The translations under genes were made by a program, and so were the position numbers. A DNA stretch of 64,000 bases from Polaromonas sp. (GTDB lineage: Bacteria; Pseudomonadota; Gammaproteobacteria; Burkholderiales; Burkholderiaceae_C). Below are positions 1 to 64,000 of this stretch, piece by piece (positions within the stretch are counted from its first letter, which is position 1; each line of letters opens with the position of its first letter). The DNA is taken from NCBI GenBank assembly GCA_013297865.1, contig JAAFIP010000010.1, positions 99,238 to 163,237 on the forward strand, given 5' to 3'. A model generated the notes under the pieces. It did no database searches and had not been told where the DNA came from. It saw only the letters and a program-made list of their open reading frames with translations.

Positions 1-353
1 GCAGCCTTGATGCTGGCGTCCGAGGTCAAATGGCCAATCACTGCCACCACACCCGAGTCGGCCAATTGCTGCGCGACTTTGACAGCCTCGTCGGATTGTG
101 CCTTGTCATCGCCTGATACCAGCTCAAACTTGGCAGATTTGCCATCGAAGGTAAATCCCTTCTTGTTGATCTCGTCAATGGCCAATTGCACGCCGTTTTG
201 CATGTCCTTGCCCAGTCCGCCCAGGTTGCCAGACAGGGGCTGGGCAACGCCGATCTTGATGGTCTCGGGGGTGGGGGTGCAGGCAGCGAAGGTCAAAGAC
301 AGGCTGGCCAGCACGGCAAGCGTGCCCCGACGGGGCAAATTATTAAAGAGCAT
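1..353 (-). CDS. Branched-chain amino acid ABC transporter substrate-binding protein (5' part)
   Basis: The first ~117 codons are present and the rest lies left of the window. Translation begins MLFNNLPRRGTLAVLASLSL, a signal peptide with an n-region RR, then a possible lipobox-like FAAC. The mature start (PETIKIGVAQPLSGNLGGLG) is the typical beginning of periplasmic binding proteins of the LivJ/LivK type (Peripla_BP_6), followed by the GVQLAIDEIN helix and the GHLTSDASI stretch. It should capture amino acids or a similar small solute for an ABC importer in the periplasm. The exact ligand cannot be read from this part. It is transcribed away from groES. Confidence 0.9.
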   Translation of the reverse strand, partial: MLFNNLPRRGTLAVLASLSLTFAACTPTPETIKIGVAQPLSGNLGGLGKDMQNGVQLAIDEINKKGFTFDGKSAKFELVSGDDKAQSDEAVKVAQQLADSGVVAVIGHLTSDASIKA

Positions 354-616
354 GGTGTACCTTTTCATAGTTGTGCATGGGTTATGCGAAAAACGCTTCG
401 GTAAAAGCTGGTATGGATGCTATTGCTGCTGCATGGTGTTTCTATGAAGGTGGCTTGCTCTAATCCGCCAAACTGTGAAGAACTGCCTCTGGCACCACAT
501 GTAAGGCAACAGAAAGCCGACATCCTCACGCCGCCCAGGTCCGGCGCATTTGGCGCTTGCCTGGCCTGCAGACGGGATGGTTTTGCCCTGGAATAGGGTT
601 TTTTGCGGCCGCTGAC

Positions 617-645
617 TTGAAAACGTCACTAAACACCCTTATGAT
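617..645 (+). promoter_or_regulatory. groESL promoter (sigma70 overlapping a sigma32-like site)
   Basis: TTGAAA (617-622) and TATGAT (640-645) are spaced by 17 bp, a near-consensus sigma70 promoter. The same DNA reads CTTGAAA-N13-CCCTTATG, which resembles a heat-shock sigma32 promoter. It abuts the CIRCE operator, so HrcA binding would cover the start site. Assignment is by motif and position only. Confidence 0.7.
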
Positions 646-671
646 TAGCACTCTCTGGACAGGAGTGCTAA
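645..671. promoter_or_regulatory. CIRCE operator (HrcA binding site)
   Basis: TTAGCACTC, nine spacer bases, GAGTGCTAA: a perfect match to the CIRCE inverted repeat. It lies about 100 bp upstream of groES, just after the -10 element. In other bacteria HrcA binds CIRCE and represses groESL until heat shock. hrcA itself is not in the window. Confidence 0.96.
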
Positions 672-774
672 CAATACTGTTGCAGCACTTCAGTCCATTA
701 AGTTTGTGAATGCTAACTTACGGTTAAGTGTTCTGAATTTCTCTCAACCCTTGCAATAATCTTTAGGAGATGCA

Positions 775-1065
775 ATGAAACTACGTCCATTGGCCGATCG
801 CGTGATCGTCAAACGCGTCGACAGCGAAACCAAAACTGCCTCTGGCATCGTCATCCCCGACGCAGCCGCTGAGAAGCCTGATCAGGGCGAAGTCCTGGCT
901 GTAGGCCCAGGCCGCAAAAACGACAAAGGCGAGCTGGTCGCCATGAATGTCAAAGTCGGTGACCGCGTGCTGTTTGGCAAATACAGCGGCCAGACCGTCA
1001 AAGTGGCTGGCGACGAACTGCTGGTCATGAAAGAAGAAGATTTGTTTGCTGTGGTGGAAAAGTAA
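775..1065 (+). CDS. groES: Co-chaperonin GroES
   Basis: 96 residues, normal length for GroES (Cpn10). It begins [14 protein letters not shown] and contains the mobile-loop region ([15 protein letters not shown]) that contacts GroEL, then the conserved [11 protein letters not shown] and [10 protein letters not shown] blocks. A good Shine-Dalgarno (AGGAG) precedes the start. It caps the GroEL ring during ATP-driven folding in the cytoplasm. It is the first gene of a groES-groEL operon behind a CIRCE operator, so heat-inducible control by HrcA is expected. Confidence 0.98.
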
Positions 1066-1160
1066 TCCCTTTGCGGGACAGCCCAAACGACGCGCAAAGC
1101 GCCCGTTTGCTCTGTCCCCAACTGATTAACTCCCCTTTCAGCATTCAATTCACTATTAAT

Positions 1161-1207
1161 TTAATAGCTGCTCCCGCGATATTCTATTGGGCTGGCAGCC
1201 GATTTAA
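1161..1207 (+). repeat. Dispersed Comamonadaceae repeat, copy 1
   Basis: TTAATAGCTGCTCCCGCGAT followed by ATTCTATTGGGCTGGCAGCC and GATTTAA. It sits in the 162 bp groES-groEL gap and is one of eleven copies in the window. Confidence 0.85.
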
Positions 1208-1218
1208 CCCTTATTTAG

Positions 1219-2883
<1,665 letters not shown>

Positions 2884-2944
2884 TCCTTGGATAGCTCTTC
2901 AGGCCATAAGGGTCTGAAGAGCGCCTGAGCGCGTAAACACCAAA

Positions 2945-2977
2945 CCCCTGCAAGGCGTGAGCCTTGCAGGGGTTTTT
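2945..2977 (+). terminator. Rho-independent terminator of groESL
   Basis: A perfect 12 bp stem (CCCCTGCAAGGC / GCCTTGCAGGGG) with a GTGA loop, followed by five T. A second 9 bp hairpin (GCTCTTCAG / CTGAAGAGC) lies just upstream near 2894-2922. Confidence 0.9.
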
Positions 2978-3350
2978 CGTTGAGCGGCCTGGTGGCGCGC
3001 GCATCTACCGATTTGTTAAAAAACGTGACGGCTCGTCACCACGCAATAGTGCTATCGAAGCACCCCGAGACGAATAAAAAATAATATTGATTACAAAAAT
3101 ATCCAGTTTGCCCCCGTTGGCATCGTTTGGGAGGTCGCGGTGCTGGAAACGCCACTAATAGGTAAGCTCAACTAGCGTGGCTGTATATTGTTACAAGAAT
3201 TGACACCGACGCGACTGCTGGCGAATGGATTGTCACCAAGGCGCCAGTTGATGGACTTTCACAGTGGCAATATTTACTTGGGCAGTACGTATCTAAACAT
3301 TCCGTTGCGATTTTATTGCCTTCATCAAATATTAAACATTAGGAGTCATC
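2978..3350. other. Intergenic region, no gene seen
   Basis: About 370 bp of comparatively AT-rich DNA between the groESL terminator and the dehydrogenase gene. No convincing ORF or RNA gene was found. It presumably holds the promoter of the downstream gene; AGGAG at 3341 is that gene's ribosome site. Confidence 0.6.
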
Positions 3351-4622
3351 ATGAGGTTTAAGAAGCAGCATGTATTGTCAGTAATGGGCGCTCTGATGGG
3401 CGTTGTATTTGCAAGCACCGTGTGGGCGCAAGCCAACCTGGACAAACTCAAGCAAATGCGCGTCGCCACGACGGATTTGAACATCCCGCTGGTGCCGCAA
3501 ACTGGGCCCAACGCTGAAGCGATCAAGGAAAACTTGAAGCGCATCAAAATGCCACCAGGTTTTAAGATTTCGCTCTACGCCATCGTGCCAGATGCACGCC
3601 ATATGGCCGTGGCCCCGTCTACCAATATGCTGTTTGTCGGCACCCGCAAAACTACCGTCTGGGCAGTGACCAACCGCAATAGTGGCCCTGCAGCCACCGA
3701 GGTGAAATCCTTTGCACCTTCGCTGAAATTTACCAACCCCAACGGCGTGTGCTGGACCAAGGACGGCTTCCTGATCGTGGCTGAGCACAACCGTATTTTG
3801 AACTTCCCCGCTGCCGAGTTCTTCTATGAAGGCCCGGATGTGGCGGTGATTGAAGTGGTGCCACAAGGCAAGCTGATTCCTGTGGAAGAAGAAAGCTACA
3901 ACCACGGAGCGCGCGTTTGCCGCGTCGGTAAAGACGGCATGCTGTACGTGTCGCTGGGCCAGCCGCACAACGTGCAGCCACGCGACAAGATCAAGCTGTA
4001 CAACGAAGTGGGCATTGGCGGCATGGTGCGAATGAATGCCTTTGACGGCAGCAAGCGCGAGGTGTATGCCACGGGCATCCGCAACTCTGTGGGCCATGAC
4101 TTCAACCCTAAAGACGGCACGCTATGGTTTACCGATAACCAGACCGATGGTATGGGTGACGACATCCCCGCGGGTGAGATCAACCGCATCACCAAGGCCG
4201 GCCAATTCTTTGGCTACCCCTGGAAGCAAGGCAAGACGCGCATCACCGAGCATGGCTACGACAAAGACCCGCTGCCCAACAACATCACCGACCCAGAGGT
4301 GTACATGGACGCCCATGCCGCTGACCTGGGCATGGCGTTCTACACCGGCAAGAAGTTCCCTGCCAAATACCAAGGCGGCATCTTCTCGGCCCAGCATGGC
4401 TCATGGAACCGCACCAATCCAATCGGCGCGCGCATCATGTTCACTAGCTTGAAGGCTGACGGTACTGCCGACAAGACAGAGGTGTTTGCCGACGGCTGGC
4501 TGGACAACGAGACCCGTCAGTACCGTGGCCGCCCCGTTGACGTAGCCAACCTGCCGGATGGCTCGATCCTGGTGTCGGACGATTTTGCAGGTGCAATTTA
4601 CCGCATCAGCTATTCTGAATAA
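3351..4622 (+). CDS. PQQ-dependent sugar (sorbosone/glucose-type) dehydrogenase
   Basis: 423 residues with a signal peptide (hydrophobic stretch ending STVWAQA), so periplasmic. The body is a six-bladed propeller of the soluble glucose/sorbosone dehydrogenase family: SYNHGARVCRVGKDGMLYVS, GIRNSVGHDFNPKDGTLWFT, and the late SAQHGSWNRTNPIGARI and LPDGSILVSDDFAGAIYRIS blocks seen in that family. The cofactor is expected to be PQQ and the substrate an aldose or sorbosone-like sugar, but specificity cannot be read. The cytochrome c gene 67 bp downstream is a plausible electron acceptor. No PQQ biosynthesis genes are in the window. Confidence 0.85.
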   Translation: MRFKKQHVLSVMGALMGVVFASTVWAQANLDKLKQMRVATTDLNIPLVPQTGPNAEAIKENLKRIKMPPGFKISLYAIVPDARHMAVAPSTNMLFVGTRKTTVWAVTNRNSGPAATEVKSFAPSLKFTNPNGVCWTKDGFLIVAEHNRILNFPAAEFFYEGPDVAVIEVVPQGKLIPVEEESYNHGARVCRVGKDGMLYVSLGQPHNVQPRDKIKLYNEVGIGGMVRMNAFDGSKREVYATGIRNSVGHDFNPKDGTLWFTDNQTDGMGDDIPAGEINRITKAGQFFGYPWKQGKTRITEHGYDKDPLPNNITDPEVYMDAHAADLGMAFYTGKKFPAKYQGGIFSAQHGSWNRTNPIGARIMFTSLKADGTADKTEVFADGWLDNETRQYRGRPVDVANLPDGSILVSDDFAGAIYRISYSE

Positions 4623-4644
4623 ATCTTATTGGGTTATTTATACG

Positions 4645-4677
4645 GGGCGCGTGTGCAGGACACGCGCCCATTTTTTT
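4645..4677 (+). terminator. Terminator or attenuator between dehydrogenase and cytochrome genes
   Basis: A 10 bp stem GGGCGCGTGT / ACACGCGCCC with a five-base loop, then seven T. It ends only 12 bp before the cytochrome start, so cytochrome transcription is either read-through or starts within this region. Confidence 0.85.
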
Positions 4678-4688
4678 GAAAGAATGTC

Positions 4689-5036
4689 ATGATGAATCTT
4701 ATGGAAAGATACGGTATTCGCCATTGGCCAGCAGCGCTCGGCATGGTGCTGGCTGCCAGTCTTCATCCTAGTCACGCGGGCGATGCTGCAGCTGGCAAGG
4801 CACGCGCAGGGATGTGCATCACCTGCCATGGTCCGTTAGGCATCAGCCAGTTGCCTAATGCCCCCCACTTGGCTGGGCAGCCTGAAATTTATATGGTGGA
4901 GCAGCTCAAACATTATCGCGACGGCAAGCGCTCTAACGAAGTGATGGCCGTCATTGCCAAAACTTTGACGGACAAGGACATTGAAGACCTGGCCGCTTGG
5001 TACGGATCGATTGTCATTACAGTGAAAGAAAAGTAA
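4689..5036 (+). CDS. Class I c-type cytochrome
   Basis: 115 residues. An N-terminal hydrophobic export segment (AALGMVLAASLHPSHA) is followed by a single haem motif CITCH, then the downstream part of a small cytochrome c fold (LAGQPEIYMVEQLKHYRDGKR and a terminal helix DIEDLAAWYGSI). The sixth ligand is probably the Met in the EVMAVIAKTL stretch. It resembles periplasmic cytochrome c553/c4 halves. It sits directly after the PQQ-type dehydrogenase, so it may take electrons from that enzyme; this link is by context. The start could be either of two adjacent ATGs. Confidence 0.85.
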   Translation: MMNLMERYGIRHWPAALGMVLAASLHPSHAGDAAAGKARAGMCITCHGPLGISQLPNAPHLAGQPEIYMVEQLKHYRDGKRSNEVMAVIAKTLTDKDIEDLAAWYGSIVITVKEK

Positions 5037-5286
5037 ACCCATACAAGTGGGTGTCAGAGTAGCCTGCAACAAGCTGATCATATTGGACACAGCTACCTGT
5101 TGAGTTGGCAAATCTCAATGCACTCTAATGCGCAGAAGATTCTTCCTGTTTGGCAAATGTTTGGCAGTCGCAGCGTGACGCCAGCTCACTGAGCTGGCGA
5201 AAGCTGGTGGCCTGAGCAAGTCTGAGTCAGGCAGGTGCTTTGCATCTTATGAGTTAAATTACCCATATCCAGTTGAAACTAAAAAT

Positions 5287-5718
5287 ATGGGGCAATCCGT
5301 GGTTACCAAAGAGCAAATAGCCGAATTTTTAAAACAGTCTTTCCCCCAAAGCAAATCCACGGTAGAGCAAGTCGGCCCGATGTCGGCCATCGTGCGGCAC
5401 AGCGTGGGGGTGGACGAGCTGCGGCCGGGGGGTACGGTGTCAGGCCCGGTGATGATGGCCACGGCAGATGTGGCTTTGTATGTGGCCATACTGGCGCAGA
5501 TTGGCATTGTGCCGCTGACGGTAACTACCAGTTTGAACATCAACTTTTTACGCAAGCCTGCGGCAGACCGCGACATCCTGGGCCACTGCAAGCTGATCAA
5601 GCTGGGCAAAACACTGGCCATTGGCGAGGTGTCGATCTACTCGGAGGGCAGCCCCGATATGGTGGCGCACGCTACGGGTACCTATGCGATACCGCCTGCG
5701 CGGCATGCCACAATCTAG
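5287..5718 (+). CDS. PaaI-type hotdog-fold thioesterase
   Basis: 143 residues. The sequence has the PaaI/YiiD hotdog pattern: RPGGTVSGPVMMATADVALYVAI on the central helix, followed by VTTSLNINFLRKPA and the terminal strands (GEVSIYSEG, VAHATGTYAI). Such proteins hydrolyse acyl-CoA thioesters in the cytoplasm; the acyl group cannot be told from sequence. It lies 23 bp upstream of yebC in the same direction. The 250 bp before it hold no visible gene. Confidence 0.8.
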   Translation: MGQSVVTKEQIAEFLKQSFPQSKSTVEQVGPMSAIVRHSVGVDELRPGGTVSGPVMMATADVALYVAILAQIGIVPLTVTTSLNINFLRKPAADRDILGHCKLIKLGKTLAIGEVSIYSEGSPDMVAHATGTYAIPPARHATI

Positions 5719-5741
5719 CACTTTTTGAAGGAATATAGGCC

Positions 5742-6458
5742 ATGGGTGCGCAGTGGAAAGCAAAGGGCAAGGAATTGGCGGCCAACGCCAGGGGCAAACT
5801 GTTTGGCCGCCTGGCCAAAGACATCATGGTGGCGGCGCGCAGCGGGGCCGACCCGGCGTCCAACTCCAAGCTGCGCCTGGTGGTGGAGCAGGCACGCAAA
5901 GTGTCGATGCCCAAAGAGACGTTGGAGCGCGCCATTAAAAAAGGCGCGGGCCTGACGGGTGAAGTGGTGAACTTTGAACGCGTGATCTACGAGGGCTTTG
6001 CACCGCACCAGGTGGCCGTGATGGTGGAATGCCTGACCGACAACCTCAACCGCACCGCCCCCGAGATGCGGGTGCTGTTTCGCAAAGGGCAGCTGGGCAC
6101 CAGCGGCTCGGTCAGCTGGGACTTTGACCATGTAGGCATGATCGAGGCTGAGCCTGCAGCAGGTAGCACCACAGACGCTGAAACCGCGGCCATCGAAGCC
6201 GGTGCGCAGGATGTGGAAGCTGGTGAAGAAGCTGGCAGCACCATTTTCATCACAGACGCATCCGATCTGGATGTTGTCTGCCGCGCGTTGCCAGCACAGG
6301 GCTTTACCGTGCTGTCCGCCAAGCTGGGCTACAAGCCCAAAAACCCGGTCGACCCGGCCAACCTGACTGCCGCCCAGCTGGAAGAGGTTGAGGCCTTTTT
6401 GGCTGCCATTGACAGCAACGACGATGTGCAAAACGTCTTTGTGGGGCTGGCAGGCTAA
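5742..6458 (+). CDS. YebC/PmpR family protein
   Basis: 238 residues, full length. The start [22 protein letters not shown] and the blocks [39 protein letters not shown] and [17 protein letters not shown] define the family, as does the C-terminal [20 protein letters not shown]. The family is annotated as transcriptional regulators, and recent work also ties members to relief of ribosome stalling at proline stretches. Which role applies here cannot be told. It probably shares a transcript with the thioesterase gene. Confidence 0.92.
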
Positions 6459-6536
6459 AAGAGCGTGGTTTGCCCCAGCCCACCGGGCTAGTGGAAAGCC
6501 CGCTACCCCGGCGCTTTGATGCTGGATTTAATATGA

Positions 6537-6573
6537 CAGTCATATTGCAGTGTTACTGTCACTTTGCTTTGTC
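6537..6573 (+). promoter_or_regulatory. Candidate Pho box upstream of ugpB
   Basis: CAGTCAT-N4-CAGTGTT (6537-6554) and CTGTCAC-N4-CTTTGTC (6556-6573) resemble the PhoB direct-repeat pattern CTGTCAT-N4-CTGTCAT with mismatches. ugp operons are classic phosphate-starvation genes, which raises the prior. Evidence is motif and context only. Confidence 0.4.
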
Positions 6574-6611
6574 CGTTTCCATTTGTTAACTGTTCATACC
6601 CGGAGTTTTCC

Positions 6612-7910
6612 ATGAAATTGCGCTTAACCGCTTTAGCCCTTGCCGCCGCATCCGTGTCGGCCGCCGCCCAAACCGAGATCCAGTGGTGGCATTCCATGAC
6701 CGCCGTCAACAACGAGGTGGTCAACGACCTTGCCAATAATTTCAACGCATCGCAAAAGGCCTACAAAATCGTCCCCACCTTCAAAGGGACCTATACCGAG
6801 TCGTTTACCGCAGCCGTTGCAGCCTTCCGCGCAGGCAATGCGCCCCACATCCTGCAGGTGTTTGAAGTAGGCACCGCCACTATGATGTCCAACAAAGGCG
6901 TGACCGTGCCGGTGGGCAAAATGATGAAAGACGCCGGTGAAAAGTTTGACCCCAAAACCTTTGTCTCTGCTGTGGCTGGCTATTACACCGCCCCCAACGG
7001 CGAAATGCTGAGCTTCCCGTTCAACAGCTCCACCACGGTTTTCTATATCAACAAAGACGCTTTCAAAGCCGCTGGTATCGACACCACCAAGCCCCCAGCA
7101 ACCTGGCCTGAGGTGGCCCTGGCAGCCGCCAAGCTCAAGGCCAGCGGCCACAAGTGCCCGTTCACCACAGCATGGCAGGGCTGGACCCAGCTGGAGAGCT
7201 TTTCTGCATGGCACAACGCTGAATTTGCCACCAAAGGCAATGGCATGCAGGGCGCAGATGCACGCATGAAAGTGAACTCGCCTTTGCACATCCGCCATAT
7301 TGACAACCTGGCCAACATGGCACAGCAGGGCTTGTTCGTCTACAAAGGTCGCTCCAACACCCCGGAAGCCAGCTTCATCTCTGGCGAATGCGCGATGATG
7401 CCGACGTCCACCGGTTTTTACGGCAACGTAGCCAAGAACGCCAAGTTCAGCTGGGCGCTCGCTCCCCTGCCCTACTACCCTGATGTTGCTGGCGCACCGC
7501 AAAACACCGTGATTGGCGGAGCCAGTCTGTGGGTGATGTCGGGCAAAAAATCTGATGAATACAAAGGCATTGCCCAGTTCTTCAGCTACTTGTCCAAGCC
7601 TGATGTGCAGGCCGCATTGCACCAGCGCACTGGCTACCTGCCCATCACCACCGCCGCTTTCAAGATGACCGAGGACTCCGGCTTCTACCAAAAGAACCCC
7701 GGCACCGAAGTGGGCGTGAACCAGATGATCCGCAAGACGACTGACAAGTCACGCGGCATCCGCCTGGGCAACTATGTGCAGATCCGCACTATCGAGGACG
7801 AAGAGCTCGAGCAGGTCTGGGCAGGCAAGAAAACCTCCAAAGAAGCGTTGGACTCTATCGTCTCGCGTGGCAACGACTTGCTGGAGCGCTTTGAAAAGGC
7901 CAACAAGTAA
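6612..7910 (+). CDS. ugpB: sn-glycerol-3-phosphate ABC transporter substrate-binding protein UgpB
   Basis: 432 residues from the ATG at 6612, which gives a clean signal peptide (MKLRLTALALAAASVSAAAQ). The mature protein follows E. coli UgpB closely: WWHSM at the start, YKIVPTFKGTY, AGNAPHILQVFEVGTATMM, SFPFNSSTTVFYINKDAFK, AWQGWTQLESFSAWHN, NTVIGGASLWVM, QRTGYLPIT, GFYQKNPGTEV and the final GNDLLERFEKANK. It binds glycerol-3-phosphate or glycerophosphodiesters in the periplasm. It is the first gene of ugpBAEC and a Pho box-like site lies just upstream. Confidence 0.95.
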   Translation: MKLRLTALALAAASVSAAAQTEIQWWHSMTAVNNEVVNDLANNFNASQKAYKIVPTFKGTYTESFTAAVAAFRAGNAPHILQVFEVGTATMMSNKGVTVPVGKMMKDAGEKFDPKTFVSAVAGYYTAPNGEMLSFPFNSSTTVFYINKDAFKAAGIDTTKPPATWPEVALAAAKLKASGHKCPFTTAWQGWTQLESFSAWHNAEFATKGNGMQGADARMKVNSPLHIRHIDNLANMAQQGLFVYKGRSNTPEASFISGECAMMPTSTGFYGNVAKNAKFSWALAPLPYYPDVAGAPQNTVIGGASLWVMSGKKSDEYKGIAQFFSYLSKPDVQAALHQRTGYLPITTAAFKMTEDSGFYQKNPGTEVGVNQMIRKTTDKSRGIRLGNYVQIRTIEDEELEQVWAGKKTSKEALDSIVSRGNDLLERFEKANK

Positions 7911-7947
7911 TCCCACTGCTGTCGGAAGACTGGATTAAACTGCTTTC

Positions 7948-8829
7948 ATGGACAAACGTGTAGTTTTCAGGTCGTCATGGCTGCCTTGGGCGCTGATAGC
8001 TCCGCAGGTGGTGGTGATTGCAGTTTTTTTCTTCTGGCCTGCCGCACAGGCGCTGCTGCAGTCGGTGCAGCAGTCCAATGCCTTTGGCACCTCGGTGGAG
8101 TTTGTCGGGCTGGATAACTTTCGCAACCTGTGGAACGACCCTACCTATCTGGCCTCGTTCTACACCACGGCGCTCTTTTCTACCCTGGTGGCGGTGCTGG
8201 GTATCAGCATTTCATTGGTGCTGGCTGTCTTTGCGGACCGCATCGTCAAAGGGGCCTTGGCCTATAAAACCCTGCTGATCTGGCCCTACGCAGTGGCCCC
8301 CGCAGTGGCGGGCGTGCTGTGGCTGTTCATGTTTGCGCCCAGTGTGGGCGTGGTGTCCTACTGGCTGCGGCTGATGGGCATTGACTGGAACCACCTGCTC
8401 AACGGCGGGCAGGCCATGACATTGGTCGTCATGGCAGCGGTGTGGAAACAGATTTCTTATAACTTCCTGTTTTTTCTGGCCGGCTTGCAGAGCATTCCCA
8501 AGTCGCTGATTGAGGCTGCCGCCATTGATGGTGCGCGCCCCTGGCGACGCTTCTGGACGATTGTGTTTCCGCTGCTGTCACCCACCACCTTTTTCCTGCT
8601 GGTGATCAACATCGTCTATGCGTTTTTCGACACCTTTGGCATCATCGATGCAGCCACCGAGGGCGGACCGGGCAAAGACACTTCCATTCTGGTCTACAAG
8701 GTGTATTACGACGGTTTCAAGGCGATGGACTTGGGTGGCTCGGCCTCGCAGTCGGTGGTGTTGATGGTGATCGTGGTGGCACTCACTGTGGTGCAGTTCC
8801 GCTTTGTGGAAAAGAAAGTGAACTATTAA
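7948..8829 (+). CDS. ugpA: Glycerol-3-phosphate ABC transporter permease UgpA
   Basis: 293 residues with six predicted membrane segments starting at [20 protein letters not shown]. The ABC permease EAA motif reads [22 protein letters not shown], the coupling helix that contacts the ATPase. Conserved UgpA features include [24 protein letters not shown]. It is the inner-membrane half-channel pairing with UgpE. It lies 37 bp after ugpB and is separated from ugpE by a GC-rich repeat. Confidence 0.95.
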
Positions 8830-8840
8830 TGCCCCCACGC

Positions 8841-8910
8841 TTGTCACTTCGTGTACTACGCTGCCCCCCGAGGGGGCGCAGCCTTGCTTGGGGCGGCCCG
8901 GCGCGGCGGC
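8841..8910 (+). repeat. GC-rich dispersed repeat between ugpA and ugpE
   Basis: The stretch starting TTGTCACTTCGTGTACTACG and continuing through CTGCCCCCCGAGGGGGCGCA and GCCTTGCTTGGGGCGGCCCG resembles a GC-rich element I recall as common between genes in Comamonadaceae. It contains the palindrome CCCCCCGAGGGGG. It extends the ugpA-ugpE gap to 99 bp. Confidence 0.6.
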
Positions 8911-8928
8911 TCTGCGCTGGAGCGCAGC

Positions 8929-9780
8929 ATGGTTGAACGCCGCCCCTGGCTGACTGCCCTGTCCCATATCGTGCTCATCATGGGGGTGCTGGTGGTGGCG
9001 TTTCCGCTGTACCTCACCTTTGTGGCGTCCACCCACACCGTGCAAGAAATTGTCAAAGCACCCATGCCTTTGCTGCCGGGCACGCACATGGTAGAAAACT
9101 ACACCGCTGCATGGAACGGGACGGGCGGTGGCAACGGCTCCAAAGCCCCTGTGGGGCAGATGATGATGGTCAGCATGGTCAGCGCGCTGGTTATTGCCCT
9201 CGGCAAGATTGCCATCTCCTTGCTGTCAGCGTTTGCCATCGTCTACTTCCGCTTTCCGTTTCGCATGTTTTTCTTCTGGGCCATCTTCGTCACTTTGATG
9301 CTGCCCGTGGAGGTGCGCATCCTGCCCACCTACAAAGTGGTGGCTGATCTGGGCATGCTCAACAGCTATGCAGGCCTTACCGTGCCACTAATCGCCTCGG
9401 CCACAGCCACCTTTTTGTTCCGCCAGTTCTTTTTAACCGTACCTGAAGAGTTGACCGAGGCCGCCCGCATGGACGGCGCTGGGCCGATGCGCTTTTTCAA
9501 GGATGTGCTGGTGCCCCTGTCCAGCACATCGATTGCGGCGCTGTTTGTCATTCAGTTCATCTATGGCTGGAACCAATATCTCTGGCCCCTGCTCATCACC
9601 ACCAACGAAAACATGTACCCGGTAGTTATCGGCATCAAGCGCATGATCTCTGGCGGCGACGCCCAAACCGAATGGAACGTCGTCATGGCCACCGCCCTGC
9701 TGGCGATGATTCCACCTGCGCTGGTTGTGATGCTGATGCAGAAATGGTTTGTTAAGGGCTTGGTGGATACGGAGAAGTGA
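8929..9780 (+). CDS. ugpE: Glycerol-3-phosphate ABC transporter permease UgpE
   Basis: 283 residues from the ATG at 8929. An upstream in-frame extension is encoded by repeat DNA and is unlikely to be translated. It begins [20 protein letters not shown] and has six membrane spans. The EAA motif is [21 protein letters not shown]. The conserved UgpE C-terminal region ([40 protein letters not shown]) is clear. It pairs with UgpA in the inner membrane. Confidence 0.94.
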
Positions 9781-9801
9781 TTTATTTGAAGTTTTAATGC
9801 G

Positions 9802-10003
9802 GACTTCCGGACGCGAAGGGCGCCAAGGTTACGCGAAGGACGCGAAAAAGAGATTCAAAATGAATACCAAGTTTTTTTGTCTCCACACGCACCATTGTTT
9901 GTAAAGTAAATTACAAAAATATCTTTTCTTAATTTTTGTATTTTTTATCTTCTTTCGCGTCCTTCGCGCAACCTTCGCGCCCTTCGCGTCCGGAAGTTCT
10001 GCA
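9802..10003. repeat. Long inverted repeat with GACGCGAAG units
   Basis: Left arm ~9802-9862 (GGACTTCCGGACGCGAAGGG onward) is complementary to right arm ~9941-10003 (ending CCCTTCGCGTCCGGAAGTTC), about 55 bp per arm with few mismatches. The AT-rich loop is about 80 bp. Transcribed, it would form a long hairpin between ugpE and ugpC. A second member of this family lies at 37797-37912. Confidence 0.85.
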
Positions 10004-10041
10004 TTTGGGAAGCTCGATCTTAAAATTCCAGGTTAAAAATC

Positions 10042-11049
10042 ATGGCAGCCATACAACTACACAACATCATCAAACGCTACGGCAAAGGCCCCAAGGCGAA
10101 TCAAGTGATTCATGGGGTGAGTGCCGAGTTCAGGGATGGTGAGTTCATCGTGATCGTGGGTCCGTCGGGCTGCGGTAAGTCCACGCTGCTGCGCATGGTG
10201 GCGGGCCTGGAGGAGATCAGTGAGGGCACTATCAGCATTGGTGGCAAAGTGGTCAATGACCTGGAGCCATCCGAGCGGGACATTGCCATGGTGTTTCAGA
10301 ACTACGCGCTCTACCCGCATATGAGTGTGTTCACCAATATGGCCTATGGCCTGAAGATTGCCAAGGTGCCTGAGGCAGAGATCAAGACGCGGGTAGACAA
10401 GGCCGCCGCCATGCTGGAGCTGGGCCATCTGCTGGAGCGCAAGCCACGCGAGCTCTCGGGCGGGCAGCGCCAGCGTGTGGCCATGGGCCGCGCCATTGTG
10501 CGCAAGCCACAGGTGTTTCTGTTTGACGAGCCACTGAGTAACCTGGACGCCAAGCTGCGCGCCTCCACGCGGCTGCAGATCCAGAAACTGCACCGCGAGC
10601 TGGGCATTACCAGCCTGTTCGTTACGCATGATCAGGTGGAGGCCATGACCTTGGCCCAGCGCATGATGGTGCTTAATGGCGGCCATGTCGAGCAGTTTGG
10701 CACGCCTGACGAGGTGTACCACCGCCCTGCCAGCACCTTTGTCGCCAGCTTCATTGGCTCGCCGCCGATGAACCTGCTAAAAAACGTGCCTGGCAGCCAG
10801 GCGGGCCAGATCCTGGGCATCCGCCCGGAGCATCTGGACATTGGTAATGAGGGCTGGCCGGTAACCGTAGAGTCCATCGAAATGCTCGGGGCTGAGCGGC
10901 TTTTGTATTGCAAGATCGGCGATGAGTTTTTGATTGTGCGTGCCGACGAAGGCACCGTAGCACCACAGATTGGCCAAACCCTGCATGTGCTGCCCCGCGC
11001 AGACCGGGTGCACCAGTTTGACGCCAGCTCAGGCAAGCGCATCGCCTAG
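10042..11049 (+). CDS. ugpC: Glycerol-3-phosphate ABC transporter ATPase UgpC
   Basis: 335 residues. Walker A is GPSGCGKST, the signature motif [14 protein letters not shown], Walker [13 protein letters not shown], and the H-loop [13 protein letters not shown]-terminal TOBE regulatory domain (GIRPEHLDI onward) is present, placing it in the UgpC/MalK class. It energises UgpAE. It follows ugpE by 261 bp because a long inverted repeat sits in the gap. No ugpQ follows. Confidence 0.95.
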
Positions 11050-11137
11050 CTGCCCTCCTGCCTTGCCGCTGCCGCAGCATGGGCAGCGCATACCAACAGA
11101 CACAGTTGCCGCTCTGGGCATTGCATAATGGCCTCCC

Positions 11138-11692
11138 ATGCAGCGACTACTTTTATCTCTCTTCTTGATGGTCTGGCTGAGCGCCTGTGGCTATAACGAC
11201 GGCAAGCTCACACTGGATTTTTCTGCGTCGCAGCTCCAAAGCGCGATCGCACCCAAGTTTCCGCAGGAAAACTGCCCTACCCCCGTCTCGTGCATCAAGC
11301 TGCAAAACCCCAAGGTGTCGCTGCTGGAGAACTCGGACCGCATCACCATGGCTTTTGATACCACGGTGAGTTTGCTGCAGCAGCCTATCACAGGCACCGC
11401 GGTGGTGTCGGCCAAGCCGCGCTACCAGGCCGCCAGCGGTGAAATATTTTTGGACGACACGCGCATCCAGGACCTCAAAATGCAAGGCATGTCAGCCAAT
11501 GTGAGCAATCTGGTGATGCAATACGGCTCGGTGCTGGCGCAGGCGAGCCTGCAACGCACACCGATTTACAGTTTCAAAAATGCACAGGCAGAAAAACTGG
11601 CAAAAATGGGCATTGCTGATGTCAAAGTGGTGGATGGCAAGCTGCGTGTCACGCTGGACCCTTTGCTGGCCCAAGGCAATAAGACCCCCTGA
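11138..11692 (+). CDS. DUF1439-type lipoprotein
   Basis: 184 residues. The signal peptide ends in the lipobox LSAC (residues ~14-17), so it should be lipid-anchored. The rest resembles DUF1439 (YceB-like) proteins: a DFSASQLQSAIAPKFP segment, alternating beta strands, and a C-terminal KVVDGKLRVTLDPL. The fold is related to lipid-binding SMP-like barrels, but the function is unknown. It ends 2 bp before the phospholipase A start, so the two are probably co-transcribed and may both act on envelope lipids. Confidence 0.75.
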   Translation: MQRLLLSLFLMVWLSACGYNDGKLTLDFSASQLQSAIAPKFPQENCPTPVSCIKLQNPKVSLLENSDRITMAFDTTVSLLQQPITGTAVVSAKPRYQAASGEIFLDDTRIQDLKMQGMSANVSNLVMQYGSVLAQASLQRTPIYSFKNAQAEKLAKMGIADVKVVDGKLRVTLDPLLAQGNKTP

Positions 11693-11694
11693 CC

Positions 11695-12870
11695 ATGACT
11701 ATCACTCAGACCGCACGATTTTGCAGCCTGGCTGCCCTGCTGGTGAGCGCAGGTGTGAGCGCGCAGCCCAGCCTGCCCGCCTGCGCTGAGATTGCCGACA
11801 GCAGCGCACGCCTGGCCTGCTATGACAACTGGGCTTTGCGCAGCGGCACGGCGCCACGCGCGCCGCAAACTGCTGCACCAGCCAGTACAACCACCAGCGC
11901 TGCCTCCAGCGTGCCCGGCACCGCCACCACCGCCACGCTGCCGCCCGCGCCCAACCCTGAAGCCCCCGCTGCCACACTGACGGCCGCCCAGCGCGCCGCC
12001 ACCCAGCCCAGCGAGATCACCCGCTTCTGGGACCTGGAGCATGCCAGCGCGCGCGACAGCCTGGAAATCCGCGGCTATCGGCCTGTGAGCCTGGCGCTGA
12101 CCAGCGCAGACCATGTCAATGCCTCACCCAGCTCACCCACACGTTCTGCGCCCACAGCCGCCACAACGTACCAAAATAGCGAACTCAAAATCAACCTCAG
12201 TGTGCGCACCAAAATCGCCTCGGGGCTGCTGCGCCGCGATGACGACAAGCTGCGTGACTCGATCTGGTTTGGCTATTCGCAGCAGAGCTACTGGCAGCTG
12301 TTCAATGGTGGCATATCACGCCCTTTTCGCGCCACAGACCACGAGCCTGAGCTGATTTATGTGTTTCCGCATGCACTGTCCCTGCCTGCTGGCTGGACCT
12401 ACCGGCTCAGCGGCGTGGGCCTGGTGCACCAGTCCAACGGCCAGAGCCAGCCACTCTCGCGCAGCTGGAACCGCGCCTATGTGATGGTGGCGGCAGACAA
12501 GATTGCGGGCAATGGCGACCGCTTTACACTGCAGTCACGCGCCTGGCAGCGCATTGACGAAAACCCCGCCAAAGACGACAACCCCGACATCAGCGACTAC
12601 ATTGGCCGTGCCGAGCTGACCGGGCAATGGAGCTTTGGCAGTGGCTCGGGCAATGACAAGACCACGCACACCCTGGGTTTGAGCCTGCGCCACTCCCTCA
12701 AGCGCGAGGCACGCGGCTCGCTGCGGCTGGAATACCTGCGCAGTATTGGCAGCGTCAACAGCGGTTTGCGCTGGCACGCCCAGGTATTCAGCGGGTTTGG
12801 CGACAGCCTGATTGACTACAACCGCAAGCGCACCGTGCTGAGCCTGGGCTTGAGCCTGGTGGACTGGTGA
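11695..12870 (+). CDS. pldA: Outer membrane phospholipase A
   Basis: 391 residues: signal peptide (cleavage near VSAQP), a ~120-residue low-complexity Ala/Pro/Thr region, then an OMPLA barrel. The active-site region reads LVHQSNGQSQPLSRSWNRAY, containing the His-Ser pair of the OMPLA family. Other conserved parts are YSQQSYWQLFN and DHEPELIYVF. The enzyme hydrolyses phospholipid acyl esters in the outer membrane, needs dimerisation and calcium in known members, and cleans up mislocalised phospholipid. It follows the DUF1439 lipoprotein gene directly. Confidence 0.9.
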   Translation: MTITQTARFCSLAALLVSAGVSAQPSLPACAEIADSSARLACYDNWALRSGTAPRAPQTAAPASTTTSAASSVPGTATTATLPPAPNPEAPAATLTAAQRAATQPSEITRFWDLEHASARDSLEIRGYRPVSLALTSADHVNASPSSPTRSAPTAATTYQNSELKINLSVRTKIASGLLRRDDDKLRDSIWFGYSQQSYWQLFNGGISRPFRATDHEPELIYVFPHALSLPAGWTYRLSGVGLVHQSNGQSQPLSRSWNRAYVMVAADKIAGNGDRFTLQSRAWQRIDENPAKDDNPDISDYIGRAELTGQWSFGSGSGNDKTTHTLGLSLRHSLKREARGSLRLEYLRSIGSVNSGLRWHAQVFSGFGDSLIDYNRKRTVLSLGLSLVDW

Positions 12871-12874
12871 GGTG

Positions 12875-13153
12875 CTAGCGGCGCCAGGCGCCCAGCACGA
12901 TCCATTGCACGCTGGCACACGCCAGCACCATGGCCAGGTAGGTAGCCATCTTGCCGTCGCGGCCGAAAAACACCAGTCCTGCCAGCAACACCCCCGTGCA
13001 CACTATAAAATTGATAGCTGCTCTCGCGATAAAACGTTGGGCTAGAGGCCGATTAGCCTTTAAAAAATGGGCTCCCAGCGCCACCCCCAGCGCCACCGCA
13101 GCTGCGGGCGCCAGAAAGTTCAGTACATGGTTGATCGCGTCGAAAAAGCCCAT
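12875..13153 (-). CDS. Small membrane protein, part encoded by the dispersed repeat
   Basis: 92 residues with about three hydrophobic segments (HVLNFLAPAAAVALGVALGA; INFIVCTGVLLAGLVFF; YLAMVLACASVQWIVLGAW) and a terminal RR. I do not recognise a named family. Residues ~33-50 (ANRPLAQRFIARAAINFI) are the reverse-strand translation of dispersed repeat copy 2, so the second membrane helix is partly repeat-derived. It converges on pldA with a 4 bp gap. The uninterrupted frame and hydrophobic pattern support it as a real gene. Confidence 0.65.
   Translation of the reverse strand: MGFFDAINHVLNFLAPAAAVALGVALGAHFLKANRPLAQRFIARAAINFIVCTGVLLAGLVFFGRDGKMATYLAMVLACASVQWIVLGAWRR
13011..13056 (+). repeat. 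Dispersed repeat, copy 2 (inside a coding sequence)
   Basis: TTGATAGCTGCTCTCGCGAT then AAAACGTTGGGCTAGAGGCC GATTAG, a diverged copy. It is in frame with the minus-strand small membrane protein gene. Confidence 0.8.
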
Positions 13154-13265
13154 AAGTGTGGTGAGATAGCCCGTCAGTAAGACCGCTGGGTGTCAATTCC
13201 AGCCAGAAAACGTGTCAATTGTGAGTTTAAGTATTTGATTTTCCAGCACATTTTATAATCACCCC

Positions 13266-14579
13266 ATGTCTGTTTGGGCTCTTGGCATTAACCACACCAC
13301 CGCGCCGCTGGACGTGCGCGGCAGATTTGCGTTTGCGCTGGACCAGCTTTCGCCCACTTTGGCGGGCCTGCGCACGGCTTTGCAGAGCAAAAACACGGCC
13401 AGCTCCAGTGCAGACCAGCCGGAGCTGACCCTGGTGTCCACCTGCAACCGCACCGAAATCTATGGCGTGAGCCATACCGTGCAGTCGCACGATGCGCTGC
13501 AATGGCTGGCTGCCAGCGGCGGCCTGAGCACCCAGGCCCTGCAGGGCCACACCTACAGCCTGCTGGAAGACCAGGCCGCGCGCCACGCCTTTCGCGTCGC
13601 CTCGGGCCTGGACTCGATGGTGCTGGGCGAACCACAGATTCTGGGTCAGATGAAAGACGCTGTGCGCGCCGCTGAAGACGCAGGCGCCATGGGCAGCACC
13701 TTGCACCAGCTGTTTCAGCGCAGCTTTGCGGTGGCCAAGGAGGTGCGCAGCACCACCGAGATCGGCGCGCACAGTATCAGCATGGCTGCAGCGGCTGTGC
13801 GCCTGTGTGGGCAGCTGTTTGAAGACCTGTCCAAAATCCGCGTGCTGTTTGTCGGCGCAGGCGAGATGATTGAGCTGGCGGCCACGCATTTTGCGGCCAA
13901 AAACCCCCGCTCCATTGTCATTGCCAACCGCACCATCGAGCGCGGCCAGGCCCTGGCCACACGCTTTGCCGGAGCGCAGACCATGCACCTGGCCGAGCTG
14001 CCCAGCCGCCTGCACGAGTTTGACGCGGTGGTCAGCTGCACCGCCAGCACACTGCCCATCATCGGCCTGGGCGCGGTAGAGCGCGCCGTCAAAGCGCGCA
14101 AACACCGCCCCATCTTCATGGTGGACCTGGCTGTGCCGCGCGATATCGAGCCCGAGGTCAAAGCGCTCGAAGATGTCTACCTCTACACCGTAGACGACCT
14201 GGCCAGCGCCGTGCAAACCGCCCAGGCCAGCCGCCAGGCAGCTGTGGCGCAGGCCGAGGCCATTGTCGATGCGGGCGTGGTGGACTTCATGCACTGGATG
14301 GACCAGCGCGCCGCAGGCGGCAGCGTGCCTTTCATCCAGCAGCTGAACGCCCAGACCGACGAATGGCGCGCGCTGGAGATCGCCCGCGCCAAAAAGCTGC
14401 TGGCCAAAGGCGAGAATATCGATGCCGTGCTCGAAGCCCTCAGCCGCGGCCTGACGCAAAAAATGCTGCACAGCACCTACAGCCAGCTCAACGCAGCCGA
14501 CCAAGCCCAGCGCGAGACCGCCAAGGCAGCGGCCAGCCGCCTGTTTCTGTCCCAATCCCACAGCAAAAACGACCTCTAG
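13266..14579 (+). CDS. hemA: Glutamyl-tRNA reductase
   Basis: 437 residues, full length. The catalytic Cys lies in [10 protein letters not shown] near residue 59, and [19 protein letters not shown] is the family signature. The NADPH-binding [13 protein letters not shown] follows, and a C-terminal dimerisation domain ends the protein. It makes glutamate-1-semialdehyde, the first committed step of tetrapyrrole synthesis. It heads a hemA-prfA-prmC-grxD run, an arrangement common in Proteobacteria. Confidence 0.97.
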
Positions 14580-14622
14580 CGCCCTGTTTAATCGCGGGAG
14601 CAGCTACTAAATCAGTAGCAAT
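14578..14622 (-). repeat. Dispersed repeat, copy 3
   Basis: Reverse-orientation copy (core ATCGCGGGAGCAGCTACTAA) filling most of the hemA-prfA gap. Confidence 0.75.
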
Positions 14623-14651
14623 TGTCTAGTTTTTGTCTGCCTTGAATCTGT

Positions 14652-15737
14652 ATGAAACCCTTTCTCCGTACCCAATCTGAAAAATACGCCGAGCGTCTGG
14701 AAGACCTGGAGCGTCTGCTGGCCAGCCCGGACATCATGGCTGACATGAAGGCTTTTCGTGACCTGTCCAAAGAGCATGCCGATGTCACGCCTGTGGCGGG
14801 GCGCCTGAAGCGCTACGAGCAGCTGGAAAAAGACCTCGCAGGTGCGCGCGAGATGCTGGCCGACCCTGACATGGCCGAGATGGCACGCGATGAGATCGCA
14901 GCGAGCGAGGCCGAGCTGGTCAAGCTGGAAGACGAGCTGCAGCGCCTGATGCTGCCCAAAGACCCGGACGATGCGCGCAACTGCTTTATCGAAATCCGCG
15001 CAGGCACAGGCGGCGACGAATCTGCCCTGTTTGCGGGCGACCTGTTTCGCATGTACACGCGCTTTGCCGAGAAAAAGGGCTGGCGCTGCGAAGTGGTGAG
15101 CGAGTCGCCCAGCGAGCTGGGCGGCTACAAGGAAGTAGTGATCCGCCTGGAGGGCGACAATGTGTACGGCCAGATGCGCTACGAGAGCGGCGGCCACCGC
15201 GTGCAGCGTGTGCCTGCCACCGAGACACAAGGGCGCATCCACACCAGCGCCTGCACCGTGGCCGTGCTGGCAGAGCCTGACGAAGCCGTGGCCATCAAGA
15301 TCAACCCGGCTGACCTGCGCATTGACACCTACCGTGCCAGTGGCGCGGGCGGCCAGCACATCAACAAAACCGACTCTGCCGTGCGCATCACCCACCTGCC
15401 CACCGGCATCGTGGCCGAGTGCCAGGACGGACGCAGCCAGCACAGCAACAAAGCCTCTGCTTTGAAGGTGCTGACCGCGCGCATCCAGGAAAAAGACCGC
15501 AGCGAGCGCGCTGCCAAAGACGCGGCGCTGCGCAAGGGCCTGATCGGCAGTGGCGACCGCAGCGACCGCATCCGCACCTACAACTTCCCCCAGGGTCGCA
15601 TGACCGACCACCGCATCAACCTCACGCTGTACAAGCTGCTCTTCATCATGGAGGGTGATCTGCAGGAGACAGTGCAGGCGCTGCTGCATGCCCGCGAGGC
15701 TGAGCAACTGGCCGAGCTGGAAGTGGGCAGCCACTGA
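14652..15737 (+). CDS. prfA: Peptide chain release factor 1
   Basis: 361 residues, standard RF1 length. The peptidyl-tRNA hydrolysis motif GGQ occurs in [16 protein letters not shown], and the stop-codon recognition region is in the preceding domain. It recognises UAA/UAG and releases the nascent chain. It is followed by prmC, whose product methylates the Gln of the GGQ motif, a functional pairing conserved in bacteria. Confidence 0.97.
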
Positions 15738-15756
15738 TGGCACACCAGGACACATA

Positions 15757-16752
15757 ATGGCACGTTCCATCGCCAAAGGCCCTAAACCCCGCGCAGGCTA
15801 CGCCAGCGTCAACAAAAACGCGCCCAAGCCGTTTGCCAAAGCGCCCCGCCCTGCACCCGTGCCACAGGCTACGACGGCCAAGTCCACCGAGCCTTTGGGC
15901 ACCGTACAAGTGGCCCTGCTGCGCGCACAAAGACTGGGCATGGCCAAAGTCGATGCGCGCATGCTGCTGCTGCACACCTTGGGCAAATCCACCACCGACA
16001 TGGCCTGGCTGGTGGCCAATGACAACAACCCCATCAACACATTGCAGGCCGACGCCTACGGCGCGCTGTGCGCGCGCCGCCGCGCTGGCGAGCCGGTGGC
16101 CTATATCGTGGGCCACAAAGAGTTTTATGGCCTGAAGCTGGCAGTTGACCATCGCGTGCTGGACCCGCGGGACGATACCGAGACCTTGGTGGACTGGGCG
16201 CTGCAGTTGCTGCCCGACTCCGCGCCTGACGCCGCGCCAGGCGCAGTCCCCCGCAGTGTGCTCGACCTGGGCACCGGCAGCGGTGCCATCGCGCTGGCCA
16301 TACAGTCACAGCGCCCCGCCGCCCAAGTCCACGCCACCGATGCCAGCGCCGATGCGCTAGAGGTAGCCCGCGCCAACGCAGCTCACTTGAAGCTACCGGT
16401 ACAGTTCCATCAAGGCAGCTGGCTGGACGCCGTGCCGGGTCAGCAGTTCGACCTGATCGTCTCCAACCCGCCCTACATCGCCGCCGCCGACCCCCACCTG
16501 GCCGCACTGAGCCACGAGCCCTTGCAGGCGCTGGCCTCGGGCACAGACGGCCTGGAAGACATCCGCCAGATCATCGCCCACGCCCCAGCGCAGCTGCGCC
16601 CAGGCGGCTGGCTGCTGCTGGAGCACGGCCACGACCAGGCTGCCGCCGTGCGCCTGCTGCTTGAAAACCAGGGTTTTGGCAGCGTTGAAAGCCGCCACGA
16701 CCTGGCCCAGATTGAACGTTGCAGCGGCGGCCAGTGGCTGAGGCTGCGATAA
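15757..16752 (+). CDS. prmC: Peptide chain release factor glutamine methyltransferase
   Basis: 331 residues from the ATG at 15757 (MARSIAKGPKPRAGYASVNK). The methyltransferase core has the SAM-binding LDLGTGSGAIALA and the catalytic NPPY motif (IVSNPPYIAA). The N-terminal helical domain includes LLLHTLGKSTTDMAWLVAND. About 45 residues before it are rich in Lys/Pro/Ala, an extension not found in E. coli PrmC. It N5-methylates the GGQ glutamine of release factors and lies 19 bp after prfA. Confidence 0.94.
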   Translation: MARSIAKGPKPRAGYASVNKNAPKPFAKAPRPAPVPQATTAKSTEPLGTVQVALLRAQRLGMAKVDARMLLLHTLGKSTTDMAWLVANDNNPINTLQADAYGALCARRRAGEPVAYIVGHKEFYGLKLAVDHRVLDPRDDTETLVDWALQLLPDSAPDAAPGAVPRSVLDLGTGSGAIALAIQSQRPAAQVHATDASADALEVARANAAHLKLPVQFHQGSWLDAVPGQQFDLIVSNPPYIAAADPHLAALSHEPLQALASGTDGLEDIRQIIAHAPAQLRPGGWLLLEHGHDQAAAVRLLLENQGFGSVESRHDLAQIERCSGGQWLRLR

Positions 16753-16786
16753 TTACACCCATTGACAGATTTAGGAGCTATAGACC

Positions 16787-17104
16787 ATGAGCGATACCCA
16801 AGAACGCATTGACCAGTTAGTGAAATCCAACGACGTTGTACTGTTTATGAAAGGCAACGCCAGTTTTCCACAGTGCGGCTTTTCTGGCCGTGCGATCCAG
16901 ATTTTGAAAGCCTGTGGCGTGGACACCAAGGGCATCCAGACGGTCAACGTGCTGGAAGACCAGGAAGTGCGCCAGGGCATCAAGGAATACAGCAACTGGC
17001 CCACCATCCCCCAACTCTACGTCAAAGGCGAATTTGTGGGCGGCTCAGACATCATGATGGAGATGTATGAGAACGGTGAGCTACAGAAGGTGCTGGGCGG
17101 CTGA
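16787..17104 (+). CDS. grxD: Monothiol glutaredoxin, Grx4 type
   Basis: 105 residues. The active site CGFS is in [19 protein letters not shown], followed by the glutathione-binding [23 protein letters not shown] glutaredoxins bind a bridging [2Fe-2S] cluster with glutathione and act in iron-sulfur trafficking. An AGGAG ribosome site precedes the ATG. It closes the hemA-prfA-prmC run. Confidence 0.96.
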
Positions 17105-17135
17105 TTGCACTTTTCCCTGCTGCCTGATATGCACT

Positions 17136-17151
17136 TGGCATAAAAACTGCT
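17136..17151 (+). promoter_or_regulatory. Candidate sigma54 promoter
   Basis: TGGCAT-N5-CTGCT: GG and GC are separated by exactly ten bases, as in the -24/-12 consensus TGGCAC-N5-TTGCW. It lies 73 bp before the NMT1-like binding-protein gene. It implies nitrogen (NtrC-type) activation, by inference. Confidence 0.45.
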
Positions 17152-17223
17152 CCTATCCCAGCCTGCCCGCGATGCATGGCTGTACACCGGGCTACCCCTC
17201 CAGTTCAGCCCCAGGAGACCAAG

Positions 17224-18255
17224 ATGCAACGTCGTTCACTGATTCAGGCGGCAGGTAGCGCTATGGCGCTGTGCGCCGCAACGCCCTTTGTTCGTGCGCA
17301 GGGCAGCCTGCAAAAGCTCAAGTTCAATCTGGGCTGGAAAATTGAGGCCTCCGGCGCGGGGTTCTTGCTGGCGCAGCAGCGCGGCTACTACAAAGATGCA
17401 GGCCTGGACGTGACCATTGACACCGGCAATGGCTCGGCTGCGGCTATCAGCCTGGTCGCCAGTGGCGCTTACGACGTGGCCTCGGCAGACTTGTCCACCA
17501 TGGTCGAGTTCAACACCGCCAACCCTGCCAGCAAACTGACCGCGGTGGCCATTCAATACGACCTGAACCCCAACTCGGTCATGGTGCGCAAGGACGGCCC
17601 GATCAAAAAACCCGCTGATTTGGCGGGCAAAACCCTGCTGGGCCAGCCGTTCAACGCCTCGCGCAAGCTCTTTCCGGCATTTGCCAAGGCGCAGGGCTTT
17701 GATGCAGCCAGCGTGAAGTGGGAAAACGTCGCGCCCGATATTGGCGACACACGGTTTGTCAAAGGCGATTTTGATGGTGTGGCGTATTTTTACTTCACCG
17801 GCCTGCTCAACCTGAAGGCGCGCGGCGTCATGCCTGAGCAGCTCACCGTGTTTCGCTTTTCCGAGCTGGGCCTCAAGTCTTATGGCAACGGTCTGGTGGC
17901 CAACCCGAAAAGCCTGGTCGAGTCACCCGACGCCATGCGCGCTTTCGTCAAGGCCACTACGCGCGGCTGGGTGGAGGCCATTGCCGACCCCAAAGCAGGC
18001 GGCGCTGCCATCAAGGCGCGCGAGCCGCTGGCCCCCGAAGTCATTGAGTTTGAACGCCTGAAACTGATTGCCGACGGCTCGATGCGCACACCGGACACCC
18101 TGGCCAACGGCTGGGGCGCAGCCACACCCGCGCGCCTGCAAGCAACACTGGACGAAACCATCAGTGCGCTGGGCCTCAAGCCTGGTTTGACCGTGGCTGA
18201 CATCTGGACCGATAAATTTCTGCCCAGCGCAGCAGAGCGTAAGCTCAAGGCCTGA
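17224..18255 (+). CDS. NMT1/THI5-like ABC substrate-binding protein
   Basis: 343 residues starting MQRRSLIQAAGSAMALCAAT, a signal with RR that may be Tat-directed, ending near VRAQG. The mature part has the NMT1/SsuA-type binding fold: NLGWKIEASGAGFLLAQQRG, YYKDAGLDVTIDTGNG, VASGAYDVASADLSTMVEF and GKTLLGQPFNASRKLFP. Relatives bind pyrimidine precursors, sulfonates, nitrate or aromatic ring compounds, so the ligand is open. An NMT1-like system with ATPase and permease lies 7 kb downstream, so this may be a second binding protein for it. The ATG at 17224 follows an AGGAG site. Confidence 0.85.
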   Translation: MQRRSLIQAAGSAMALCAATPFVRAQGSLQKLKFNLGWKIEASGAGFLLAQQRGYYKDAGLDVTIDTGNGSAAAISLVASGAYDVASADLSTMVEFNTANPASKLTAVAIQYDLNPNSVMVRKDGPIKKPADLAGKTLLGQPFNASRKLFPAFAKAQGFDAASVKWENVAPDIGDTRFVKGDFDGVAYFYFTGLLNLKARGVMPEQLTVFRFSELGLKSYGNGLVANPKSLVESPDAMRAFVKATTRGWVEAIADPKAGGAAIKAREPLAPEVIEFERLKLIADGSMRTPDTLANGWGAATPARLQATLDETISALGLKPGLTVADIWTDKFLPSAAERKLKA

Positions 18256-18299
18256 CGAAGCCGTCACCATCATCGGTGCAGGCCAACGCCTCAAGCCAG

Positions 18300-19256
18300 A
18301 TGAAGATCCCCATCATTGACTTGCACGCGGCGCTAGCCAGTGACGGCGCGCGCAGCGCCGAGGTGGCCCAGCAACTGCGCGCTGCTGCCATGGCGACAGG
18401 GTTCTTCTATGTACACAACCATGGCATCAGCGCTGAACTAGTGCGCCAGCAGTTCGAGCTGGCGCGCCAGCTGCTGGGCCTGCCGCTGGCCACCCGCCAG
18501 GCGCTGTCAGCGCGCAACTCCAAAAACATGCGCGGGTTCACAGCGCTGGGCGCACAAACACTGGATGCCTCCTCCCGCCCCGACCTGAACGAGTGCTTTT
18601 ACTGTGGCATGACCTACCCGCCAGACCACCCCTATGTGCTGGCGGGCTACCAAACCTACGGCGGCAACCAGTGGCCCAGCGAAATACCCCATGCGGCTGA
18701 CCAATGCGAGACCTACATTCAGGCCCTGCTCGCGCTGTCAAGGCGCTTGATGCAGTTGCTGGCGCTGTCGTTGGCGTTGCCCGAAACATACTTTGACGCC
18801 ACCAGCCAAAGCCCCATGGTCACGCTGCGCATGCTGCGCTATCCAGCGCATCCACCAGATGCCGATGAGCGCACCTTTGGCGCTGGCGCGCACACAGACT
18901 GGGGAGCGCTGACTCTGCTGGCGCAGGACGCGTACGGTGGGCTTGAAGTAGCTCTGCCCGATGGCAGCTGGCTGGCCGCTGCGCCGCAGCAAGGCAGCTT
19001 CATCGTGAATCTGGGCGACATGATGCCGCGCTGGACCAACGGCCTGTACCGCTCCAGTCTGCACCGGGTGCGCAACACGTTGTCTGGCGGTGCAGCGCGC
19101 TATTCGATTCCGTTTTTCTACGAGCCTGACTACCTGGCCCGTATTGAAGCCGTGCCCGGCACGTTGGCAGCGGGTGACAAACCGCTGTTTGAACCCTGCA
19201 CGGCGGGCGAGCATTTAAAGCAGATGTACCAAAAAACCTATGCGATGAGCAGCTAG
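18300..19256 (+). CDS. 2-oxoglutarate/Fe(II)-type dioxygenase, isopenicillin N synthase family
   Basis: 318 residues from MKIPIIDLHA. The N-terminal DIOX_N part (FFYVHNHGIS) is followed by the double-stranded beta-helix core. Iron ligands are His and Asp in AHTDWGALTLLAQD and the distal His in SSLHRVRN. The 2-oxoglutarate-binding R-x-S is in ARYSIPFFYEPD. It oxidises an unknown small molecule in the cytoplasm. It sits 44 bp after the binding-protein gene and probably shares its transcript, so its substrate may be the imported compound. Confidence 0.88.
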   Translation: MKIPIIDLHAALASDGARSAEVAQQLRAAAMATGFFYVHNHGISAELVRQQFELARQLLGLPLATRQALSARNSKNMRGFTALGAQTLDASSRPDLNECFYCGMTYPPDHPYVLAGYQTYGGNQWPSEIPHAADQCETYIQALLALSRRLMQLLALSLALPETYFDATSQSPMVTLRMLRYPAHPPDADERTFGAGAHTDWGALTLLAQDAYGGLEVALPDGSWLAAAPQQGSFIVNLGDMMPRWTNGLYRSSLHRVRNTLSGGAARYSIPFFYEPDYLARIEAVPGTLAAGDKPLFEPCTAGEHLKQMYQKTYAMSS

Positions 19257-19290
19257 CCGTCTGCAGCATGCCAAAGATCCATACAGCGAC

Positions 19291-19716
19291 ATGAAACTCT
19301 ACTTCAGTCTTTTTTGCCGGGACATGCAGGCACAGCTGGCTTACTACACGGCCCTGCTCGGCCTGCCTGAGGCAACCGCGAGCCGTTCGCCGATCTATCG
19401 GTGCATCCAGGCCGATGGATTTGAATTGGGCTTTCATGCAGCGCCCGCCTATGCGCTGCTGGGCGTGGCAGACCGTGCGCCAGCAGGGCTGCAAACCAGC
19501 CCAGTCACAGCCTATGCCACGTTCATGCTGGACAGCTGTGCGCAAGTGGATGCCCTGAGCTTGAAAGCCGCACCGCTGGGTGGCCGTGTTATCAAAACGC
19601 CCTATCCGACTTACTACGGTCAATGGCAGGCTGTGATCACAGACCCCGAGAACAATATGTTCCGACTGAGCTTTGCGGGTCTGCCACAGGGCGTAGCAAC
19701 GCCCGCATTAAGTTAA
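19291..19716 (+). CDS. VOC (glyoxalase-fold) family protein
   Basis: 141 residues: two beta-alpha-beta-beta-beta halves. MKLYFSLFCRDMQAQLAYYTALLGLPEA begins the first and ATFMLDSCAQVDALSLKAAPLGG begins the second, ending with ITDPENNMFRLSF. VOC proteins bind a metal or act as isomerases, dioxygenases or binding proteins. No specific activity can be assigned. It continues the direction of the preceding oxygenase gene with a 34 bp gap. Confidence 0.78.
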   Translation: MKLYFSLFCRDMQAQLAYYTALLGLPEATASRSPIYRCIQADGFELGFHAAPAYALLGVADRAPAGLQTSPVTAYATFMLDSCAQVDALSLKAAPLGGRVIKTPYPTYYGQWQAVITDPENNMFRLSFAGLPQGVATPALS

Positions 19717-19744
19717 GAGGTGGCTATCTGAAAAAATAAGAGGC

Positions 19745-19792
19745 AAATCAGCCTCCAGCCCAATAAAAAGCCGCGGGAGCAGATATTTTTTA
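19745..19792 (-). repeat. Dispersed repeat, copy 4
   Basis: Reverse copy (CCTCCAGCCCAATAAAAAGC then CGCGGGAGCAGAT) between two convergent genes. Confidence 0.75.
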
Positions 19793-19806
19793 TATAGCAT
19801 TTCATG

Positions 19807-20850
19807 TCACCGATGCACTTCAGATTCGCCATGCCGGGTCAACAATTCCATCAGCTTGCGGCGTATCAGTATGCCGGGGCGGTCTGAATCCATGGAGTAT
19901 TCAACGCCGCGACGGCGCGGGTCCACTACGGCGTCTGGATCGGTGGACTCCAGGATATCCTTGTCCTCGCGGGTGATCTCGGCATCAAAATCCATCAGCA
20001 TCTGCGCAGGGCAGTCGGCCTCGGTGTCGTTGCGAAACAGCCATTGGCACAGCATGATGTTGCCATCGTCTATGGGCGTAAAGCAGTTGATGATGATATG
20101 GCGTATGCCTGAAGGATATTCAATGTCCAGCCGTCGCGAGAACGGCAGAAAATAGGCGTTGCGCATATGGCGTGTGGTGATCGCTTCCTTCACACCGCTG
20201 ATGCGCTGGAAGCGCTCGGGATTGGCCGCATCAATCACCGTCTCGGCATAAAACCCGGTGTCGTTTTCCACCAGAGCGTATTTGCTGGGTTTGGGGCTGG
20301 CGGCCACGCCAAAGGTCGCTCGATGTACAAAACTGAAGTGTGCGTTGTCGAACGAATTTTCCAGTGCACGCATCGGGCTGGTTTGCCAGCGCTCGTAAAA
20401 CTGAAAGATGGTGCGGTACGCAGGGTCTGCAAACTCGGGCACATCAGGGATATCAGCCAAAGGCTCTTCAAGCGACACCCAGGCATAGCCGTAGCGGGCT
20501 GTGGCGTGGTAAGCGGTGGTTTTATAGTCGGCCATGATGGCACGACCTGCCTCAAACTGCGGAATGCGGATCACTTGCCCTGTGGGCGCATAGGTCCAGC
20601 CGTGGTAACCGCACTGGATGTTGCCCTGCTTGCAGGCCTTGCCTTGGGCATCGACGCACCAGCCTTTGGACAGCCTGGCCGTGCGGTGGCAGCAGCGGTC
20701 GCGCAAGGCAGCTGGCTGGCCCTCAGCATCCAGAAAAACCACGATGTTTTCACCCAGCAAGGTAAATGGCCTGGGGCCGTCTGCCAGCGCAGTCAGCGGC
20801 ATAACGGCATGCCAGAATTTGCGAAGAATGGGCTGTTGTGTGACCAGCAT
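19807..20850 (-). CDS. Rieske-type aromatic ring-hydroxylating oxygenase, alpha subunit
   Basis: 347 residues. The Rieske [2Fe-2S] ligands are C53-x-H55 and C80-x2-H83 (CCHR ... CGYHGW). The gap between halves is 24 residues instead of the usual 15-17 and holds two further Cys (CVDAQGKAC). The mononuclear iron site is D-x2-H-x4-H in FDNAHFSFVH. This is the VanA/PaO-like group that hydroxylates or demethylates rings. No dedicated ferredoxin reductase lies nearby. It diverges from the deaminase gene across a 191 bp region. Confidence 0.9.
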   Translation of the reverse strand: MLVTQQPILRKFWHAVMPLTALADGPRPFTLLGENIVVFLDAEGQPAALRDRCCHRTARLSKGWCVDAQGKACKQGNIQCGYHGWTYAPTGQVIRIPQFEAGRAIMADYKTTAYHATARYGYAWVSLEEPLADIPDVPEFADPAYRTIFQFYERWQTSPMRALENSFDNAHFSFVHRATFGVAASPKPSKYALVENDTGFYAETVIDAANPERFQRISGVKEAITTRHMRNAYFLPFSRRLDIEYPSGIRHIIINCFTPIDDGNIMLCQWLFRNDTEADCPAQMLMDFDAEITREDKDILESTDPDAVVDPRRRGVEYSMDSDRPGILIRRKLMELLTRHGESEVHR

Positions 20851-20996
20851 GAAGCGCTCCTGAAAAAGGGAGTTTCAAGAGCAATTTCCCACCACCGCCT
20901 GCGACCTGGCTGTCACTGGGTTGGTTGAACGCTTCTACTCTTGCCAACTTAAAATTATGCAGCATAAAGCGCGCCAGGTGTGTACTGGGTGCCAGA

Positions 20997-21012
20997 TGGC
21001 ACGCTGCATGCT
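20997..21012 (+). promoter_or_regulatory. Candidate sigma54 promoter
   Basis: TGGCAC-N5-ATGCT: the -24 element is a perfect TGGCAC and GG/GC spacing is ten bases. It ends 29 bp before the deaminase ATG. With the similar site at 17136 it hints at common nitrogen control of this region. Confidence 0.5.
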
Positions 21013-21041
21013 GTAGCAGTAGATACTCCAAGCAAAACACC

Positions 21042-21545
21042 ATGAACCCACTGCCCCCCGCCACAGAACTGAGTCCCAAAGATGCTTACTTCATTCGCCA
21101 TGCCAACCGCTGGGCTTTCACAGCGCGCGAACGCGGCAACCGGCCTTTTGGTGCGGTGGTGGTGTCCAGCGCGGGCGAGGTGCTGATGGAGGCCTACTGC
21201 AACACCAGCGAAACAGGCGACTGCACGGGCCACGCAGAAACCAATGCGGTGCGCCAGCTCAGCCCACAGGTCAGCCGCGAGGTGCTGGCCAGCAGCACCC
21301 TGTATTCATCTGCCGAACCCTGCGTGATGTGCGCAGGCGCAATTTTCTGGTCTGGCATAGGCCGGGTGGTTTTTGGCATTGATGCAGTGCGGCTTCGGGT
21401 ATTTCGGGGTGAAGTCGCCGAGCAGAAAGACGCGCAGCTGTCATGCCGCGATGTGTTTGACGCATCACCCCGAGCGATTGAGTGCATCGGCCCAGTTCTG
21501 TTGGACGAATGCAGCCAGCCGCATATCGGGTTTTGGAAAAGCTAA
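21042..21545 (+). CDS. Nucleoside/nucleobase deaminase (cytidine-deaminase superfamily)
   Basis: 167 residues from MNPLPPATELSPKDAYFIRH. The zinc site is HAE (CTGHAETNAVRQL) plus PCxxC (SSAEPCVMCAGAIFWSGIG), the arrangement of guanine deaminase, TadA and related enzymes. It hydrolytically deaminates a base or related heterocycle. The companion enzymes here suggest a catabolic rather than tRNA-editing role. A sigma54-like site lies directly upstream. Confidence 0.85.
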   Translation: MNPLPPATELSPKDAYFIRHANRWAFTARERGNRPFGAVVVSSAGEVLMEAYCNTSETGDCTGHAETNAVRQLSPQVSREVLASSTLYSSAEPCVMCAGAIFWSGIGRVVFGIDAVRLRVFRGEVAEQKDAQLSCRDVFDASPRAIECIGPVLLDECSQPHIGFWKS

Positions 21546-21577
21546 AGGCTTGACCTCTTGCACTCTGCACTGGATGT

Positions 21578-22639
21578 TCAGGGTGGTGGCGTTGCGATGC
21601 CGATGGGTCTGACGAAATTCAGGTTATTGGTAGCAAGCAACTGACAGCTACCGGTGCCCGCCACAGTGCACTTGGCCAGACCATTGACTACAAAGTTGCC
21701 ATTGAACACTGGCGCGTACAGCGAGCCATCGGTGCCGAAAGTCATGTTGCCCACCGTCGTGGCGATTGATCCACCAAACAGTTTACCGGTATCAATAGTC
21801 TGCACCAGCGCTTTGCTTGCTGTGTTGTAGCTGCGGATACCTCCACCAAAATCGCTGGTGTAGAGCAGCCCGTCCGGGCCAAACACCAGGCCCAAAAGAC
21901 TGATAAATCCCGCGCCATTGGGTGTAGGTGTGGGTGCTGGCGCAAATACCTCTCCAGCACCTGTGGCGACGTCGTAACTGAGTACCTGGCTGTCGAATTT
22001 GTAGGTGATGCTGCCCGTGCCATCGGCTACGCTGCCCTGGGTGGTGACATAGAGCTTTCCACCTGGGCCAAACAGCAGGTCGTTCGGGCCATTGAGCAAG
22101 CCCGCCGCCGTGCCGTCTCCTTTGGCAAACACGGAAATAAAGGCCCCAGTCTTGCCATCGAATTTCAAAATCTGGTCACTGCGGAAACTGGCCACATACA
22201 GATTTCCGTCGGGGCCGAACGCGTTGCCATAGGGCCGCTTCATGCCACTGCCTTGGGCAAACACACCCAGGAATGCGCCGGTTTTCCCGTCGTAGCGCAG
22301 TATCTGCCCGCTTGTATTGGTTCCACTGCTGACATACAGATTGCCATCAGGGCCGAAAGTCAGATCGTCGGGGTCCGTCAAGCCGCCAGCACCTGGGGGG
22401 ATGAAGTCTTTGAGGTAGGCACCCGTCGCCCGATCCACACTGACCACGTTATTGCCCCGCGTGTTGCCGACCAGCATGGTCGCGGGCGCAGACGGGGGCG
22501 GAGGTGGCGCTGCCACCACAGGCGCCACAGCTTCCCCAGAACTACTACCACCGCAAGCCGACAAAGCGCCCAGCAAGAACAGCAAACCACCTGACAGCAA
22601 GAATTTCGATGCATTGGAATATTTGAAAAACATTTTCAT
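21578..22639 (-). CDS. Beta-propeller (NHL/SMP-30-like) lipoprotein
   Basis: 353 residues. Hydrophobic signal with lipobox LSAC (residues ~26-29), then a Gly/Ser/Pro linker (APPPPPSAPA) and about six repeats of the form DLTFGPDGNLYVSSG, AFGPDGNLYVAS, LLFGPGGKLYVTT, VFGPDGLLYTSD and TFGTDGSLYAP. These form a propeller on the cell surface or in the periplasm. No catalytic residues are evident. It converges on the deaminase gene and has no clear role in the surrounding pathway. Confidence 0.75.
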   Translation of the reverse strand: MKMFFKYSNASKFLLSGGLLFLLGALSACGGSSSGEAVAPVVAAPPPPPSAPATMLVGNTRGNNVVSVDRATGAYLKDFIPPGAGGLTDPDDLTFGPDGNLYVSSGTNTSGQILRYDGKTGAFLGVFAQGSGMKRPYGNAFGPDGNLYVASFRSDQILKFDGKTGAFISVFAKGDGTAAGLLNGPNDLLFGPGGKLYVTTQGSVADGTGSITYKFDSQVLSYDVATGAGEVFAPAPTPTPNGAGFISLLGLVFGPDGLLYTSDFGGGIRSYNTASKALVQTIDTGKLFGGSIATTVGNMTFGTDGSLYAPVFNGNFVVNGLAKCTVAGTGSCQLLATNNLNFVRPIGIATPPP

Positions 22640-22987
22640 ACATGCAGCCTTAAAAATGGAATATGGGAAACGATCTCTGCAACTAATGTGCCATCTGCAG
22701 AAAAATTTTGTGACAAATTTTCATGCACGCACCAGGTGCGTCTGATGCATCGTAAGTGTGCGCTAGTGGCTGCAATACGCTCTGCTGCGACGGGCATCGC
22801 ATCAGGTGTTGCGCACTCGCAGCAGCGCGGCCAAGAGGCGCCTGCGCAGGCATCTTGCTGTGATACAGCCCTATTCGGTGCATGACACCAAGGGTTCGCT
22901 GGCATGTGTATTGCAGCAGCACTGTGCAGGCGCAGCCGCACCCAAGTGGCGTTCATACCACTGCCAACTTAACTTCAGGCACATTTC
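22640..22987. other. Intergenic region between divergent genes
   Basis: About 350 bp between the propeller lipoprotein (minus) and the flavodoxin-fold gene (plus). Short ORFs exist but none has a convincing start or composition. It should hold two divergent promoters. Confidence 0.5.
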
Positions 22988-23575
22988 ATGCGCGTTTTAG
23001 TCATCTACAGCCATCCCGTGGAAACCAGCTACAACGCAGCACTGCACCAGGAAGTGCTCACAAATCTGCGGGCTGCGGGCCACGAGGTCGATGACTGCGA
23101 CTTGTATGCGGAAGATTTCAATCCCGTTCTCAGTCGCGCCGAGCGCCTGGGCTACCACGACGTGCCCAGCAACCGCCTTCCCGTGCAGCGCTATGTGGAC
23201 CGCCTGTTGTGGGCAGAAAGCCTGGTGTTCTGCTTTCCAACTTGGTGCTTCGGCATGCCGGCCATGCTCAAGGGATTTTTTGACCGGGTGCTGATGCCCG
23301 GTGTGGCCTTTGACATCAGCGATCCGCAAAACGTCAAGCCTGCACTGACCCATATCAGGCGCATCTCCGCTGTGGTGACCTATGGCCGCCCGCGCTGGAC
23401 AGCACTCTTGATGGGTGACCCGCCACGCAAATCCATCACACGCTATCTGAAACTGCTCACAGGGGGCCGTGCACGCACCGACTATTACGCCCAGTACCAC
23501 ATGAATGTAGCCACACCCGAACGCCTGAGTGCCTTCAAGGCCAAAGTAAGCCGAGCGATGCTGCGCTTTGCCTGA
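22988..23575 (+). CDS. NAD(P)H-dependent oxidoreductase, flavodoxin-like fold
   Basis: 195 residues of the NQO1/KefF-type FMN reductase family. It starts MRVLVIYSHPVETSYNAALH with the phosphate-binding loop, then FCFPTWCFGMPAMLKGFFDR, the characteristic FMN/active-site stretch, and DRVLMPGVAFDI. It would reduce quinones or supply reduced flavin. In this cluster it could serve an oxygenase, but no partner is proven. Confidence 0.85.
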   Translation: MRVLVIYSHPVETSYNAALHQEVLTNLRAAGHEVDDCDLYAEDFNPVLSRAERLGYHDVPSNRLPVQRYVDRLLWAESLVFCFPTWCFGMPAMLKGFFDRVLMPGVAFDISDPQNVKPALTHIRRISAVVTYGRPRWTALLMGDPPRKSITRYLKLLTGGRARTDYYAQYHMNVATPERLSAFKAKVSRAMLRFA

Positions 23576-23653
23576 CAACTGGCATGTTCACCCCTCCAGA
23601 TTCCTGCGCACCATCCTCTTTACTGGTCATCAGATTTTTATAAAGACCCCACC

Positions 23654-24511
23654 ATGCTGCATGGCTACATCCCACCGCACCGCTTTTTGCCTTACCTGAG
23701 CTGGACACAAATTGCCCAGCTGCCTGATAAGGAAAACACTGTCATTGTGCTGCCTACAGGAGCCACCGAACAGCACGGCCCCCACCTGCCCTGCGCTGTG
23801 GACACGGTGATTTGCAGCGGTGTGGTGGGCCACGCACTGGCGCGGCTGCCTGCCCATATTCCTGCTTTTGCGATGGCGCCCATTACGTATGGCAAATCCG
23901 AAGAACACCTGCACTTTCCTGGCACCATCACCCTGACGGGCGAAACCCTGCTGGCTACGATGAATGAGATCGGCGAGTCGGTGTACCGCGCGGGGTTTCG
24001 CAAGCTGCTGATCGTCAATGGCCATGGAGGCCAGCCCCAGGTGATGGAAATGTCTGCGCGTGAAATGCGGCTGCGACACGGTGACTACATCGTGGTGCCC
24101 CATTCGACCTGGCGCATGCCCAATGTGGCGGGCCAGTACATGTCAGAACGCGAGAAAAAACTGGCCATGCATGCGGGCCATGGCGAGACCGCCATCATGC
24201 TGGCGCTGGCGCCTGACACCGTGCGCATGGCCCATGCTGTGAGCAACTTTCCCCCAGAGTTCCCCTCCAAGCTGCTGTCGCCCGACGGCAGACCTGCCTG
24301 CGCATGGACTGCGCGGGACTTTGGCCCCAGCGGCATCATTGGCGACCCGCTGGCCGCCACAGCAGAGCAAGGGCATGCCATTTTGGAATCCCTGGCCAAC
24401 AGCTGGGCCGCAGCGATTACCGAGCTGCATGCACTGCGCTGGGCAGCGCGTGACGAGCCTACCTGGAGCCGCATGCACCACAGCGGTCACGTACAGGCCG
24501 ACCTGGCATGA
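23654..24511 (+). CDS. Creatininase-family amidohydrolase
   Basis: 285 residues. Metal ligands of the family are visible: LPTGATEQHGPHLPCAVDT (Glu, His, Asp), NGHGGQ, and HAGHGETAIMLAL near residue 180. The family includes creatinine amidohydrolase, the FAPy deformylase ArfB and MftE, all cleaving cyclic or N-formyl amides with two divalent metals. A ring-opening or amide-cleaving step on a nitrogen heterocycle fits the neighbours. It is 78 bp after the reductase and 46 bp before the binding-protein gene. Confidence 0.88.
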   Translation: MLHGYIPPHRFLPYLSWTQIAQLPDKENTVIVLPTGATEQHGPHLPCAVDTVICSGVVGHALARLPAHIPAFAMAPITYGKSEEHLHFPGTITLTGETLLATMNEIGESVYRAGFRKLLIVNGHGGQPQVMEMSAREMRLRHGDYIVVPHSTWRMPNVAGQYMSEREKKLAMHAGHGETAIMLALAPDTVRMAHAVSNFPPEFPSKLLSPDGRPACAWTARDFGPSGIIGDPLAATAEQGHAILESLANSWAAAITELHALRWAARDEPTWSRMHHSGHVQADLA

Positions 24512-24557
24512 AACCTGCAATCCACCCATGCCATCTCAACTTTTACTGGAGTCAACC

Positions 24558-25535
24558 ATGTCTTTTGCACATCGTTTCAGTCTAGGCTTGCTCGCATTGG
24601 GCGCATTCGCCAGTGTTCAGGCGCAAGAAAAGTTCACTTACATGACCAACTGGTATGCGCAGGCCGAGCATGGTGGCTTCTACCAGGCTGTAGCCACTGG
24701 CATCTACAAAAAATACGGGCTGGACGTCACCATCAAAATGGGCGGCCCGCAAGTCAACAATTTGCAGCTGCTGGCAGCAGGCCAGGCGGACTGCGTGATG
24801 GGTTCGAGCGATTTGCAGATGATGCAAGTGCGTGCCAGCGGCGTACCTGTGACCACCGTATCGGCCTTGTTTCAAAAAGACCCCCAGGTGCTCATCGCAC
24901 ATGACCCGATTACCAAATTCGAAGAGCTCAAAGGCAAAACCATCTTGATTGCGGCGTCTGCCAACCAAGGCTATTGGCCATGGCTCAAGGCCAAGTACGG
25001 CTTCACCGATGCGCAAACGCGCCCTTACACCTTCAACATCCAGCCTTTCGTCGCGGATAAAAACGTGGCGCAGCAAGGCTATCTGACTTCTGAGCCCTTT
25101 GCCATCCAGAAGGCTGGCGTCAAAGCCAACGCCTTGATGTTCAGCGACCAGGGCTATCCTGCTTACGCAACCACCATTTCGTGCATGGAGAAAACCATCG
25201 CTGACCGCAAAAAAGCGGTAGCCGATTTTGTCAAAGCCTCCGCCGAAGGCTGGAAGAGTTATCTGGCTGACCCCGCGCCTGGCAACGCGCTGATCAAAAA
25301 GGATAACCCCAGCATGACCGACGACCAGCTGAGCTACAGCGTGGCCAAGCTCAAGGAAACCGGCATGCTGACCGGAGGCGATGCGGCCAAACTGGGAATT
25401 GGCGCCATGACGGAAGCGCGGGCCAAAGCCAGCTACGACTTCCTCGTCAGCGCCAAGCTGATTGATCCGGCCAAGGTGGAGATCGGTAAGGCCTATGATT
25501 TTTCCTTCATGAAAGACACCAAGGTCATGCCTTGA
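24558..25535 (+). CDS. NMT1/THI5-like ABC substrate-binding protein (second)
   Basis: 325 residues from MSFAHRFSLGLLALGAFASV, a Sec signal cleaved near VQAQE. The mature protein is a THI5-like binding protein: MTNWYAQAEHGGFYQAVATG, YKKYGLDVTIKMGGPQVNNL, LAAGQADCVMGSSDLQMMQV, GKTILIAASANQGYWPWLK. The WYAQAEHGGFYQA block is typical of binding proteins for pyrimidine- or purine-like ring compounds. It is followed by its ATPase and permease. A longer upstream frame overlapping the creatininase gene is not credible. Confidence 0.88.
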   Translation: MSFAHRFSLGLLALGAFASVQAQEKFTYMTNWYAQAEHGGFYQAVATGIYKKYGLDVTIKMGGPQVNNLQLLAAGQADCVMGSSDLQMMQVRASGVPVTTVSALFQKDPQVLIAHDPITKFEELKGKTILIAASANQGYWPWLKAKYGFTDAQTRPYTFNIQPFVADKNVAQQGYLTSEPFAIQKAGVKANALMFSDQGYPAYATTISCMEKTIADRKKAVADFVKASAEGWKSYLADPAPGNALIKKDNPSMTDDQLSYSVAKLKETGMLTGGDAAKLGIGAMTEARAKASYDFLVSAKLIDPAKVEIGKAYDFSFMKDTKVMP

Positions 25536-25551
25536 TGCAGCCGCTTGGGTT

Positions 25552-26391
25552 TTGGCGAACACCACCGTGAACCATCCAGACCAGGAGCTGATACAGAAGC
25601 AGCCAGACCCACCCCCTGCACTGGAGGTCTTGTCAGCAGAGAAGACCTATCCCAATGGCACGCGGGCGTTAATGCCAGTCAATCTGCGCATCGAAGAAGG
25701 TGAGTTTGTGACCTTGCTTGGGCCTTCTGGTTGCGGCAAAAGCACCTTGCTGAAAATGGTGGCGGGCCTGCTGGACGCCAGCGATGGGCGGCTGTTGCTC
25801 TGGCGCAAGCCGGTAGAACAGCTGGAGCACACTGGCCGGAAAATGGCCTTCGTTTTCCAGTCCCCCACCTTGATGCCCTGGGCCAGCGTGCAGAGCAATG
25901 TCAGGCTGCCGCTGGAGCTGGCGGGCATGGACAGCAAGCAAGCGGATGCACGCGTAGCCGATGCGCTGGCCTTGGTGGGCTTGTCAAAGTTTGCCAATGC
26001 CTTGCCGCGTGCACTGTCGGGGGGCATGCAAATGCGGGTGTCCATTGCGCGCGGACTGGTAGTGCAACCTGACTTGCTGCTGATGGACGAGCCATTTGGT
26101 GCGCTCGATGAAATCACCCGGCATAAGCTGGACAGCGATCTGCTGGATTTGTGGCGCAAGAAAAAACTGACCGTGATTTTCGTGACGCACTCGATCCACG
26201 AAGCTGTTTTTCTGTCAAACCGGGTAGTCATGATGGCCGCCAGACCGGGCCGGGTGGTGCAGGAGTTCAGCATCAGCGAGCCCTACCCGCGCACGGCCGA
26301 CTTTATGGTGTCGCCACAGTTCAGCGTGTATGCCAAAGAGCTGCAAGACAGCCTGCTGCTGGCCAGCGCAGCGCATGAAGAAGTGAGATGA
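25552..26391 (+). CDS. ABC transporter ATP-binding protein (SsuB/ThiZ-like)
   Basis: 279 residues. Walker [10 protein letters not shown], signature LSGGMQMRVSIARG, Walker B LLLMDEPFGALD and H-loop FVTHSIHEAVFLSN. This is the nitrate/taurine/pyrimidine importer class. The frame opens with TTG at 25552, with a GTG at 25567 as an alternative; neither has a good ribosome site. It overlaps the permease gene by ATGA. Confidence 0.9.
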   Translation: MANTTVNHPDQELIQKQPDPPPALEVLSAEKTYPNGTRALMPVNLRIEEGEFVTLLGPSGCGKSTLLKMVAGLLDASDGRLLLWRKPVEQLEHTGRKMAFVFQSPTLMPWASVQSNVRLPLELAGMDSKQADARVADALALVGLSKFANALPRALSGGMQMRVSIARGLVVQPDLLLMDEPFGALDEITRHKLDSDLLDLWRKKKLTVIFVTHSIHEAVFLSNRVVMMAARPGRVVQEFSISEPYPRTADFMVSPQFSVYAKELQDSLLLASAAHEEVR

Positions 26392-27206
26392 TGGCAACGA
26401 AGCCTGGCAGCACCCCATTGCTAGCCCAGCCTGCGGTGCAGCGCGTGGTCTACCCCTTGCTTTTCGGTATTTTTGTCATTGCCCTGTGGCAGGGGTTGGT
26501 GGTGGCTTACGAGCTGCCGCCCTACTTGGTGCCTTCGCCCTGGTTGATGCTCAAGACGCTTTACATGGACTGGTTGACCCTGATTCTGGCGCTGTGGGTC
26601 ACCGTCAAGATCACCTTGTTGGCTTTCATCACGGCAGCGGTAGTGGGCGTGCTGGTTTCGTTTTTGTTTGTGCAAAGCAAGCCGATTGAAACCACGCTGT
26701 TTCCCTATGCCGTGCTGCTGCAGGTCACCCCCATCGTGGCCGTCGCACCGCTCATCATCATCTGGGTAAAAAATCCCACTGCCTCCATGGTAATTTGCGC
26801 CACACTGGTGGCGCTGTTTCCCATCATCAGCAACACCACACTGGGTTTGCGCAGCATCGAGCCCGATCTGCAAAGCTACTTCAAGCTCAACCGTGCCACG
26901 CGCTTGCAAACCCTTTTCCAGCTGCGCATTCCAAGTGCCTTGCCCTATTTTTTTGGTGGTCTGCGTATCTCCAGCGGGCTGGCATTGATTGGTGCAGTGG
27001 TGGCCGAGTTTGTGGCGGGCACTGGCGGCTCGGGCGCGGGATTGGCTTACCAGATTTTGCAGGCGGGTTTTCAGCTCAATATACCGCGCATGTTTGCGGC
27101 CTTGCTGTTGATTTCATTGACGGGTGTGGCCCTGTTTGCAGCCATGGCCTGGCTGTCCCGCTGGGTGCTGGGCGACTGGCATGCCAGCGAAACCTCCCAC
27201 GATTAA
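26388..27206 (+). CDS. ABC transporter permease (SsuC/ThiX-like)
   Basis: 272 residues with about six membrane spans beginning at VVYPLLFGIFVIALWQGLVV. The YELPPYLVPSPW motif and the coupling-loop region LFQLRIPSALPYFFGGLRIS are typical of BPD_transp_1 permeases in this importer class. Its start overlaps the ATPase stop (ATGA), indicating translational coupling. With the preceding two genes it completes one importer. Confidence 0.9.
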   Translation: MMATKPGSTPLLAQPAVQRVVYPLLFGIFVIALWQGLVVAYELPPYLVPSPWLMLKTLYMDWLTLILALWVTVKITLLAFITAAVVGVLVSFLFVQSKPIETTLFPYAVLLQVTPIVAVAPLIIIWVKNPTASMVICATLVALFPIISNTTLGLRSIEPDLQSYFKLNRATRLQTLFQLRIPSALPYFFGGLRISSGLALIGAVVAEFVAGTGGSGAGLAYQILQAGFQLNIPRMFAALLLISLTGVALFAAMAWLSRWVLGDWHASETSHD

Positions 27207-27210
27207 CGCG

Positions 27211-28581
27211 ATGCACGCCAACATGATCCACACTGAACTTGCAGCCGCGCAATTGCCAGAAGAAATGCCTGATTTGGACTGGATCACCGATCCAGCACGG
27301 ATCGACCGGCTGTCGCAGGACTTTGCATGGTTTAGCCCGGTTCTCAAGCGCCAGTTGGATGGCAAACGTGGCGACATAGCAGTACGCCCGCGCACCGAGG
27401 AAGAAATACGCCGCGTTGTGGCCAGCTGCGCACGCACGGGAACGCCCATTACGGTGCGCGGCAGTGGCACAGGCAATTACGGGCAATGCACCCCATTGCA
27501 GGGCGGTTTGATACTGGACATGAGCGCTTACAGTGCTTTTTGCTGGGCCAGAGGCGCAGTAGGCAGGGCGCAGGCGGGTATCCGCCTGGCCCAGTTCGAT
27601 ACGCAGGCCCAATTGGCAGGATACGAACTGCGCTGGATGCCCTCGACCTTTCGCAGCGCCACCCTGGGGGGCTTGTTTGGTGGTGGTTTTGGCGGAGTCG
27701 GGTCGATCAACTATGGCCCGGTTGCAGCGCCGGGCAACGTGCTGGGTGTGCGGGTGATGAGTGTCGAACCCGAACCGCAAATCACCGAGTTGCGCGGACC
27801 CGACGCCATGCAGCTGCACCATACCTATGGCACCAACGGCATTGTGCTGGAGCTTGAAGTAGCGTTGGCGCCCGCACGGCCCTGGATGGAATGCATTGCA
27901 GTGTTTGGCCAGTTTGATGATGCCCTGGAGTTTGCCAACCGCTTTTCACGTGCCCCGGGCATGGTTAAAAAGGAAGTGTGCTTTTTGGCAGCGCCGATAC
28001 CCGAGTACATGACTGCGCTGGCTGAGTTTTTGCCCACCCAATGCCATGCCGTGCTGCTGGTGCTTGCGCCGGAGTCTGAAGCAGGCATGGCCGATATGGT
28101 CAAAGCACATAGCGGTCACATCAGCTACCGCAAAACAGCCGAAGACATTCGCGCCAGCAACCGCACGCTGATTGAATTTACCTGGAACCACACCACCCTC
28201 AACGCCCTGAAAATCGACAAGAGCCTGACCTATATCCAAAGCAGCTTTACGCCCTCGCGCAATATGGAGCAAGTCAAGGCACTTGAAAAACTGCTCTCGG
28301 GCGAGGTGATGATGCACCTGGAGTTTTTGCGCAACAAAGACGGGGATTTCAATTGCAGTGGCCTGCAAATCGTCCGCTACCGCAGCGAAGAGCGCCTCAA
28401 CGAGATCATGGCGATCTACCGCCAGCATGGGGTGCACATCAACAACCCCCATGTGTATGTGGTGGAAGATGGCAAGCAACACAACCTGGACCCTCAAGTA
28501 CTTGAATTCAAACGTCGTTTTGACCCGCTGGGCTTGCTTAACCCCGGCAAGCTGCGGGTCTGGGAGCAATTGACAAAATGA
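27211..28581 (+). CDS. FAD-binding oxidase (PCMH/VAO family), paralog 1
   Basis: 456 residues from MHANMIHTELAAAQLPEEMP. The FAD domain has VRPRTEEEIRRVVASCARTG and TVRGSGTGNYGQCTPLQGG, the PCMH-type pyrophosphate loop, then STFRSATLGGLFGGGFGGVG. The C-terminal part ends FKRRFDPLGLLNPGKLR, typical of glycolate-oxidase/VAO relatives. It starts 5 bp after the permease. It oxidises an unknown hydroxyl or amine substrate, plausibly the imported compound. Confidence 0.85.
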   Translation: MHANMIHTELAAAQLPEEMPDLDWITDPARIDRLSQDFAWFSPVLKRQLDGKRGDIAVRPRTEEEIRRVVASCARTGTPITVRGSGTGNYGQCTPLQGGLILDMSAYSAFCWARGAVGRAQAGIRLAQFDTQAQLAGYELRWMPSTFRSATLGGLFGGGFGGVGSINYGPVAAPGNVLGVRVMSVEPEPQITELRGPDAMQLHHTYGTNGIVLELEVALAPARPWMECIAVFGQFDDALEFANRFSRAPGMVKKEVCFLAAPIPEYMTALAEFLPTQCHAVLLVLAPESEAGMADMVKAHSGHISYRKTAEDIRASNRTLIEFTWNHTTLNALKIDKSLTYIQSSFTPSRNMEQVKALEKLLSGEVMMHLEFLRNKDGDFNCSGLQIVRYRSEERLNEIMAIYRQHGVHINNPHVYVVEDGKQHNLDPQVLEFKRRFDPLGLLNPGKLRVWEQLTK

Positions 28582-30011
28582 CCCACCCTGCACACTTGCG
28601 CGCCTTTCTTGCTGCTATCGAGGGTATTGACTGCACGCAGGAAAACCACACCTTGAGCGTTAAAAGCAAAGACTACTTCTGGTACAGCCCGCTCTTGCAG
28701 CAGAGCCTGGGCGACAAGCTGGGTGAAGTGTGGGTCAAGCCGCGCGATCAGGATGAGGTGATCCGCGTTGCCGCAGCCGCCTGCCAGCACCAGATCAACC
28801 TGACCGTGCGCGGCGGCGGCACTGGCAACTACGGCCAATGCGTGCCGCTGGAAGGTGGCGTGATTCTTGACATCACCGGCTTGAATCGCGTGCTGTCCAT
28901 CCGACCCGGCCAAGTGAGATGCGAAGCCGGTGTGTTGATGATGGACTTGGAGCGTGCAGTGCGCGCTGACCCATGCGTCAGCGGCGGGCAAGAGTTGCTG
29001 ATGTACCCCAGCACCCGCGATATCGCCACCATTGGCGGCTTTGTCGGCGGAGGCTACGGTGGCGCGGGGTCTATTCGCAATGGCATTTTGAAAGACCCGG
29101 GCAATGTGACCCGCATCAAGGTGGTGACACTGGAGGCACAGCCCCGCGTGATTGAGCTGACGGACGCCGATATCCAGAAGGTGCACCACGCCTTTGGCAC
29201 CAACGGCATCATGACCGAGCTGACGTTAAGCCTGAAACCCGCTGTGGACTGGGTGCACCATATTGCGCTGTTTGATGGCTACCCGCAGGCACTGCAGCTT
29301 TGCGTTGCAGCCACCGATGCCATCAGCCGAACCGTTTCCATCGGTGGCAACCCTAGGCCCAATGAGCAATTGATGGATGCGTTTTTGATCACCGCCGTGG
29401 AACGCCGTTTTTCACCGTTTTATGAAAAAGAGTTTGGTGCGCGCTTTCCAGCGCACCGTGATGCCGTGTTCAGCATGATCCACCCCGACTATCTGGAGCG
29501 CTGGCGGGCCATGGTGGTGCAGCACGGTGGGCAGGAGACCATGGCCATGACGGAGCAGGCGCTGACAGATGCAGGCTTGCCTCCTGCTTTTGAATGCGGC
29601 TGGAACCACACCACGCTGATGGCGCTGCGCCTTGACCGCAGCTGGACCAACCTGCAGACCATCCATGCATGGCCCCTGGATATTGCGCAAATTACGCAGC
29701 AGATGCAGCGCTGGGGCGACGAGGTGTTGATGCACCACGAGTTCGCCCGCGACCACAACGGCCCCGTGGTGTTTGGACTGCCGCTGGTGGCCTACTTTGA
29801 CAAGGACAGGCTGTACGAGATCATTGGCGAATTTGAAGCCGATGGCTGCGCAGTGCTGGACAACCATGTCTACACCATCGAAGGCGGTGGCATGAAGACC
29901 ATTGACTCGGCACAAATCGAATTCAAGAAAATTGCCGATCCCCACGGACTGATGAACCCCGGCAAAACCGAAGGCTGGCAGCCTGGCATGGCTGTGCCTT
30001 TCACCGCATGA
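28578..30011 (+). CDS. FAD-binding oxidase (PCMH/VAO family), paralog 2
   Basis: 477 residues, overlapping the previous stop by ATGA. It is clearly related to its neighbour: TVRGGGTGNYGQCVPLEGG, STRDIATIGGFVGGGYGGAG, HHAFGTNGIMTELTLSLKPA, ECGWNHTTLMALRLD and FKKIADPHGLMNPGKTEGW align with equivalent stretches. The pair probably arose by tandem duplication, and may form a heteromer or act on successive intermediates. No other subunit genes are adjacent. Confidence 0.85.
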   Translation: MTHPAHLRAFLAAIEGIDCTQENHTLSVKSKDYFWYSPLLQQSLGDKLGEVWVKPRDQDEVIRVAAAACQHQINLTVRGGGTGNYGQCVPLEGGVILDITGLNRVLSIRPGQVRCEAGVLMMDLERAVRADPCVSGGQELLMYPSTRDIATIGGFVGGGYGGAGSIRNGILKDPGNVTRIKVVTLEAQPRVIELTDADIQKVHHAFGTNGIMTELTLSLKPAVDWVHHIALFDGYPQALQLCVAATDAISRTVSIGGNPRPNEQLMDAFLITAVERRFSPFYEKEFGARFPAHRDAVFSMIHPDYLERWRAMVVQHGGQETMAMTEQALTDAGLPPAFECGWNHTTLMALRLDRSWTNLQTIHAWPLDIAQITQQMQRWGDEVLMHHEFARDHNGPVVFGLPLVAYFDKDRLYEIIGEFEADGCAVLDNHVYTIEGGGMKTIDSAQIEFKKIADPHGLMNPGKTEGWQPGMAVPFTA

Positions 30012-30101
30012 TCTGGCGCAAGCTAGCCAGCGATCTGGGTAGCACAAGGACTCTGCCCAGACCCCAAAGGTTCATTCAGCGCTTTGGCAGCTCGGTCACG
30101 G

Positions 30102-30758
30102 CTATTCTTTCCATTCCCACTGCCGCTTGGCCGCATTGACTGCGTTGGGATACTCGGCCTTGCCCCGGCTGCCGTTGTAGCGGCCCAGCGCCATGAAAGT
30201 GTCGCCGCGCTCGCGCTCTAGATAGTGGCGCAGAATCACGCAGCCAAAGCGGATGTTGGTCTGCATGTGAAACAGCTTGCTGGCATCACCATCGCCAATC
30301 ACGCGCGCCCAGAACGGCATGATCTGCATGTAGCCACGCGCGCCTACGCGGCTGACGGCGTATTTGCGGAAATTGCTCTCCACCGTGATCAGGCCCATCA
30401 CCATGGTGGTGTCGATGCCAGCGCGCTTGCTTTCATACCAAACCGTCTGCAGAAAATCCTTGCGGGTCTGGAAGTCTGGTTTTTTCTTTTTCAGACGCTC
30501 GCTCATCTCGCCGAGCCAGCGCAGATACTTCAGCCGCGCTTCGGTGTTGCTGAACTCGGGAATGGGCGGCGCTGTGCTGTTAACCGCTGCGCTGAGTGCT
30601 GAGCGCACCGAGTCTGCCAGTGGCTCCTCCAGCTGGCCGCCCGCGATAGCACTGCCCGCCAGCCAAGGATTTGCTACTAAAATAGTAGCTGCCCCCGCGA
30701 TATTTTGAAGGGCTAGGCGGCGATTTGCTTGATAAACAGGCTGCACAGTCAGGCTCAC
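30102..30758 (-). CDS. Lytic transglycosylase-domain protein with repeat-derived N-terminus
   Basis: 218 residues from a GTG at 30758 that overlaps the upstream stop as GTGA, which decides the start. The N-terminus reads VSLTVQPVYQANRRLALQNI then AGAATILVANPWLAGSAIAG, a signal-like stretch largely encoded by dispersed repeat copy 5. The SLT domain covers residues ~105-200: GLITVESNFRKYAVSRVGA with the catalytic Glu in ESNF, GYMQIMPFWARVIG, and ALGRYNGS. It cleaves peptidoglycan glycosidic bonds in the periplasm. Confidence 0.85.
   Translation of the reverse strand: MSLTVQPVYQANRRLALQNIAGAATILVANPWLAGSAIAGGQLEEPLADSVRSALSAAVNSTAPPIPEFSNTEARLKYLRWLGEMSERLKKKKPDFQTRKDFLQTVWYESKRAGIDTTMVMGLITVESNFRKYAVSRVGARGYMQIMPFWARVIGDGDASKLFHMQTNIRFGCVILRHYLERERGDTFMALGRYNGSRGKAEYPNAVNAAKRQWEWKE
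30674..30728 (+). repeat. Dispersed repeat, copy 5 (inside a coding sequence)
   Basis: TAGTAGCTGCCCCCGCGATA then TTTTGAAGGGCTAGGCGGCG ATTTG. It encodes the N-terminal hydrophobic stretch of the transglycosylase in reverse. Confidence 0.85.
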
Positions 30759-31944
30759 GATCGAGGGGCTTGCAGGGCGGGCGACAGCCAGCGCGTGATG
30801 GGGTCCCGCAGGCCACGCTGACTGGCCATGCGCGCCAACACCACAGCGGCCATCCACATGGACAGCACCACCAGCAGCGACGCCAGTGTGTTGCCCGAAA
30901 TACCCAGGAATGCCTGATTACTCAGTGCCAGCGCGATAGACAGCGACAGATACATGGCCAGGGTCAGTTGGCCTGCGGGTGCCAGCCAAACGATCCAGCG
31001 CGGCACACACCCTGTGGTGTGCCAGTGTCGCATGCCCCATGCCACCAGCGCAGCCGTCAGCCATACACCGGGAAGCAGGCTGAATGCCACCACAGCGGAC
31101 AAACTGTTGTACTGAGCGACCGTCATGCCGTGGTACTGCGTGGACAGATAGCCCAGCACCCCATTGAGTAGCAAGGCCACGCACAGTTGCCAGACACCGA
31201 GGTGATTAGCCCAAAAAACCCTCGCACGGCGCTGAGCGCTGAACAGCCGGAACCGCCGCACCAGCACGCCCGCCACCGTCAGCCACAGAAACAGCGGCAT
31301 GAAAATCAATCCATAGCTTTGGTGCGAAACATACGCACGGGCATTCAAAGACCAGAAAGCAAACATATCTGCAGCAGAAAAAAATCTGAAAAGCCCCGCA
31401 TCCATGGCGATGGCGTCACTCTGGGCCTGGGGCAATAGCGCCAGAGAAACTCCGCTCGCCAGCATCAGCAAGACCAAAAGAGCCAGCGCAATGGAGAGTA
31501 TTTTAAAAACTCTGATCAGCTTGCGGGGCCTGATCAGCACCCATCGGCTGGCGATCAGTCCACACAAGGCATACATGGTCAGAATATCCCCAAAATAGAA
31601 CAGCGTGCCATGCAGCACACCCAGCAGCAACAGCTTCCAGTAGCGCACCCGCAAAGCCGGCTTGCTGAAGCGGTTTTCAGCGCGCAGGCGCAAGGCGATA
31701 CTGGCCAAACTGTAACCAAACAGAAAGCATAGCAAGGGCCAGGCTTTGCCCTGGATCAGCGCGACCAGAAAACCATGCACCACCAAGGCCAGCGTGGAGT
31801 CGGCTGGCAGCGGCATGCCCAAATACAGCGGGTAGTTGGGCGAAAACGGGTAGCCCATGGCGTTGACCACAAAGACGCCCAGCACAGCAAGCGCACGCAA
31901 TCCATCGACCCATGGTTCACGTTGCTTGGCCAGGCGTGTATGCA

Positions 31945-31945
<1 letters not shown>
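30755..31945 (-). CDS. DUF418-family integral membrane protein
   Basis: 396 residues, about ten hydrophobic segments. The N-terminus (REPWVDGLRALAVLGVFVVN) and the long C-terminal part with AAVVLARMASQRGLRDPITR resemble DUF418/YeiB proteins, related to membrane acyltransferases. No function is established for this group. The ATG at 31945 overlaps the proS stop (TGATG), and its own stop overlaps the transglycosylase start (GTGA). proS, this gene and the transglycosylase therefore look like one coupled transcript. Confidence 0.8.
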
Positions 31946-33771
<1,826 letters not shown>

Positions 33772-33883
33772 GGGGCTTGGGTTTCGTAAAACAGGGCTGA
33801 TGGCTCAGAAAAAATGCAACAGAGGGTTGCGCTGGGCAACACGACGTGCATAATGAACTTAATTTAAAAATTTGGAGTTGATT

Positions 33884-34708
33884 ATGCTTGACCGGGACGG
33901 CTTTCGCCCGAACGTCGGCATCATCTTGCTCAACCAGAAAAACCAGGTATTTTGGGGCAAAAGAATCCGCACCCACTCCTGGCAGTTTCCGCAGGGTGGC
34001 ATTGACCGGGGTGAAAACCCCGAGCAGGCCATGTTCCGCGAGTTGCACGAAGAGGTGGGCCTCAAGCCCGACCACGTGCGCATCGTGGCACGCACCCGGG
34101 ACTGGTTGCGCTACGAGGTGCCGGACAGGTTTATCCGCCGCGAATCGCGCGGCCATTACCGTGGCCAGAAACAAATCTGGTTTTTGCTGCAGCTGGTCGG
34201 TTTTGACACCGATCTGAATCTGCGCGCCACCGACCACCCTGAGTTTGACGCCTGGCGCTGGAACGACTACTGGGTGCCGCTGGATGTGGTGGTGGAGTTC
34301 AAACGCGGCGTCTACGAGATGGCGCTGACCGAGCTGTCGCGCTTCATACCGCGCCATGATGGCCACAGCCGCGATGAGCTGCCAGGCTCGCGCGGAGATT
34401 CGCGCTACCAGCGCCGCACTTTTGGCAACCGGGGGCCTTATGGCATGGGGCGTAGCACAGGCAACGGCTTGGGCTATGGCCATGACGATGACCATGGCAA
34501 CCACCATTTCAACGCCATGGAGCTGCCGCCGGGCGCGAGTTTTGACCCAAATCCGCAAAGTGACTATGGCATGACCGCGGCCAGTTTCGGGGCTGCCGCC
34601 AGCGCGCCCAATGGCAGCCTGCAGGTGCGCGTGCAGGACGTCCACGCCCATGACGACCCTTCGCATGACCACAGCAGCGATATCTCCACCACCAGCCATG
34701 AGCCTTGA
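33884..34708 (+). CDS. rppH: RNA pyrophosphohydrolase with long His/Gly-rich tail
   Basis: 274 residues from the ATG at 33884, which has GGAG six bases upstream (33874); an in-frame TTG lies 12 bases earlier. The Nudix box has QGGIDRGE and RELHEEVGL. The start [17 protein letters not shown] and FPQGG are typical of RppH, which removes pyrophosphate from mRNA 5' ends and triggers decay. The family core ends near residue 165. About 110 further residues are rich in Gly, Asp and His ([22 protein letters not shown]), a possible metal-binding or disordered tail. It diverges from proS. Confidence 0.92.
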
Positions 34709-35231
34709 TAGCCGTCTGCCCACCTGGTTAACGCAGATACGCCAGTGGGCTTTGCTCTTCAGCTTGTGGCTGGGCTTCAGCACGCTGGCTTGGTCACAGA
34801 GCCTCATCGACAACCCGGACTGGAAAGAGTCTGACGCGCCCCCGCCGCCGAGCTTTGAGCTCAAGCGCCTGGTGCCGTTTGACGGCTCGGTCAATTCCAC
34901 GCTGAAATGGGGCTTTGACCCCGAAACCATGAAAATCACCAACGACGGCATTGTGCGCTATGTGGTGGTGGCCCAGTCTCCCAGTGGTGTTGTCAACGCC
35001 ATGTACGAAGCTGTGCGCTGCGCTACAGGCGAATGGAAAAGCTATGCCCGCTACCACAATGACAGCGGCTGGAGCCTGAGCACCGATCCCCAGTGGCGAC
35101 CGCTGTCAGGCCAGATCTCCTCCCACGCGCTGCGTTTGGCCAACCAGGGCCTGTGTACGGGCCGCACCCCCGCCAACTCGGTGCGCGACGTGGTGCGCAG
35201 CGTGCGCCAGACCGAATACATCCGGCCTTGA
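34698..35231 (+). CDS. CNP1-like family protein
   Basis: 177 residues, overlapping the rppH end by 11 bases. An N-terminal hydrophobic segment ([17 protein letters not shown]) indicates export. The rest matches the CNP1-like family (named after a Neisseria protein): [54 protein letters not shown]. The molecular function is unknown; it is probably periplasmic. Confidence 0.8.
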
Positions 35232-35265
35232 GCGGGTATTGACAGGATATTTGCGGAATATTGCT

Positions 35266-35315
35266 ATTTAATTTATAGCTGCTCCCGCGATATTCTATTG
35301 GCCTTAAGGCCTAAA
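35266..35315 (+). repeat. Dispersed repeat, copy 6
   Basis: TTTATAGCTGCTCCCGCGAT ATTCTATTGGCCTTAAGGCC in the gap between convergent genes. Confidence 0.85.
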
Positions 35316-35319
35316 ACAC

Positions 35320-36453
35320 TTATTTTTTGAGCACCAGATTATTCTTGTGCACCATCTCTGGCTCGCCGGTGTAGCCCAGCAGGGCTTCAAACTCGGCGCT
35401 GGCTTTGCGGCAGATCAAGCGGGCTTCGGCGCTGGCATAGTTGGCCAGGCCACGGCCAATCTCCTGGCCCTGCGCATCGATGATGGCGATCACGTCGCCG
35501 CGCGAGAACTCGCCCGTCACCCCCACCATGCCAATCGGCAGCAGGCTGGCCTTGCCCTCACGCAGGCGGGCCGCCGCACCGTTGTCCACCAGCACACCGC
35601 CAGCGAGCTGCAGGTGGTCGGCTATCCACTGCTTGCGGGCCTGGTTTTTGGCGGTTTGGGCGACCAGCAAGGTGCCCAGTGCCTCGCCTTGTGTCAGGCG
35701 CACCAGGGCATTGGGCTCGCGCCCCCAGGCGATGACGGTACTGGCACCCGAGCCTGCTGCGCGCTTGGCGGCCAGGATTTTGGTGATCATGCCGCCTTTG
35801 CCGATGGACGAACCTGCACCACCCGCCATTTTTTCCAGCTCAGAGTCGCCTGCCTTGGCTACGGATACAAACTTCGCATTTGGATCGTTGCGCGGATCGG
35901 CGGTGAACAGGCCTTTTTGGTCGGTGAGGATGATGTAGGCATCGGCCTCCACCAGGTTAGCCACCAGGGCGCCCAGGGTGTCGTTGTCGCCAAACTTGAT
36001 TTCGTCGTTGACCACCGTGTCGTTTTCGTTGATGACCGGCACTACGCCCAGCTGCAGCAGCGTCAGCAGGGTGGAGCGGGCATTGAGGTAGCGTTCGCGG
36101 TCAGCCAGGTCGGCATGGGTCAGCAGCACCTGGGCGCTGCCCAGGCCGTGCTCGCGCAGCTTGGTTTCGTACATCTGGGCCAGGCCCATCTGGCCCACAG
36201 CGGCGGCGGCCTGCAGCTCGTGGATTTCCTTGGGCCGAGTCGTCCAGCCCAGGCGTTTCATGCCTTCGGCAATCGCCCCGCTAGAGACCATGACCACCTC
36301 GCGTTTGTCAGCCGCCAGTGCGGACAGCTGCGCGCACCACAGGCCAATGGCCGCTTCGTCCAGGCCACGGCCTTCGTTGGTCACCAGGCTGGAGCCCACT
36401 TTCACCACGATTCGACGGGCGTTACGCAAGAGGTCGGTGGACTGCTGGTTCAT
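35320..36453 (-). CDS. proB: Glutamate 5-kinase
   Basis: 377 residues from [20 protein letters not shown]; an upstream in-frame ATG at 36468 would add five residues. The amino acid kinase domain has [39 protein letters not shown] and [21 protein letters not shown]-terminal PUA domain ([20 protein letters not shown]) is present. It phosphorylates glutamate at the first step of proline synthesis. It is downstream of obgE, rpmA and rplU on the same strand. Confidence 0.96.
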
Positions 36454-36482
36454 GGAAATGCACGTCATTTATAAGGGTTTTA

Positions 36483-36529
36483 GGGCTCCAAGGCCCTGGA
36501 ATATCGCGGGAGCAGCTATTAATCTTATA
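36483..36529 (-). repeat. Dispersed repeat, copy 7
   Basis: Reverse copy (GGAATATCGCGGGAGCAGCT ATTAA) in the obgE-proB gap. Confidence 0.8.
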
Positions 36530-36637
36530 GCAACTACCTGAGAATGCCTGCACAGATAAGCATCAGGATTTTAGCCTGCTGTGCTGCTGCGACCTGCGTG
36601 TATTGCTTGCTGCAGCCCCGCTGCGGGTACAGCGCGG

Positions 36638-37912
<1,275 letters not shown>

Positions 37913-37918
37913 CAAAAG

Positions 37919-37943
37919 ACAAAAGCCCCGCACTGGCGGGGCT
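37919..37943 (-). terminator. Terminator downstream of rpmA
   Basis: On the minus strand: AGCCCCGC, CAGT loop, GCGGGGCT then TTTT. It lies between rpmA and obgE, so it may end or attenuate the ribosomal protein transcript. Confidence 0.8.
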
Positions 37944-37983
37944 CCTTCGCTGGAGGCTTGCGCCTCCACGCGCAATTGACAGC

Positions 37984-38244
37984 TTACGCTGCAGCCGTGA
38001 CGTTCACGGTGTGCTTGTTGAGCGCACCTTTTTGGCCAAACGACACATTGCCGTCTACCAAAGCGAACAAGGTGTGGTCCTTGCCCATGGCCACATTGTT
38101 GCCGGGGTGGAACTTGGTGCCACGCTGGCGCACGATGATCGAGCCAGCGGTGATGAGTTCACCACCGAAAGCTTTTACACCGAGCATTTTTGGCTTGGAA
38201 TCCCGACCATTTCGCGTAGAGCCGCCGCCTTTTTTCTGTGCCAT
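37984..38244 (-). CDS. rpmA: 50S ribosomal protein L27
   Basis: 86 residues: [20 protein letters not shown], then [20 protein letters not shown] and [20 protein letters not shown]. The N-terminal tail reaches the peptidyl transferase centre. It lies 18 bp after rplU in the standard rplU-rpmA-obgE order. Confidence 0.98.
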
Positions 38245-38262
38245 TTCAAAGCTCCAAAAAAA

Positions 38263-38907
38263 TTATTTACGAACGCCACCGACGAGCTCGTCGGTCAGCT
38301 TCTTGAACTCGTCCATTTTGCCATCGCGCAGCAAAGCGGCTTGTTCAGCCCAGGTTCCTGCGCTGGCAGCGCTGAAACGACCACCCGATGCCTTGAGCAT
38401 GGCAGCCATGTCGTCCGCTTTGGCAGCTGCAAGCGCTGCAAAAGTGGTGATGCCGTTGTCGGCCAGCACTTTGGCAATCTTTGGACCAATGCCTTCGATC
38501 AGCTCGATGTCGTCTTTGCCATTTTTGGTGGCAGACACGAGTGCTTTGGGCGCTGCAATCACTGCAGGTGCGTCAGCCTTGGTAACACCACCTTTGCCGT
38601 CAGCGATTTCCGCAATGAACAGCTCGGTGAAGTTTTGGCGATGGCCCTGGCGCTTTTGGTAGTGCTTGCGGCGGCGCATTTTGAAAATGCGTACCTTGTC
38701 ACCACGACCATGTGCCACGATGGTGGCTTTGATAGCTGCGCCGGGAACCAAAGGTGCGCCAATCAGTAAATCAGCGCCGTTACCGACCGCCAGAATCTGA
38801 TCCAACACAATCTCTTGGCCTACGTCCGCAGCGATCTGTTCTACTTTAAATTTTTGGCCAGCAGCAACTTTATATTGTTTGCCACCGGTTTTTACGACCG
38901 CGTACAT
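38263..38907 (-). CDS. rplU: 50S ribosomal protein L21 fused to a helix-hairpin-helix domain
   Basis: 214 residues, twice the usual ~103. Residues 1-103 are a complete bL21 ([38 protein letters not shown]). A linker rich in Ala and Lys follows, then residues ~131-214 form a helix-hairpin-helix-type domain ([53 protein letters not shown]). Such a domain is typical of nucleic-acid-binding proteins. The frame is continuous and ends at the rpmA gene with an 18 bp gap, so the fusion looks genuine. Confidence 0.95.
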
Positions 38908-39086
38908 AAGAACCTCTTAGGAGTGAATGTCTAATGAGTGTCTGCAGACGGATTTCCGCAGAGCCTTAGATTATAGCATGGTTAGCAATCACTGACAAAT
39001 TGAGTCCATCCTCTTTCCCCTGCGGCATCGGGGCAGGCCAGCTCTTCCTATAATCTGACAGAATTTTATTCATAGTCAGAACTATC

Positions 39087-40070
39087 TTGTCCGTCTTTCC
39101 CTCTGTCACCTCCTCCACCCTCCAGCTGATTGCCGCCGATATGGCCGAGGTTGACAAAGTCATTGCCCAGCGCCTGGATTCCGGCGTACCACTGGTAGGC
39201 CAGGTCTCGCGTTACATCATCTCCGCCGGGGGCAAACGCCTGCGCCCCGCCTTGCTGCTGCTGATGTGTGGTGCCTTGGGCTGCGACAAAACCCAGCGTT
39301 TCAACCTGGCCGCCGTGGTGGAATTCATCCACACCGCCACCTTGCTGCACGATGATGTGGTCGACGAATCCAGCCTGCGCCGGGGCCGCTCCACTGCCAA
39401 TGAGACCTTTGGCAACCCCGCCAGCGTGCTGGTGGGCGATTTTCTGTATTCCCGGGCCTTTCAGATGATGGTCGACAGCGGCCAGATGCGGGTGATGGAA
39501 ATACTGGCCGAGGCGACCAATGTGATTGCCGAAGGCGAGGTCATGCAATTGATGAACATGCACGACGCCTCGCTGGATGAAGCCGGCTATCTGCGCGTCA
39601 TCCGCTCCAAAACCGCCAAATTGTTCGAAGCCAGCGCCCGCCTGGCTGCCGTGTTGGCTGGCAGCGACATTGCCACCGAAGAGGCCTGCGCCACCTATGG
39701 CCAGGCTTTGGGCACCGCTTTCCAGGTGATTGACGACGTGCTGGACTACGACGGCGATGCTGCCGAGATGGGCAAAAACCTGGGCGACGACCTGCGCGAA
39801 GGCAAAACCACCCTGCCGCTGATCATTGCGATGCAGCGCGCGCCTGCCGAGCAGGCTGGCATTGTGCGGCACGCCATCGAATCGGGGGGGCTGGACCAGC
39901 TGCAGCAGGTGCTGCAGATCGTGCACAGCTCAGGCAGCCTGGAATTGGCCCGCCAGGCGGCCGCTCAGGAAGCCCAGCGGGCCATAGACGCCCTGGCGTT
40001 GTTGCCAAACAACCCTTTTAAAGCAGCGTTGCTACAATTGGCAGCGCAGCTATTAGACCGCCGGGTGTAG
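39087..40070 (+). CDS. ispB: Polyprenyl (octaprenyl) diphosphate synthase
   Basis: 327 residues from a TTG at 39087; no ATG gives a full N-terminus. First Asp-rich motif: LLHDDVVDESSLRRG; second: VIDDVLDYDGD. GGKRLRPALLLL is conserved. It makes the long prenyl side chain of ubiquinone by successive isopentenyl diphosphate additions. It diverges from rplU, the same neighbourhood as ispB in E. coli. Confidence 0.93.
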   Translation: MSVFPSVTSSTLQLIAADMAEVDKVIAQRLDSGVPLVGQVSRYIISAGGKRLRPALLLLMCGALGCDKTQRFNLAAVVEFIHTATLLHDDVVDESSLRRGRSTANETFGNPASVLVGDFLYSRAFQMMVDSGQMRVMEILAEATNVIAEGEVMQLMNMHDASLDEAGYLRVIRSKTAKLFEASARLAAVLAGSDIATEEACATYGQALGTAFQVIDDVLDYDGDAAEMGKNLGDDLREGKTTLPLIIAMQRAPAEQAGIVRHAIESGGLDQLQQVLQIVHSSGSLELARQAAAQEAQRAIDALALLPNNPFKAALLQLAAQLLDRRV

Positions 40071-40097
40071 TCTTTGCTAACACCCCGACGGTTTTTT

Positions 40098-40174
40098 CGG
40101 GGTGTAGCTTAGCCTGGTAGAGCGCTACGTTCGGGACGTAGAGGCCGGAGGTTCGAATCCTCTCACCCCGACCA
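40098..40174 (+). tRNA. tRNA-Pro (anticodon CGG)
   Basis: 77 nt cloverleaf: acceptor CGGGGTG / CACCCCG, D-arm with AGCCTGGTAG, anticodon stem CTACG / CGTAG around TTCGGGA (anticodon CGG), T-arm GGAGGTTCGAATCCTC, and encoded CCA at 40172-40174. It reads CCG proline codons. The nine bases CACCCCGAC at the 3' end recur at 40081-40089 just upstream. Confidence 0.97.
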
Positions 40175-40281
40175 TGCCATGGGCAGGGCGCTCTCTGGTT
40201 TACATAAAAGCGCGTATCAGCGATGATGCGGGAATACTGTATCCTTAGGTTGAAATAACCACTTTTTCTTACAAACACTGC

Positions 40282-42030
40282 ATGGCCGCTGTAGACACCC
40301 CTGCTAATCTCGCATTTGGGCAAACCGCCTTGGTGGCCCTGCCTGGGCTTGGCCGCGCGCTGGTGATGGCGGGCAAGCTGCAGCAGAAAACGGCTGAAGA
40401 CATCTATCGCAAGTCCCAAGCCAACCGCAGCAGCTTTATTGCCGAGCTGACGGGCTCGGGCGTTGTCTCGGCCACTGACCTGGCCCACACCATGTCAGTG
40501 GCGTTCGCAGCGCCCATGCTGGACCTGGACGCTATCGATCCGCAGCGCCTGCCCAAAGGCCTGCTGGACCCCAAGATTTGCCATAGCCTGCGGGTGGTGG
40601 TGCTCAGCAAGCGCAACAACCGCCTCATAGTGGCCACGGCCGACCCTTCTGACCAAGTCGGCGCTGAAAAAATCAAGTTCTCCACCCAAATGGGAACTGA
40701 CTGGGTCATCGCTGAGTACGACAAGCTGTCCAAGCTGGTAGACACTACCACGCAGAGTGCTGGCGAGGCCATGGACAGCATCGTGTCGCAGGATTTTGAG
40801 TTCGACGACATGTCGATGGAGGTGGCAGCAGAGGAAGATGTCGATGCTGGCACTACCGATGTTGAAGATGCGCCGGTCGTCAAGTTCTTGCAGAAAATGC
40901 TGATTGATGCCTTTAACATGCGGGCGTCAGACCTGCACTTTGAACCTTACGAGCACACCTACCGCGTGCGCTTTCGGGTTGACGGCGAGTTGCGCGAGAT
41001 ATCTGCCCCACCCATCGCCATCAAGGACAAGCTGGCCTCGCGCATTAAAGTGATCTCCAAGCTGGACATCTCCGAGAAGCGCGTGCCGCAGGATGGCCGC
41101 ATGAAAATGAAGATGGGCCGTGACAAGGTGATTGATTTCCGCGTCAGCACCTTGCCCACCATGTTTGGCGAGAAGATCGTGATCCGTATTCTGGACCCGT
41201 CCAGCGCCAAAATGGGCATCGATGCCCTGGGTTATGACGCCGTCGAGAAAGAACGCCTGCTCAGCGCTATTGAGCGGCCCTATGGCATGGTACTGGTCAC
41301 CGGGCCTACGGGATCGGGCAAAACCGTTTCGCTGTACTCCTGCCTGAACCTACTCAACAAGCCTGGCGTCAACATCTCCACGGCGGAAGACCCCTGCGAA
41401 ATCAACTTGCCTGGCGTGAACCAGGTCAACGTGAACGACAAGGCTGGCCTGACTTTTGCGGCAGCGCTCAAATCCTTCCTGCGCCAGGACCCCGATGTGA
41501 TCATGGTCGGTGAGATCCGCGATCTGGAAACCGCCGACATCGCCATCAAGGCGGCCCAGACAGGCCACATGGTGATGAGCACCTTGCACACCAACGATGC
41601 GCCCACCACGCTCACCCGTATGCGCAACATGGGCATTGCTCCATTCAACATTGCCTCCAGCGTGATTTTGATTACTGCCCAGCGCCTGGCACGGCGGCTG
41701 TGCCCCAACTGCAAAAAACCCGCTGATATCCCCTACGAGACCCTGATTCAGGCAGGCTTCAAGGAAGAAGAAGTTGATGGCAGCTGGACACCTTACCGCC
41801 CCGTGGGCTGCTCTGCCTGCAACAACGGCTACAAAGGCCGTGTGGGCGTCTACCAGGTGATGCCGATCAGCGAAGACATGCAGCGCCTGATCCTGGCCGA
41901 CGCCAGCGCCATTGACATTGCCAAGCAATCCGAGGCGGAGGGTGTGCGCAGCCTGCGCCAGTCGGGTTTATTCAAAGTGAAACAGGGCCTCACGTCAATG
42001 GAAGAAGTCATTGCCGTGACCAACCAATAA
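40282..42030 (+). CDS. pilB: Type IV pilus assembly ATPase PilB
   Basis: 582 residues. The N-terminal MshEN/GspE_N domain (VSATDLAHTMSVAFAAPMLD) leads into the motor: Walker A GPTGSGKT, Asp box and Walker B QDPDVIMVGEIRDLETADIA, His box STLHTNDAPTTLTRM. A zinc site follows (CPNCKK ... CSACNNG). It powers pilus extension at the inner membrane. It heads pilB-pilC-pilD. Confidence 0.97.
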   Translation: MAAVDTPANLAFGQTALVALPGLGRALVMAGKLQQKTAEDIYRKSQANRSSFIAELTGSGVVSATDLAHTMSVAFAAPMLDLDAIDPQRLPKGLLDPKICHSLRVVVLSKRNNRLIVATADPSDQVGAEKIKFSTQMGTDWVIAEYDKLSKLVDTTTQSAGEAMDSIVSQDFEFDDMSMEVAAEEDVDAGTTDVEDAPVVKFLQKMLIDAFNMRASDLHFEPYEHTYRVRFRVDGELREISAPPIAIKDKLASRIKVISKLDISEKRVPQDGRMKMKMGRDKVIDFRVSTLPTMFGEKIVIRILDPSSAKMGIDALGYDAVEKERLLSAIERPYGMVLVTGPTGSGKTVSLYSCLNLLNKPGVNISTAEDPCEINLPGVNQVNVNDKAGLTFAAALKSFLRQDPDVIMVGEIRDLETADIAIKAAQTGHMVMSTLHTNDAPTTLTRMRNMGIAPFNIASSVILITAQRLARRLCPNCKKPADIPYETLIQAGFKEEEVDGSWTPYRPVGCSACNNGYKGRVGVYQVMPISEDMQRLILADASAIDIAKQSEAEGVRSLRQSGLFKVKQGLTSMEEVIAVTNQ

Positions 42031-42090
42031 GCCAACACATGAACACTGCAGCACGCTGTGAGTTGACGCGCATCGAACCACGAGGACAGT

Positions 42091-43311
42091 ATGGCAACTA
42101 TTGCTAAGAAAAGTGACGTCAAGGACTTTGTCTTTGAATGGGAAGGCAAAGACCGCAACGGTAAAGTCGTGCGTGGTGAGCAGCGTGCCGTAGGCGAAAA
42201 CCAGGTTCAGGCAGCGCTGCGCCGCCAGGGCGTGCTGGCCACCAAGATCAAAAAGCGCCGCATGCGCTCGGGCCAGAAAATCAAGCCCAAAGACATCGCC
42301 ATCTTCACCCGCCAGCTGGCCACCATGATGAAAGCCGGTGTGCCCTTGCTGCAGTCATTTGATATCGTGGGCCGCGGCAACGCCAACCCCAGCGTCACCA
42401 AACTGCTCAACGACATTCGCCTGGATGTGGAAACCGGTACCTCGCTGTCTGCGGCTTTCCGCAAACACCCGATGTACTTTGACAACCTGTATTGCAACCT
42501 GGTGGAAGCCGGTGAAGCTGCCGGTATTCTGGAGGCCTTGCTGGACCGCCTGGCGGTCTACATGGAGAAGACCGAAGCTATCAAATCCAAGATCAAGTCG
42601 GCGCTGATGTACCCTGCCGCCGTAGTGGTGGTGGCTTTTGTGGTGGTGGCGATCATCATGATCTTCGTGATTCCGTCGTTCAAGCAGGTGTTCACCTCGT
42701 TTGGCGCTGACCTGCCCGCCCCTACCCTGTTTGTGATCGGCATGAGCGAGTTTTTCGTCAAGTGGTGGTGGCTGATTTTCGGTGCCATCGGCTTCGGCGG
42801 CTATTTTTTCATGCAGGCCTGGAAGCGCAATGAAACCATGCAGAAATTCATGGATCGCCTGCTGCTCAAAGTGCCGGTGTTTGGCACCCTGATTGAAAAG
42901 TCCTGTATCGCCCGCTGGACCCGCACGCTTTCCACCATGTTCGCCGCGGGCGTGCCCCTGGTCGAGGCGCTGGACTCGGTGGGCGGCGCGTCGGGCAATT
43001 CCCTGTATGCCGATGCCACTACCCGCATCCAGCAGGAAGTGTCTACCGGCACCTCGCTGACTGCGGCCATGACCAATGCCAACCTGTTCCCTTCCATGGT
43101 GATCCAGATGACCGCAATTGGTGAAGAGTCGGGCTCCATTGACCACATGCTGGGCAAAGCGGCTGACTTTTACGAATCCGAAGTGGACGACATGGTGGCT
43201 GGTCTGTCCAGCCTGATGGAGCCCATCATCATCGTGTTTCTGGGCACCATCATCGGCGGTATCGTGGTCTCCATGTACCTGCCTATTTTCAAACTCGGCC
43301 AGGTGGTTTAA
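42091..43311 (+). CDS. pilC: Type IV pilus inner-membrane platform protein PilC
   Basis: 406 residues. Two GspF repeats: FTRQLATMMKAGVPLLQSFD and WTRTLSTMFAAGVPLVEALD, with membrane segments at VVVVAFVVVAIIMIFVIPSF, WWLIFGAIGFGGYFFMQ and near the C-terminus (IIIVFLGTIIGGIVVSMY). It anchors PilB to the growing pilus. Its stop shares one base with the pilD start. Confidence 0.97.
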   Translation: MATIAKKSDVKDFVFEWEGKDRNGKVVRGEQRAVGENQVQAALRRQGVLATKIKKRRMRSGQKIKPKDIAIFTRQLATMMKAGVPLLQSFDIVGRGNANPSVTKLLNDIRLDVETGTSLSAAFRKHPMYFDNLYCNLVEAGEAAGILEALLDRLAVYMEKTEAIKSKIKSALMYPAAVVVVAFVVVAIIMIFVIPSFKQVFTSFGADLPAPTLFVIGMSEFFVKWWWLIFGAIGFGGYFFMQAWKRNETMQKFMDRLLLKVPVFGTLIEKSCIARWTRTLSTMFAAGVPLVEALDSVGGASGNSLYADATTRIQQEVSTGTSLTAAMTNANLFPSMVIQMTAIGEESGSIDHMLGKAADFYESEVDDMVAGLSSLMEPIIIVFLGTIIGGIVVSMYLPIFKLGQVV

Positions 43312-44168
43312 TGCTGGAGCCGGCTTGGGTAGACGCTGGTTTTATCGGCGTGTTGGGCCTGTTGGTGGGCAGTTTTCTGAATGTGGTGATCTACCGCATG
43401 CCCAAAATGCTGGAGCGCCAGTGGGCTGCCGAATGTGCCGAGCTCTCTCGCACAGAAACGGATACGCCAGCCCCAGTGGCTGAAACGTTCAACCTAGTCG
43501 TGCCACGCTCGCGCTGCTCTCAGTGTGGGCACATGATCCGCTGGTATGAAAACATCCCTGTATTGAGCTATCTGGCGCTGCGCGGTAAATGCTCCTCTTG
43601 TGGCACACACATCAGCCTGCGCTACCCCGGCGTGGAGCTGTTGACCGGGGCCTTGTTCCTGTTTTGCGCCCTGCGCTGGGGCTGGACACCTGCCACGGCA
43701 GCTTGGTGCCTGTTTTGTGCAGCGATCGTCGCACTGGCGGGCATTGACTGGGACACCACCCTGCTGCCCGACGACATCACCCTGCCTTTGCTGTGGCTGG
43801 GGCTGATCGTCGCTGCGCTGGGCTGGAACGCCTCTGTGAAGCTGCCTGATGCGCTGTGGGGCGCGGTGGGTGGCTACATGTCGCTGTGGCTGGTCTATTG
43901 GGCTTTCAAGCTGGTGACCGGCAAGGAGGGCATGGGCTACGGTGACTTCAAGCTGTTTGCTGCCCTGGGGGCCTGGTTTGGCTGGCAGGCGCTGGTGCCG
44001 ATCATTTTGATGGCTTCGGTGATCGGCGCCATTGTGGGCATCGCAATGAAGTTTTCCAGCGGCTTGCGCGAGGGCGGCTACATTCCGTTTGGGCCTTTTC
44101 TGGCAGGCGCAGGCCTCACAGCCCTGGTATTTGGGCCGCAGTCGATTTTGCGTTTTGTAGGTTTATAG
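43311..44168 (+). CDS. pilD: Prepilin peptidase PilD
   Basis: 285 residues. The N-terminal methylase-type domain has paired CxxC motifs (SRCSQCGHMI, GKCSSCGTHI). The peptidase domain has catalytic Asps in AGIDWDTTLLPDDITLP and GYGDFK. It cleaves type IV prepilin leader peptides and N-methylates the new terminus in the inner membrane. Confidence 0.96.
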   Translation: MLEPAWVDAGFIGVLGLLVGSFLNVVIYRMPKMLERQWAAECAELSRTETDTPAPVAETFNLVVPRSRCSQCGHMIRWYENIPVLSYLALRGKCSSCGTHISLRYPGVELLTGALFLFCALRWGWTPATAAWCLFCAAIVALAGIDWDTTLLPDDITLPLLWLGLIVAALGWNASVKLPDALWGAVGGYMSLWLVYWAFKLVTGKEGMGYGDFKLFAALGAWFGWQALVPIILMASVIGAIVGIAMKFSSGLREGGYIPFGPFLAGAGLTALVFGPQSILRFVGL

Positions 44169-44183
44169 CCACAGCGCTTGACC

Positions 44184-44786
44184 ATGAGCTTTCAACTGGG
44201 CCTGACAGGTGGCATTGGCAGCGGCAAAAGCACGGTAGCCGCCATGTTGGCCCGATGCGGAGCTTGCGTGATTGACGCAGATGCTGTCTCACGCCAGACG
44301 AGCACTGCAGGTGGCGCGGCCATGCCCGGCATTGCGCGCGAATTCGGCCCGTCGATGGTCGCACCAGATGGCGGCCTGAACCGCGATGCCATGCGCACAC
44401 TCATCTTCACCAATCCAGAAGCCAAAACGCGGCTGGAAGCCATCATTCATCCGCTGGTGGCCCAGGAGATTGCACGTCAGCGAAGTGTTGCCGTGGCAGC
44501 CCGAACGCCGCTGATCGTGCTGGACATTCCCCTGCTGGCCGAATCCACACGCTGGCGGCCTGCGCTGGACGCGGTGCTGGTGATTGACTGCCTGCCCGAA
44601 ACACAGATTCAGCGCGTTATGCAACGCAGTGGTTTAAAGCGTGAACAAGTGCAACACATCATGGCTGCGCAGGCCTCGCGCGAGCAGCGCCTGGCCACAG
44701 CGGATATGGTCATATTCAACGATACGCTGGATATTCCTGCACTGGAGGCACTGGTGCGCCAGATAGCCCAGCGCTTCGGGCTATGA
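44184..44786 (+). CDS. coaE: Dephospho-CoA kinase
   Basis: 200 residues from ATG 44184. P-loop GGIGSGKSTVAAMLA, then DADAVSRQ and VLDIPLLAES. It phosphorylates dephospho-CoA in the last step of CoA synthesis. It is 15 bp after pilD, the usual pilD-coaE-zapD-yacG order. Confidence 0.95.
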   Translation: MSFQLGLTGGIGSGKSTVAAMLARCGACVIDADAVSRQTSTAGGAAMPGIAREFGPSMVAPDGGLNRDAMRTLIFTNPEAKTRLEAIIHPLVAQEIARQRSVAVAARTPLIVLDIPLLAESTRWRPALDAVLVIDCLPETQIQRVMQRSGLKREQVQHIMAAQASREQRLATADMVIFNDTLDIPALEALVRQIAQRFGL

Positions 44787-44810
44787 TGGCGGCTTGCGAA
44801 AGTACCCCGA

Positions 44811-45569
44811 GTGATAGTTTACGAATACCCATTTAACGAGCGTGCACGCACCTATCTGCGGCTTGAGCATCTGTTCGAGCGCCTGGGGATCCTGCTGGCC
44901 CGCGAGTCCGCACTGGACCATCACTTTGCCTTTGCCACGGTGTTTGAAATCATCGAGGTCGGCTCGCGCTCTGACCTCAAATCGGACATCCTCAAAGATC
45001 TGGAAAAGCACAAGCAGCAGTTCAACGCCTACCGCGGCAACCCTGCCATTGCGGAAAGCGCCCTGGACGAAGTGATCGGCCAGCTCGAGCATGCTTTTGC
45101 CGGGCTCAATGGACAGTCAGGCAAGGCAGGCAATGCGCTTAACGACAACGAATGGGTGGTCAGCGTGCGCAGCCGCATCGGCATCCCGGCAGGCACCTGC
45201 GAGTTTGACCTGCCAGCCTACTATCACTGGCAGCACCACAGCGTGGACAAACGCCGCACGGACCTCACACGCTGGGCCTCTACCCTGTGGCCTTTGGCCC
45301 AGTGCATCAACTTGCTGCTCAAGCTGATGCGCGACACCGGCACCCCGCAGAAAGTGATGGCCACTGCCGGCCAGTACCAACAGACCCTGCCCCAAGGCCG
45401 CAGCTTCCAGCTGATGCGCCTGCGTATCGACCCCAGCCGCGGCATCATCCCCGAAATCAGCGGCAACCGCCTGATGGTGTCGGTGCGTCTGCTGCGCGAG
45501 GTTGGTGAAGACAAGCTGCCGATGGTCAGCAATGAAGACGCCAGCTTTGAGCTGACCTTGTGCTCCTGA
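44811..45569 (+). CDS. zapD: Cell division protein ZapD
   Basis: 252 residues from a GTG at 44811. It matches the ZapD/DUF1342 family along its length: [68 protein letters not shown]. It bundles FtsZ filaments at midcell. Confidence 0.94.
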
Positions 45570-45586
45570 CACCGAGAGCTTTGGCC

Positions 45587-45811
45587 ATGAGCACACCCAC
45601 GCCTGCCTCCAAACCCGCGCCAGTAGTCACCTGCCCCAGCTGCAAGGGTGACAGTATCTTTGCGCCGTCCAACAAATGGCGGCCCTTCTGCAGTGAGCGC
45701 TGCAAGGACCATGACCTGGGTGCCTGGGCCAGCGAGTCCTTCCGCGTACCCAGCGCCGTGCCCGTCCCCGATGAGCTGGCGGGCGATGGGGATACGCAAA
45801 ATATGCATTGA
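45587..45811 (+). CDS. yacG: DNA gyrase inhibitor YacG
   Basis: 74 residues from ATG 45587. A single treble-clef zinc site: CPSCKG ... [17 protein letters not shown]. YacG proteins bind GyrB and block DNA binding. It is the last gene of the pil-coaE-zapD-yacG run. Confidence 0.93.
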
Positions 45812-45812
45812 A

Positions 45813-45863
45813 TTGGGCTGCAGCCCAATAGAATATCGCGGGAGCAGCTATTAAAAATATAGC
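45813..45863 (-). repeat. Dispersed repeat, copy 8
   Basis: Reverse copy immediately after the yacG stop: TTGGGCTGCAGCCCAATAGA then ATATCGCGGGAGCAGCTATT. Confidence 0.85.
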
Positions 45864-45929
45864 TAAAAATGTTCTGCAGCATCCATCAGCATCCCTTGAA
45901 CTGCAGTGACAGTGAGTCCACCAGCCCAT

Positions 45930-45957
45930 AAAAAAACCGCCCGAAGGCGGTTTTTTT
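45930..45957. terminator. Bidirectional terminator
   Basis: A7-CCGCC-CGAA-GGCGG-T7, symmetrical, between yacG (plus) and rpmG (minus). It should terminate both. Confidence 0.9.
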
Positions 45958-45973
45958 ATGCAGTGCGCTGCTA

Positions 45974-46141
45974 TTACTTCAGCTTCACTTCCTTGTACTC
46001 CACATGCTTGCGAGCTTTAGGATCAAACTTGCTGATCAGCATCTTCTCGGGCATGGTTTTCTTGTTCTTGGTAGTGGTATAGAAATGGCCGGTACCCGCA
46101 GTGGATTCCAGCTTGATTTTTTCACGTCCGCCTTTTGCCAT
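45974..46141 (-). CDS. rpmG: 50S ribosomal protein L33
   Basis: 55 residues: [20 protein letters not shown], then [20 protein letters not shown] and the Lys-rich end VEYKEVKLK. Standard length for a Cys-free L33 (no zinc CxxC pairs). It lies 17 bp after rpmB. Confidence 0.97.
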
Positions 46142-46158
46142 GATAGTTCTCCTGGGGA

Positions 46159-46392
46159 TTAAGCTTGGCCACGTGCGCGCAGGTCTGCGAGCACAGCATC
46201 AATGCCGTTCTTGTCGATCAAACGCAAAGCCGCGTTGGTGACGCGCAGGCGCACCCAGCGGTTTTCGGTTTCGACGAAAAAGCGGCGGTATTGCAGGTTA
46301 GGCATAAAACGACGCTTGGTTTTATTGTTGGCGTGGGAAACATTGTTTCCTACCATGGGCTTTTTGCCCGTCACATCACAGACGCGTGCCAT
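46159..46392 (-). CDS. rpmB: 50S ribosomal protein L28
   Basis: 77 residues from [20 protein letters not shown]; the three upstream residues are unlikely. [15 protein letters not shown] and [16 protein letters not shown] are conserved. It forms the rpmB-rpmG operon. Confidence 0.97.
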
Positions 46393-46594
46393 TGGAAGCA
46401 CTCCTTGGAAGTCAAATTAACGGCCTAAGCCGCACCTCGCTCTGCTGGGCAGCTGTTGCTGCCCGCCAGCGGTCTCTATTGTCCATTTTCAGGACAGCCT
46501 TCAATTATAACCTGAACTGCCGTGCTCCCCAAGACCGGGATTTGCAGCCCGCAAGAGGCCCCAGAAGGCCTGCAGCCAGCCTGCTTGGCCCGAT

Positions 46595-47584
<990 letters not shown>

Positions 47585-47738
47585 TTAGGGTAGAGTTCGG
47601 GCTTGTACGGTGCAAATTCAAGGGCAAATGCACATTACTGGCTTGAAATTCGCAAAAAGTCGTGACATTGTGCGCATTGTCTTTGCATGACAATGATTTT
47701 AGTGTCAGGCGCTGAAAAATTATTTGAGGGTTATAAAA

Positions 47739-48413
47739 ATGTCGATGTTATCCAATCTTGAGCTGATTCGCCGCGTACCGCTGTTTTCCATGCTCACCCC
47801 GAGCCAGGCGGAGTCGGTGGCTGATGCAGTGATCAAGCGCCGTTTCAAGCGTGGCGAGCTGATTGTGGAGCAAGGCAAGAAATCCAATGCACTGTTTATC
47901 ATTTTGACAGGTCGTGCCCGGGTGCTCACCACCGACACCCGCGGGCGGGAAGTGATTCTGGCCAACCTCAGCCCCGGCGACTACATCGGCGAGATGAGCC
48001 TGATCGACAATGAGCCCCATTCCGCCAGTGTGCGCGCCGAGGTGCAGACCGATGTGCTCATGCTGGGCCGGGTGGAGTTTGCCCGTTGCCTGCCTGAGAA
48101 CACCTCTATGGCCTATGCGGTCATGAAAGGCCTGGTGCAACGCCTGCGCCACGCTGACCGCAAGATCGAATCACTGGCCCTGATGGACGTGTATGGCCGC
48201 GTGGCCCGCGCCTTGATCGAGGCGTCCGAGCAGGACGCAGAAGGTCAGTCGGTGATCCGCGACAAAGTCTCGCGCCAGGACCTGGCCAAAATGGTGGGCG
48301 CGTCGCGCGAGATGGTCAGCCGCGTGATGAAAGATCTCGAAGAGCGTGGCTATATCGAGACCATGGACAACAACTCCGTGCTGATCAAGGAACGCCTGAG
48401 CAGCCTGGGCTAA
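47739..48413 (+). CDS. Crp/Fnr-family transcriptional regulator
   Basis: 224 residues from ATG 47739, preceded by GAGG. The cyclic-nucleotide-binding domain has GDYIGEMSLIDNEPHSASVR; the usual Arg-Ser before Ala of CRP is His-Ser here, so classical cAMP binding is doubtful. There is no Fnr Cys cluster. The C-terminal winged helix includes SRQDLAKMVGASREMVSRVM. It lies between trxB and ftsK; its targets are unknown. Confidence 0.9.
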   Translation: MSMLSNLELIRRVPLFSMLTPSQAESVADAVIKRRFKRGELIVEQGKKSNALFIILTGRARVLTTDTRGREVILANLSPGDYIGEMSLIDNEPHSASVRAEVQTDVLMLGRVEFARCLPENTSMAYAVMKGLVQRLRHADRKIESLALMDVYGRVARALIEASEQDAEGQSVIRDKVSRQDLAKMVGASREMVSRVMKDLEERGYIETMDNNSVLIKERLSSLG

Positions 48414-48506
48414 CGCGCCTTGCCCCGACCGCGCTGTAACAGCTGTTGCTGCAGCGCTTGGCCCCTGCGGCGGCCACACGAGATAGGGTAAGCTTGCACA
48501 CTAGCA

Positions 48507-50906
48507 ATGACTTACTCTCTCGACACACTCCAAACCCGTCACCAAGCGCAGCAAGACACGCAGCGCGGGGTGCCTGTGGTGCGCAAATTCGCCCACGAAA
48601 TCGGCGTCATCATCGGCGCTGTAGTGCTGGTCTTCTGGCTGATCGCTCTGCTCAGCCACACCAGCGCTGACCCGGCCTGGTCTACCTCGGGTTCGTCTGC
48701 TGGTAATGCGGTACGCAACTGGGGCGGCAGGCTGGGCGCCTGGATGGCTGACAGCAGCTACTATTTACTGGGCTACTCGGTCTGGTGGGCGGTGCTGGCC
48801 TCGCTGAGGGTGTGGCTGTCTTCGCTGGCGCAGTGGCTGCGCGGAGCAAGTGGGCAGCACCAATCGTTTGCAGCCCATCCTTCGCGCTTTGCGGGCCTGT
48901 CGCCGCGCGCTTTGTTTTGGTGTGGTCTGGTGCTGTTGCTGCTGGCCAGCTGCGCACTGGAGTGGTCGCGCCTGTACCGCTTTGAGGTGCGCCTGCCGGG
49001 GCATGCCGGCGGCGTGCTGGGCTATCTGGTCGGGGGCTTTGCGCTTAAATGGCTGGGCTTTACCGGCTCGGGTCTGGTGTGTATTGCTGCTGTGGTGATT
49101 GGCGCTGCCTGGGCGTTTGGATTTTCCTGGGCGCACTGGGCCGACGGGATTGGGGCGTGGTGCTATGGCCTGTGGGAGCAGCGGCGCGAAAAGCGCGAAG
49201 TGGCGCAGGACATCGCCATGGGCACGCAGGCTGCGCGAGAGCGCGAGGAAGTGGTCAACGTGGAGCGTGCCGAGATCGAAGAGCTGCACCCTGCGCCGCT
49301 GATCGTGCCCGCCGCAGCGCCGCGCATGCAGGTAGAGCCCACGCTGGTGGATGTGCTGGTCAACGTGCCGCAAAGCGCGCGCGTGGCCAAAGAGCGGCAA
49401 AAGCCACTGTTCAGCGACATGCCCGACAGCAAGCTGCCGCAGGTAGACCTGTTGGACAAGGCGCAGCAGCGCCAGGAGACGGTCTCGCCCGAGACGCTGG
49501 AGATGACCAGCCGCATGATCGAGAAAAAGCTCAAGGATTTCGGCGTGGACGTGCGGGTGGTGGCGGCCATGCCAGGCCCTGTGATCACGCGCTACGAGAT
49601 CGAACCTGCTACCGGCGTCAAAGGCTCGCAGGTGATGAACCTGGCCAAGGACCTGGCGCGCTCGCTGTCGCTGGTGTCGATCCGCGTGGTGGAGACGATT
49701 CCCGGCAAAAACTACATGGCGCTTGAGCTGCCCAACGCCAAGCGCCAGTCCATCAAGCTGTCAGAAATCCTGGGCTCTAGCGTGTACAACGAAGGCAAGT
49801 CCTTCCTCACGATGGGCCTTGGCAAAGACATCATCGGCAACCCCATCGTGGCCGATCTGGCCAAAATGCCGCATGTGCTGGTGGCGGGCACTACCGGCTC
49901 AGGCAAGTCGGTGGGTATCAACGCGATGATTTTGAGCCTGCTGTACAAAGCCGAGGCACGCGATGTGCGCCTGCTGATGATCGACCCCAAGATGCTGGAG
50001 ATGAGCGTTTATGAGGGCATCCCGCATCTGCTGGCCCCGGTGGTGACCGACATGCGCCAGGCCGCGCACGGCCTGAACTGGTGCGTGATGGAGATGGAGC
50101 GGCGCTACAAGCTGATGAGCAAGATGGGCGTGCGTAACCTGGCAGGCTACAACGCCAAGATGGACGACGCGAAAACGCGCGGCGAGTTCATCTACAACCC
50201 TTTCAGCCTCACACCGGACAGCCCCGAGCCGCTGGAGCGGCTGCCGCATATCGTGGTGGTGATCGACGAGCTGGCTGACTTGATGATGGTGGTGGGCAAA
50301 AAGATTGAAGAGCTAATCGCCCGCCTGGCACAAAAAGCGCGTGCCGCTGGCATTCACCTGATTTTGGCCACCCAGCGCCCCAGCGTGGACGTGATCACCG
50401 GCCTGATCAAGGCCAACATTCCCACCCGCATCGCCTTCCAGGTCAGCAGTAAGATCGACAGCCGCACCATCCTGGACCAGATGGGTGCAGAGGCCCTGCT
50501 GGGCATGGGCGACATGCTCTACATGCCCAGCGGCACCGGCCTGCCCATTCGCGTGCACGGTGCCTTTGTCAGCGACGAAGAGGTGCACCGCGTTGTAGCG
50601 TATCTAAAGGAGCAAGGCGAGCCCAATTACATCGAAGGCGTGCTGGAAGGCGGAACTACCGACGACGAGGGCGGTCTGAACCTGGACGGCGAGAGCGCCA
50701 GCGGTGAGAAAGACCCGATGTATGACCGCGCCGTAGAGATTGTGCTGAAAAACCAGAAGGCCAGTATTTCACTGGTGCAGCGGCATTTGAGCATTGGCTA
50801 TAACAAAGCGGCCAACCTGCTTGAAGCAATGGAAAAGGCTGGCTTGGTCACCGCCATGAACGGCCGGGGACAGCGTGAAATTTTGGTGCAGGGACGTAAC
50901 GACTGA
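48507..50906 (+). CDS. ftsK: DNA translocase FtsK
   Basis: 799 residues. Four N-terminal membrane spans, a fairly short linker, then the motor: [20 protein letters not shown] (Walker A), [15 protein letters not shown] (Walker B), [20 protein letters not shown]. The C-terminal gamma domain ([20 protein letters not shown]) reads KOPS sites. It pumps chromosome termini through the septum and activates XerCD. It is followed by lolA. Confidence 0.96.
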
Positions 50907-50923
50907 GTGCAAAGGATGCAAGT

Positions 50924-51562
50924 TTGAAACATTTGATTGCTACGTTTTTAATAGCTGCTCCCGCGACATTTTGTTGGGCTGGGGGCATGGAAAGCCTTGA
51001 AAACTTCCTCAAATCCACCAAGACGGGCCGCGCCGACTTCAGCCAGACCGTTACCTCGCCAGCGCGCGAGGGCCAGGTGCCCAAGCTGAAGAACTCCAGC
51101 GGCACATTTGAGTTTGCGCGCCCCAGCCGCTTCAAGTTTGTCTACAAAAAGCCGTTTGAACAAACCATCGTGGCCGATGGCCAGACCCTGTGGCTGTATG
51201 ACACAGACCTTAACCAGGTCACCGCCAGCAAGCAGGCCGCCATGCTGGCCAGCACGCCAGCGGCCATCATCGCGTCATCGCCTGATCTCAAAAGCCTGGA
51301 GCAGCACTTCAGCCTCAAGTCCGCGCCCGATGCGGATGGCGCGAGCTGGGTGGTGGCCACACCCAAAGCCAAGGAAGGCTCGGTGCAGAGCATCCGCGTG
51401 GGCTTCAAAATGCCTGGCGGCGAGCTGAGCACGCTGGACATCGTGGACAATTTTGGCCAGCGCTCGGTGCTGAAGTTTCAAAAGCTGGACCTCAACCCGG
51501 CGCTACCCGCCGAGACATTCACCTTCAAGCCCCCTGCGGGCGCGGATGTGATCACCCAATAA
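50924..51562 (+). CDS. lolA: Outer-membrane lipoprotein carrier protein with repeat-derived signal peptide
   Basis: 212 residues from a TTG at 50924 with AAGGA upstream. The mature part is LolA: MESLENFLKSTKTGRADFSQ, FEFARPSRFKFVYKKPFEQT, VADGQTLWLYDTDLNQVT, LDIVDNFGQRSVLKFQKLDL. It ferries lipoproteins across the periplasm. The signal peptide h- and c-regions, FLIAAPATFCWA, are exactly the translation of dispersed repeat copy 9, with A-x-A-like cleavage after CWA. Confidence 0.94.
   Translation: MKHLIATFLIAAPATFCWAGGMESLENFLKSTKTGRADFSQTVTSPAREGQVPKLKNSSGTFEFARPSRFKFVYKKPFEQTIVADGQTLWLYDTDLNQVTASKQAAMLASTPAAIIASSPDLKSLEQHFSLKSAPDADGASWVVATPKAKEGSVQSIRVGFKMPGGELSTLDIVDNFGQRSVLKFQKLDLNPALPAETFTFKPPAGADVITQ
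50945..50985 (+). repeat. Dispersed repeat, copy 9 (encodes the LolA signal peptide)
   Basis: TTTTTAATAGCTGCTCCCGC then GACATTTTGTTGGGCTGGGG. In frame with lolA. Confidence 0.9.
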
Positions 51563-51566
51563 AAAG

Positions 51567-51594
51567 TAAGAAGCGCCCTGGTGGGCGCTTCTTA
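51567..51594. terminator. Convergent terminator after lolA
   Basis: A perfect 12 bp stem TAAGAAGCGCCC / GGGCGCTTCTTA with TGGT loop. It ends 2 bp before the convergent DUF1080 stop. Confidence 0.85.
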
Positions 51595-51596
51595 GC

Positions 51597-52196
51597 TTAC
51601 AGCGGCTTGATTTCCAGCGAGCGGAACTTGATAGTGCCGCGGCCCCACTGCAGGGCGATAGGGCCGCTGGCGAGCTTGTCATCTTTCACATCCACGGTTT
51701 TGACACCGTTGAGCACCAAAACCAACCGCGTGCCTTGGGCGGTGATTTCGTAGGTGTTCCATTTGCCACCCGCTTTGGGCATCGGGTCAGGTGCCTTGGC
51801 CACTTTTACAATTGCGCCCGTGCCGTAGGTAGGGTCAGGCCGCTGGTCAAAAATATTGGCTTCGTAGCAGTTTTCATCCGTGATCTTGCCGGGCTCCTGG
51901 CAGCGCACGAAGATGCCGCTGTTGGCGTCGTCGCTGGACCAGAACTCTGCGCGCAGCATGAAGTCTTTGTAAGACGCCTTGGACACCAGATAGGCCGCCA
52001 CCTTGCCGCCCTCGGTGGCCTGCAAGGCACCGTCTACCACGCTCCAGTTGGCTTCGTCCACACGGTTAAAGTTTTCGATCCCCTTGCCTGCGTCAATCAG
52101 CTTGGTCCATTGCCCACCCGCGCCCGGCGCAGCGCAGCCAGACAGTGCGGCAACCAGGGCAGTGACGACAAGACAGGTGATGGAAAAGCGGCGCAT
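51597..52196 (-). CDS. DUF1080-domain lipoprotein (3-keto-disaccharide hydrolase family)
   Basis: 199 residues from MRRFSITCLVVTALVAALSG. Lipobox LSGC near residues 18-21. The lectin-like DUF1080 fold is recognisable: NFNRVDEANWSVVDGALQAT, FWSSDDANSGIFVRCQEPGK, GKWNTYEITAQGTRLVLVLN, and a terminal IKFRSLEIKPL. Family members hydrolyse 3-keto-glycosides or bind sugars. The precise role is unknown. Confidence 0.82.
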   Translation of the reverse strand: MRRFSITCLVVTALVAALSGCAAPGAGGQWTKLIDAGKGIENFNRVDEANWSVVDGALQATEGGKVAAYLVSKASYKDFMLRAEFWSSDDANSGIFVRCQEPGKITDENCYEANIFDQRPDPTYGTGAIVKVAKAPDPMPKAGGKWNTYEITAQGTRLVLVLNGVKTVDVKDDKLASGPIALQWGRGTIKFRSLEIKPL

Positions 52197-52291
52197 GGTG
52201 TATCTCCGTGAGTGCGGTGTGGGGATGAAGCAGCCATAGCATAGCAGCGCAACGAAAAAACGCAAAATGCAGCGCTCGCCCCTTGGACAGC

Positions 52292-52669
52292 TTACTTCAT
52301 CGAGTGCAGACCCACCAGGTTGCCTTCCGTGTCGACAAAGTGCGCAAAGAAGCCAAAGTCGTTGCCGATCTCGGTCTTGGGTACGGCCACCGAGCCGCCT
52401 GCGCCAACCACACGGGCCAGCATCGGCGCCAAGTCATCACCCCCATTAAGATAGACCAGCGTGCCTTGCCTGGACGGCACGGCGTCACCACCCTGCACGA
52501 TAGCGCCCCCTACAGCATTCGGGTCCGAAGACAGAAAACCCATCGTGGTAGGCCCCATCACCATCGGCGCGATGCTCAGCCCCAGCACTTTTTCATAAAA
52601 CGTTTTGGCGCGGGCAAAATCGGTTACCGGAATTTCAAACCAGCTCAGGGCATGGGGGCTTGTGGACAT
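52292..52669 (-). CDS. VOC family protein (glyoxalase/bleomycin-resistance fold)
   Basis: 125 residues: SWFEIPVTDFARAKTFYEKV and VLGLSIAPM in the first half, VVGAGGSVAVPKTEIGND and FGFFAHFVDTEGNLVGLHS in the second. It resembles single-domain VOC proteins of the YdeP-like group. Substrate unknown. It is 36 bp after the AHSA1-like gene and probably co-transcribed with it. Confidence 0.85.
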   Translation of the reverse strand: MSTSPHALSWFEIPVTDFARAKTFYEKVLGLSIAPMVMGPTTMGFLSSDPNAVGGAIVQGGDAVPSRQGTLVYLNGGDDLAPMLARVVGAGGSVAVPKTEIGNDFGFFAHFVDTEGNLVGLHSMK

Positions 52670-52705
52670 AAGATTCTCCTTGGTAAAAAGATGTTGCTGT
52701 AGCGC

Positions 52706-53155
52706 TCAAGCATTGCCGCGTGCGCGCAAAACCTCCGCTGCCAGTCGCTGCAGATTCTGCGCATTGGCGGCTGCGACTAATTCGGCGATCTGCAGATAGT
52801 CATTAACCGTGTCGAAAGTTTGACGCCAATGCACCTGGGTGCCTTGCTCGAACGGTTTTAGCTCAATCGACAGAATGAAGTGGTGGCCAGACAGGTGTTC
52901 GATCTCGAAGTGCTCGCCAGGCACAATGTGGGTGAAGCGGCTTTCGTTGGGATAGTCCTTGCCATCAGGCCCGTGCATGGTGAGCAGCCAGGTGCCGCCG
53001 GGCCAGAAGTCGAACTGGTCAATGGTGTTGGTAAAGCCCTCAGGCCCCCACCAGCGGGCGACTCGGTCAGCGTCGCTCATTGCCGCAAACACCTGGGCCG
53101 GGCTTGCGGCGATGAAGATGCTTCTTGCATCTGAGCGGGTGTCGGTTGCTGTCAT
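52706..53155 (-). CDS. SRPBCC/AHSA1-type ligand-binding protein
   Basis: 149 residues from MTATDTRSDARSIFIAASPA. The AHSA1 signature AAMSDADRVARWWGPEGFTN is followed by FDFWPGGTWLLTMHGPDGKD and SIELKPFEQGTQVHWRQTFD. SRPBCC folds bind hydrophobic ligands in a cavity, and AHSA1-like proteins often pair with VOC genes, as here. No ligand can be named. Confidence 0.85.
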   Translation of the reverse strand: MTATDTRSDARSIFIAASPAQVFAAMSDADRVARWWGPEGFTNTIDQFDFWPGGTWLLTMHGPDGKDYPNESRFTHIVPGEHFEIEHLSGHHFILSIELKPFEQGTQVHWRQTFDTVNDYLQIAELVAAANAQNLQRLAAEVLRARGNA

Positions 53156-53223
53156 GGGGCAATCCTGCGAATACGCGTCCTGCTTTGGTTTCACAAACGT
53201 GGATGATATTGGAGAGGCAGTTA

Positions 53224-54072
53224 TTACTGAAATTCCATGGACGTCGGCTCTACTGTACCTCGCCAGACTGGATGCCACTGGCCATCCGTGTACCAGCCCA
53301 CTTCACCTTCATTGGGCACCCATATTCCGTTTCGCCTGGAATAGTTACGAAATTTTCCTTCCCAGGCTACTTGCTTGTATCCCCCCTCAAACGAACCCCA
53401 GCGGCCTGGCGTGTAGATGCTGGCAACCTCGTTGTCGGTATTGAAGCGAAATTCCAGCGATACCGATACCGCACCATCCGTCAGCGTAGCAACGGCCCGA
53501 GAGTCGTCAAGAGGAGTCCACTTCAGCTGAGGTGATGGCAGCAGGGCCGAGGGATACCATACTGCTTCTGCAAGAAACCTGTGAAGCGAGCCAGAATTCA
53601 TCTCCAAGTTTCCACCAGCCGAGGCAACCGGTATGGCAGACAGCAGCGCAACCTGGCCCGATCCTGTTCCAGCCACCAGCGAATCCCTGACCTGCACATG
53701 CACTAGCGGCGCAACCTGCGCACGCGCAATCCAAATGAACTCGGTGGTCTTCGGTCCGACAAGCTGGGAAGCGGTGAACTGCATCCAGCTATCCTTGCTC
53801 GGGTTCGTGCGCAACATGCCACTTTGTTGATACCGAATCAGTCTGAGGCCGCGGGCAGACGCAGGCAGTGCATGGTTGAGATAGCGCAGCACCGGAGGTG
53901 GCAAGCTGTCCAGCGACTGGGGCGCAGTCAAAGGCACTGGCTCGCGCCGTGCCCTGTTTTCCAGATCATTTTGTGCTGCCAAAACCGCCCGCGCCTGCAT
54001 TGAATAGGCCAGCCAAAACAGTGAGGCCAGGCACACAACAACACCCAATGTGACTTTTATCCAGAGCGGCAT
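53224..54072 (-). CDS. DUF6544-like hypothetical protein
   Basis: 282 residues. An N-terminal membrane anchor (VTLGVVVCLASLFWLAYSMQ) precedes a soluble domain with LPPPVLRYLNHALPASARGL, TASQLVGPKTTEFIWIARAQ, LAEAVWYPSALLPSPQLKWT and SFEGGYKQVAWEGKFRNYSR. I recognise the pattern of DUF6544 proteins; function is unknown. Confidence 0.7.
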   Translation of the reverse strand: MPLWIKVTLGVVVCLASLFWLAYSMQARAVLAAQNDLENRARREPVPLTAPQSLDSLPPPVLRYLNHALPASARGLRLIRYQQSGMLRTNPSKDSWMQFTASQLVGPKTTEFIWIARAQVAPLVHVQVRDSLVAGTGSGQVALLSAIPVASAGGNLEMNSGSLHRFLAEAVWYPSALLPSPQLKWTPLDDSRAVATLTDGAVSVSLEFRFNTDNEVASIYTPGRWGSFEGGYKQVAWEGKFRNYSRRNGIWVPNEGEVGWYTDGQWHPVWRGTVEPTSMEFQ

Positions 54073-54107
54073 GTTGGCTTTCTGCGGCTGATGTATTGAT
54101 CAAATGG

Positions 54108-55022
54108 TCAGTCAATCCTCATGCGTTGTACTTTAGCTTGCTTTGTGGCAATGTGGTCAAAAAACCGACCTATCTCGTCGGACGCTCGATCAGGCGTTTC
54201 GTAGTGCACAAAGTGGCCAGCATCAGGGGCGAAGCTGAGCTCCAGCTGGGTGAAAAATTCAGGCAGCCGGTCTGTCCACGACTGCTTGAAGAGCGGGTCG
54301 TGTTCGCCCCAGAAGATGCGGGTGGGCGTGTGGATGGGCGGGGGCGGCATGGCGCTGCCTTCGATCACGGCCATGCGACCCTCGTGGTTGCTCAGATACC
54401 AATTGAAGCCGCCCTGCAGATTGCCCGGCTTCATGAAGTTGTCTACCCACAGCTCCAGCTCCGCGTCGAAAGCATCTTTGCGGTGCGACCAGTGGCGCAG
54501 GAAGTTTGCAATATAGATGCGACATGCCTCGCGCGACGAGCCCACCAGCTCGGCTATCCAGGGCATTTGGTGAAAGAACTGGTACCAGGTCTCCATCAGG
54601 TGACGCGGCTCCACCCAGCGCGCGCCGATGCCGGGGTAGGCGCAGTTAAAAAAGAACAGCCCCTGCACACGCTGCGGTGCGCGCCGGGCCATCACCTGGG
54701 CCACAAAGCCGCCCACATCATGCGCCACGATACCAAAGCGCTCCAGGCCCAACTGGTCGGCCAGAGCCAGCATATCGGCAGCCAGCGCATCGGGCGTAGC
54801 GTCCTTGGCAGGCTGCAGCGATGTTTTTTGCGTATCACCAAAGCCCCGAAAATCCGGCGCAAGCAGGTCAAACCGGCCCGCCAGCCGCGACATGACCGGC
54901 CGCCAGACATGCGACCATTCAGGCCAGCCATGCAAGAGCAGCAGCGGCATGCCCTCACCGCCACGCAGATAGTGCATGCGAAGGCCGTTGACGGCTGTGA
55001 AGTGGGAATGGATGGTGGTCAT
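54108..55022 (-). CDS. Alpha/beta hydrolase (epoxide-hydrolase-like)
   Basis: 304 residues. HGWPEWSHVW oxyanion region, nucleophile Asp in GIVAHDVGGFVAQVMARRAP, cap domain, acid region FWGEHDPLF, and catalytic His in DAGHFVHYETPD. The Asp nucleophile in HDVGG points to the epoxide hydrolase/haloalkane dehalogenase branch. It lies 5 bp after the DAPG-hydrolase-like gene, so they may act on one substrate. Confidence 0.87.
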   Translation of the reverse strand: MTTIHSHFTAVNGLRMHYLRGGEGMPLLLLHGWPEWSHVWRPVMSRLAGRFDLLAPDFRGFGDTQKTSLQPAKDATPDALAADMLALADQLGLERFGIVAHDVGGFVAQVMARRAPQRVQGLFFFNCAYPGIGARWVEPRHLMETWYQFFHQMPWIAELVGSSREACRIYIANFLRHWSHRKDAFDAELELWVDNFMKPGNLQGGFNWYLSNHEGRMAVIEGSAMPPPPIHTPTRIFWGEHDPLFKQSWTDRLPEFFTQLELSFAPDAGHFVHYETPDRASDEIGRFFDHIATKQAKVQRMRID

Positions 55023-55027
55023 TGGTA

Positions 55028-55675
55028 TCAGGTATTACTGCCCCTGGCCGCATACAGTCCAGGAAGGATGTTTTCAAACATACTGACTTCTTCGACATTG
55101 TGCAACAACCAGGCAGTGCCCATGGCATCAGAAAATATACGTGGCCGCACGACTCGGTTGAACAACGGGCGGATGAGTCCAGCGCTGGCGCCAACCACCA
55201 TGCGCGAGCGGTAGGTTGCGCCGAGCGGCGACGCACCGAAGCGATGCTCAAGCCGGAATATCTCACTGCCCAGCTCTCGGCGCACGAGAGAAATCCCCTC
55301 GTCGTCCAGCTTCTCCACATACTCGGTCGAGTCCACATAGTAGTCAGGATTGGCCCCAAACGCCTCAACGATTCGAAACGATGCCCCTTTGCCCGTACCG
55401 CCGCCGGGCGCGCGTGCTGCCAGCTCCCAGTGAATGTGATCGCGCGGATGCCACAGCAAATAGCGTGGATAGGTCTGCCCCTTGTAGCTCATGGTATGGC
55501 CCAGGTTTTCAAACCACCAGCGAAGCATCGGCGGTGTGACGCCGCGTATCACGTCGTGCTCAATGGTAAGGGCCAGCTGACCCGAGGCAAGCGTAGACTG
55601 GGTCGTCTTGGCGGTGGAGACCGGCTTCATTGGTCCCACATGAGGTCGCTCAGGCAGCAGGGCAAGGCGGGGCAT
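55028..55675 (-). CDS. DAPG hydrolase (PhlG)-like protein
   Basis: 215 residues from MPRLALLPERPHVGPMKPVS; an upstream ATG at 55723 would add 16. The core matches the DAPG hydrolase family: GVTPPMLRWWFENLGHTM, YLLWHPRDHIHWEL (the HxxH zinc ligands), GKGASFRIVEAFGANPDYYV, FRLEHRFGASPLGATYRSRM. PhlG cleaves a carbon-carbon bond in 2,4-diacetylphloroglucinol; relatives here may act on other acyl-phenols. It pairs with the downstream hydrolase. Confidence 0.75.
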   Translation of the reverse strand: MPRLALLPERPHVGPMKPVSTAKTTQSTLASGQLALTIEHDVIRGVTPPMLRWWFENLGHTMSYKGQTYPRYLLWHPRDHIHWELAARAPGGGTGKGASFRIVEAFGANPDYYVDSTEYVEKLDDEGISLVRRELGSEIFRLEHRFGASPLGATYRSRMVVGASAGLIRPLFNRVVRPRIFSDAMGTAWLLHNVEEVSMFENILPGLYAARGSNT

Positions 55676-55865
55676 ATTTGAGCAGCGATCGATATCAGCG
55701 AACAAACAAAGCGAAGTTGCCACCCTTTTATTTTTGGCCGCAGGCTTTGCAGACCTAGCGCAGCGGAAAAAGCATCCTCTTTACTATAGCTTGTGAGGCC
55801 AAAAAAGCAAATCTGTCCCAGTTCTGATTACACATTGCACCTGCGAGATCAAAGCTAACGACTTG

Positions 55866-56081
55866 CTACTGCGCTGAGTCAAAGACCCGCCTGCGCATGG
55901 TGATGCTGGTAGGCCTGCTGTAACCTGGATGGGCTGTCTCGGCCACCTTCTCGAACCCAAGGGCACCAAAGGCAGTGTGGTTTTCTGTCAGTTCGACTCG
56001 GGTTTGAAGCTCCAGCAGTGCTGGCCAATCGGTGAAGTCTGAGTGAACGAGTGATATCTGTATGTTCGCACCGTAGTGCAA
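55866..56081 (-). pseudogene. C-terminal remnant of a GNAT acetyltransferase
   Basis: Only ~70 codons. The stretch ELTENHTAFGALGFEKVAET and AHPGYSRPTSITMRR matches the C-terminal third of GNAT N-acetyltransferases (acetyl-CoA-proximal NHxAFxxLGF, then RPTSITMR). The N-terminal two thirds are absent upstream. Read as a decayed or truncated gene. Confidence 0.65.
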
Positions 56082-56116
56082 ACGGTGTATGTAAGGAGCC
56101 TTATGTGCTGGCTATT

Positions 56117-56572
56117 TCACTTCACTGCGTAGCTTGCTTTCTGAACACAAGCATGTGCCTCTGCAGTAGACGGGAAATTATCAACAGTTAACGGCCCCAT
56201 GAAGCCGGCCGGCCCGGCCCAGACAAACACCACATCCCCTGCTTTAGCGCTGACCTTGAGTGCCCCGCTGTCGCCCCCGGCGTGACCAATGCCGATACGA
56301 CGCAGGAAGACGCTCAAGTCGCCAGGCGCTAGCTCAACATGAGCAAACGTGTTGCGTTTGAGTGATCCGATACTGTTTCCGTTGACAAACACCTCTGTGC
56401 CGATGCCGCCACCGCTGAAATTGTCTTCGCGGCAGACATAGAGGCTGACGGTCGCATCTTTGCCCGCGAAACGTTTAAGTTCAGCTTCGGCAGTTTTGTC
56501 TCCCAGTGTCGCTGTTGCACAGCCAGTGAGAAGGAAAAAGATCACTGAGGCGATATTGAGACGTGCGTACAA
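56117..56572 (-). CDS. DUF2846-like lipoprotein
   Basis: 151 residues. Lipobox LTGC at residues ~15-18. The domain pattern AEAELKRFAGKDATVSLYVC, GGIGTEVFVNGNSIGSLKRN, TFAHVELAPGDLSVFLR resembles DUF2846 proteins, small exported beta domains of unknown function. It is on the same strand as the later cassette genes, but I see no attC beside it. Confidence 0.7.
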   Translation of the reverse strand: MYARLNIASVIFFLLTGCATATLGDKTAEAELKRFAGKDATVSLYVCREDNFSGGGIGTEVFVNGNSIGSLKRNTFAHVELAPGDLSVFLRRIGIGHAGGDSGALKVSAKAGDVVFVWAGPAGFMGPLTVDNFPSTAEAHACVQKASYAVK

Positions 56573-56837
56573 GATGGCTCCTTTGTGAATTTATAAGCTC
56601 AGTTTGCAGAGCGGTCGATGCAGGTACTCAACCAGAACCTCAGCCGCGCTGCTTACTCACTGTAATGTGATCTTACTTCCATTTGGCAAAATCTTAAGCA
56701 TGCGCTAAGCTTATGCCTATCAAGCGAGGGTATGCTGATTGGAGAGCTAAACCAGAATCTAGTGGTTCTGTAACCCGACACTTGTGGCGGTTCAACAGTC
56801 TGCTCTGGACAATACACAACGGAAAGAAGAGGTACGC

Positions 56838-57179
56838 ATGAAATTTAAAAACATCTTGATTGGCCTGCCAGCAACACTTTTGACCCTGTCACTACTGGGC
56901 TGTGGTGGCGGCAATGGTGACTTTGTAGCGTATGTAGGCGGCACTGTGAGTGGCCTGGGTAGCGGCAAGTCTGTGGCGCTTGAGAACAATAATGACGAAA
57001 CCATCCTGGTCACCCAAAACGGAACATTCAGGTTTGACAAGCGCCTGGTGATTGGCGAGAGATACGACGTCAGAGTCAAAACCCTGCCAGCAGGTCAGCT
57101 GTGCGTGGTAACCCAAGGTACTGGCAACATCAACAGCCGCTCTGAAGATATCACCAATGTTTTGGTGACTTGCCAATAG
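56838..57179 (+). CDS. Small lipoprotein
   Basis: 113 residues from MKFKNILIGLPATLLTLSLL. Lipobox LLGC, then GGGNGDFVAYVGGTVSGLGS, SVALENNNDETILVTQNGTF, RFDKRLVIGERYDVRVKTLP. The last part, QLCVVTQGTGNI and ITNVLVTC, resembles surface lipoproteins with short beta-sandwich repeats. AGAGG-like DNA (GAAGAGG) precedes the ATG. Function unknown. Confidence 0.75.
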   Translation: MKFKNILIGLPATLLTLSLLGCGGGNGDFVAYVGGTVSGLGSGKSVALENNNDETILVTQNGTFRFDKRLVIGERYDVRVKTLPAGQLCVVTQGTGNINSRSEDITNVLVTCQ

Positions 57180-57215
57180 ACGATCTGCATGGATATTTAA
57201 TCAGAGCGCATTTAT

Positions 57216-57566
57216 TCACTCATGCTGCAAGACATTGATGAGCTTGCCCAAGGGATCGCGCACATAGAATCGCCGAACCCCCCACTGTTCGCTGACCGGT
57301 CCATACTCAAGTGGAATATTCGCGCTTTGCACGCGCCTTAGCACCTCGGCTAGATCGTCCACTTCGATGGACAGATCTGGCACAGGAGTGTCGGAACCTC
57401 CCTGACTGGCAAAGCTGACCTGTACAGCCATTTTGGCCTTTCCAGCATAGGTACGAATCCAGCCATGGTCCATGGCCAGATCCAAACCGAGAACATCGCG
57501 ATAGAACGCATCCGCCTGTACGGGGTTTTGCGTAAACACATTGGTAACGATTCTCAGGACCTTCAT
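57216..57566 (-). CDS. VOC family protein
   Basis: 116 residues from MKVLRIVTNVFTQNPVQADA; seven extra upstream residues are possible. AFYRDVLGLDLAMDHGWIRT in the first half, LSIEVDDLAEVLRRVQSANI and RRFYVRDPLGKLINVLQH in the second. A single-domain glyoxalase-fold protein of unknown substrate. Confidence 0.85.
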   Translation of the reverse strand: MKVLRIVTNVFTQNPVQADAFYRDVLGLDLAMDHGWIRTYAGKAKMAVQVSFASQGGSDTPVPDLSIEVDDLAEVLRRVQSANIPLEYGPVSEQWGVRRFYVRDPLGKLINVLQHE

Positions 57567-57934
57567 GTTGACTCCTGGCGCTGCCATGCACCTCTAATCT
57601 TGGAGATTACCAATAGGCAACACTTGACGGCAAACTCCTGTTGCTTGTCAGTACGGCGAGTCTGTTAAGCAGCATTTCTGCCACTTACAACTTTAACCCA
57701 CAACTTATGATACCAGCGTGACCAGGCCACTGTGACATTTGAATCTAGTGTAATACGGTATTCGTATGGCATAGGGCACACGCTATACGAGCATAGCGCA
57801 GGGTATTCAGTAAGAGAACACCGTGCAAGTTACATTTGCCATGTGTTTGCTGAGTTTTTAATAGCTGCTCCTGCAGTAATTTATTGGCCTAAAGGTCGAT
57901 TTTATTGATGACACCGAGCGATATGCTCGTGCCG
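57567..57934. other. Intergenic region at the left edge of the cassette array
   Basis: About 370 bp without a convincing gene. It contains dispersed repeat copy 10. No attC-like palindrome was found here, which fits the distal end of the array. Confidence 0.5.
57855..57904 (+). repeat. Dispersed repeat, copy 10
   Basis: TTTTTAATAGCTGCTCCTGC then AGTAATTTATTGGCCTAAAG GTCGATTTTA, slightly diverged. Confidence 0.8.
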
Positions 57935-58162
57935 CTAATTCTGAAGACTTAGCCAGGCGGCTTCCATTAGCACCAGCGTAGCTTGGTCAACAGTGCAGGA
58001 CTGGCCACAGGCTGCAGACACCCAGACGCGATTGCCATTATTGAGACCGAGCAGTTGTTCGATGTCTTCACCCCACTCGCCCCGCAGAAGAAAGATACTT
58101 ACCTTGCCCGTAACGCGGACGATTGATTTCTGCGCTAGCAAGAGGTTGGCCAATTTCGTCAT
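57935..58162 (-). CDS. Small hypothetical protein (last cassette)
   Basis: 75 residues: MTKLANLLLAQKSIVRVTGK, then VSIFLLRGEWGEDIEQLLGL and VWVSAACGQSCTVDQATLV. No family recognised. It lies ~130 bp beyond the last attC and may be the terminal cassette, though coding evidence is modest. Confidence 0.45.
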   Translation of the reverse strand: MTKLANLLLAQKSIVRVTGKVSIFLLRGEWGEDIEQLLGLNNGNRVWVSAACGQSCTVDQATLVLMEAAWLSLQN

Positions 58163-58292
58163 TTTTTCTATAAAAACGAGCGGACAGAGAAGATCACTTT
58201 CTGAAAGATCGGAAACACTCCATGTGGCGTGCGCTAAGGAAAACCAGCCAGACGCAATGTGCTTTCATTAATTGCCATGGCATCAATTTACA

Positions 58293-58347
58293 TTCTAAGA
58301 GTCCATATAGCAAGGGTTCGTACGCTTGATGGATAAGAGCATGGTTA
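58293..58347 (-). other. attC-like site after the NUDIX gene
   Basis: On the minus strand: TACTAAC (containing the NUDIX stop), then CCAT-CAAG pairing with CTTG-CTAT-ATGG (four unpaired bases in one arm), ending CTTAGAAT. The TCAAGCG box typical of attC is present. Confidence 0.6.
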
Positions 58348-58800
58348 GTAAAACTCCATTGCACGAAGCCCAACGTAACGAGCAAAGGCAAACCCATTTT
58401 CTCGATCTTTCCAGTATTCAGTGTGAAGCATGGGAGGAAAGACGGTTTTCCCTTCGAACTCGCTCCTGCTAAGCCACGCTGCCTCAGTAATATGCTCCCG
58501 TGTCGCTTCGGGGGCCGAGGTGCTAATCGTTCCGCCCAGCAGACGCCCGGTAAACCAAATCTTGCATTCGCGTGTATGAGAGTTTGAGAACTCTTCAATA
58601 TAGGCAAGCTGCAGAGGTTCAACATGAAGGCCACTCTCCTCGAAGACTTCGCGCTTGGCTGCACTGAGCAGATCTTCTGTTCCCTCTGCGCCGCCACCTG
58701 GAGCAACCCAGAAGTCGTACTCGCCCTGCTTCGTATGGCGAACCAGCAAGATTCGGTTGTCGTTCTCAACGATAACGCCGGCAGAAATTCGATGCTTCAT
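58345..58800 (-). CDS. NUDIX hydrolase (cassette gene)
   Basis: 151 residues. The Nudix box is G-x5-E-x7-REVFEESG (PGGGAEGTEDL ... KREVFEESGLHVEP). It starts MKHRISAGVIVENDNRILLV, which is the usual first strand, and ends with WLSRSEFEGKTVFPPML. It hydrolyses a nucleoside-diphosphate-linked compound, unknown which. The ATG lies 8 bp after an attC core and the stop falls in the next attC. Confidence 0.88.
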   Translation of the reverse strand: MKHRISAGVIVENDNRILLVRHTKQGEYDFWVAPGGGAEGTEDLLSAAKREVFEESGLHVEPLQLAYIEEFSNSHTRECKIWFTGRLLGGTISTSAPEATREHITEAAWLSRSEFEGKTVFPPMLHTEYWKDRENGFAFARYVGLRAMEFY

Positions 58801-58807
58801 ATTGAAT

Positions 58808-58897
58808 GTTTTAACAACAAAGATAAGGCACTACCCGCCCGGTAACTAGGCCCAGAGACAATTCTTCCGTGGTGTCGCCTTCATTGCAGAGTTAGAC
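58808..58897 (-). other. attC-like site after the TfoX-like gene
   Basis: On the minus strand: GTCTAAC (perfect RYYYAAC) next to the TfoX stop, AAGGC-G-AC-ACC pairing with GGT-A-GT-GCCTT with single unpaired bases, and a terminal GTTAAAAC. Confidence 0.75.
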
Positions 58898-58898
58898 A

Positions 58899-59249
58899 TT
58901 ATTTAGTGCGCGTTTTCCTGGCAGCGTCTTGCTTCGCTGCCTTGAGCGCAAGTTCTACCCATTTCCTCGTCGCCAAAGGATCGCTAAAAAATTCTGCTGG
59001 CGCTTCATAATATTGCAAGGTTGCGATTTCTCCATCCCTCGGATACGAGAACTGCCGCAGACCGCGTCTGATGAATTCATCGGCCGTACTTGCGTTTGCC
59101 TTGAGATAAAGCAGTCCATCGTGAATGGTGGCAATAAAAAGATCATCACAATAGATATACGTACCGCCAAACATTTTGCGCGTACGCAGCGTCCCAAAGC
59201 CTTTAAGTAGCTTAAGTGTTAAAGCTAATGGATCAGTTTTCATTGGCAT
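58899..59249 (-). CDS. TfoX N-terminal-domain protein (cassette gene)
   Basis: 116 residues. LKLLKGFGTLRTRKMFGGTY and IYCDDLFIATIHDGLLYLKA are the TfoX/Sxy N-terminal pattern. It continues FSYPRDGEIATLQYYEAPAE and ends in a Lys/Arg tail. Full TfoX proteins regulate competence, whereas single-domain cassette forms are of unknown role. Two ATGs 9 bp apart could serve as start. Confidence 0.85.
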   Translation of the reverse strand: MPMKTDPLALTLKLLKGFGTLRTRKMFGGTYIYCDDLFIATIHDGLLYLKANASTADEFIRRGLRQFSYPRDGEIATLQYYEAPAEFFSDPLATRKWVELALKAAKQDAARKTRTK

Positions 59250-59271
59250 GATTTAGGATCTTGATGTTTGA

Positions 59272-59370
59272 CATTCAATACGAGTGATGGCAAAAGGCAC
59301 AGCCTTTCTGCCATCTCCCAACGGAGGAATCAAGTATCGGTGTCGCCCCGCTTTCGAATAACTGGTTGGG
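59272..59370 (-). other. Degenerate attC-like site
   Basis: On the minus strand: CCCCAACCAGTTATTCGAAA (inverse core plus L-box-like), and a hairpin GATGGCA-G-AAAGGC / GCCTTT-TGCCATC with one unpaired G. The terminal core is weak. Confidence 0.45.
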
Positions 59371-59377
59371 GCTACTC

Positions 59378-59896
59378 TTAGTCACAAGCATGGCAAGGCA
59401 ACGAAACTTTTGTTACACGACCACCAGAATGCCAAACGATAATAGGCGCGCACTCTCCCCTAAGCTCTACTGGGGATATGTTTTGCGGTATTTTGACCCC
59501 ATAGTGTTTTTCCAATACTTCAGTTTTCTGACCAACTCTGACTTTACCCAGCAGGTTCCATTTTGCATTGGATATGGTGGCCGCAACTGGTGTTGCCTCA
59601 CTCTCAAAATCTAGTACCGTAAGGTCTAGACCGGAAAAGGTGAGCAAGTGCGCGGTGCAATTTTCAGGGGGTTCACCAGCATAGTCAGCACAGGACTCGA
59701 CTTTTTTACTTTGGAGCTTTGCAATCGCCCGAATTTTATTAATATCGCGAGGAAGGTTTTTCTTCAGCAAGCCACATGAAGAAAAGGGATCGGCCGTTGT
59801 TGTTCTGATTGAGGGAATTTCTTCAGCCGACGCAAAATTCGTCAGCGTGCAAACAGCCAGCACGAAAATCAGAAGTTTTGAAAAACGATGCAGCAT
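59378..59896 (-). CDS. Secreted hypothetical protein (cassette gene)
   Basis: 172 residues from MLHRFSKLLIFVLAVCTLTN, a Sec signal cleaved near ASAEE. Six Cys are spread along the mature protein (SSCGLLKK, ESCADY, ENCTAH, GECAP, PCHAC). The C-terminal part (WNLLGKVRVGQKTEVLEKHY; APIIVWHSGGRVTKVSLPC) has the look of a small SmpA/BLIP-like beta domain. No family recognised. The start lies ~10 bp after an attC core. Confidence 0.75.
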   Translation of the reverse strand: MLHRFSKLLIFVLAVCTLTNFASAEEIPSIRTTTADPFSSCGLLKKNLPRDINKIRAIAKLQSKKVESCADYAGEPPENCTAHLLTFSGLDLTVLDFESEATPVAATISNAKWNLLGKVRVGQKTEVLEKHYGVKIPQNISPVELRGECAPIIVWHSGGRVTKVSLPCHACD

Positions 59897-59905
59897 CTCT
59901 ATAAA

Positions 59906-59974
59906 CCCCAAAGTTTGAGATGAAAGTCTTGATCCAGCTTGCCTGGCCAAGTCCTATCGATGGAAGCGTTAGGC
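59906..59974 (-). other. attC-like site, partly degenerate
   Basis: On the minus strand: GCCTAAC directly after the upstream stop, TCCATCGATAGGAC (compare TCCATCGAGCGGAC in the site at 63377), then CTTTCATCTCAAACTTTGGGG as a decayed right arm and core. Confidence 0.65.
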
Positions 59975-59975
59975 A

Positions 59976-60464
59976 TCAGTGACTGCTCCATGACCATGCT
60001 ACGGAGGCTAGCCTCCCCCTGGTGAACTTGAACACGACAGTCTGCTGGTCAGGGCCTTCGTCGTTTAGCAGGTATTGGAGTGTGTCGGGAGTGCTTTCCA
60101 ATGGATTTCCTGCGAATGCCAGAACCTCGCCGCGTGTGGCCCCGGGAGCAACCTCCTTTGGCAGCTTTGCATGCGGTGCATTCAAGGAGAGAGATTCAAG
60201 AATTTCGTGAGGCGGTATGTGCGACTTCGCCCTGTATTTGACAAGCGCCAAGTTCTTACAGCGAATAGTTACCCGTTCATCCAGGATTTTCTCTTCGAAC
60301 TGATTCTGAACTTGCTTCACCGTCTTGCGTGCTTGAGTGTCGCAAGGATTAGCCGCGATCTCCACACCAAGCCTGTAAAGGGTGTGCTGAATGGTGGGTT
60401 GCGCATTTGCTGATTGCGCAGCGATGCTAAAAAGCAGGATAGATAGACCGAAAAGCGCACGCAT
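59976..60464 (-). CDS. Secreted hypothetical protein with SmpA-like C-terminus (cassette gene)
   Basis: 162 residues. Signal MRALFGLSILLFSIAAQSAN cleaved near ANAQP. The C-terminal ~60 residues (VAPGATRGEVLAFAGNPLES, TVVFKFTRGRLASVAWSW) follow the G-x-TR-x-EV ... G-x-P pattern of the SmpA/OmlA fold. Function unknown. The ATG is ~9 bp after a core-like CCTTAGGC and the stop abuts GCCTAAC. Confidence 0.78.
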   Translation of the reverse strand: MRALFGLSILLFSIAAQSANAQPTIQHTLYRLGVEIAANPCDTQARKTVKQVQNQFEEKILDERVTIRCKNLALVKYRAKSHIPPHEILESLSLNAPHAKLPKEVAPGATRGEVLAFAGNPLESTPDTLQYLLNDEGPDQQTVVFKFTRGRLASVAWSWSSH

Positions 60465-60472
60465 CGCCTGAT

Positions 60473-60508
60473 GCCTAAGGTAGTGTAGACCGCAAAACTT
60501 GCGGTCTA
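60473..60508 (-). other. attC right half or hairpin upstream of the secreted protein gene
   Basis: CTTAGGC core and a perfect 10 bp hairpin TAGACCGCAA / TTGCGGTCTA with a three-base loop. The left half of a full attC is not evident, possibly displaced by the repeat at 60665. It could equally be a terminator-like hairpin. Confidence 0.35.
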
Positions 60509-60664
60509 TAAGTGCGGTAGCAATCTAATCTGAGCATCACATACTCCTAATAATGGCTTGTAGCATCGGTTTTAAATGATTATTGCAGAACGCAGCACAG
60601 CCAGCCTGCTGGATGCAGCGCATGTGCTAACCACTTGTGATCTACATTCCATGAATTCACTACA

Positions 60665-60714
60665 TTTTTTATAGCTGCTCCCGCGATATTCTATTGGCCT
60701 GGAGGCCGATTTAA
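60665..60714 (+). repeat. Dispersed repeat, copy 11 (inside the cassette array)
   Basis: TTTTATAGCTGCTCCCGCGA then TATTCTATTGGCCTGGAGGC CGATTTAA, a near-complete copy abutting the end of the small cassette ORF. Confidence 0.88.
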
Positions 60715-60715
60715 C

Positions 60716-60931
60716 CTACAAAAGCACCCTAAAACCAGCTACAAACGATCTGCAAACCGCCAGCCGCCTAAGACACCTTGCATGACCCAACCCGGCCTTC
60801 CCACACGCCATTGGCTGAGATGAGCTGAGAACCATAAGTGCCGCAACTCCCCAGGCCAGAGCGAAAATGAACTCTGCCAAGCGCCACGGTCGGAACCGAT
60901 AGCGCAGAGGGAGGTTGCGAACTTGTGGCAT
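60716..60931 (-). CDS. Small hypothetical membrane protein (cassette gene)
   Basis: 71 residues. One hydrophobic segment (AEFIFALAWGVAALMVLSSS) after a basic N-terminus (NLPLRYRFRPWR). The ATG lies 14 bp after a GTTAGGC core, as expected for a cassette gene. Its stop lies against repeat copy 11, which may have replaced the native 3' end. No family recognised. Confidence 0.5.
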   Translation of the reverse strand: MPQVRNLPLRYRFRPWRLAEFIFALAWGVAALMVLSSSQPMACGKAGLGHARCLRRLAVCRSFVAGFRVLL

Positions 60932-60944
60932 GTGCGGTGGCTAC

Positions 60945-60964
60945 GCCTAACGTTCGAGTTAGGC
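60945..60964 (-). other. Minimal attC: the two core sites alone
   Basis: GCCTAAC-TCGAAC-GTTAGGC on the minus strand. Both cores are perfect but only six bases separate them, so the usual 50-100 bp central palindrome is missing. The dnaB-like stop codon lies in the first core. Confidence 0.75.
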
Positions 60965-61684
60965 GCCGGCGGAGCTGGTGAGGTGCAGTTGCATCTTCCC
61001 ATCCTGCATGAAGCAAGCCTTATCAAAAAGCGAAAGATCCACTGGATTGGGCAACCGCACGTCCTCCATGGATGGGTATGCCTTAGACGACAGTGTGTAC
61101 TCCCGCCCGATTTGAGACAGGCAAATGATCATAGTTTGACTGGAACTTGCAAACGCCTTCAGTTGCCGCACCTGCGCGTCCAAGTTCGGTTTGTCACGCC
61201 GCTGATCGAGCAACTGAAGGTAGTCGACGACCACCAGCATACCTGGTGGCTCATTCGCCAGACGCTGTGCGATGTATCCAGCGGAAATGTCCTCAGAAGT
61301 GTCCAGCAGCCACTGGCTTCGAAACTCGCTTGCGTCGCGGCCAATCGCCCCCAGTAGCTTGTTTACCTCTACTGGCGTGGCTTCAAGCGTGAAGAAAGCG
61401 GCACGGTTGCCGCGGGTCATCGCTTCGACAGCTAGCGCCAGGCTCAGCAGCGTCTTGCCCTGACCTGGGCGCGAGCCAACAAGAATCAGGTCACCCTTGT
61501 TGAACTGGTCATACGTCGAGCGGCTGGTGTCCTGGCGTTGCCAGGTGGACGCTAGGTGACTCCATGCCTTGAACCCTTCGCGAGCAGCGACTTTGTCGAG
61601 CGCGATATGCAGACGAACCTTGTCTCTGTCAGACAAGGCCTTCGCTTGTTGCTTGAGTATGTAGATTGGCGCAGAAAGCTTCAT
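60959..61684 (-). CDS. Stand-alone DnaB-like (RecA-fold) ATPase (cassette gene)
   Basis: 241 residues. A ~50-residue N-terminal helical part (YILKQQAKALSDRDKVRLHI, then DKVAAREGFKAWSHLA) precedes the RecA-like core: Walker A GSRPGQGKT, FFTLE, Walker B MLVVVDYLQLL, and IICLSQIGRE. This is the DnaB C-terminal ATPase domain without the DnaB N-terminal or linker domains, half the size of replicative helicase. A GGAGG site precedes the ATG. It is unlikely to be the replicative helicase; a mobile-element or defence role is possible but unproven. Confidence 0.82.
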   Translation of the reverse strand: MKLSAPIYILKQQAKALSDRDKVRLHIALDKVAAREGFKAWSHLASTWQRQDTSRSTYDQFNKGDLILVGSRPGQGKTLLSLALAVEAMTRGNRAAFFTLEATPVEVNKLLGAIGRDASEFRSQWLLDTSEDISAGYIAQRLANEPPGMLVVVDYLQLLDQRRDKPNLDAQVRQLKAFASSSQTMIICLSQIGREYTLSSKAYPSMEDVRLPNPVDLSLFDKACFMQDGKMQLHLTSSAGA

Positions 61685-61877
61685 AAATCCTCCGATGTGC
61701 GACCGTGTTCGCGCGCTCTCCTTACGCGATAGGTCGAATCAAAGGTTGAAGTTGCAGGCAGCCTACCCAGTACGAAAAATACTTCCCCAGCGGAGAGAGG
61801 GAGGCATGGGACCGATGCCTGCAGAAAGTTTAGCACAGCCGAGGTTCCGGAGGAAGGGGCTGGTCGGGGCTTGCGAC
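61685..61877 (-). promoter_or_regulatory. Leader of the DnaB-like cassette, possible promoter
   Basis: An unusually long 193 bp cassette leader. On the minus strand, TTCCTC-N17-TAAACT with a TG before the -10 (TGCTAAACT) could be a promoter serving this cassette internally. Weak motif evidence. Confidence 0.3.
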
Positions 61878-61979
61878 GCCTAAGGACTAGCTTGAGCAGC
61901 CGCCGGAGCGGGCAGCGCGAAGGGGGCCTTGGGCCAGCGAAGCGAGCTTAAGGCCGACGGCTCGATCCGCTTGTTAGGC
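61878..61979 (-). other. attC-like site after grpB
   Basis: On the minus strand: GCCTAAC with the grpB stop inside, then AAGCGGATCGAGCCGTCGGC, and after ~60 bases GGCGGCTGCTCAAGC with a final CTTAGGC core. About 100 bp; the arms are imperfect. Confidence 0.7.
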
Positions 61980-62510
61980 ATCACCTTTGGCCAGTAAAAG
62001 CACTTGTTGGACAAATGGAAGCTTGGCAGCGGTGTAGGCTCGCCGATCTTCAGAAAAGCGCGCCGCAAGTTGCCGTTTGAGATTGCAGTACTCCAGGGCT
62101 ACTGCCGGATTTGCACGTAGGTAATCTCGAAAGAGCATTTTCTCGACCCAGAACGGTGAATTTTCTGTGGTGAGTGACAGGTGATGAGTTCGACAAGCTC
62201 GAGGTCCGCATGCAAGAAAGATTCGCTCGGAAGATGAATCTTCTGGTCTGTGCTCGTAGCCGAGTAACACTAGTTCAGGCACCAGTGCAGCGCCTGCTTC
62301 GATATCACTTACAGCGACCACCAAGTCAATAATCGGCTTGGCATCAACACCAGGAATTGCTGTGCTCCCAACATGCTCCGCACGACCGATTCTCTCCCCG
62401 AGGGTTTCGCGAAGGCGATTGACTTCCGCTGAATAGAGTATTGGCCATCGTAGATCATATGGCACCACTTGGACTGTGCCTCTCTTTAAACCCAGCATCT
62501 TGCTGACCAT
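61974..62510 (-). CDS. GrpB/UPF0157 family protein (cassette gene)
   Basis: 178 residues from MVSKMLGLKRGTVQVVPYDL. The family signature is clear: RAEHVGSTAIPGVDAKPIID, LVVAVSDIEAGAALVPELVL, GYEHRPEDSSSERIFLACGP. GrpB proteins belong to the nucleotidyltransferase superfamily and are frequent in cassettes; their activity is poorly known. The ATG is 6 bp after a GTTAGGC core. Confidence 0.9.
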   Translation of the reverse strand: MVSKMLGLKRGTVQVVPYDLRWPILYSAEVNRLRETLGERIGRAEHVGSTAIPGVDAKPIIDLVVAVSDIEAGAALVPELVLLGYEHRPEDSSSERIFLACGPRACRTHHLSLTTENSPFWVEKMLFRDYLRANPAVALEYCNLKRQLAARFSEDRRAYTAAKLPFVQQVLLLAKGDA

Positions 62511-62515
62511 GTGAT

Positions 62516-62574
62516 GCCTAACGCCGCCGCTCAGCCGACGCTGCAAGCGGGCGGATGTGGCTGCTTGTTATCCC
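62516..62574 (-). other. attC-like site after the acetyltransferase gene
   Basis: On the minus strand: GGGATAAC, CCGCC-C-GCT pairing with AGCGGCGG with one unpaired C, and a perfect GTTAGGC core. About 59 bp. Confidence 0.7.
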
Positions 62575-62580
62575 TAACAT

Positions 62581-63006
62581 TCACAGCACCTTTCTCATGA
62601 ATGCTGAATCGCGATCGTCGAAATAGTTTTCCAGGCGCGCCGCCTCCACGTAGCCCTGTTTACGGTAGAAATCCGGCGCCTGCCATTCGAAGGTTTCAAG
62701 ACCTACATTCTTGGCACCAAGCTCGCGTCCACGAGCCTCTGCCTCTGCCAAAAGCCTGCTACCCACTCCGGCTCCCCGAAATGCATCGTCAACCCAGAGG
62801 AATTCAAGTCGCAACCAGTACATGAGAACAGTGCCTCGGATTCCACCAATTGCGACTCCGTTGGAGTCCTTCGCATTTAGCCAGACAACCTGCGACTCCG
62901 GATACTCGCCAATATGCTTGTAGTTGAATTCGCGCAGCCGACGGCCTAGCGGCAGGCCATACCGGACTTCTTCATCGCTGGGCGTGTAGATCGTAACTGA
63001 GGTCAT
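62581..63006 (-). CDS. GNAT-family N-acetyltransferase (cassette gene)
   Basis: 141 residues. MYWLRLEFLWVDDAFRGAGV and GSRLLAEAEARGRELGAKNV form the acetyl-CoA motif A (R/Q-x-x-G-x-G/A = RGAGVG). FEWQAPDFYRKQGYVEAARL is motif B. Acetylates an unknown small molecule or protein. The ATG lies 4 bp after an attC core-like GGATAAC. Confidence 0.88.
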   Translation of the reverse strand: MTSVTIYTPSDEEVRYGLPLGRRLREFNYKHIGEYPESQVVWLNAKDSNGVAIGGIRGTVLMYWLRLEFLWVDDAFRGAGVGSRLLAEAEARGRELGAKNVGLETFEWQAPDFYRKQGYVEAARLENYFDDRDSAFMRKVL

Positions 63007-63009
63007 GAA

Positions 63010-63068
63010 GGATAACGTTAGAGGCCAGGCGCGGCTGCGGGCTGTCGCCTGTAGGCCGACGTTTTAAA
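63010..63068 (-). other. attC-like site
   Basis: On the minus strand: TTTAAAAC (with the stop of the upstream gene), GGCC-TAC-AGGCG pairing with CGCCTGGCC with three unpaired bases, and a final GTTATCC core. About 59 bp. Confidence 0.7.
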
Positions 63069-63369
63069 GATCATGGCGAACGTCTCCGCGCGTGAGGTGC
63101 CACGCTTGTAAGCGCGCCGTGAACGCAGCAGGATTTGCATGCTTGACCCCCTCTTCGCCCATGCCCATGTGTTCCCCAACCACGTACTCAAGATAGTGTG
63201 AGATTTCGTCGGCTGTTGCATTTCTTTGGAGCAACTGGAATGTTGGTTCGATGTAGCCGTTGTATTCATCATCCACAGTGCTTGAAACAACGCCTATTGG
63301 ATCCCATTCATTCCAAAGACGGCGAAGGGCAGCAATCGTGTTGTTGTCGGTGCGAGCAGCGTCGGTCAT
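63064..63369 (-). CDS. DUF1871-like hypothetical protein (cassette gene)
   Basis: 101 residues from MTDAARTDNNTIAALRRLWN. The stretch LWNEWDPIGVVSSTVDDEYN and GYIEPTFQLLQRNATADEIS resembles DUF1871/YugE-like small helical proteins, some of which accompany toxin-immunity loci. Function unknown. The ATG is 7 bp after an attC core; a longer frame upstream runs into the attC and is not used. Confidence 0.75.
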   Translation of the reverse strand: MTDAARTDNNTIAALRRLWNEWDPIGVVSSTVDDEYNGYIEPTFQLLQRNATADEISHYLEYVVGEHMGMGEEGVKHANPAAFTARLQAWHLTRGDVRHDL

Positions 63370-63376
63370 ACGATAA

Positions 63377-63479
63377 GCTTTAACGTTCGATATGAGCGGC
63401 AAACAACGGCGTATACAGGCTTCGGCAAACAGCACAAGGCCGCCCGCCGTTGTTTGTCCGCTCGATGGAGGGGTTAGCC
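63377..63479 (-). other. attC site (best preserved)
   Basis: On the minus strand: GGCTAAC containing the TAA stop of the immunity gene, TCCATCGAGCGGAC, and a long stem GAGCGG-A-CAAACAACGGCG / CGCCGTTGTTTG-CCGCTC with one unpaired A, ending GAACGTTAAAGC. Unpaired bases in one arm are characteristic of attC recombination hairpins. Confidence 0.85.
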
Positions 63480-63874
63480 CTCATGCGCGTCATCGTAGGG
63501 ACTCTTTGTAAGGATTGCATCAATCTCCTCCTGCTTGCGCTTTCCCCACATGAGGTTGACCTGCGACATGAGTTCGACCTCTTTAGCGAATAACAGCCGA
63601 CGAAAGCTGCGCCCTCTGACTCTGTTCTTCACTTCAAAGTCACACGCTAGACCGAACACGACGTCCGACATGAGCCAGTACACAACTTCCTCTGCGTCTT
63701 CCATGTAGCGGGTTTCAAGAGTGCTTCCGCGCTCGGTAACGATGTATCTGTACCCAGAGCCATACCTCTCAACGTGTGCGGACCCATCATGCCCTGGCCC
63801 CCAGGGGAAAGAGATCTGTACTCCTAACGCGGCGCAGCAGACTCTGTGTTGCGCCGCGACCTCTGCTAGCGATG
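63474..63874 (-). pseudogene. Imm63-like immunity protein, 5' end cut by an IS
   Basis: About 133 codons remain. The Imm63 pattern is visible: GHDGSAHVERYGSGYRYIVT, DAEEVVYWLMSDVVFGLACD, NRVRGRSFRRLLFAKEVELM and the terminal KSPYDDA. Such proteins neutralise polymorphic toxins, but no toxin gene is in the window. The frame runs on into IS sequence, so the native start codon and perhaps ten residues have been replaced. It may be unexpressed, or expressed from an IS-borne start. Confidence 0.75.
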
Positions 63875-64000
63875 TGACCTGCCCCCAATAAACAGCAACG
63901 CCGCGATTCGGAGTCCAATTAGCCTTGAAAGGAAATTGGACGATGAAGAAGAGATTCACAGAAGAGCAGATCATTGGGTTTCTGCGTGAAGCTGATGCTG
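63875..64000 (+). mobile_element. IS3-family insertion sequence, left end (continues beyond window)
   Basis: Starts with the terminal-repeat-like TGACCTGCCCCCAATAAACA and carries the first codons of an orfA transposase 68 bp in. It is inserted in the 5' part of the Imm63-like gene. The right end and any target duplication are outside the window. Confidence 0.8.
63943..64000 (+). CDS. IS3-family transposase OrfA (N-terminal fragment at window edge)
   Basis: The 19 visible codons read MKKRFTEEQIIGFLREADA, the typical start of the helix-turn-helix OrfA of the IS407-like group of IS3. GGAAA precedes the ATG. OrfB would follow outside the window. Confidence 0.85.
   Translation, partial: MKKRFTEEQIIGFLREADA

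What the first reader, a model, noticed from the sequence alone, without database searches (positions are those of the whole stretch)
57935..63874. Previously unannotated integron-type cassette array of at least nine cassettes
Seen: unrelated small genes all on one strand, with attC-like imperfect palindromes between most of them, and stop and start codons placed against the core sites. The best sites (63377-63479, 63010-63068, 62516-62574, 58808-58897) have stems with unpaired bases in one arm. Known: this is the structure of integron cassettes, recombined as folded single strands by IntI. Inferred: a chromosomal integron in a Comamonadaceae host, seen from its distal end, with intI to the right.
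Basis: partly seen in the sequence, partly recalled or inferred. Interest (0 to 1): 0.85.

Follow-up and report, generated by a model that had tools for sequence, protein, structure and literature searches.

The report
Integrase-less, decaying integron cassette array
A row of about nine small unrelated genes in this bacterial genome is the likely remnant of an integron, a natural gene-collecting system: several of the recombination sites between the genes look worn out, no integrase gene is found in the assembled genome, and a transposon sits where that gene would be expected; this is an ordinary kind of find.

Summary
A covariance model built only from attC sites of relatives' integrons finds two clear attC sites in the window, 63378-63479 (40.2 bits, E 8e-8) and 58809-58897 (25.2 bits, E 5e-4); a genome-wide search returned only these two. 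Half-site profiles add eroded sites at 63010, 62516, 61878, 60945 and 59906, so 7 of 9 internal boundaries carry attC signal; none was found after the last gene. Two eroded sites have lost the conserved GTT of R' (CTT, TTT), one its hairpin, one most of a spacer. No integron integrase is in the held assembly, whereas 136 of 299 family genomes have one. The contig ends 126 bp into an IS3-type element starting at 63875, on the integrase-proximal side. Four of six IS copies have perfect 4-bp target duplications; the flank beside the array matches none of the six right ends. So this is a CALIN (attC cluster lacking an integrase), likely beheaded by an IS-linked rearrangement and now decaying. attC hits without a detected integrase are common in the family. 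New member of a known kind.

The parts
63875..64000 (+). Left 126 bp of an IS3-type insertion sequence (inverted repeat TGACCTGCCCCCAA); assembly break; interrupts the first retained cassette gene within a few codons of its start
   Evidence: same 69-126 bp at five other contig ends; plasmid relatives annotated IS1389, IS1403, IS1404
63474..63874 (-). Cassette gene: Imm63-domain protein, 5' end cut off by the IS (start codon and up to about 4 residues missing)
   Evidence: PF15599 E 3e-18; 29 homologues at E<=0.001, 8 of them aligned
63378..63479 (-). attC site, best preserved (R'' GGCTAAC, R' GTTAAAG, one extrahelical A)
   Evidence: 40.2 bits, E 8e-8; both half profiles above all background
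63064..63369 (-). Cassette gene, 101 aa from the ATG at 63369, no family match
63010..63066 (-). Eroded attC: geometry kept, R''/R' pairing poor
   Evidence: geometry; right half 9.8 bits, 1 of about 514,000 background positions as high; CM only 6.3 bits
62581..63006 (-). Cassette gene: GNAT acetyltransferase
   Evidence: PF00583; 84% and 74% identical proteins in two Polaromonas records, one of which has attC hits about 2-3 kb away
62516..62574 (-). Eroded attC: intact right half with GTTAGGC, left spacer shortened
   Evidence: right half 17.7 bits, background maximum 10.3; no CM hit
61974..62510 (-). Cassette gene: GrpB-family protein, 178 aa from the ATG at 62510
   Evidence: PF04229 E 1.2e-45
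61878..61979 (-). Eroded attC: R'' GCCTAAC kept, R' reads CTTAGGC
   Evidence: left half 13.0, right half 9.0 bits; 1 and 2 of about 514,000 background positions as high
60959..61684 (-). Cassette gene: DnaB-like helicase (NF004629), 241 aa
   Evidence: 307 bits, cut-off 156; no homologue at E<=1e-40 in 298 other family genomes, one in 368 other genomes of a class sample
60945..60964 (-). Hairpin-less attC remnant GCCTAACTCGAACGTTAGGC
   Evidence: 16.4 bits, E 0.081; right half 21.5 bits, background maximum 10.3
60465..60944 (-). ORF-poor segment (likely decayed cassette) holding a dispersed repeat at about 60654-60716 and an R'-like CTTAGGC at about 60473-60490
   Evidence: 4.9 bits, not significant
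59976..60464 (-). Cassette gene, 162 aa, no family match
59906..59974 (-). Eroded attC: 55 of 69 bases identical, without gaps, to attC sites of an IntI-bearing relative; R' reads TTTGGGG
   Evidence: 13.8 bits, E 0.36; left half 17.9
59378..59896 (-). Cassette gene, 172 aa from the ATG at 59896, no family match
59316..59371 (-). Weak attC candidate
   Evidence: 7.4 bits, E 1.6: not significant alone
58899..59249 (-). Cassette gene: TfoX N-terminal domain protein
   Evidence: PF04993 E 1.4e-24
58809..58897 (-). attC site
   Evidence: 25.2 bits, E 5e-4; left half 23.8 bits
58345..58800 (-). Last recognisable cassette gene: Nudix hydrolase; no attC found after it
   Evidence: PF00293 E 1.1e-16

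Best explanation
The stretch 58345-63874 carries attC recombination sites between one-directional small genes and is the likely remnant of an integron cassette array (a CALIN) whose integrase gene is absent from the assembled genome. Inferred history: an IntI integrase once inserted circular cassettes one by one at an attI site to the right of the window, by acting on the attC strand folded into a hairpin. An IS3-type element then inserted at the start of the first retained cassette, and a later IS-linked deletion or rearrangement likely removed attI and intI, because the IS flank beside the array has no target-site duplicate among the right ends. Without an integrase the array would be static; its attC sites appear to be eroding (R' GTT changed to CTT or TTT, hairpin lost, spacer shortened) while the genes, apart from the cut first one, keep open reading frames. 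Cassettes would move only if an IntI acted in trans, and probably only at the two best sites.
For: A covariance model without window sites hits 63378-63479 and 58809-58897; their nearest training sites share 42 and 35 of 52 bases. The genome-wide search at E<=1 returned only these two. Half-site profiles: at 7 of 9 internal boundaries the better half is equalled by at most 1 of about 514,000 background positions. 59906-59974 is 55/69 identical to attC sites of an IntI-bearing relative and differs at the R' G. No IntI over cut-off; 26 IntI proteins of relatives find by tblastn nothing but the XerD-like gene in 516 kb of window and contig ends. IS: 6 left and 6 right ends; 4 pairs share 4-bp duplicates, the array-side flank GATG matches none. 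The helicase is almost absent from relatives and the GNAT protein has a relative near attC sites.
Against: Only 2 of 9 boundaries pass the full model; they are about 4.5 kb apart. With filters off the two best hits were not returned at full length (the first only as a 7.4-bit short version, the second not at all); I attribute this to their long hairpin inserts, without proof. The genome-wide search scored 150 of 1236 first-look candidates. Contigs under about 4 kb are not in the held assembly (smallest seen 4011 bp; the IS interior itself is missing), so a short piece with intI between two IS copies could be missing. Missing target duplicates also arise in other ways, and one other IS pairing (C22/C2 start) shares only 3 bp. 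No attC after the Nudix gene, so the distal end is undefined. One of two Polaromonas GNAT loci shows no attC (L104).
Confidence: 0.85

Rival explanations
1. A complete chromosomal integron split by the assembly: intI and attI lie beyond the IS on sequence that is missing from the assembly.
For: The contig ends inside a multi-copy IS; draft genomes are known to inflate CALIN counts (passages of PMC9024848); contigs under about 4 kb are not held.
Against: Both ends of all 27 contigs were read; apart from the array itself none shows attC and none shows intI; genome searches find only XerC-like, XerD-like and a P4-type integrase; attC erosion suggests a long time without integrase.
Confidence: 0.12
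2. Not an integron: an ordinary genomic island of small laterally acquired genes with chance palindromes.
For: Most boundaries fail the full model; no integrase.
Against: E 8e-8 with a model built from other genomes; 63378-63479 resembles a specific attC type of relative L066; no hits at E<=2 in 272 kb of other sequence of the same genome.
Confidence: 0.03
3. The cassettes were inserted at this place by an integrase acting in trans (attC x attG), and no integron platform ever stood here.
For: CALINs away from the platform are reported in Xanthomonas (passages of PMC12444791); no attI or intI relic found.
Against: About nine cassettes in one orientation next to an IS with unmatched flanks fits a beheaded array better. 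The empty site could not be tested: the genus holds one genome and the flanking gene is rare in the family.
Confidence: 0.12

Closest known systems
[quoted passage not shown]
   Same: two or more attC sites by covariance model, one gene orientation, no intI nearby; proposed to be degraded integrons (PMC9024848, passages)
   Different: here attC erosion is visible site by site, and the integrase-side end is an IS without a matching target duplicate
CALIN of Halorhodospira halochloris with an IS at its end (PMC7923331, passages)
   Same: a single CALIN of ten cassettes, no intI in the whole genome, an IS next to the array
   Different: there the IS (IS200/605) lies after the last attC; here an IS3-type element cuts the first retained cassette gene
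Small CALINs in Delftia tsuruhatensis 161/1 and D. lacustris LZ-C (PMC10794605, passages)
   Same: integrase-less attC clusters in a genus that I recall as Comamonadaceae
   Different: only two attC sites each, no IS breakpoint described in the passages seen
Fused cassettes with truncated attC in class 1 integrons (PMC4670013, passages)
   Same: partial loss of attC joins neighbouring genes into a fixed unit
   Different: there one site in a mobile integron with integrase; here several sites and no integrase
Integrons of IntI-bearing relatives in the same family (e.g. L052, L066)
   Same: same attC sequence types (55/69 identity with L052 sites; L066 sites share GGACAAACAACGGCGG with 63378-63479)
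   Different: those have intI and well-conserved attC sites

Membership tests
CALIN / integron cassette array | at least two attC sites found by a covariance model | tested here: met
   two at E 8e-8 and 5e-4 in the window, with a model of mine (R1), not IntegronFinder's
CALIN / integron cassette array | attC anatomy: R''/R' with AAC and GTT, spacers, L stem, extrahelical base | tested here: met
   63378-63479 complete; others partial
CALIN / integron cassette array | attC sites close enough to be clustered as one array (about 4 kb, recalled) | tested here: inconclusive
   the two clear model hits are about 4.5 kb apart; eroded sites lie between them
CALIN / integron cassette array | no integron integrase nearby | tested here: met
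   within a draft assembly
Complete chromosomal integron | IntI integrase with its specific domain | tested here: not met
   TIGR02249 in the own genome: 0 over cut-off; 136 of 299 family genomes match at E<=1e-60, 128 over cut-off
Complete chromosomal integron | attI site and Pc promoter next to the first cassette | not testable with these tools
   the contig ends in the IS
Functional cassettes | excision or integration by IntI | not testable with these tools
   needs a bench assay
IS3-family element (IS1389/IS1403/IS1404-like) | inverted repeats, short target duplication, IS3-type transposase | tested here: inconclusive
   repeats and 4-bp duplicates at four of six copies; DNA relatives so annotated; the interior is not assembled

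The most novel reading that the evidence does not exclude
The array is a beheaded integron caught in the act of becoming an ordinary gene block: one IS-linked rearrangement removed the integrase, after which attC sites were lost one by one by changes of the R' cleavage base and by loss of the hairpin, while the cassette genes, including a DnaB-like helicase hardly seen in relatives, were kept. It would be a readable time series of integron fossilisation.
Probability: 0.35. Interest if true: 0.45.

Novelty: new member of a known kind. Interest (0 to 1): 0.3.

Why it matters
CALINs are common, but how integrons lose their integrase and what happens to orphan attC sites is mostly inferred from counts. 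This case offers a concrete breakpoint (an IS without a matching target duplicate) and graded attC damage that can be tested. Otherwise it is one more integrase-less array in a family where that is frequent: 37 of 150 sampled genomes had two or more attC hits and no IntI at E<=1e-60 (whether the hits lie in one cluster was not tested, and both searches scored only part of their candidates).

Tried and rejected
A simple box-complementarity scan found no attC at the right places because it demanded near-perfect R''/R' pairing; it was replaced by folding on relatives and then a covariance model. My folding detector found only 58809 in the array and two places elsewhere in the window (27232, 46217), so it is not sensitive. 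Rfam at gathering scores gave only a tRNA and a xanthine riboswitch. Plasmid records hold nothing similar to the array beyond one 102-bp match. A search for the helicase in named genomes gave nothing. The idea that the window contig C2 is a circle closed by one IS copy (C2 end to C2 start) was considered: the flanks share no duplicate (GATG / TAGG), so it is not favoured, not excluded. The idea that hairpin-less attC sites are a recurrent, specific event was toned down: similar short R''-R' pairs occur near IntI genes (13 in 366 kb) but also elsewhere in the own genome (7 in 432 kb), and intact right halves look like them. Synteny: the flanking glyoxalase-like gene occurs in only 3 of 298 other family genomes, and their loci showed no significant attC. 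PADLOC gave only two weak hits, PDC-S07 for the Nudix protein and mad8 for the helicase. Literature: six searches. They listed one paper with CALINs in Delftia (passages seen); I found no paper on this genome's array, and most subscription papers are not held.

Rows dropped: of 55 candidate attC sites from 11 relatives' loci 43 went into the model; 12 were left out by eye (coding-region or merged matches, opposite orientation, off-register or near-duplicates). In one search, 26 of 30 relatives' IntI loci gave a protein; one of the 26 is partial (193 aa) and several probably run past the true start. In some searches one contig end (C5 end, L007) had been left out; searches mended this: no attC, no IS end, only the XerD-like gene.
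Full report
What is there. From 58345 to 63874 there are nine open genes on the minus strand: an Imm63-domain protein cut at its 5' end, an unknown 101-aa protein, a GNAT acetyltransferase, a GrpB-family protein, a DnaB-like helicase (NF004629, 307 bits), two unknown proteins, a TfoX N-terminal protein and a Nudix hydrolase, plus an ORF-poor segment at 60465-60944. This makes nine internal boundaries and one end after the Nudix gene.

Test for attC. To avoid circularity I made a model without the window. IntI (TIGR02249) regions of 20 relatives were fetched; a folding search listed attC sites around them; 55 candidates from 11 loci met a stem criterion and 43 were aligned without gaps. The structure R'' 7 bp - 9 nt - L 6 bp - one extrahelical base - stem is supported by covariation (90.7% of cells paired; covariation score 0.388 against 0.123 in shuffles and at most 0.119 in slid versions). 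On 14 sources (257 kb) the model R1 gave 42 matches at E<=0.1, in eight of the nine relatives' loci not used for training (none in L057) and none in the five own-genome sources; of the 20 best, 4 lie within four bases of a training site, so the test is not fully independent. In the window it found 63378-63479 (40.2 bits, E 8e-8), 58809-58897 (25.2, 5e-4), 60945-60964 (16.4, 0.081) and 59906-59974 (13.8, 0.36), all in the array and on the gene strand. The first two share at most 42 and 35 of 52 bases with any training site. The genome-wide search at E<=1 returned only these two, at 32.6 and 25.2 bits, E 4e-4 and 0.03; it scored 150 of 1236 first-look candidates. In 252 kb and a further 20 kb of other own-genome sequence there was no hit at E<=2, and in another 90 kb none at E<=1. 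One discordant result: with filters off the two best sites were not reported at full length; I think their long hairpin inserts exceed the allowed hit length in that mode, but did not show it.

Erosion. Half-site profiles scored over about 514,000 background positions of the same genome gave maxima of 14.6 (left) and 10.3 (right). On the gene strand of the array: left halves 27.0 (63456), 23.8 (58874), 17.9 (59951), 13.0 (61956); right halves 21.5 (60945), 19.4 (63378), 17.7 (62516), 9.8 (63010), 9.0 (61878), 7.0 (58809). On the other strand the highest were 11.2 (62516) and 8.7 (58521, inside the Nudix gene) for left and 8.4 and 6.1 for right halves. So seven of nine internal boundaries carry attC signal, mostly as damaged sites: 61878-61979 has CTT and 59906-59974 TTT in place of the R' GTT, and the latter is 55/69 identical without gaps to attC sites of relative L052; 60945-60964 has no hairpin; 62516-62574 has a short left spacer; 63010-63066 keeps the geometry but has poorly paired R boxes. 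AAC and GTT are described as the conserved bases of attC sites (PMC2727003, passages), so the CTT and TTT sites are predicted to be inactive. The boundaries at about 60480 and 59316-59371 are not significant alone, and none was found after the Nudix gene. In relatives not used for training 31 of 42 hits score 30 bits or more; in the window one of four does.

Integrase. PF00589 finds three tyrosine recombinases: XerD-like on C5, XerC-like on C12, a P4-type integrase on C22 (the names are my reading of the sequences). TIGR02249 has no match over its cut-off, while 136 of 299 family genomes match at E<=1e-60. Twenty-six IntI proteins of relatives found nothing by tblastn (E<=0.01) in 496 kb comprising the window, 20 kb before it and the ends of the other contigs; in the remaining end, that of C5, they found only the XerD-like gene.

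The insertion sequence. The window's last 126 bp are shared with five other contig ends. Reading both ends of all 27 contigs gives six left and six right ends of this element; plasmid relatives of the DNA are annotated as IS3-like IS1389, IS1403 and IS1404. Flanks of four pairs share a perfect 4-bp duplicate (GCAC, TACC, CCCC, CCAG), a fifth pairing shares 3 bp, and the array's flank GATG matches none of the six right ends. Joining the four matched pairs gives frames of 299 to 585 aa through the junction; unmatched pairings gave 135 to 266 aa, largely one-sided. The element entered the Imm63 gene within about four codons of its start (alignment with eight homologues), so the lost side is the integrase-proximal side. 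That an IS-linked deletion took intI is an inference; a missing short contig is the main alternative.

Origin of the cassettes. The GNAT protein is 84% and 74% identical to proteins of two Polaromonas records; in one of them attC hits lie about 2-3 kb away on the same strand (L105; 24.7, 18.0 and 14.5 bits), in the other none. The helicase has no homologue at E<=1e-40 in 298 other family genomes and one in 368 other genomes of a class sample, but relatives of up to 80% identity among predicted proteins of public genomes and metagenomes: likely a foreign passenger.

How ordinary. R1 hits occur in 110 of 150 sampled family genomes, the window's own included; 52 of these 110 have no IntI at E<=1e-60, and 37 of the 52 have two or more attC hits (not tested for clustering). 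[quoted passage not shown] A CALIN with no intI in the genome and an IS beside it is known in Halorhodospira (PMC7923331, passages), small CALINs in Delftia (PMC10794605, passages), and loss of attC that fuses cassettes in class 1 integrons (PMC4670013, passages). I therefore file it as a new member of a known kind, with modest interest from the breakpoint and the graded attC damage.

Noticed in passing
window 1147-1209, 35261-35323, 36471-36536, 45808-45881, 50928-50995, 60654-60716 and about 57860-57905 (by eye), and many other contigs: A dispersed 40-70 bp repeat (TAGCTGCTCCCGC...TATTGGCCTGGAGGCCGATTT) occurs many times across the genome, in both orientations; one copy sits inside the array's ORF-poor segment. 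From memory such repeats are widespread in Comamonadaceae; no call tested that.
   Followed up: no
window 63474-63974: The truncated Imm63 frame stays open through about 33 codons of the IS end up to an ATG inside the IS, so a fusion protein could be made.
   Followed up: no
window 9796-10005 and 37798-37905: Long imperfect palindromes: each stretch matches its own reverse complement (72% over 222 and 76% over 108 aligned bases).
   Followed up: no
window 20874-20945 (-): Xanthine riboswitch aptamer (NMT1) above gathering score.
   Followed up: no
L058:6280-6298 and L060:4933-4963: Near IntI genes of two relatives, attC remnants keep R'' and R' but lack the hairpin, at places that by eye have short direct repeats; possible slippage across the hairpin.
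   Followed up: partly
L072 start (own contig C14) and L101 end (C11): An IS copy interrupts a gene that looks like an RHS-repeat protein; next to it a 165-bp stretch is 90% identical to a second copy about 1.5 kb away.
   Followed up: no
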